Source: a virus. Taken from it: 27,519 bases of DNA. How positions within the stretch are numbered: position 1 is the first letter of the stretch; each line of letters begins with the position of its first letter. Below, one piece after another: positions 1-27,519 of this stretch. The DNA lies in the IMG/VR virus record IMGVR_UViG_3300027728_000070, positions 1 to 27,519 of that record; one strand, written 5' to 3'. The translations under genes and the position numbers were made by a program. The notes beneath the pieces were generated by a model. The model was given only the letters and a program-made list of their open reading frames with translations. It was not told the DNA's origin and searched no databases.

Positions 1-1156
1 TGAAGCGGGCCTCTGTTGAGGTCAGGCGTAACTGCTCGCCGCCGTCGACGTTGAAAAACAAGTAGCCGCCGGTCATGGTCACGCCGTCGCCGGAGCTGAT
101 CCCCAATGGATAGGCCCCGCCCGCAGCCAGAACGCCATTGTGGAACTTACCGCGCGATCCGGCGGATAAATAAACACCGGTCGTAGAGCTCATGGTCCAG
201 GAGCCGGCCACGAGAGCAGTCGATACTTTTAGTGACCCGGATATTTCCACTTTGAAGCTGCCAGTCGGCACCATCCCGATGCCGACGTTGTTCGATCCGT
301 CGATCTGAGCGATCCCAGCCCACCCGCTAAGGTTCGCATTGTATGCCTGGACGTTGGTCCCGATGGTCAGTCCGAGTGCTACTCTCTGGGCTGCTGCATC
401 CGCAGCCGTCAGCAGCGCGCGGCCTGCTACTGTACTGTCAGAGACGCCAGATGCTGGGTGGGTGTGAACGGATGGCGCACGGCTGGTATCGGTCGGGTGG
501 ACGTGATTGACCGCAGCAGCCTGAGAGCCGCTGCCAGCCGTCGCCGTACCGTCCATTAGCGGGGCTACTGTGCCAATGGTCACGGCTCCAGCCGCAGTCA
601 TTGCAGCCTTCACAAATGCCGTGTTCGCAATCGTCATTGAATCGTCAGTTGTCGTAGGTGTTGGTGTCGTTGGCGTGCCAGTCAGCGCGGGGCTGTCCAG
701 CGATGCCTTCGTGTTGACCAATGTGGTCAGTGCGACAACGCCTGCTTGATCCGTTGCAAATTGCTGCTCAAGCTCAAGTAGCGTATCGTAGGCGCTAGTA
801 GCACCGCCCTTTAGCCCATTGATCGCAGCATCTAGTTCTGATTGCGAAATTGCTTGATCACTTGGGGCTGGTGTTGAAATACCCTTCCAATACTTTTGAG
901 ATGGGCTATTGCGCACGCAAAGATACGTGATTCCCCCATCTTCCATAATGGAGCCGGGATTAACAGTGTTGGGGTCGGTGCCAGCCTCAACGTAGGTTGG
1001 AATGACCTCTTTTAACGGGACATCGTTCAAGCCTTCCGAAACTTGATCAATGAACAATTGCCAACGGTCAGGACCGAACGGCTTTTGTCCCGGACCCGGC
1101 GCGGCCTCAACGAGTGGCTGAAAATCGGTGTAAAAAACACCATCCTCACGCGGCAT
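1..1156 (-). CDS. Tail fibre protein, C-terminus cut by window edge
   Basis: The reading frame is open from an ATG at 1156 to the window edge, at least 385 residues, so the end of the protein is missing. Residues 155-180 hold a SPALTGTPTTPTP-type collar segment often found in fibres. Residues 218-265 hold paired His motifs (HVH at 218-220, HTH at 231-233) followed by a GRALLTAADAAAQRVALGL stretch, a common phage fibre module. Residues 290-312 (NNVGIGMVPTG...) resemble the GIGT..P repeats that often precede a C-terminal S74 chaperone domain, so one may lie beyond the edge. It should act in host-receptor binding at the virion surface. The start overlaps the stop of the upstream gene by 11 bases. 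The fibre identity is quite sure; the receptor is unknown. Confidence 0.85.
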   Translation of the reverse strand, partial: MPREDGVFYTDFQPLVEAAPGPGQKPFGPDRWQLFIDQVSEGLNDVPLKEVIPTYVEAGTDPNTVNPGSIMEDGGITYLCVRNSPSQKYWKGISTPAPSDQAISQSELDAAINGLKGGATSAYDTLLELEQQFATDQAGVVALTTLVNTKASLDSPALTGTPTTPTPTTTDDSMTIANTAFVKAAMTAAGAVTIGTVAPLMDGTATAGSGSQAAAVNHVHPTDTSRAPSVHTHPASGVSDSTVAGRALLTAADAAAQRVALGLTIGTNVQAYNANLSGWAGIAQIDGSNNVGIGMVPTGSFKVEISGSLKVSTALVAGSWTMSSTTGVYLSAGSRGKFHNGVLAAGGAYPLGISSGDGVTMTGGYLFFNVDGGEQLRLTSTEARF

Positions 1157-1490
1157 TAGCAGCCTCCTTGCGTAGTGCGGTTTCGTAGGCGTTCCAACGC
1201 ACTTCAAGGACTGCGAGCCGTGGCTCTAACTCGGAAATGATGCGCATAATGTCCAGCACTTTTGCGCTTGCCGTTGTTGCAGTTTCGGAAAATTCCCGAA
1301 CCGATTCTCCAACGTTTTCGAATTGAGACAATCGTGACTCAATACTCTCAACCCGATCCGCAAACATTTCTAGCGCTTCGACCAAGGCCAGTGGGATATC
1401 TGTCATCACGGTTTGCGTCGTGTGGACGGTTCCACCGGCTTTATGCCGTGCAATCCGCCAATTCATATGATCGTTCAAAGGTCGCCCCAT
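1146..1490 (-). CDS. Small coiled-coil protein in the tail-fibre module
   Basis: This 114-residue protein matches no family I recognise. From about residue 36 it is strongly heptad-like (FADRVESIESRLSQFENV, later ISELEPRLAVLEVRW), so a coiled coil is likely. It overlaps the upstream gene by 16 bases and the downstream fibre gene by 11, which suggests translational coupling. The first ATG (1490) has no clear Shine-Dalgarno sequence. Internal ATGs at residues 9 and 29 are alternatives, and residue 29 would give a compact protein that is nearly all coiled coil. Its place between a fibre-associated protein and a fibre suggests a role in fibre trimerisation or attachment, but that is inference from position only. 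Confidence 0.6.
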   Translation of the reverse strand: MGRPLNDHMNWRIARHKAGGTVHTTQTVMTDIPLALVEALEMFADRVESIESRLSQFENVGESVREFSETATTASAKVLDIMRIISELEPRLAVLEVRWNAYETALRKEAANAA

Positions 1491-2164
1491 TGGGTGGACG
1501 CGATAACTGAGTTGACGGATTCAATCGACGTGGCGTCTGTGATTGCTTTCTTAGCTGTGAGACGGCGCAATTCAATGGCCCGTGCCTTTGTCGCCCATGC
1601 CGCATACCGTGATATGACAATTTGCGACGCGGTCCACAGTGACGATGCTTCAATCCCTATTGAGGCAGATAGAACCGGGTAATTTGAAGCCGCATCCGTT
1701 GGGCTCAAGGCGTCCGCAGCCGTTTGCCCACTGGCTGCCACGTGTTCGGCTTGCTCTAGTTTCTCGCGATACGTGAGTTGCATCCCATCGCCGGGGGTAA
1801 TGTATTTTAATCGGACACGTTCAGCCGCTGTGTCGATTGTGGCGTTGGCTTTCGATTTAACGACGGATAGCGTGTCAGCAACCGGAGGACTGAAAACAGA
1901 GCCGTTCCACGTCCAGCCTATGGCCACATCAGACGGCACGTCTGCAACCACTTCGCATCCTGCGGGGAACAATGCCGTAGCGTCATCGGTCACGCAGACG
2001 ACAACTCCATCATTGACCTGAGCGCATCGGCTATTTTGCGCCGATCCAACATCGTACCAGTCGCCGGATTGACCAGACAGGAACAGCGCACCTGCCTGTG
2101 CAAGCGCGCGGCCCTTCGGCGTATTAGGAGCCTGCGACGGCGTGAAAAGTCCAAGACTTTGCAT
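1475..2164 (-). CDS. Tail-fibre-associated protein, fibre assembly chaperone-like
   Basis: The 229-residue protein has the layout of phage fibre-assembly-associated proteins. An N-terminal half carries a WTWNGSVFSPP segment (about 87-97). A helical C-terminal half has the pattern SKANATIDTAAERVRLKYITPGDGMQLTYREKLEQAE, then Ala-rich helices ending RRLTAKKAITDATSIESVNSVIAS. That C-terminal arrangement recurs in proteins encoded beside fibres in many proteobacterial phages. The ATG at 2164 has a good Shine-Dalgarno (AAGGGG). It lies 9 bases after the fibre gene 2174-3307. The role, helping fibre folding or attachment, is inferred from layout and position; it could instead be a structural fibre subunit. 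Confidence 0.65.
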   Translation of the reverse strand: MQSLGLFTPSQAPNTPKGRALAQAGALFLSGQSGDWYDVGSAQNSRCAQVNDGVVVCVTDDATALFPAGCEVVADVPSDVAIGWTWNGSVFSPPVADTLSVVKSKANATIDTAAERVRLKYITPGDGMQLTYREKLEQAEHVAASGQTAADALSPTDAASNYPVLSASIGIEASSLWTASQIVISRYAAWATKARAIELRRLTAKKAITDATSIESVNSVIASTQWGDL

Positions 2165-2173
2165 GATGTCCCC

Positions 2174-3307
2174 TTAAGCTTGGCTGACCGTGACCCATGA
2201 GTCAGAAACGTATTTTTGAACGGGTCGAGCGATGCCAGTTATCAAAACGTCGTTTCCGTTTCCTGATGAAGAATACGTAATTTGCTGCAATACCCGGCCA
2301 GCACCCGCTGATACGGTGTGCCCTGATGAAAAAGCATCACCGACCGAAACGGAAGCTCCCAGCCGCACATCGCCAACTTTTGCAGCAATACTAGCCAATG
2401 GCCCGGAGAATGATGCCTGCGCCGCGATGTGTTCAGTCAGCTTGGCGAGTGCCTGCCATCGAATGGTGCCATCTGTGCCGGATTGGATCGCTATGGTTGC
2501 CGGTGCCGTAGTGATGATCTCGCCAGCAAAAACACCAAACGGCGCTTTGATGTTTCCGGTTGACCCGCGCTTGACCAGTGTGTTGGGTGTGTTGTCATCC
2601 CAAAGCGCTTGCGCTGCTGGCATATTGCCTGGGTGCCAGACGGTACCGTTGGCGTCAGAAACTAGCGTCCAAGACGTTTCCCAAACGCCGCCCGTTTTTG
2701 CGCGCTGATAAACGTAGTTGTTCCCGTCAAGGCCGACTGCGCGAGCAATCGCCGTGTCAGCGTCAACAGCCCAAACTTCAGCAACGAATTGACCTGATGC
2801 TTCCGGCCCATGAAGTGCGTTATCGCCAAAATTAATCCCTGCAATCGCACCGTCCCAATCCGTGACCGGATTAATCCCGCCCGCGCGGCTCACGAGGCCG
2901 TCAGTTTGGGTCTTGGTGTAGTACCTGTCGTCGTGGGTGTGGGTGTCAGGCGGGAAGGTGCTTGGTTTGCTCTGGACACTCGCCCAAAGCGGTTTGTTTT
3001 GGGCGTCTGGAACGTGACCTGATCCGTCCAACGACGCCACGCCGTTGACGGCTGCTTTCTGTGCCGCTGGGATGGCCGCTGCTGCTACCGTACCGGCAGA
3101 TGCGGCGACACTCGCGGCTGCTGCAATCGCGGCGTCCTGAATGGCTTTTGCAGGCGCATAGACAGCCGTCGTGACATACCCAGACGGATCAAAGTTTGGG
3201 TCCATCGCAAGCACGTCCCACTTGCCCAAACCCCGATAAATGTAATCGGGTCCGGTAGAGACAAGCTTTGCGATTTGACCAATAGTCGGTGAAGTCGGAA
3301 ACGACAT
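2174..3307 (-). CDS. Tail fibre protein
   Basis: A 377-residue fibre. The N-terminal part (1-45) is a small globular region likely to attach to the virion. It is followed by an Ala-rich helix (50-95), a GVASLDGSGHVPDAQN segment (about 89-104) and the classic fibre motif HTHDDRYYTKTQTD (about 122-135). The region after it (GGINPVTDWDGAIAG ... VWHPGN, about 143-228) resembles the knob-type repeats of pyocin and phage fibres. The C-terminal part is beta-rich and probably the distal or receptor-facing region. The start at 3307 is preceded by a near-perfect Shine-Dalgarno (AAAGGAGG). It sits between the ejection-protein block and a fibre-associated protein. The exact receptor is not deducible. Confidence 0.85.
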   Translation of the reverse strand: MSFPTSPTIGQIAKLVSTGPDYIYRGLGKWDVLAMDPNFDPSGYVTTAVYAPAKAIQDAAIAAAASVAASAGTVAAAAIPAAQKAAVNGVASLDGSGHVPDAQNKPLWASVQSKPSTFPPDTHTHDDRYYTKTQTDGLVSRAGGINPVTDWDGAIAGINFGDNALHGPEASGQFVAEVWAVDADTAIARAVGLDGNNYVYQRAKTGGVWETSWTLVSDANGTVWHPGNMPAAQALWDDNTPNTLVKRGSTGNIKAPFGVFAGEIITTAPATIAIQSGTDGTIRWQALAKLTEHIAAQASFSGPLASIAAKVGDVRLGASVSVGDAFSSGHTVSAGAGRVLQQITYSSSGNGNDVLITGIARPVQKYVSDSWVTVSQA

Positions 3308-3317
3308 TAAACCTCCT

Positions 3318-3506
3318 TTAACCCATCAGGGCGCGGGCAACCTGTTGATGGGATTGGTTTGGTCCAACGGGCTGCATTTCGTCTTGTTCGGGCGGCAATC
3401 CGGCTTCGATGGCTTCGCAGATTTGCTTTTGCGCATCGGGTGGAAGCGATTGGATGGCCTGGATCAACTGCGCAACCGGATCGTCTTGTGGTTCGTTCTC
3501 GTCCAT
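3318..3506 (-). CDS. Small acidic phage protein sharing a C-terminal tail with its neighbour
   Basis: This 62-residue acidic protein begins MDENEPQDDPVAQLIQAIQ and matches no family I know. A predicted amphipathic helix covers about residues 10-35, followed by a Pro/Gln linker. Its last ten residues (HQQVARALMG) closely match the end of the large upstream protein 3519-5876 (HVAVARALMGY). It starts 12 bases after that gene's stop, with a weak purine-rich ribosome site (GAGAAAGA). Its position in an unbroken run of virion genes and the shared tail make a real gene likely. The tail could be a docking or packaging signal; this is inference. Confidence 0.6.
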   Translation of the reverse strand: MDENEPQDDPVAQLIQAIQSLPPDAQKQICEAIEAGLPPEQDEMQPVGPNQSHQQVARALMG

Positions 3507-3518
3507 CTATGATCTTTC

Positions 3519-5876
3519 TCAATAGCCCATGAGGGCGCGAGCAACGGCAACGTGTGGGTCCTCGGACTGAGACGCGGCAAGGCCAGCCGCACCCGCACCG
3601 GCAATGCCAAAAATGCCCGGATCAAGGTTTTTGTATTTCCGTAGCGTCGCCTCAGTAATCGGCTTTGAGGGGTCATCGCCGTTTGCGATCATCGTCTTGC
3701 GCAAGCGGTCAAGCGCTGACTGGGTGCTATTGACCTGAAATGTCGGTTCGCGGCCTGAACTTGATTTCAGCATGCCGTGAAGGTCTTTTGCCACCACGCG
3801 GCCAGACCCCTTGCTTGCCAGCGTCAAACCATCGTCCAGCGTCATGCTAGTGACGGCTTTTCTTGCGCTGCTGCTGTAAGGAGCCCAATTTGGGTTTGCC
3901 TTAATGCCAGGGGGGATAATCAGGCCGTCGTTAACGTCTGAATTGCTGGTGCGTTCGTTTTTGGTCTTAGCCGTAGACGCCTTCTTTTTTGGTGTATCGT
4001 CCAGCGCTTCCGCAACCTTTCGAATCTGGTCGCGGCGCATCGCATCCACCTGATCGGGCGCGGTCGGCTTGTATTCAAACGGCGCTTGATTAATCCGCGC
4101 TGTTGCGCCATCCTCAAGCAGTGGAGCAGGCGCGGGATATTCCGCCCCCGGTTCGATGAAGGGTTTGGACGATGGATTTCCAGCGGGTGCGGGCAGAAGC
4201 GGTTGATCTTGACCCGGTGTCGTGCTCAGTTCCCGATTGGGACCGCCTGATGACCCGCCCGCTTGCCGAGTTGAAGCGCCTCCCACATTGGCAGCAGGTT
4301 GAGCTAGCCCATCGGCTACGGCAAGCTGCCGCTCAGAATCAAGCTGCCGTTGATTCGCACTTCGCGCGCTACGTGCACGGACCTCAGCTTCGTTAGCAAG
4401 GGCCTGCCCTTCATGCCATTCAGTCCGCTTTGCGCCGATGGCCTTTGGCATCCTCGATATGCCATTGTAAATCTCTGAACCAGTGATACCAGAAAACGCG
4501 CCCTCCATGGCGGACCTCTTCAGCATGGCAGGCCAGTCATCAAGCTGCTCTTCGGCTTTCTTTTTGACGAAGTTTTCGCGCGGATAGTTGTCGCCATCCG
4601 CCATGTTTTTCTCAGCAGCGGCTTTGCGTGGGTGCCCGTCAGGAAGGTTCTCAACGAGCGCTTTTTCCGCGCTGTATTCAGGGTTGATCGTTTCGCCTTG
4701 AGCTTCGTGGTACGGCTTCATGACATTCACGCCGTAAGCGGCACCAGTGCCGCCGATGATTGGAAGGCCCACCCGAGCAGCTAGATTGAGCCCACCACCA
4801 ATCGTTGGGCTGACTGGTAAATGGCCCATGCCCCATCTGGCAACCGCACCGCCACCAGCGCCTGCAATGAATGGAGCGCTACCACCAAGCGCCGTAATAA
4901 TCTTCCCCGTTGGGGTTTCACGCCACGGGTCTTTGAGCTTTAAAGCGTCGTCGCGGGCGGTATATGCGCGTCGTTCTGCTTCTGAGTAGGCGTCATCCTT
5001 GCGCTTTTTATCGGTTGCTTCGTCTGCCCTCTTTTGCGCAAGCGCTGCGGCTTCATCAGCACGCTTTTGACCGGCGTCGGCTTCCTCTTTTCGCAAAGCT
5101 GCGTTGCGGCGGTCCTTGGTATCCTCCAAGTCTTTGCGGTTGAGGTCTTCGATGCTGCGCTGTGCCGTCACACGCGGGCCTGGGTTGTCTGCCGTTCCCG
5201 GTTTGAGGTATCCGGGTTCTCCCGGCTTCAATGCTAATTGGCGTTCAAGTTCGGCGCGTCGCGCCTGATCTGCGGGGCTCAAATCAGCCATAGCCGGTGA
5301 CGAGAAACCCAATCCAGCCTGTTGAGCGCCCGCGATGCCAAGGCCGGTCGCACCAACGCCTAGTGCCGCCGCAAAACCCTTAGCTGTCGGGATCGTCATT
5401 GCCGTTTGAACGCCTGCGTTCGTCAGGTTCGCGAGCGACGGATCAGAGTAAGCATCGCTCAACGCCTTACCGGCAACGAACGGCTGATTGACGATACCCT
5501 CACCTACTGCCGTTGCCACTTGAGCCGGGACGGGCGCTGCATCCATCAAAGCGCCCATGATCGGGGCAAGACGATCTGCGGATGATCGTGGCAACACCTC
5601 TTGCATCCCGCCGCGTGCAAGCTCTTCGTTTGACGGCTCGCGCGAGCGCAGTTCGCCTTGGTCCATCCCGCGCGTCTTGTCCGACATTTCAGGATAGCGG
5701 CGGTCGATGTTGGCAAACGCGCGATTTTCAGGGCTGTGGTCGATCTGACCGCCCATCTGGTCCGTCTGCTTGACGGTGTAGCTGTTTGCCTCTTGCGGCA
5801 TGGGCTGTGCTTGAGCCTGCCCGCCCATCGCCCGACGTTGGGCCGCCCGCTTCATTGCTTCTGTGAGGATGTCCAT
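3519..5876 (-). CDS. Large internal virion / DNA-ejection protein with membrane-like segments
   Basis: I chose the ATG at 5876 (785 residues, MDILTEAMKRAAQ) because AAAGGA lies just upstream and the previous gene ends at 5887; an earlier in-frame start at 5945 would overlap that gene by 59 bases. Visible parts: a hydrophobic Ala/Gly stretch (about 150-195), a charged Arg/Lys/Glu coiled coil (about 205-315), a second long Gly-rich hydrophobic region (about 325-385), a Pro/Ser-rich linker (about 520-610), and a C-terminal hydrophobic hairpin (GIFGIAGAGAAGLAAS) before the tail HVAVARALMGY. No enzyme motif is seen. Size, low complexity, membrane-like segments and neighbours fit a protein ejected with the DNA to form a channel through the host envelope. 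The role is inferred from architecture, not homology. Confidence 0.7.
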   Translation of the reverse strand: MDILTEAMKRAAQRRAMGGQAQAQPMPQEANSYTVKQTDQMGGQIDHSPENRAFANIDRRYPEMSDKTRGMDQGELRSREPSNEELARGGMQEVLPRSSADRLAPIMGALMDAAPVPAQVATAVGEGIVNQPFVAGKALSDAYSDPSLANLTNAGVQTAMTIPTAKGFAAALGVGATGLGIAGAQQAGLGFSSPAMADLSPADQARRAELERQLALKPGEPGYLKPGTADNPGPRVTAQRSIEDLNRKDLEDTKDRRNAALRKEEADAGQKRADEAAALAQKRADEATDKKRKDDAYSEAERRAYTARDDALKLKDPWRETPTGKIITALGGSAPFIAGAGGGAVARWGMGHLPVSPTIGGGLNLAARVGLPIIGGTGAAYGVNVMKPYHEAQGETINPEYSAEKALVENLPDGHPRKAAAEKNMADGDNYPRENFVKKKAEEQLDDWPAMLKRSAMEGAFSGITGSEIYNGISRMPKAIGAKRTEWHEGQALANEAEVRARSARSANQRQLDSERQLAVADGLAQPAANVGGASTRQAGGSSGGPNRELSTTPGQDQPLLPAPAGNPSSKPFIEPGAEYPAPAPLLEDGATARINQAPFEYKPTAPDQVDAMRRDQIRKVAEALDDTPKKKASTAKTKNERTSNSDVNDGLIIPPGIKANPNWAPYSSSARKAVTSMTLDDGLTLASKGSGRVVAKDLHGMLKSSSGREPTFQVNSTQSALDRLRKTMIANGDDPSKPITEATLRKYKNLDPGIFGIAGAGAAGLAASQSEDPHVAVARALMGY

Positions 5877-5886
5877 GTGTGATCCT

Positions 5887-8109
5887 TTAGCGGGGTGGGG
5901 CGGAAAGCAGGCCGCGCGGTTTGGGATTAGAGCGCAGCGGGTCAATCATGGCGTTGCCGACAACGGGCGCTGCAAGCGTCCCCCGCGTACCGGAAACTTG
6001 CCGAACGTTCCGCATCTGCTCAATGTTGCGCAGCGTGTCGAGTTGCCGGATCGGGTTAGTCTCCGTCAGCATCGGCACCATTTTTTCATTCCGGCGTTCG
6101 ACGTACTTCGCGCCGCCCTTGGCAACCAGCAAGTCAAACAGCTTGCGTGGGCTGGCGTAATCCCAAGCGCTCGCCATCATGGCTGGGCCGTTCAGTTCGT
6201 TGATCGCTTCGCGAAGCGGCGTCGTCTGCGATCCACCTAGACCGCGATAGGTGCGGGTGATCGACTGTTCCTCGTGAAGCACTTTGAGCAGCGCCGCCGC
6301 GTCCTTCTTGCCTAGAACGCTCGTGATGATGTAGCGGCCAGCCGGGGTCAGGAACTTTGCAACGTGGTCGCCCGTATCGCCCTTGTTCATGACGTGGTTG
6401 GTGATCGATTCTGCCAATCCGTCGCGGTACATATCGATCTGAACTTGAGCGGCTTTCCTGGCTTCTGGCGTAACCGTGCGAGACTTAGCCGTCTGTTGCA
6501 GGTTGGACAGCGTTTGAAGCTCTTTGCGCGTGTCAGTCGTGATCCTGAACGAGGCCGACTGTGCATCGCCGTACAACCGGCGCGCAGCGGCATTTTCAGC
6601 AAAGGTATCGTTGGCCACACGCCACGTTGGGTTGGTGCGTGAAACCTCATCCATGAGGTCTTTTTTGAGAATCGTAAGTTGCCGCGTGAGTGGCGTTGGT
6701 TTTCCAAGGTTCATGCTCGTCTCAATCATGTGATCAAGATCAATCTTGGCCTCTTGGAAGTGCTCAACGTCTTTGAACGGGTTGAACGTCGCAGGCCGTC
6801 CCGGTGCCTTCTCGCTGAACAGTTCAGTTGCCGTGCGAAGTTTGGTTGCGATCTCAGTCTGACGACCTGCAAAGCGCGCATCAACCGGGTCCAGCACCGG
6901 AGCCAAGTCAAACGGCTGCTTGACCGCATAAGCCGCGTCGTAGGCTTGGCGTTCGGCCTCCTTCATCGCAGCCGCGCGAGCATGAGGATCGCCAGCCCGA
7001 ACGATGTTGTCTGCCGCGTCGTTGATCCGGCCCGCTTGTCCCATCTGGCGTTCTGTCAACGTCTCAGCCGCAACCGCACGGCCTTGCCCCGGCGTCGCCA
7101 TCCCGGCGCGCAGCGTCCAGTTCGTGTTATCGCCACCTGCAACGCCCGTCATGTTGGCGCGCTCAACGATGGAGACAGGGCTAGCATTGCGGGTGCTGAA
7201 CGCATCCAGCGCCTTGCGCACCGCAGCATCACCCATCCCGACCTGTTGGGCGATGTCTTGGACACTATGACCTTCGTTCGCCAAGCGCGCGACGTTGGTG
7301 ATCTCGTCCGTCGTCAAGCGTCCGTATTTTGGCACCTCGATTTGAGCACGCAGCGTTGCGGGTTCAATCGCGTCACGGGCGAGCGACCGATCCACAGCAG
7401 CAAGCGCGCCGGTATCGGTTCCGGCGAACTCGTTGCGAGCCGCCTGGGCGATACCAAGCCCTTCCCCAACTTTGTAGCCAACGGCACCTAACGGACCACC
7501 CAGCACGGCACCGATTGCGCCGCCGTGGGCAGCGCCTAGCGCGCGGTCCTTGAGTTCGGTCATGGTGTCAGCACCGGGCGCGCTTTCGGCGTGTCCTGCA
7601 CCCGACAAAGCCCCATAGCTCGCACCTAATTTGATACCCTCACGAACGCCTTGACCAAGCGTCGAAACAGGGTTGGCCGTAAATGGAGTAAGGGCAGCGC
7701 GTCCGGCTTGAGCGGCAACGCCACCGCCCTTGATCAGCGCACCAGCACCGCCAAGCGCCACGGTTGGGATGATGCCGCCCGCGATCTCACCTGCAAAATG
7801 CGTCCACGGGTTTTGCTGACGGGACAACTCACGATCCTTGGCGTTCGATAGACCAAGTTCGTCGTCAAACCCGAACGTCGCACCTTCCACGCCACCGCGA
7901 TACAGGCTTTCCATAATGCCGACTTCGCGCTCAGGAAGCGGCTTTGCATACCGCGACATGGCAGAGCTAACACCTGCGTCAATGTCGTCAATGTTGATCC
8001 GCATCGGACCCGTTGAAACCGGCGCACGGCTTTGCGGCAACGGCTGCCGCATTGATGGAGCCGTTACCGGATCGCTGCCGATGTCGTCAATGTTGATGAC
8101 GTTTGCCAT
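5887..8109 (-). CDS. Large internal virion / ejection protein with an embedded HTH-like segment
   Basis: A 740-residue protein whose ATG directly follows the upstream stop (TAAATG). The N-terminus has two copies of an INIDDI motif (residues 5-10 and 38-43). Gly/Ala-rich membrane-like stretches lie at about 105-145 and 155-220, with glycine-zipper spacing at 195-220. A helix-turn-helix-like segment follows (about 265-304: LTTDEITNVARLANEGHSVQ, then DIAQQVGMGDAAVRKAL). The rest is mostly helical, and it ends KPRGLLSAPPR, similar to a motif near the end of the protein encoded at 9791-11446. No catalytic motif was found. By position and make-up it is probably ejected with the genome; the HTH may bind DNA inside the head or during entry (inference). 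Confidence 0.7.
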   Translation of the reverse strand: MANVINIDDIGSDPVTAPSMRQPLPQSRAPVSTGPMRINIDDIDAGVSSAMSRYAKPLPEREVGIMESLYRGGVEGATFGFDDELGLSNAKDRELSRQQNPWTHFAGEIAGGIIPTVALGGAGALIKGGGVAAQAGRAALTPFTANPVSTLGQGVREGIKLGASYGALSGAGHAESAPGADTMTELKDRALGAAHGGAIGAVLGGPLGAVGYKVGEGLGIAQAARNEFAGTDTGALAAVDRSLARDAIEPATLRAQIEVPKYGRLTTDEITNVARLANEGHSVQDIAQQVGMGDAAVRKALDAFSTRNASPVSIVERANMTGVAGGDNTNWTLRAGMATPGQGRAVAAETLTERQMGQAGRINDAADNIVRAGDPHARAAAMKEAERQAYDAAYAVKQPFDLAPVLDPVDARFAGRQTEIATKLRTATELFSEKAPGRPATFNPFKDVEHFQEAKIDLDHMIETSMNLGKPTPLTRQLTILKKDLMDEVSRTNPTWRVANDTFAENAAARRLYGDAQSASFRITTDTRKELQTLSNLQQTAKSRTVTPEARKAAQVQIDMYRDGLAESITNHVMNKGDTGDHVAKFLTPAGRYIITSVLGKKDAAALLKVLHEEQSITRTYRGLGGSQTTPLREAINELNGPAMMASAWDYASPRKLFDLLVAKGGAKYVERRNEKMVPMLTETNPIRQLDTLRNIEQMRNVRQVSGTRGTLAAPVVGNAMIDPLRSNPKPRGLLSAPPR
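7982..8097. repeat. 17-bp direct repeat, two copies 99 bp apart
   Basis: The sequence atgtcgtcaatgttgat occurs at 7982-7998 and 8081-8097. The spacing of 99 bases is 33 codons, so the copies stay in frame and encode the two INIDDI motifs near the N-terminus of the ejection protein 5887-8109. The near identity at DNA level suggests a recent local duplication of the peptide motif. Confidence 0.8.
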
Positions 8110-9786
8110 TTAGCGTTCCGGGTTCCAGTTGCTACGTGGGGCAGCGGCTTCGACTTCAAGCAACTGATTGCCCATCTTCTGAAAGCGCTTCCCCGGTTGC
8201 CCGATAGATGCACCATCAACCTCAGAGCCGTCTTGCATGGCGCGTATTTTTTCACGCAACGAACTCTGAGGCGCAAATTGTTGCTTTAGCCCGTCCTGGA
8301 GCTTTTGGATTTGTGCATCGCCGTCCTGTGGATTGAGCTTCCCACTCAACACACCTTGGGCAATCCGGCCCTTTTGGACTGAGTAGTCCCCAATAGAGCG
8401 GATTTGCTTGATGATCCCATTGCGGCCTTCCACTGTTTGTGAAAGAGACGGTAGGCTTTGGAACATGACTTCCAAATCCTTGTCAGACGTTGCGCCCGCG
8501 CCTTGCTGGCGGAGTCCAGGAGCCATCTTGTTGACGATGGACTGGAACATCTGCGCTTCATGCAATCCCTTTGGCTCCAGCCCCATCGACTGCAACCATG
8601 GGCCAACAGTAGGCATCATCGCCGCCATTTTTCCGGAACCAACAACGTCGGAAAGCTGCTGCAGACGATCAACGTCGTTCAGCATTGAAACGGCTGAGTT
8701 TCCGTCCTTGGCGTGGCCTTGATAGATTTCAGCGTTTTGTTTTGCGGCTGCTTTCTGAAACTCCTTGGCTTGGTCGCTTTCAACGCCTTCCGGCAATTTG
8801 CCCGTCAGAACGTAAGCTTGATACTGTCCGGTTCCAGGCTTAAGCCCGAACCGCTCTGCATCCCTTGCTCGCTGCTCTGTCTCGTTGTTTTGGAGCTCAA
8901 TCTTCGCCATTTCCAGTGCGTTGACTTTGGACGAAAGCCCGTTCAACAGCGCAACGCCTTGCTTACGGGTGCCTGGGTTTTTGATCAGACCTTGCGTGGC
9001 CTGCATCTGGCTTTGGATGGTGGCAATCTGCTTGTCGTACATGGCCAAGCGCGGGTCAGCATTTGGCTGGGCTTGCGCTTGCGGCTGTGCGGGCTGAGTT
9101 TCTGGCTGTGGAGCGGCGTTCGCGGTTGCGCCTGTCATCGACCGCATCTGCTCATCGGACGGCTGTGCGGGCTGCTCTGGTGCCATTCCTTGCGCCGGGG
9201 CCTGCAACGGCTTGGGCATAGTAGGGCCAGCCGCAAGAAGGCTACCCCTAGCAATCGCCAGGGCACCCGCATCACCGTCGCGCGTTGGGTCGCTCGCACC
9301 GGGAATACCCTTGGCGACGTTGCCACCCGCAGCGTTGGCTAATTCACCGCCAGAGATAGCAGGACCAGCGCTCATCTGTGGCGCTGGCGTGTAACCGTTG
9401 TTTGGGCCTGATGCCAACATGCTGGTTGATTTCGGCTGTGCGCCCGGTGATGGCGACCCCTGATTGCCACCACCCGTCAACGCTTGGGTGTAGTTGTCCC
9501 ATGCGGCTGCGTCAGCCGACTTTTGACCTTGCAGAGCCTTAAGGTATTCACCATGCCATGCGGCCTCATTGATTTTCTCACCGATGTACGTCAGCCCTTC
9601 GCCCACGTTGCGGGGCGCACCCGAGCCCTTCGGCTTGGCTTGGCTCAGTGCAAACTGCGTATATTCTGGTCCAGCCGTTGTCGGGTCAGCCGCTTGCACT
9701 TGATCAATGGGGCTTTGCTGCGATAGAATTTTTGGCAGCTTGGCAATTGCTGGAAGCTGAAAAAATGGCGTCTGTTGCTGTGCCAT
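8110..9786 (-). CDS. Internal virion protein with a conserved podophage core domain
   Basis: The ATG at 9786 (558 residues, MAQQQTPFF) is preferred: GGGGG lies 9 bases upstream and the previous stop is at 9791-9793. A TTG at 9801 would overlap that gene. Residues 185-245 are a Pro/Gln/Ala-rich linker and 250-310 a coiled coil. Residues 405-460 carry LHEAQMFQSIVNKMAPGLR, then QQGAGATSDKDLEVMFQSLP and SLSQTVEGRNGI. I recognise this pattern from internal or tail-associated proteins of alphaproteobacterial podophages, where a Ser-Asp after GAG.. and the SLPSLSQT..G box recur. It has no enzyme motif. It is likely a structural or ejection protein of the virion interior; the exact role is unknown. 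Confidence 0.7.
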   Translation of the reverse strand: MAQQQTPFFQLPAIAKLPKILSQQSPIDQVQAADPTTAGPEYTQFALSQAKPKGSGAPRNVGEGLTYIGEKINEAAWHGEYLKALQGQKSADAAAWDNYTQALTGGGNQGSPSPGAQPKSTSMLASGPNNGYTPAPQMSAGPAISGGELANAAGGNVAKGIPGASDPTRDGDAGALAIARGSLLAAGPTMPKPLQAPAQGMAPEQPAQPSDEQMRSMTGATANAAPQPETQPAQPQAQAQPNADPRLAMYDKQIATIQSQMQATQGLIKNPGTRKQGVALLNGLSSKVNALEMAKIELQNNETEQRARDAERFGLKPGTGQYQAYVLTGKLPEGVESDQAKEFQKAAAKQNAEIYQGHAKDGNSAVSMLNDVDRLQQLSDVVGSGKMAAMMPTVGPWLQSMGLEPKGLHEAQMFQSIVNKMAPGLRQQGAGATSDKDLEVMFQSLPSLSQTVEGRNGIIKQIRSIGDYSVQKGRIAQGVLSGKLNPQDGDAQIQKLQDGLKQQFAPQSSLREKIRAMQDGSEVDGASIGQPGKRFQKMGNQLLEVEAAAPRSNWNPER

Positions 9787-9790
9787 CAGG

Positions 9791-11446
9791 TTAGCCCCCA
9801 AATCCGGTGAATGATCCGTTTTTCCACGTCACGCCCATCTGTCCGTTGTTCCATCCCCACTGGGGGCCTTTTGGTGGAGCCGAAAGCATTCCACCGGGCG
9901 GCTTTGGCTTGGCGACGTTGGCCGGTTGTGGTGCGGGCGTTGTCCCGGTTGCTTGCGGCTGTGCCTGTGGCGTCGATGGTGCTGGCGCACCAGATGGCGG
10001 TGGTGGTGGCTGCACGGGTTGAACGTCGCCAGCGCCTAACGCCATGCGGCCCGAAGTTGGGCCTTGGGCAATCATCGACTTCGGCGGTTCCGTTGGGCCG
10101 GGAGGCGGCTGCGGTGGAGCTTCTGTTGGTGGCGCAGCTTGTGCGATGATTGCGGGCTGCGACTTGGCTTGGATCGGCGTAGCGCTCGTAGGAGGGCTGG
10201 GAGCAGGAGGCGCTGAAATCATGCCAGCCGGTGGAGCCGGAAGCGTGCCCGTTGCCGTACCGTCGTCGTAACGTGAGCCCTTGAGCGGGTTGCTGTCTGC
10301 CATGGGGCGCGGGTTGGTGCCGTACCCGTTCGCAACCTGAAACGTATTGGCAAACTCAGGGCCTGCCGTCTTTGGATCTTTCCCCGGTGCCCACTTGGCA
10401 TCACCAGGGCGAGCCACAACACGCGGATTGTTGTCGTGGACGTACAGCATATCCTTGTTGCCACGGTCGAATGCGCCTTGAAGCGTGTCCCGTTGCTGCT
10501 CTGGTGTAAGACCGCCCATGTGCAGGACTTCACGGCCCGCAGTCGGGTGCATCATCGTTCCAGTGCGCTCGTTAAAGCCGCTCACAGCCTTGTCGGGTGG
10601 CGTTTGCCCATACACCGGCATGTTTGAGGCAAACGACGTGGCAGGCTTCACAACCGGCATCGGTGCCGTAGGTTGTCCGGGAACCGCCGTCATTGGCATC
10701 GGCGCTTCTGAGATGATGTTGTTGTTCATCGCGACGTTCGCGAACCCGCTTCCCGGAGTAGCAGGGGGAGGGGATTTGAGCATACTGCTTGCGGTGCTCA
10801 CGACGCCCTCATTGTTGACGGTTTGGGGTTGTGTGAACTTTGGCTGTGCAGAGGCTACCGGCTGCCCGTTCCCGTTAAGGTACATCGAATGCGCAGCGCT
10901 TAGATGTTCATCGTTCAGCCCAAAACCAGCCTTACTGCCTTTGCCTGACTCCCAACTAAGCAGTGCCTTCAAGAGACGTGGCGCAAACTTGGGGTCGCGG
11001 ATCATGTCTCGCGTAATGACGGTGTTGGGGCTGATGCCGACTTCTTTTGCTACGTACGCAGCATACGAACCGGAAGAATTGCCACCCGACCATTTGTGGA
11101 TGAAGTCGCTGAGCGGCTTGCCCGCATATTGCCGATCCATTAGCTCAAAGTTTGCAGCCGCACCCGATGCAGCGTTGGGAAAGTTGGCGATCAAATGCCC
11201 GCCGCCGATGGTATCAACACCGTCCATCCCGTACTTTTTCATCCACCCGGCGGGGTAAGTCGCACCTGGGTTATTGTGGCGGATGTTGGCCGGGATTGAG
11301 CGGTCATAACGGCGGTTGCCTGCCCCATGATTTGGCGATGCATGAACGGTCGTCTTCCAATCACCGATTGCCGGTGCGGACTGTGGCGACTGAGCTTCGC
11401 TGATCTTGCGCTTTCCCGCAGCTTCGAAGTCTTCAAGCCAGCCCAT
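9791..11446 (-). CDS. Virion peptidoglycan hydrolase (lysozyme/transglycosylase-like domain) with Pro-rich tail
   Basis: A 551-residue protein. Residues 45-170 match a virion muralytic domain: SIPANIRHNNPGATYPAGW (50-68), a Gly-rich turn, FPNAASGAAANFELM, and YAGKPLSDFIHKWSGGN, then the ITRDMIRDPKFAPRLLKAL helix. The same box order is found in phage cell-wall-degrading proteins such as PRD1 P5-like or lytic-transglycosylase-like entries. It should cut peptidoglycan during DNA entry rather than lysis, since it sits among ejection proteins with no holin nearby. Residues 400-530 are highly Pro/Ala-rich and contain SAPP motifs at 411-414 and 522-525. The C-terminus ends with a small Gly/Trp-rich cap. 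The bond it cuts cannot be told from sequence alone. Confidence 0.75.
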   Translation of the reverse strand: MGWLEDFEAAGKRKISEAQSPQSAPAIGDWKTTVHASPNHGAGNRRYDRSIPANIRHNNPGATYPAGWMKKYGMDGVDTIGGGHLIANFPNAASGAAANFELMDRQYAGKPLSDFIHKWSGGNSSGSYAAYVAKEVGISPNTVITRDMIRDPKFAPRLLKALLSWESGKGSKAGFGLNDEHLSAAHSMYLNGNGQPVASAQPKFTQPQTVNNEGVVSTASSMLKSPPPATPGSGFANVAMNNNIISEAPMPMTAVPGQPTAPMPVVKPATSFASNMPVYGQTPPDKAVSGFNERTGTMMHPTAGREVLHMGGLTPEQQRDTLQGAFDRGNKDMLYVHDNNPRVVARPGDAKWAPGKDPKTAGPEFANTFQVANGYGTNPRPMADSNPLKGSRYDDGTATGTLPAPPAGMISAPPAPSPPTSATPIQAKSQPAIIAQAAPPTEAPPQPPPGPTEPPKSMIAQGPTSGRMALGAGDVQPVQPPPPPSGAPAPSTPQAQPQATGTTPAPQPANVAKPKPPGGMLSAPPKGPQWGWNNGQMGVTWKNGSFTGFGG

Positions 11447-11499
11447 TGCCTTTGCCAGTCTCCAAATATAGCGTTGCGATTAAACTCAGGGGGTACGCA

Positions 11500-11820
11500 A
11501 TGGGACTATTACTGACCGCTACCGCACTCGCACTTCAAGTCGCAGCGCCTCAAGAAGAACCGGCGCGCTACTGGTACAATGAGTGCTCTAAGCAAACGCT
11601 GACTTGCCACGGCTATGTGCGGGGTGTGTTCGAAGCGACGCAAATACTGGCAGGACAATCCGGGTCGAAACTCGTATGCGCACCAGACCAATTTAGCGCG
11701 TCCAGCATGGCTGCCTACATGGTTAAGACCATGAACGAACCCGGCAACGAGGAGATGAAAACCATGTCGTTTTCGGGCCTAGTTATCGCTGCGCTCGAAA
11801 GCAGTTACCCCTGCAAATAA
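11500..11820 (+). CDS. Rap1a/Tai-type immunity-like secreted protein
   Basis: This small protein is on the strand opposite to the virion genes. I chose the ATG at 11500 (106 residues), which has AGGGGG 6 bases upstream; an in-frame TTG at 11446 would give a more basic N-terminus but lacks a ribosome site. The N-terminus (MGLLLTATALALQVAA) looks like a signal peptide, though with no positive charge. The rest fits the Rap1a/Tai immunity family: C..(x4)..C-HGYVRGVFEA, CAPDQFSASS, a VKTMNEPGNEEMK helix, and a final ALESSYPCK, giving four Cys able to form two disulfides. Rap1a/Tai proteins bind and block type VI secretion amidases in the periplasm. A phage copy may protect the host or tune cell-wall cutting; this role is inference. 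Possible upstream -35 TTGCCA at 11452, with only a weak -10. Confidence 0.7.
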   Translation: MGLLLTATALALQVAAPQEEPARYWYNECSKQTLTCHGYVRGVFEATQILAGQSGSKLVCAPDQFSASSMAAYMVKTMNEPGNEEMKTMSFSGLVIAALESSYPCK

Positions 11821-11859
11821 CAATACTTACACCGAATCGCGCACGCAATCGTTTTCGCG

Positions 11860-13164
11860 TCAATGGGGGCCGTTTACCGCAGCATAATCAACCGCAAGGA
11901 ACCCGTTCGGCATAAGCGCAACAGCCTCAGGCATGACCCGTGCCAACTCTTGCGCCATGACCCCAACCCGGCGAACAGATGGCGCATCCCAGACATACCG
12001 CCAAGCGTACCAGCCAAAGCCACGCGCATCGTCCAACAGATGAACAATGTCAGCCTTCAAGCGCCGGTCGCTCATCATCATCGGAAGCGAAATCAGGTTC
12101 CCCGCCAAGCCCATCAGCCCGCCCATCATCGACTGTTGCTGCTGAACCTTCGTTTGCCACTTCTGCATGTCCATTTCAGCGGAGCGGTAAACACTTTCGG
12201 CAACCGGCGTCTGAGCGATGGTGCCAGCTTTAAACGGCTGGAACTGCGGAACCTGAATTTGACCACCATGCACAAGCGCACCGATCTCGTTCATCGGCTG
12301 TGTGCGCTCAACAATCAGTTCCTGCAACTGCTGTTGCCGTAGCGTGTTGACGTAGTTCGCGGCCTCGACAAGAACCGAAAGCTGCTGAACCTGTGCCATA
12401 TTGCGGAACTGGAATATCAGCACTTGGCGTTGAAATTTCTTGTCTGAAACCCCGTTCGCAAACTCGCCTTTCATGCCCTCAAGTTGTACAATCCGGGTCT
12501 GCTCTTGCTGGGCAACCAAGAACGCTTGCAGCCGCGCATCGTTGTTCTTGCGGTCGATTGCCAGCATGGCCCGGTCATAGGCGACCATGCCGGGGAAAAG
12601 CCCTTGGTTTGCAAGAGACGCCACAGCCGCATCGTGGTCAATCGTGTACTGGTATTCTAGCCGCTCCAGGATCGCATCGCGCGTCGCCGTGATGTGTGCC
12701 GTCAGGTCAGCCGCACCAATCGTCTCAACGGGGAACGTCCCGGCATCAGGCCCGGTCAGGTTCAGCGTTGGCGCAACAGGCGAAGCCCTGTGAGCCGGAA
12801 GCGAAGCCAAAGACAACCGCTGCGTCACGAGGTCGTTCAGCGTCCGAATTTGCTGTAGCGCGTACTCGTTGGACTCCAGCGAAATATCCAATTGCTTGTC
12901 GAAGCTGTCTTGAGCTTTCGGGACAAGCGAAGTCGTCTTCTTCCAACGCTTAATATAGCGCGTGCCGGTGATGGCACCGTTCGCATCGTATGTGTTAGTC
13001 GCATAATCCCCTGGCATCTGCTCGAAGGTAACGCCGCCGTCTGGGCGCACCTCGTCAGCGTTTGACAGAACAGTGTTCGCGAACGCGACCTCAACATTTG
13101 CCATTTGTTGCGCAGCAGCAGTCTTATAAGGGTCAGGTGTTGGTGGAGGTGATGGGGCTTTGAT
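11860..13164 (-). CDS. Virion protein with C-terminal peptidase S74 chaperone domain; probable AUC start
   Basis: The first ATG (13104) gives 414 residues but has no ribosome site. The frame stays open for 20 more codons, to an ATC at 13164 placed 5 bases after a perfect AGGAGG, and an in-frame TAG precedes that. The added residues (KAPSPPPTPDPYKTAAAQQ) look like the usual N-terminus of this phage family (a Pro-rich, DPYKTA..QQ opening before ANVE.A.ANT). The middle is helical and Gln-rich. The last 73 residues form an S74 domain (SDRRLKADI ... RVGVMAQELARVMPEAV ... GFLAVDY). Ser345 and Lys350 (ATG numbering) have the 5-residue spacing of the endosialidase self-cleavage dyad Ser911/Lys916. 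S74 domains fold trimers and cut themselves off. It lies between two opposite-strand cargo genes. Confidence 0.75.
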   Translation of the reverse strand: MKAPSPPPTPDPYKTAAAQQMANVEVAFANTVLSNADEVRPDGGVTFEQMPGDYATNTYDANGAITGTRYIKRWKKTTSLVPKAQDSFDKQLDISLESNEYALQQIRTLNDLVTQRLSLASLPAHRASPVAPTLNLTGPDAGTFPVETIGAADLTAHITATRDAILERLEYQYTIDHDAAVASLANQGLFPGMVAYDRAMLAIDRKNNDARLQAFLVAQQEQTRIVQLEGMKGEFANGVSDKKFQRQVLIFQFRNMAQVQQLSVLVEAANYVNTLRQQQLQELIVERTQPMNEIGALVHGGQIQVPQFQPFKAGTIAQTPVAESVYRSAEMDMQKWQTKVQQQQSMMGGLMGLAGNLISLPMMMSDRRLKADIVHLLDDARGFGWYAWRYVWDAPSVRRVGVMAQELARVMPEAVALMPNGFLAVDYAAVNGPH

Positions 13165-13175
13165 TTTAACCTCCT
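13164..13175 (-). promoter_or_regulatory. Perfect Shine-Dalgarno followed by AUC, supporting a non-AUG start
   Basis: On the minus strand AGGAGG (13175-13170) is followed after five bases (TTAAA) by ATC at 13164-13162. No ATG, GTG or TTG stands at a workable distance in the frame that leads into the S74-tailed gene. An in-frame TAG at 13176-13174 blocks any start further upstream. Confidence 0.55.
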
Positions 13176-13228
13176 AAGGCCATTGTTTGTTGGGTTTGGT
13201 GCGGCAGGTCACGTTGAAACGCTGTGCT

Positions 13229-13257
13229 TTGACAACTCAAAATCCTTAATCTAGTTT
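13229..13257 (+). promoter_or_regulatory. Possible sigma-70-type promoter for the HNH gene
   Basis: A perfect -35 (TTGACA, 13229-13234) is followed 17 bases later by a weak -10 (TAGTTT, 13252-13257), about 40 bases before the HNH start at 13297. The gene runs against all flanking virion genes, so it needs its own promoter. The poor -10 keeps confidence modest. Confidence 0.4.
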
Positions 13258-13296
13258 GGAGGTGCGAGGCTACCAATCTAACAAAAGGCTCCAACA

Positions 13297-14190
13297 ATGG
13301 CAAAGCACTCACTCGAAATCCGCCGCCGCTTCTGGTCTAAGGTCAAGAAGAGCGGAGAACGCAACGGCTGCTGGGAATGGCAAGCAGCCAAGGGAACAAA
13401 CGGCTACGGCGCTTTTTCTCTGAACGGAAAGCCTATGATTGCAAGCCGGGTTGCCTATGAAATCGCTCATGGCATTGGATCAATTGGGATGCTCAACGTC
13501 TGCCACAAATGCGACCGCCCTGGCTGTGTGAGGCCAAGGCATCTGTTTTTGGGAACTCACAAGGACAACCTTGCGGACGCGGCGAACAAGGACCGGATGC
13601 CATACGGGGATAACGGACCAGCGGCACGTCACACATCAGAGACAATTGAGGCTATCAAACTAGATCGTGCTGCGCTTATGACGTACCGCGCGATTGGCAA
13701 GAAGTACGGGCTGCACGAGAAGTGCGTATCCGAAATCCTTCGTGGTAAGATGCGTGTCCGTGAGTACGATCCTGCAAACAAGAAGCTTGTCGAACTTGTC
13801 ACGATGGGCCGTCGCAGCATCACACAGGCTCAAGCCGATGCTGTTTTGAGAGGACTGGCGCTAGGACTTACTCCCACGCGGCTTTCAATCACGTTGCAAG
13901 TGCCGCTTGGGATTATCTCAAAAATCCGCCACGGTAAGGCGTGGGTGCATCGACTTGGCGTTGATGGGCTTCCAACGATGGACGTTCTTGACCGCGTACA
14001 GGGCAAAGCTCCAAACTCAAAGCCGAACACCGATCCTGAAATTGTTCGGCAGATCGAGGCCGCTATTTTGGCAGGTGAAAAGCAACAAGTGATCGCAGAC
14101 AGGTTCGGGTTAGCTCAGACTGGCGTTTCGTACATAAAAAAACGTCTGCTTTCCCGTTCTACTCCCCCGCCGCTTGCAGCGCCGCGATAA
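13297..14190 (+). CDS. HNH homing endonuclease with three helix-turn-helix units
   Basis: A 297-residue protein with a clear ribosome site (AAAAGG, 8 bases before the ATG). Residues 25-100 form an HNH_3-type nuclease: CWEW (25-28), a RVAYEIAHG helix, VCHKCDRPGCVRPRHLFLGT (68-87) with zinc-type Cys and the catalytic His area, then HKDNLADA (88-95). Three HTH-like units follow at about 113-152 (YRAIGKKYGLHEKCVSEILRG), 173-216 (ending ISKIRHGKAWV) and 247-283 (QVIADRFGLAQTGVSYIKKRL). They probably read the target site. Such genes copy themselves into intron- or gene-less alleles by cutting them. It is convergent with the metallopeptidase gene and overlaps its end by 32 bases, so the last residues are encoded on both strands. 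Confidence 0.9.
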   Translation: MAKHSLEIRRRFWSKVKKSGERNGCWEWQAAKGTNGYGAFSLNGKPMIASRVAYEIAHGIGSIGMLNVCHKCDRPGCVRPRHLFLGTHKDNLADAANKDRMPYGDNGPAARHTSETIEAIKLDRAALMTYRAIGKKYGLHEKCVSEILRGKMRVREYDPANKKLVELVTMGRRSITQAQADAVLRGLALGLTPTRLSITLQVPLGIISKIRHGKAWVHRLGVDGLPTMDVLDRVQGKAPNSKPNTDPEIVRQIEAAILAGEKQQVIADRFGLAQTGVSYIKKRLLSRSTPPPLAAPR

Positions 14191-15928
14191 GCGCTGCTCT
14201 CTTGCTTTGGTCTTGGGTTAGGCCAGCCATGGGAGCGGCTGTGGCGGGGTTGCCGTTTAGCTGCAAATGCTGTGACATTTCTGGATGGTCGTTAACGATC
14301 CTACGCAATTCTTTAGCCAGCACCGGAGACGTAGTTTTTATATAATTGGGGTTCGTCAAATATGCGCGGAACGCCTCAGCCATGATTTCGCTAGGTGCTT
14401 CTGACGGCGGATACCCAAAATCTTCAGGAGTAGCATGACCATGGCGCGGGAAATCCGTGCCTGCGCTTAGCTCATGGTAAACCTCTGATGCCCCTCTTGA
14501 CCCCGATGGGCTAATCGGGGCATTGCCGGTCATGTCATCAATATGATGGCCAAGCTCATGCGGGATGACGAGATTTCTCTCGCTATCGGTTAGCGTATCA
14601 AGATGGCGAATCTGGCGCTTCGCTACACCTCCAGAATCAAACGTTAGGGCTGATCCAACAGCGCCTGGTCGTCCAGGGTCAACGCGGCCCTCTGGTGCGG
14701 AATGAGATTGTATCCCAAGTCTTCCAAGTAATCCGCTGATGTCATCTGGGGATAGAGGTTCGTTTGCGCCGCCGAAAGTGCGTCTTCCTGCGACGTATGG
14801 GGCCGTGAGTGGCCTCCCATCAATGTCATGCGTAAGGATGCTTCCTCGCGCGCCTTCAAGTGCGTTTTTGTAGTCGTCACTGAAAGGTCTTTCTCTTAAC
14901 CGTATTGGTGCGAAGCCAACTTCATGCTTGTTCTTTATATTAACATTTTTAGGATGTTGCGTCAATTGGCTTGGTCCATCCGGAACCGCCCCCGTGCTCA
15001 TCTGCGGGCCGCCATGTTCGCTGGTTAATGCGCCGAACACGCCGACAGTGGATTTGTCGCCGGGGTTGGTGAATAGATCGTTGTCGCTAAACCTGACAGA
15101 CGGATCATCCAGCAATCGCGCATCATTGAACGACCGTGACTGAACCTCAACCGGGCGCGGCAACTCCATGTTGTTGGCCGATGTGCTCCTGACATTCTCT
15201 GTGCGCCGTAGTTCTGTTTCCGCGTTGTAATCTGCCATCGTTTTGCGGTAGAGCGCACTGATCTCATCAGGTCCAGCGGCGTATGGAATACCCAGCCCCG
15301 AGTTATCACCGTACGCGTCGTTAAAACGCGCTAGCTCTGGGTGATCTGCATAGGCTCCAAACGTCGTGAATGGCCGGGTCGGCGGCATTGGCTCTGACGT
15401 TACGCCCTTGTGTAAATTCAGGAGCCACTGCCCAAAAACAGCGGGGTCCTTTGAATTGCTGTTCATGATAGCAACGCCGTACTGGTCGCGAAGCTTTTCA
15501 ATCAACGGCTCAGCCGCGTCTATGATCTGCCGATTTGTTGCGCCGCGCAAAATTGCATCGCGAATTGGCTGCTCGATTGCTGTCGCCGGGTCATTCTTGG
15601 CGTTGGCTGCAATGCGTTTGGTAAGGTCAAAAGGCTCCACGCTCATCTGTGGGCCGTTGCCGCCGTGCGTGAGTTTGCCCCCCGCCATCCCGACACTTTC
15701 CCCACCGCGCACACCAGCCGACAACAGCCCGCCCATCGGCAGCGTGCCCGCAACGTTGAGCGTATCAGGGAGCGCATTGTATCCGCCAAGCTCGCCATCG
15801 CGCGGAGCGTGTGCCGTAGCAGGCGTGCCGGTGATGCCATAGCCCGTCGTCGCCTGATGCAGCCGATCCGCAGCGCCGTACACCTCCTGCGGCATACGCA
15901 GCAGGCCCGCCATCGTGTTGTGAGCCAT
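14159..15928 (-). CDS. Virion-module protein with HEXXH zinc metallopeptidase motif
   Basis: From its first ATG this is 589 residues, but the frame is open back to a TAG at 16010 and continues in the same frame into the 78-codon gene 16010-16246; the true protein may be a fusion of about 695 residues. No good ribosome site precedes 15928. The N-terminal third is Gly-rich and low complexity. GPQMS occurs twice (92-96, 307-311). The C-terminal part has IPHELGHHIDDMTG, with H457-E458-x-x-H461 as zinc ligands and catalytic Glu, then SEIMAEAFRAYLTNP with E514 or E518 as a likely third ligand, as in gluzincin-type peptidases. The substrate is unknown; it could process virion proteins or open the host envelope. 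Codon use after about residue 190 is more AT-rich than in its neighbours. Confidence 0.75.
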   Translation of the reverse strand: MAHNTMAGLLRMPQEVYGAADRLHQATTGYGITGTPATAHAPRDGELGGYNALPDTLNVAGTLPMGGLLSAGVRGGESVGMAGGKLTHGGNGPQMSVEPFDLTKRIAANAKNDPATAIEQPIRDAILRGATNRQIIDAAEPLIEKLRDQYGVAIMNSNSKDPAVFGQWLLNLHKGVTSEPMPPTRPFTTFGAYADHPELARFNDAYGDNSGLGIPYAAGPDEISALYRKTMADYNAETELRRTENVRSTSANNMELPRPVEVQSRSFNDARLLDDPSVRFSDNDLFTNPGDKSTVGVFGALTSEHGGPQMSTGAVPDGPSQLTQHPKNVNIKNKHEVGFAPIRLRERPFSDDYKNALEGARGSILTHDIDGRPLTAPYVAGRRTFGGANEPLSPDDISGLLGRLGIQSHSAPEGRVDPGRPGAVGSALTFDSGGVAKRQIRHLDTLTDSERNLVIPHELGHHIDDMTGNAPISPSGSRGASEVYHELSAGTDFPRHGHATPEDFGYPPSEAPSEIMAEAFRAYLTNPNYIKTTSPVLAKELRRIVNDHPEMSQHLQLNGNPATAAPMAGLTQDQSKRAALIAALQAAGE

Positions 15929-16012
15929 GCCGCCAAGGCTCGGGCTGTTGCGCTGTTCGTCGCCAGCCTCCGGATTGAGGCCCGTTGCGCCTAAAATGCC
16001 CTTTTGTGCCTA
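15929..16012 (-). other. In-frame amber codon and open frame joining two ORFs
   Basis: The minus-strand frame of the ORF starting at 16246 meets TAG at 16012-16010. It then runs open through 27 codons (AQKGILGATGLNPEAGDEQR, then NSPSLGG) straight into the ATG at 15928. The starts 16246 and 15928 are 318 bases, exactly 106 codons, apart. The linking residues look like normal coding sequence. This points to readthrough, a recent nonsense mutation, or a sequence error. Confidence 0.8.
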
Positions 16013-16246
16013 CGTGAACAAGCCCGTGTCGTTGCCAACCGGCGTCGTGAGATTTGACCACGCCTGCGGTATCCCGCCACCCGGTTTTGGGCCGTTGGCT
16101 TGGTTGCCCTGATACTGGCGTTCAAACGCATCAGGTTCCAGCGCCTGAACAACGCCGGGGTACGTTGGCTTTGTTTTCTGCGCGGGTTGCCCGAACGTCG
16201 GCTCTTGCCCGTTCAAAACACCGGCTATGGCGCGATAATCGGCCAT
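16010..16246 (-). CDS. Short virion-module ORF, probable N-terminal part of the metallopeptidase protein
   Basis: This 78-residue ORF starts right after the GNAT stop (TAAATG), with AGGAAG upstream as ribosome site. It is Pro/Gln/Gly-rich (MADYRAIAGVLNGQ ... GGGIPQAWSNLTTPVGNDTG), the kind of disordered N-terminal region that opens the other large ejection proteins here. It ends at TAG, beyond which the same frame continues into 14159-15928. By itself it matches no family I know. The strong start signals here and the weak ones at 15928 suggest that this is where translation of the whole protein begins. Confidence 0.6.
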   Translation of the reverse strand: MADYRAIAGVLNGQEPTFGQPAQKTKPTYPGVVQALEPDAFERQYQGNQANGPKPGGGIPQAWSNLTTPVGNDTGLFT

Positions 16247-16762
16247 TTATGCCGCTTCCTGCTTCCAGAGTGGGCACGTCTCTGGATAGAGGCCGAACAC
16301 CCCCACATCACCGCCACCCGCTGCCATAAAGCGCTTACGGCCTTCGAGTTGGAACCCGAGCTTCTGCGCGCTGCGGACCGACCGCTCGTTGCTCATTTCG
16401 ATCTCTGCCGTGATCCGGCGAACTTTGAGCTGTCCGAATGGATAATCGAGAACCTTGCGAAGCGTCGTCGGATGGGCCGATGCGATGTTATCGACGGCAA
16501 CGCAGACGTGAATGTCTGAAACGTCGTTCTCTTTCTGCCAGTTGTAGAAGTAGCAGCCTGCGAGAATGTCGAGTTGGCCGTCTTGCTTGCGGAAGTTCTC
16601 AGGGGCTTGCTCTTTGAGGATGCCAAACCCCACGAACAGCGTTGGCACGATACCGCCGCCCATGCGCTCGTTGACCCACACAGCAATTTCAGCGTCCATG
16701 CCGTAGAGAACACCGTCGATAACGGCGGGTTGTGGTTTGGCTGGTGAGGTGTCTTCGCTCAA
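16247..16762 (-). CDS. GNAT-family N-acetyltransferase
   Basis: I place the start at a TTG (16762) that overlaps the previous stop as TTGA and has AGGGAG 7 bases upstream; this gives 171 residues. A longer reading from 16897 would overlap the upstream gene and has no ribosome site. The C-terminal half shows GNAT features: a strand FGQLKVRRITAEIEM followed by SNERSVRSAQKLGFQLEGRKRF, the usual helix that carries acetyl-CoA contacts and the late LGF..EG box. It should move an acetyl group from acetyl-CoA to an amine; the substrate is unknown. GNAT genes of this type recur in the structural operons of podophages and siphophages, which suggests a virion or host-protein target. It ends base to base with the next start. 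Confidence 0.75.
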   Translation of the reverse strand: MSEDTSPAKPQPAVIDGVLYGMDAEIAVWVNERMGGGIVPTLFVGFGILKEQAPENFRKQDGQLDILAGCYFYNWQKENDVSDIHVCVAVDNIASAHPTTLRKVLDYPFGQLKVRRITAEIEMSNERSVRSAQKLGFQLEGRKRFMAAGGGDVGVFGLYPETCPLWKQEAA

Positions 16763-17067
16763 GGCTGCGCTCCCTTTCGTTCTTTCAACATGCGCGGGGT
16801 TACGCCGTAAATTTCGCGCTGACGGGCTTCGACTTCCATCGGGTGCATGCCGTAGCCATACCAGCACAGCAAGCCGAGATATTTGAGTGTGAACCAAACC
16901 GGGCCGAGCCGCTTAATCTGGTCAAGGTGTTCGCGCTCGTGGACGTGAACGCTTTCGTCGTCAAAATAATCTGGTAGTATGTACGCAACGCCCCAAGGCA
17001 TCGCGATGCCAACCCCACCAAGCGACTTGAGCACCCAAGACCAAAACGGTCCCGCCTTCACGATCAA
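16759..17067 (-). CDS. Small protein with HExxH metallopeptidase-like motif
   Basis: The likely start is a TTG at 17067, overlapping the previous stop as TTGA with GGGAGG 6 bases upstream (102 residues); the longer reading from 17181 overlaps the tail-hub gene. A hydrophobic stretch (about 8-28, WSWVLKSLGGVGIAMPWGVA) could touch a membrane. Then comes VHVHEREHLDQIKRLG, with H-E-x-x-H plus Gln, followed by FTLKYLGLLCWYGYGMHPMEVEARQ. That order (HE..H..Q, a Tyr/Trp-rich helix, then HP.EVEA with a late Glu) is shared by a group of small HExxH proteins found in bacteria and phages. Protease activity is unproven and the substrate unknown. It is coupled to the GNAT gene downstream. Confidence 0.65.
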   Translation of the reverse strand: MIVKAGPFWSWVLKSLGGVGIAMPWGVAYILPDYFDDESVHVHEREHLDQIKRLGPVWFTLKYLGLLCWYGYGMHPMEVEARQREIYGVTPRMLKERKGAQP

Positions 17068-18605
17068 AGCGGGCCTCCCTTTTGGAACATGATGTCTGTG
17101 CCGGTGTAGATGACCGGGCAGTTTGCAGCGACCGCGAGCAACAGCGAAAAGTTTTGCCCGCTTCCCGTCATCGACCGCCATTGGCGCTGTGCTGGCGTGC
17201 TTTCACGTTCCCAGTCTGCGGGCTGCATCGGCCATGAGATTTCATCCCAGTACCAATGCCGGTTAGCAATCCAGCGGGCGGCAACGTCGGTTGATGTTGC
17301 GCGGTAGTCCGAAATGAGCCGCGTATAGGCCCGGTAAGGCTGGGGTGCCGTCATCTGGAGCCGCCCACGGGTTGCGAACTTTCGGTTTGCAGAGCCGAGC
17401 TTGTTGTAGGCGTGGGCAACAACACCACGAACCGGAACCTCTGTGTCGTTTTCAGCGTCGTAGTCGGTGTTTCCGGTGTACTTCACCACCGTGCCATCGT
17501 TCATGCCGAAAAACAGCCCGTCCGTCGTTTGGGCAACGCTTGTCGCGTCGATCCCGGTAAATTCCGACCATGCGTTGTTGCACAACACGAGTTGCCGCGC
17601 TGGTTGGTTGCCACGGGTGCAGTTGATGACCATGAGGCCAGCGCCTAGAACGTCAACACCTTCCCAGATTTCGCCAGTGGCACGGGATGCGACCGCATCA
17701 AACCAAGCCTGATAGATCGGCGTTGTATGGGCTGCGATCACCTTCTTTGCATCGGGATTGGGCAAGCCGCCCGGAACGTCAATCAGACCATCAACCGTCA
17801 TGAGGCCAAGGCTTCCACCCATTTGAATGAATGGTTTTGCCCCTACAAGCTTCGGAACCGACCACGTTCCAACGTGCTGCCACGTTTGCGCATTGTCAGG
17901 ATCGTTACCGGCATAAATGACAACCTCACCATTCGCAGAAACCGCAACAAGCTGGTCTTGGGCGTCTTTTGAGGCATCCCCGCTAATTGCTGCGATGGCA
18001 ACGAGGTTGCCGCCCTTGGTCAAGTGCGGGGCAAAGAAGATAGGTGCAGCCTTACCCTGGACTGACTTAGGCGGCAGATACCAGACCGTTGCCGTTTCGC
18101 GCTCGATTGCGAACAACCGGCGCACATGATGCAACGGACAAATCAGGTTGCGGCCATCGACGCCGGTAATATCGCAACCACGCCATGTCGCGCCATCATA
18201 CCAATGGGCGCTATCGAGTGGGGATGAGTTCATGACGACAAGGCGAGGCCCGCCATCGTTCGCTAGCGTCACGCCCTGCCAATCGTCGGCGTGCATGCTG
18301 AACAGCGGCGCGGCGGGAAAGTCGGTCGCCGTCGAAACGTCAAGAAGCGAGCCGCCATAGCCTGCAAACAACTTCGACCCGAACGGGATCAGCGATTTGA
18401 TCGCACCGCCGATGCCAGTAACATGTTTGGCCAGACCGTCGCGCAAATGCAGACCATCAGGCCGCACAATCCAGTTTTGCAGCCGTAGGGCGCTGTCTGG
18501 TGGCATTCCAGTAATCGGCGCGTTCGTGACCCACCCCTTGACGGGAAACGGGATCGTGCGCTGATCCGCTTGGGTGATCGTGGCGCTTTTCGACACCGGC
18601 AACAT
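17064..18605 (-). CDS. Tail hub/nozzle-like beta-propeller protein
   Basis: The start used is the ATG at 18605, which overlaps the preceding stop as TGATG (513 residues); a GTG 12 bases earlier is also possible. The opening (FPVKGWVTNAPITGMPPDSAL, then QNWIVRPDGLHLRDG) matches the N-terminal pattern of a tail-stub protein common in podophages of Alphaproteobacteria, where a GGW..... MP...A..LDNW..... LR.G box leads a run of beta-propeller blades. The rest is beta-rich with repeated strand-turn units (for example LFAGYGGSLLDVS, LVVMNSSPL, LLMTVDG-type). By size and place after the adaptor gene it is likely the equivalent of the P22 gp10 or T7 gp12 tail component. The structural match is inferred, not proven. 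Confidence 0.65.
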   Translation of the reverse strand: MLPVSKSATITQADQRTIPFPVKGWVTNAPITGMPPDSALRLQNWIVRPDGLHLRDGLAKHVTGIGGAIKSLIPFGSKLFAGYGGSLLDVSTATDFPAAPLFSMHADDWQGVTLANDGGPRLVVMNSSPLDSAHWYDGATWRGCDITGVDGRNLICPLHHVRRLFAIERETATVWYLPPKSVQGKAAPIFFAPHLTKGGNLVAIAAISGDASKDAQDQLVAVSANGEVVIYAGNDPDNAQTWQHVGTWSVPKLVGAKPFIQMGGSLGLMTVDGLIDVPGGLPNPDAKKVIAAHTTPIYQAWFDAVASRATGEIWEGVDVLGAGLMVINCTRGNQPARQLVLCNNAWSEFTGIDATSVAQTTDGLFFGMNDGTVVKYTGNTDYDAENDTEVPVRGVVAHAYNKLGSANRKFATRGRLQMTAPQPYRAYTRLISDYRATSTDVAARWIANRHWYWDEISWPMQPADWERESTPAQRQWRSMTGSGQNFSLLLAVAANCPVIYTGTDIMFQKGGPL

Positions 18606-19291
18606 CAGAACTGCCACCCTGTAACGGTTGGAAGTGGCGGCTCAAGCATTGCCGGTACGTCCATCGACCGAACCACATGACCGCCGTTGTCCATTTTGAT
18701 GGCGTCGGCAATCGTGTGCTGGAACAGTTGGAATTCAGCCGCGCTATCGAGGCGTTCCGTCTCCCGCATCGCCCACGCAAGGCCACGAAGCATCAGATCG
18801 TCGTCAAAAATCGGCGTGTCGCTATCCGCTGTAAACGCCATGATCTTGGCACCGGCTGCGTTGGTGCCGACGTTCTTCGTCACGTACTCAAAAGAGACGA
18901 GCGGCGCATAGGTAGGCGCAAATCGCATCACCTTGCCGGTGAGGTAGTATCGCCACAAGCCAATCCCTGGATAGCGCAGCATTTGCGTGTGTTGGGATGG
19001 CGAAACAGGCACCAGCAACCGGCGCGCGTTCACATCGTAGATCGTATCAGGCACCAGCCGCTTGAAGTCGGCAGGCATGGGAAGCGGAACACCTGCCGAT
19101 GCCTGCAACTGCACGCGCTCTTTGAGCACGCCCCATGCATAAGCACCGGCAAGGTGATTGATGACCTTAGTGAAGGCAACACGAAACTTAATATCGGTCG
19201 TGTCGCCTTCGTTGTGCGAACCAAACAGCGTGACAGGCCGGGTTAGGGCTAATTCGTCAGAGATTTGGCGCGCAAGGTCGAGAATGTTCAC
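18605..19291 (-). CDS. Head-tail adaptor / tail tubular protein A-like
   Basis: A 228-residue protein starting at a GTG overlapping the previous stop (GTGA). An N-terminal helix (MNILDLARQISDELALTRP) leads to a segment with strand and turn signals (residues 60-150). The C-terminal part has FTADSDTPIFDDDLMLRGLA, then a WAMRETERLDSAAEFQLFQ helix and a Asp/Gly end. That D.P.F...L...L.W..R...G.D.A..F...... ending is typical for the head-tail connector proteins of podophages. It should bind below the portal and hold the tail hub encoded next. Assignment rests on pattern and gene order. Confidence 0.6.
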   Translation of the reverse strand: MNILDLARQISDELALTRPVTLFGSHNEGDTTDIKFRVAFTKVINHLAGAYAWGVLKERVQLQASAGVPLPMPADFKRLVPDTIYDVNARRLLVPVSPSQHTQMLRYPGIGLWRYYLTGKVMRFAPTYAPLVSFEYVTKNVGTNAAGAKIMAFTADSDTPIFDDDLMLRGLAWAMRETERLDSAAEFQLFQHTIADAIKMDNGGHVVRSMDVPAMLEPPLPTVTGWQF

Positions 19292-19995
19292 TCTGCGGCT
19301 TCCACTTCCTCAACATAGCGGCGGGTGTATGGGCGTTTTGCCTTGGGTTCGTCGCCAGTGGTGCCAGTGGCATTCGCCGTCGCGTTGGCGAGAAGCTGGG
19401 CAACCATCGCCTTGAGTTCTTCGATCTGGTCTTGCTGCTTGCGGTTGGTTTCGGCTTGCTCCCGCTCCACCATCGTCAACCGGGCACCGTTGCCGGATGC
19501 CATTTCGCGTTGGGCGAGGTCGCGCAATCCCTTAGCGTTGGGAAGCTGAACGCGGCCCATGCGGCTGTCAGAAGCGCGGCCCAATTCTTCAACCGTCTGA
19601 AATCCAGCCGCCCGCAAAATCTGCTGTTCAAGAGCGCCAATCGCGCCCCATTCAGCAAGCGGCGTGCCTTGGACCGGACGGCCCGACTTAGCGAGCCACG
19701 ATTCATAAGCCGAACGGATGATGTTCTGTTTTGCGTGAGCCACGGCCTGCGGAAGGTTGCCAGGGTCAAGGTTTCCAAGATCGAACAGAATATCATCAAC
19801 CGGCGACGTGATGGAGAGATACGACGAACGGCCAGGAAGGCCATAGGTCACATCGATGATGGTCTTTTGAGTGCCATCCGAGAGAGTTTTCACCCTCTCG
19901 GCAAAGCCTTCAACACGCAGATCGACCTGAATCCCCTTCGGCAATGCCGCCGAAGGAGGGGCTGCGTACACTTTTCCATTTTGATGGGCCTGCAT
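19288..19995 (-). CDS. Unknown protein downstream of the capsid genes, with C-terminal coiled coil
   Basis: A 235-residue protein of no family I can name. The ribosome site is AAGGA, 10 bases before the ATG at 19995. Residues 20-70 look like a globular beta-containing region (IQVDLRVEGFAERVKTL, then a Thr/Ile-rich strand). A helical middle follows. The C-terminal 70 residues are charged and Gln-rich (EREQAETNRKQQDQIEELKAM), a likely coiled coil, followed by a short Ala/Thr/Gly linker and a basic tail PKAKRPYTRRY. The basic tail could contact DNA or nucleic acid in the head. Proteins of this size are often found between capsid and adaptor genes. Function is open. Confidence 0.7.
   Translation of the reverse strand: MQAHQNGKVYAAPPSAALPKGIQVDLRVEGFAERVKTLSDGTQKTIIDVTYGLPGRSSYLSITSPVDDILFDLGNLDPGNLPQAVAHAKQNIIRSAYESWLAKSGRPVQGTPLAEWGAIGALEQQILRAAGFQTVEELGRASDSRMGRVQLPNAKGLRDLAQREMASGNGARLTMVEREQAETNRKQQDQIEELKAMVAQLLANATANATGTTGDEPKAKRPYTRRYVEEVEAAE
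19353..19372. repeat. 20-bp repeat, partner (inverted) at 24556-24575
   Basis: The 20 bases at 19353-19372 are the exact reverse complement of 24556-24575. The two copies lie in different genes, opposite orientation and different reading frames. Related 12-18-base versions occur at 22129-22140, 22231-22242 and 22384-22401. All sit in Ala/Thr/Gly/Pro-rich linkers. Confidence 0.75.
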
Positions 19996-20008
19996 GTGCT
20001 GTGTGTCC

Positions 20009-20293
20009 TTATGCGATGGCGTCGGTGATCAGGCTGTCAAGCTTGACAAACCCGTACTCGTTGGCAGCAAACGCAGCCCCGTCCGCCGTTGCAGCGCCAG
20101 CCGTTGCCGTAATGGCACCCGTCGAGGCGTTGTAGGTGCAGGCAGCATCGGCCACGATGGCAGCGGATGCTTTGCCGTAGGCGTAGACAGCCCCATCGTT
20201 GGCAATCGCAACCTCTTTGAGATTGTGACGGGCCTTGAGGCTGCGGCGGGTTGCAGAGAACCCGACTTTGCCGAATGAACCAAAAGAAGGCAT
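20009..20293 (-). CDS. Small capsid-adjacent protein, candidate decoration protein
   Basis: A 94-residue protein whose ATG is preceded by GGGGAGAA, a strong ribosome site. It lies 17 bases after the capsid gene, where many phages encode a decoration or head-stabilising protein. The N-terminus (MPSFGSFGKVGFSATRRSLKA) is basic and the rest is Ala/Thr-rich with strand-like stretches (ITATAGAATADGAAFAANEYG). No family is recognised and no motif helps. Decoration is inferred from size and position; it could also be a minor head protein. Confidence 0.65.
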   Translation of the reverse strand: MPSFGSFGKVGFSATRRSLKARHNLKEVAIANDGAVYAYGKASAAIVADAACTYNASTGAITATAGAATADGAAFAANEYGFVKLDSLITDAIA

Positions 20294-20310
20294 GTGTCAG
20301 TTCTCCCCTA

Positions 20311-21273
20311 TTATGCCGCGTCGAGCAGCAGGCAGTTGGTACGGCGCGAAGTCGTGAGCTGTTGGCCCGCCCACAGGAACGGGATCACAATCCCATCCGC
20401 GTTGACTGGCGTCTTGTAGGGCTGCTTTTTCCACTTGAGCTCGGAAAGCTCGCACAGTTCCCAATTCTTGGTCGTGAGCATGTAGGCACGCTCAGCAGCG
20501 CCAGCGAAGTTGACGTTCACATCGTGGATCACGTCAGCGCCTTTGTAGGCCACGTTCTCCTGAGCGCCGTCCGCCTTTTGACTGTCCATGTAGCGAATTT
20601 GCTGCTGGATGGTGTCTTCGTAGGCGTTGTAAACGTCGTTCGACGCCACGATCAGATCGGGCGAAGTCGCGTTGTAGGAGGCCAGCAAGAACGCCTTGTT
20701 GAACTCCTTGCGGATATTGGCCTGCCAAGCGTCAGTACCTGACATTTCGAGGTACTTGTTCTGCCAGTTGGTGTAGAGGGCAGAGTTGATGCCTCCGACC
20801 GTTCCCGCGCCGTTTGCCTGAATCCAAGCCTGCAGACCCATCATGCCATCAACCACGGTGCCATCCGAATAGACTTCGGCAGACATGTGGTTGGCAATCG
20901 AGGCTTCGCCCGCCGTGATCTTGGCGTCCACCAGCGAGTAAGCCTTTTCATGCCCCTTATTCTGGCGCATTTCGTCACCGGAGATGATGACGTACATGTA
21001 TTTTTTCGACCAATCGACGTTGAGGTTCGAGAAGTTCTCGCCTTCGTCAATGTTGTGTGCGCCAAGGCCCGAATAGTTCCCGACCGTGGTGTTCGGCATC
21101 AGGATCACGGGGCGTTCAAAGCGCGATCCGCCCGATACGTCCTCAGTGATCCGCTTCTTTTTCTTGAAGTGGTTGTATAGGGCATTCATGCCCGTGATGT
21201 TGTCGGTTGGCGTGCCTTTGCGGTTCGCAAAAGTAGACGCCGTGACTTCATCGAATGCCTCGTTGATAGCCAT
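20311..21273 (-). CDS. Major capsid protein
   Basis: A 320-residue coat protein. The start (ATG 21273) has AGGAA at good spacing. The N-terminal part has the typical order: ANRKGTPTDNITGMNALYNHF, a Lys-rich patch, SGGSRFERPVILMPN, YSGLGAHNIDEGENFSNLNVDW, then YVIISGDEMRQNKGHEKAYS and a long spine-like helix to SAEVYSDGT. A VGGINSALYTNWQNK box follows, then the domain ending with LLLDAA. I recognise this pattern as the HK97-fold capsid family that is common in podophages and siphophages of Proteobacteria. The neighbours fit: scaffold just upstream (12-base gap), small head protein just downstream. No maturation protease gene is adjacent, so a separate scaffold is the likely assembly aid. Confidence 0.88.
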   Translation of the reverse strand: MAINEAFDEVTASTFANRKGTPTDNITGMNALYNHFKKKKRITEDVSGGSRFERPVILMPNTTVGNYSGLGAHNIDEGENFSNLNVDWSKKYMYVIISGDEMRQNKGHEKAYSLVDAKITAGEASIANHMSAEVYSDGTVVDGMMGLQAWIQANGAGTVGGINSALYTNWQNKYLEMSGTDAWQANIRKEFNKAFLLASYNATSPDLIVASNDVYNAYEDTIQQQIRYMDSQKADGAQENVAYKGADVIHDVNVNFAGAAERAYMLTTKNWELCELSELKWKKQPYKTPVNADGIVIPFLWAGQQLTTSRRTNCLLLDAA

Positions 21274-21285
21274 TCGGTGTTCCTA

Positions 21286-22440
21286 TTATTTGGACATGCC
21301 GCGTTCCCAAGCTGCCGCTGCTGCGGCCTTGGCGTCGGCATAGATTGCGGGTGAATTGCCGGGGGCACTTGTGACGTTGATTGCGCTGGCGGACCTTGCG
21401 GCGGCTGCGGCTTTCTTCTGGGCTTCGATCCGGTTTCGGTCGTCAGCCGCCTTGCGCTCTGCTTCCAGCTTATTGCGGGTGACGGGATCGGCCCATCTGG
21501 CGCGCTCATAAGCATCTTTAAGGATATCAACTTGCGACAAGTGCGGGGAGGCTGCCCGAATGGCAGGGATCAACGCGGTAATTTGGGGAGACAACAAATC
21601 GAAATCCGGCGCGGATGCCGCGAAGCTTTCGACGGTGTTGGTCAAAGAGCTGATCTGCTGCTCTTGCTGGTAATTCTGCTGTTGCGCAGCTTGAGCATCG
21701 CGGGCGCGAAGTTCGCGCTCCATGCTCTCAAGCCGCTGCTCTAGGAACGTCTGCTGGCTGCGTTGCTGATGCGTCTCAGGATCGGTGATCAGCGACACAA
21801 GATCAATGCTGTTGCGTTCGGCAAACGATCTGAGGAACGTCGCCGGGTCTTTCTGGGCAAGACCAACCCACTCCATAGCATTGCGGATGCCAGTTGCAGG
21901 ATCAACGCCGTCGCGTTGGAAATAGTCAGAATAAGCGGTCGTCGCTTCGGCAAGAGGGCGAAGCGCTGCGATCTGGCGTCCCTGATGGCTGATCTGGTCA
22001 TGTGCCTGTGCTTCGCGTTGCTGGTGATACTGGCGGACGCTTTCGGGGGCCTTGGCCCAATCCTCCCGAATGCGAGCTGGGAGATAGTTTGGCACATCGA
22101 CTGCCAGTGGCTTTTGAGGATCGCCATTGGCACCAGTGGCAGTGATTGGTTCTGTTGGGTCAACGGCCTGTGTTGCATCACCAGCCTTAGGCGCGAACTT
22201 GCCATCTGGACCGCGTGCCTTATCGCTAATGGCACCAGTGGCGGTACCTTTCGGCGTGTCGAGGTGCTTATCAAACGCAGCCTTAGCAGCGGCAAGTCCA
22301 GCCTCTTTCGATCCAACGGCAGGCTCTGCCGGGTGGGTTGTCTCTACCCGTTCCGTTGGTTCGGTGGATACAACCGGCTCGCTGCCAGTGGCACCAGTGG
22401 CGGCAGATGTATCTGCGGTCTGGTTGTCTTCGAGGCTCAT
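21286..22440 (-). CDS. Capsid scaffolding protein
   Basis: A 384-residue acidic, mostly helical, low-complexity protein directly upstream of the capsid gene, the classic place of a scaffold. The first 110 residues are Thr/Ala/Glu/Pro-rich and disordered. The PNYLPARIREDWAKAPESVR segment (about 117-137) is a pattern I recognise from podophage scaffold proteins. Residues 220-275 form a Gln/Glu/Arg coiled coil, and the end is a basic helix (LEAERKAADDRNRIEAQKKA), as expected for the part that binds capsid. The start at 22440 overlaps the upstream stop as ATGA, with AGGAGC as ribosome site. Scaffolds leave the head after assembly; no cleavage site is visible. Confidence 0.8.
   Translation of the reverse strand: MSLEDNQTADTSAATGATGSEPVVSTEPTERVETTHPAEPAVGSKEAGLAAAKAAFDKHLDTPKGTATGAISDKARGPDGKFAPKAGDATQAVDPTEPITATGANGDPQKPLAVDVPNYLPARIREDWAKAPESVRQYHQQREAQAHDQISHQGRQIAALRPLAEATTAYSDYFQRDGVDPATGIRNAMEWVGLAQKDPATFLRSFAERNSIDLVSLITDPETHQQRSQQTFLEQRLESMERELRARDAQAAQQQNYQQEQQISSLTNTVESFAASAPDFDLLSPQITALIPAIRAASPHLSQVDILKDAYERARWADPVTRNKLEAERKAADDRNRIEAQKKAAAAARSASAINVTSAPGNSPAIYADAKAAAAAAWERGMSK
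22384..22401. repeat. GCCAGTGG-type short repeat cluster in scaffold gene
   Basis: The 18 bases gccagtggcaccagtggc at 22384-22401 contain two copies of CCAGTGG. Shorter copies (ggcaccagtggc) occur at 22129-22140 and 22231-22242 in the same gene, all coding for Ala-Thr-Gly-Ala-type linker residues there. Confidence 0.7.
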
Positions 22441-22661
22441 CGAACGGCTCCTGGTAAAAATCGGCTGAGGTATTTACGGTGTTCAGCCTGCAAATCATGC
22501 CATCGTTGCCGCCACGCAGAGTCGGCGCTGGCCCGCATTGACGCCGGCGTCTCTCCATCGGTTGCGGGAATTGGCACTGTAATGTTCCCGTTGCGCATGT
22601 AGCGCGTGCGCTTGGTTGAGCGAGCAAGCATCCAATCGGCTTCGTTCACGTTTCGGATCAT
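22437..22661 (-). CDS. Small phage protein between head genes
   Basis: A 74-residue protein beginning MIRNVNEADWMLARSTKRTR. It starts 2 bases after the previous stop, with AAAGGG about 9 bases upstream, and overlaps the scaffold start as ATGA, so coupling to the scaffold is strong evidence that it is real. The N-terminus is basic, and the C-terminal half (SADSAWRQRWHDLQAEHRKYLSRF) is a charged amphipathic helix. No family is recognised. Its position suggests a head-assembly or packaging helper, but this is inference. Confidence 0.6.
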   Translation of the reverse strand: MIRNVNEADWMLARSTKRTRYMRNGNITVPIPATDGETPASMRASADSAWRQRWHDLQAEHRKYLSRFLPGAVR

Positions 22662-22663
22662 TC

Positions 22664-23239
22664 TTAAAGGCCCTTTCCGTCTGCAAATTTAAGTTGATGG
22701 AGCGGCACGCCGTTGAGCGTCATCGGCTTGAGCTTGGCGTCACGGGTCTTTTTCTCGCTATCGAGGTATGACTTCACGTTGTCGGAGGGCTTCAAGCCGC
22801 GCTTCTTGCAAAACGCATCGTTGGCGAACCCCTTCTCGCGTTTAGGGTTGACGCGCTCCCAAGAGATTTTGCCGGTCTTCTTGGCCTCTTCGCGCTGGTG
22901 GGAGCGTGAGCTAATCCACTTGCCGGATGGGTGCTGATGCTCGGGAACGTCCCGGATGATCATCGGGCACTTGATTTCTTCATGCTGGTCAATCTGGCGA
23001 CGGTAGCCGGTCGCGGCGTTGTAGTGGCCGGGTTCCTCAAAACTGGCGTCCGGCGATGGCTGGGGGAACCGCTTTGCAAAATGCTCCTTCGATCCTACCC
23101 AGACATATGACGGGGCCTCATCTCGCTTGCGTCCGTCCTTGTGATACCACCCAGAGCCTTGGAACTTCGCGCCGTAGATGCCTTCGAACCGGTTGCCGAA
23201 CGCGACGTGGTTCTCGATGCGGATACACCGTTCGGTCAA
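22664..23239 (-). CDS. Phage protein of unknown function next to portal
   Basis: A 191-residue basic protein whose TTG start (23239) overlaps the portal stop as TTGA, with GAGGTG 5 bases upstream. The centre has PMIIRDVPEHQHPSGKWISS followed by RSHQREEAKKTG. This resembles a box in small portal-adjacent phage proteins (P.I..D...Y.S..TG..I.SRS.HRE.LK..G), which often carry a zinc ribbon; none is visible here. The C-terminal part is Lys-rich (LDSEKKTRDAKLKPM). The function is not known. Gene order (portal, this gene, small protein, scaffold, capsid) is familiar in podophages. Confidence 0.6.
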   Translation of the reverse strand: MTERCIRIENHVAFGNRFEGIYGAKFQGSGWYHKDGRKRDEAPSYVWVGSKEHFAKRFPQPSPDASFEEPGHYNAATGYRRQIDQHEEIKCPMIIRDVPEHQHPSGKWISSRSHQREEAKKTGKISWERVNPKREKGFANDAFCKKRGLKPSDNVKSYLDSEKKTRDAKLKPMTLNGVPLHQLKFADGKGL

Positions 23240-25296
23240 TTCAGCACCTCTTCTAGCTGTGGCGGAAATGGCGAGCCTTGGACGTTGCCGACTTGCGAAC
23301 GGGCCTGTTGGCTCTTGAGCTGGGCAACTTCGATTGAAGCTTGAGCCTTGAACTTATCGGCGTCGGCCTTGACCTTCACGGCTTCGCTCTTGGCGCTTTC
23401 CGCATCGGCTGCTTTCTGCTCAGCCTGTTGCTGGGCAGGGTCGGGCTGCTGTGCCTGTTGAGCTTGCTGCGCCATCTGACGGGCGGCGTCGATCATGCCG
23501 TCTAGTGCATCCTCAGCATCCTTGCCGAGTTTCGCCTTGCGGCACATGCCGGTAAATACCGTGGTCAGTGCAGGCATGAACTGCGGGGCAATCGGAGCCG
23601 CTGTCATCATCGCTTGAAGCATCGCACCAGCCGAGTTCGTAAACTGGGCCATCTGGCCCAAGTCTCGCTTCACGTCGGCGGCAATCGTGCTGTCCGTCTC
23701 AATGTCGATGATGTAATCCAGCATTGGGGATCGCAGGATTTTCGCGACCTCGTCACCCTCTTGGAACTGAATGTTGGTCATTGCGACCAGCGTTGAAACT
23801 TGGAACTTGCTACTCAGAATGTCAGCCAGCTTGCGGATGATGTTGCGGATGAACATCTGTACTTGGGCTTGCTCACGCCGAACGCGCTGGCTTCCCCATG
23901 TCGCCTTGATGTCTTGAGCGCCTAGGGTTTCGTTCGGGTTCGTCGCACCGCGCAAAATGTCAGATATGCCGGTCTGCTCAAAAATGGTCTGTTTGATCGC
24001 TTCGCGGTGCTTATACAGCGCGTCAAGAACGGCAACGATCCGCTCAATCGGCCACCACATGACGGCTTTTTCAAAGTTGGCACCGCCACCCTTTAAGAAC
24101 TCGGACACGTCCTCAGCCGCGACGAACTCACCGTCTGACATATCCTTGAGGCGCGCGATGTCTGGCATTGCCGCGCCGTTCGCAACCCCTTTGACCTGCA
24201 ACTGATTGGTAAGGGCCGTGATGCGCTTGGTGACACGCTCAAGCTCTTGCATGAGCGGCTTGCAGATTTCATAGGGGCAAATCGGGACCAGTGAGCCGAC
24301 TTCTGATTGCTGGATCACTTCGCCGGGAAAGAAGTCCCGCAACTTTAGAGGATCAGGTTCAACCAACAGCGGCTGCGTCTTGTCTTGGTCCGAGATGAAG
24401 AAGCAAGACCGTGAAGCCTTGTCCCAAATCTCATAAACCTTGATCGTGTTGTAAACGCCGCGTGCTGGCTTGCCGTCCTTTGTTTCGGTGATGTCAGTCC
24501 GCTTGGTGCCAAACGAAAACTTCTTCATCCGCTCTTCAAGGGCAGCCTTGGGGTCTGCCACTGGCACCACTGGCGCATTCGGATCATGCGTTGCCGTTGC
24601 AATCGAGCGCTCAACAAGGCGCTGGACCTCTTCGCGCTTTAGATCGTGCTCGTATGCCTCAAACGGCATTGCCGACCACGTATTGGCGGGGCCGCGAATG
24701 TATCGGTTGTAAGGGACGTTCTCAGGGTAGCACTCTTCATGGACCAATGGCGCGAAATGCTCACCCGTTGTCGGGTCCGTCTGCATGTTCTGCTGATCGT
24801 GAAACGGCTGATAGCGAACGCGAACAGCGCCGCGACCTGGGGTCTTGTGGCTACGGACGGCCTCAAGCATGATGTCGTCAAACGCGATCATGTCGAGTGT
24901 CGCGGTCAACGCACGCTCAAGCACTTGAGCTGCGATGCGCGATGGTTGACGGTCGTTAACGGGTGCAGCGCCTGGAACTGGCTGTTGCGCCGGTTGCGCG
25001 CCATTTAGCGCGTTCATCCGGTCAAGTTCAGCCTCGTCTTGGAAACGGCGGCGAATGTCAACCTTGGGCGTAGCCGAATACAGCGCCGGAACAATCGTCT
25101 CGATATTCGAGAAGAAAATGTTGAACGCGGTTTTTTCTTTGCCGTTGTAAATCTTGACGGCCTTCTCAGCCGACGTGCGCCAATCCTTTTCCTCTTCGCG
25201 CGCAAGCTCAATCTTCGACAGCCACAGCTCAACCTGTGTCTTGCCGGTGCCGAGTGCTTGCTCGTCGCTATCGATAGAGGCGTAGTCGTGGCTCAA
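23236..25296 (-). CDS. Portal protein
   Basis: A 686-residue portal, larger than lambda-type portals and in the P22-like size range. The TTG start at 25296 follows AAGGA and the terminase stop (25301). The N-terminal part (KDWRTSAEKAVKIYNGKEKT ... FNIFFSNIETIVPALYSATPKVDI, about 38-87) is the familiar opening of podophage portals. Conserved-looking boxes continue (RVRYQPFHDQQ; VYEIWDKASRSCFFISD; FFPGEV; ERIVAVLDALYKHREAIKQT, FEQTGISDILRGATNPNETLG), the last of which is typical for the portal stem and clip area. The last 90 residues are Gln/Ala-rich and helical, the likely barrel inside the head. It forms the ring through which DNA is packaged by terminase and on which the adaptor sits. Confidence 0.88.
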   Translation of the reverse strand: MSHDYASIDSDEQALGTGKTQVELWLSKIELAREEEKDWRTSAEKAVKIYNGKEKTAFNIFFSNIETIVPALYSATPKVDIRRRFQDEAELDRMNALNGAQPAQQPVPGAAPVNDRQPSRIAAQVLERALTATLDMIAFDDIMLEAVRSHKTPGRGAVRVRYQPFHDQQNMQTDPTTGEHFAPLVHEECYPENVPYNRYIRGPANTWSAMPFEAYEHDLKREEVQRLVERSIATATHDPNAPVVPVADPKAALEERMKKFSFGTKRTDITETKDGKPARGVYNTIKVYEIWDKASRSCFFISDQDKTQPLLVEPDPLKLRDFFPGEVIQQSEVGSLVPICPYEICKPLMQELERVTKRITALTNQLQVKGVANGAAMPDIARLKDMSDGEFVAAEDVSEFLKGGGANFEKAVMWWPIERIVAVLDALYKHREAIKQTIFEQTGISDILRGATNPNETLGAQDIKATWGSQRVRREQAQVQMFIRNIIRKLADILSSKFQVSTLVAMTNIQFQEGDEVAKILRSPMLDYIIDIETDSTIAADVKRDLGQMAQFTNSAGAMLQAMMTAAPIAPQFMPALTTVFTGMCRKAKLGKDAEDALDGMIDAARQMAQQAQQAQQPDPAQQQAEQKAADAESAKSEAVKVKADADKFKAQASIEVAQLKSQQARSQVGNVQGSPFPPQLEEVLN
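24556..24575. repeat. 20-bp repeat, partner (inverted) at 19353-19372
   Basis: Exact reverse complement of 19353-19372. Here it lies in the portal gene, in the linker that reads APVVPVA on the minus strand, whereas the partner codes for Ala-Thr-Gly residues in another frame. Confidence 0.75.
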
Positions 25297-25300
25297 GCGC

Positions 25301-26725
25301 TCAGAGTTCCTTTAAGCGGCGTTGCATTTTGATGATTTGGTCGATGTCCATAGACGGAATGAGTGCGCCGCCGTGGCCGATCTCGAAGCCGTAGTCTCGG
25401 GCGGGTTTATTCACGACCTTGGGCACTTCGATCTTGATAGGGCAGTTGACCGCGAACTCACCAAAGCTGTCGGACGCGTGCGAGGCTTCATCGTGGATCG
25501 GCGTCGTGTAGGTTCCGAGCGCATCGTTGAACTTGCGGCGGAACCGGCGAAGGCGCTTTAAACCTGCCTGAACGCGCGGCGTATTGTGGAACCTCGTGAT
25601 TGGCAGCATCGAACGCACTGCCGGAATGCGGTTGTCGTTGCGGTCTGGCACGCCCTTAGCCAAGGGCTTCAAGCCGAGCGCATCCAAGATTTGGTGCCTA
25701 TGTCGCCCGCCCGCGCCTTGCTCACGAACGCGAACGTCGTGTGGAAGGAAGTGCTTTTCATAGCGGAACGGTTCTGTTCGCCCTAGGCGCTCCATAGCCA
25801 TTGGCTGTGACCAGCCGTCAAACTTATGCTCTAGCGGCGGCGGGATAAACTGCTCAGGCAGTGCATACCCAACCACATCATCAAAGCCGTCGCCGTTGGT
25901 TTCGTAGTAGTCGATGACGTTTACGTAGGTGCCGTCGTGCTGGAAGAACCAAACCGTCGTGTAGTCCGATATTCCTAAGTCCCAACTCGTAAAGACCTTG
26001 CGGCGCGGATCGTGCGGGAAGTGACCTATTCGGCCTTCCTTCTCCGCTTGGGCTAACAATCGAGCGTAGTAAGCGCCCTCAGAAACGATCTCATAGCCGC
26101 CGTTCCATACGTGTTCGGCCATCTCGGGATCAGCGGAAAAGTCGCGATCCATTTCGTCTTTGAGAACGCCAGGGAACCAAGGGTTATCGCGCCAATTGAT
26201 TTCGACGCAAACCGCATCCTTGGGCTTGTTCGCGCCTCGGAAGAACTCGTCTACCGGGTCCGTATCCCAACGAGGGTTCCAACTGCACCAAATCTCGGAT
26301 TCAGGCTTTCTGATCGTTGGGCGAAGTAACCGCCAACTGCGGGCCGATATGCTTTGCGCTTCCTCAACCCACGCAACGTCGAACCCTTCAAGCGACTTGA
26401 TGTTGTCCGCGTTATAATCCTGCATCCCTCGAAAGACCATCAGACCGCCGCGTGGGCCTCTGACTTCATCGCGAAGAACCTCAAACTTGGATTGAAGCCC
26501 TAGCTTGGCGATCTTACTTTCAACGAGCTGCTTAACCGAATCCTTAATGGAGTTCTGGACTTCGCGGATGCGAACAACGCGCTTGCCTTCGAAGGTCTTG
26601 AGAACGGCCTGCTCACCAAAGAAGTGAGACTTAGCCCCGCCTCGTCCACCATGTGCGCCCTTATAGCGAGCCGGGTACAAAAGCGGCTCTAACTTTTCGG
26701 GGACATCAACCCTGAGAACGGACAA
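25301..26725 (-). CDS. Terminase large subunit (packaging ATPase and nuclease)
   Basis: A 474-residue TerL of the PBSX/Terminase_3 kind. Walker A is GGRGGAKS (26-33), Walker B is FDVAWVEEA (115-123) with the catalytic Glu pair, and the coupling motif is SWNP (148-151). The nuclease acids of the RNase H-like domain are visible as SWDLGISD (D249), PHD (D329) and ASDSFGE (D419). It drives DNA into the head with ATP and cuts it. The start is a TTG at 26725, 20 bases inside the upstream gene and without a clear Shine-Dalgarno, but the following RVDVPEKLEPL is the usual TerL opening, so the start seems right. It works with the small-subunit-like gene upstream and the portal downstream. Confidence 0.93.
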   Translation of the reverse strand: MSVLRVDVPEKLEPLLYPARYKGAHGGRGGAKSHFFGEQAVLKTFEGKRVVRIREVQNSIKDSVKQLVESKIAKLGLQSKFEVLRDEVRGPRGGLMVFRGMQDYNADNIKSLEGFDVAWVEEAQSISARSWRLLRPTIRKPESEIWCSWNPRWDTDPVDEFFRGANKPKDAVCVEINWRDNPWFPGVLKDEMDRDFSADPEMAEHVWNGGYEIVSEGAYYARLLAQAEKEGRIGHFPHDPRRKVFTSWDLGISDYTTVWFFQHDGTYVNVIDYYETNGDGFDDVVGYALPEQFIPPPLEHKFDGWSQPMAMERLGRTEPFRYEKHFLPHDVRVREQGAGGRHRHQILDALGLKPLAKGVPDRNDNRIPAVRSMLPITRFHNTPRVQAGLKRLRRFRRKFNDALGTYTTPIHDEASHASDSFGEFAVNCPIKIEVPKVVNKPARDYGFEIGHGGALIPSMDIDQIIKMQRRLKEL

Positions 26726-27029
26726 CGCGGTATTCTATGACGTTGTGCGTCTCGACTGGATTGTCGGGATCGCCTGCGACTGTCAACGGAAGCACGCGGC
26801 CAATCAATGAGCAAAACGCCCTCATGTCTTCTTTGGCTACTTGGCGTAGGTACTTTACGCCGCCTTCGTTTGCGAGAGCCTGAAGGATCATATCCTTGAG
26901 TTCGCCGGTCGTTTTGTTGGGCGTGCCCTTCTGACGGCCACCACGGCGTTCGCCCTTCTTAGCGCCGCCTCGTGTGCGTTTTTGGCTGTTTTCCTCTACT
27001 TTAGCCATTGGTGCGGCTTGGGCAGTCAT
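26706..27029 (-). CDS. Terminase small subunit-like DNA-binding protein
   Basis: The ATG at 27029 overlaps the upstream stop (ATGA) and has GGTGAG 5 bases upstream, giving 107 residues; the reading from 27131 would overlap the previous gene by 106 bases. The N-terminus is strongly basic, with an AT-hook-like RGGRQKGTPNKTT (about 29-41), a pattern seen in small proteins encoded just ahead of TerL in many phages. The helical remainder (GELKDMILQALANEGG, then KEDMRAFCSLIGRVLP) could form oligomers. Small terminase subunits recognise the packaging site and regulate TerL. Sequence similarity is weak for this class, so the call leans on the motif and position. Confidence 0.65.
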   Translation of the reverse strand: MTAQAAPMAKVEENSQKRTRGGAKKGERRGGRQKGTPNKTTGELKDMILQALANEGGVKYLRQVAKEDMRAFCSLIGRVLPLTVAGDPDNPVETHNVIEYRVVRSQG

Positions 27030-27331
27030 GCGCTCACCAGCTTGCCAAGAACTGGGGAAGAGACAGTGCCAATAGTCCATTGCGGGACTATTTCTTTCAG
27101 CGTGTCGAACAGGGACTTGCTTGATCCCCACGCCTTAGTCTTGGTGTCCTCAGACAGAACGCATGTCTTTACGTTACCCATAGCCATTAGCTGTTCAGCT
27201 ACCTGCTTGACGGTAAGCGCCTGAAACGTGAAGCCTTTCGCATTTGTTGCTTTACCGCCTTCATAAGACCAGATCGCTCCAGTCACGACGTCGGCGCATC
27301 CCAAATCCATGGCAACGTGAATATCCGTCAC
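27026..27331 (-). CDS. Unknown early gene of the packaging operon
   Basis: A 101-residue protein starting with GTG at 27331, preceded by GGAAGG. It overlaps the terminase-small-like gene as ATGA. The sequence (MTDIHVAMDLGCADVVTGAI ... TVKQVAEQLMAMG ... TLKEIVPQWTIGTV) has alternating strands and helices but no motif I can name. The opening strand with Asp (IHVAMDLG) recalls the first strand of RNase H-like folds, but no other acids are placed to support that. First gene after the repeat-rich gap. Confidence 0.6.
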   Translation of the reverse strand: MTDIHVAMDLGCADVVTGAIWSYEGGKATNAKGFTFQALTVKQVAEQLMAMGNVKTCVLSEDTKTKAWGSSKSLFDTLKEIVPQWTIGTVSSPVLGKLVSA

Positions 27332-27354
27332 TGGCGTTTGTCCTTCCAGAGCAT

Positions 27355-27462
27355 CCGGCTTGCCGGTGAGGTCCGATTGATGGAATATTATTCCAGAGTG
27401 TGGGGTGCCAAGCCGTTATTTTTGGCACTTGGTGGAATGGTTTTCTACCGTTCGTGCGGTAG
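27355..27462. repeat. Cluster of four inverted repeats upstream of the packaging genes
   Basis: Four hairpin-forming repeats lie within 108 bases: CCGGC-TT-GCCGG (27355-27366); TGGAAT-ATT-ATTCCA (27381-27395); GTGCCAA-10 bases-TTGGCAC (27405-27428); and CTACCG-ttcgtg-CGGTAG (27445-27462), which overlaps the stop of the upstream gene. The gap 27332-27444 contains no gene. No T-tract follows any hairpin on the minus strand, so a simple terminator is not supported. Placement just ahead of the terminase genes would suit a packaging (pac/cos) or regulator site. Confidence 0.6.
27385..27411 (-). promoter_or_regulatory. Possible promoter for the packaging/head operon
   Basis: On the minus strand a -35-like TTGGCA (27411-27406, 5 of 6) is followed after 15 bases by a -10-like TAATAT (27390-27385, 4 of 6), leaving room for a short leader before the GTG at 27331. 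Spacing is short and the boxes overlap two of the inverted repeats, so it may be chance. Confidence 0.3.
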
Positions 27463-27519
27463 CGGCTTGTAATACGACGCCGAGCTGATGTCTTTTGCTG
27501 CGATCTTGCCGTCTGCCGT
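27445..27519 (-). CDS. C-terminal end of an unidentified gene at the window edge
   Basis: The last 24 codons of a minus-strand gene, ending PLPHER then TAG at 27447-27445, are in the window. The fragment reads TADGKIAAKDISSASYYKPL and is too short to assign. The stop falls within an inverted repeat (27445-27462). It shows that this phage uses TAG as a normal stop elsewhere, which bears on the amber codon at 16010. Confidence 0.5.
   Translation of the reverse strand, partial: TADGKIAAKDISSASYYKPLPHER

Follow-up and report, generated by a model that had tools for sequence, protein, structure and literature searches.

A single in-frame TAG divides a frame of 695 codons, the TAG counted, in the 27,519-base virus record IMGVR_UViG_3300027728_000070 (the window, by which we mean the whole stretch of DNA analysed), which carries a podovirus structural module on its minus strand. 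This TAG is, in our assessment, probably a nonsense allele of a virion protein that is accessory and probably ejected, and of which some downstream product may still be made through leakage. The probabilities that we attach to this and to the competing readings are judgements and were not computed.

In the preferred reading, the two ORFs on either side of the TAG would together form a single accessory gene in a podovirus similar to Mx8 and PhiGT1, and its 695-residue protein would combine an N-terminal region of unknown fold with a C-terminal zinc-peptidase-like domain. The TAG, found in at least two variants of the phage, would be a nonsense mutation at which ribosomes that start from 16246 would halt after 78 codons. 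The peptidase-like part would then be absent, or scarce if ribosomes leaked past the TAG at an ordinary rate or initiated at an internal ATG, for example 15895.

Table 1. Coordinates of the split frame and of neighbouring features in the window.
Feature	Position	Strand	Remarks
Terminase	25301-26725	-	
Portal	23236-25296	-	
Major head protein	20311-21273	-	
Tail protein	18605-19291	-	
gp10-like protein	17064-18617	-	
GNAT acetyltransferase-like gene	16247-16762	-	upstream of split gene; start probably TTG 16762
5' segment, 78 codons	16013-16246	-	ATG 16246 directly after GNAT TAA (TAAATG); 0.29 bits/codon
In-frame TAG	16010-16012	-	same triplet in variant contig IMGVR_UViG_3300027970_000143
27 sense codons, TAG to next ATG	15929-16009	-	coding-like, same frame; no ATG/GTG/TTG
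3' segment, 589 codons, TAG-ended	14159-15928	-	alternative internal start ATG 15895
Zincin-like C-terminal domain	14162-14923	-	HELGHHID; SEIMAEAFRAYL; homologues L170, L174
HNH endonuclease gene	13297-14190	+	convergent; overlaps 3' end of 589-codon ORF
S74-type virion structural protein	11860-13104	-	directly after GNAT in annotated kin phages

Coding signal across the TAG

The initial annotation held that the two ORFs lie in one frame, with 106 codons between their starts, and that only one TAG (16012-16010), followed by 27 sense codons, separates them before ATG 15928. Both statements are confirmed by the coordinates on the minus strand, where the two starts are 318 bases apart. A stop-free run of 27 codons is by itself weak evidence, given that 36% of wrong-frame windows of this length are also free of stops. 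We scored the gap with a codon-usage model for which 15 other window genes supplied the training set and held-out, stop-free windows in wrong frames served as the null. The gap scores +11.2 bits in frame (12.3 bits with another background) and is negative in the five other frames. None of 1482 null windows scores as high, and the gap exceeds 84% of real 27-codon gene windows. Furthermore, when the 239 stops in the window that have 27 open codons on both sides are compared, the TAG of the split gene shows the strongest two-sided coding signal apart from the only two that surpass it (8112 and 16249), both of which are immediate TAA-ATG gene junctions. At these two junctions the motif TAAATG joins adjacent genes in the same frame, namely the GNAT gene and the 78-codon ORF at 16247-16249, and ORFs of 563 and 740 codons at 8110-8112.

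Because the gap is coding-like in the frame of both ORFs, we conclude that these belong, or belonged until recently, to a single gene of 695 residues. The same signal points to a gap that is, or recently was, translated in this frame. From codon usage alone, we infer that the joined form is probably the ancestral one, and the stop would then represent a loss of function. Downstream of the TAG, 616 codons run on with no further stop or frameshift, and the HExxH motif and a downstream conserved glutamate are kept, so that either the lesion is very young or this part is still translated. The intact downstream frame is the only point against loss, and two very close variants cannot date the lesion. 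Taken together, the observations fit a nonsense mutation of recent origin in a gene that is dispensable.

The second of these variants is represented by contig IMGVR_UViG_3300027970_000143, which overlaps the window over 15.8 kb with 6 substitutions and one 9-base in-frame indel (blastn), and which carries the same TAG in a gene identical to that of the window. The indel that sets the two phage variants apart is located in the portal gene (window 24575; variant contig G1013), and the S74 protein accounts for two of the six substitutions, both nonsynonymous (12237, 12152).

Position and relatives of the split gene

The window shares the order TerL, portal, MCP, tail proteins, gp10-like, GNAT and S74 with podoviruses of the Mx8/PhiGT1/pCB2047 type, and its gp10-like and S74 proteins are homologous to theirs. 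For the gp10-like protein, identity to the counterparts in Mx8, PhiGT1, pCB2047 and Rhizobium phages is 22-32%. In the annotated kin phages, however, the interval between GNAT and S74 is empty, with S74 following straight after GNAT, whereas in the window this interval holds the split gene and the HNH gene. The absence of any gene from this interval in the kin phages makes the split gene look dispensable. Its place between GNAT and S74, within the structural module, is that expected of an ejection protein, and beyond it on the minus strand lie the S74-type gene and then large genes resembling internal virion proteins. This position, together with a comparison with a related prophage, suggests that the encoded protein is probably among those that the phage head contains and ejects along with its DNA. 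Elsewhere in the module, a 140-codon ORF (16759-17181, minus strand) overlaps the end of the gp10-like gene, carries an HExxH-like motif (HEREH) and matches phrog_37302, whose function is unknown.

The C-terminal zincin-like domain comprises the last 250 residues of the joined frame and has two intact relatives, each encoded by an uninterrupted ORF. The first is a protein of 396 residues from a bacterial prophage that belongs to the same type of phage (L170:7248-8438; E 4e-34), and it has a lytic-enzyme-like internal protein on one side and a tail-fibre-like gene on the other. The second is a protein of 436 residues encoded on a viral contig beside the major head protein (L174:682-1992; E 2e-33). 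Both match the domain of the window with 36-38% identity over 228-257 residues and likewise reside in structural gene clusters, but they have shorter N-termini (about 125-195 residues before the domain) and occupy other positions in the module. HELGHH and SEIMAEA are conserved in three homologues, which thus display an HExxH motif and a downstream conserved glutamate. No curated peptidase family matches above its cut-off; Pfam Peptidase_M90 reaches E 0.0048-0.026, and Peptidase M78 reaches E 0.00025 in a homologue, below the curated cut-off. AlphaFold models were unusable, with a mean pLDDT of 38 for the joined frame and 41 for the domain.

The domain part of the gene (codons 301-589, window 14162-15028) scores about 0 bits per codon and has a GC3 of 0.48-0.49, compared with 0.23-0.30 bits per codon and a GC3 of 0.62-0.74 upstream of codon 301. 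Such atypical codon usage and GC3 look as they would after a recent acquisition. The domain family is small, is found in phages and prophages (alphaproteobacterial podoviruses and prophages), and has a modest interest of its own. A further five copies of the domain in genomes (L162, L168/L183, L161/L184, L182 and L186) are either truncated or broken by stops, and decay is therefore common among its relatives; these broken copies are chromosomal, and they are weak analogues for a free phage. The viral contig with the intact relative also encodes a protein (L174:6763-7494) whose hydrophobic N-terminus is like that of this relative but whose C-terminal end is PBECR1 nuclease-like (sub-threshold). 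Similar N-termini with different ends suggest that phage proteins of this kind may carry swappable C-terminal effector domains.

Apart from the near-identical contig, a search with the whole frame yielded relatives of the C-terminal domain only. Residues 1-430 had no relatives besides that contig among phages, plasmids, viral and genome contigs and about 1,840 genomes, where viral contigs were scanned by peptide or pattern and kin-phage loci were collected via the portal. Matches of the N-terminal part to L163 and L169 were rejected as spurious (a D-Ala-D-Ala carboxypeptidase-like ORF and a frame with three stops). The N-terminal part likewise has no convincing similarity to the N-termini of the two intact relatives or to other proteins of the window, so that the intact relatives do not align with the joined frame across the TAG. 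The sole relative that spans the TAG is the near-identical variant, and no divergent relative with a conserved stop was found. A search of Rfam returned no match, and we found no precedent in the literature that is specific to this case.

The TAG as a stop codon

The simplest view is that TAG acts as an ordinary stop codon in this phage. It terminates two other frames, the 589-codon ORF (14159) and a gene at 27447, and after these stops the coding score is -10.7 bits over the following 30 codons and +1.3 bits over the following 27, respectively. The 589-codon ORF ends about as far past the conserved domain as does its relative on the viral contig. The gene at 27447 is complete on the variant contig (L188:7860-8150), which backs the earlier proposal that TAG serves as its terminator. 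On the sense strand, only one in-frame TAG has coding sequence on both sides, and no second gene is interrupted in this way. No tRNA genes, suppressors included, are present in the 35.6 kb covered jointly by the window and the variant contig. With two frames that end at TAG without coding sequence beyond, and with a single interrupted gene, we rejected global recoding of TAG, and the initial view that full recoding is unlikely is borne out by these two frames and by the lack of tRNA genes in the 35.6 kb. Code-15 phages, for example crAss-like phages, read TAG as glutamine (PMC9523058, PMC11210395). The window resembles them in having an in-frame TAG, but here one gene only is affected, TAG ends other frames and no suppressor tRNA was found.

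Competing readings

It is unlikely that the two ORFs are separate genes, one for a 78-residue protein and the other for a peptidase-like protein of 578-589 residues that begins at 15895, 15913 or 15928. The start sites bear directly on this arrangement. Where the initial annotation credited the first ORF with a good ribosome site and the second with none close by, ATG 15928 indeed lacks a site at a usable distance, but ATG 16246 has only a moderate Shine-Dalgarno match (-4.8 kcal/mol, gap 10) that resembles those of neighbouring genes, and the third in-frame ATG, at 15895, has a comparable one (-5.3 kcal/mol, gap 10). A plausible site at 15895 favours a separate gene, as do the short stretches before the domain in the intact relatives, which indicate that a protein with this domain does not have to include the 5' part. 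Nevertheless, 12% of internal ATGs in the window have a ribosome site as good as that of 15895, and the 27 coding-like codons upstream of 15928 would go untranslated if the genes were separate. These codons offer no start of the common kinds, and the sole other candidate in the gap, ATT 15997, is without a good ribosome site.

We regard as improbable a programmed readthrough of the amber codon, by which a fixed fraction of ribosomes would make the long form beside a 78-residue short form. A single stop that is kept in two variants, with coding-like flanks and an intact frame downstream, agrees with this reading. However, the predicted folding of the RNA beyond the TAG resembles that of shuffled sequence (z -0.15 and +0.19), and the sequence TAG GCA CAA has neither a CAR-YYA-type 3' context nor another known readthrough motif. 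Because a stimulatory structure or context is not strictly required, its absence lowers the probability of readthrough without excluding it. Divergent relatives with a conserved stop are also lacking, and the two variants are too close, given so few substitutions, to reveal selection. Qbeta-type stop-codon readthrough yields the A1 protein. The window is similar in that a probable structural gene has one in-frame stop with an open frame beyond it, but the stop is UGA there and UAG here, and readthrough at the window TAG is a candidate only. In E. coli strains free of suppressors, UAG and UAA are read through at low efficiency with insertion of glutamine (discussed in PMC8954436). That a tailed DNA phage would use controlled amber readthrough to produce mainly the 78-residue form, plus a few long copies that take a peptidase-like effector into the host, is a correspondingly slim prospect. 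The initial annotation had left the choice between readthrough and decay open; decay fits best, and readthrough finds no structure, motif, suppressor tRNA (in 35.6 kb) or divergent conserved stop on its side.

Conditional expression is also quite improbable. Here, an amber-suppressor tRNA of the host, or a suppressor encoded in an unsequenced part of the phage, would cause the TAG to be read as an amino acid. Three points would suit such an arrangement: the phage genome probably extends beyond the window and the variant contig, TAG rarely serves as a stop codon here (only two other frames were found to end with it), and a suppressor is encoded by about half of the phages that are predicted to use code 15 (PMC11210395). 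The same two TAG-ended frames, with no coding beyond them, count against it, as do the lack of tRNA genes in the 35.6 kb and the absence of any other gene interrupted by TAG.

Finally, a sequencing or assembly error, conceivable in a metagenome-derived contig, is very improbable and largely refuted, because a second assembled contig, which differs from the window at other positions and represents a distinguishable variant of the phage, has the same TAG.

If the TAG is a nonsense allele, as we favour, then the split gene exemplifies the ordinary loss of an accessory virion gene, and its main use is to caution those who annotate such genomes. Were a set fraction of ribosomes instead to read through the TAG, the gene would offer a rare tailed-phage example of the dosing of an ejected enzyme by amber readthrough.
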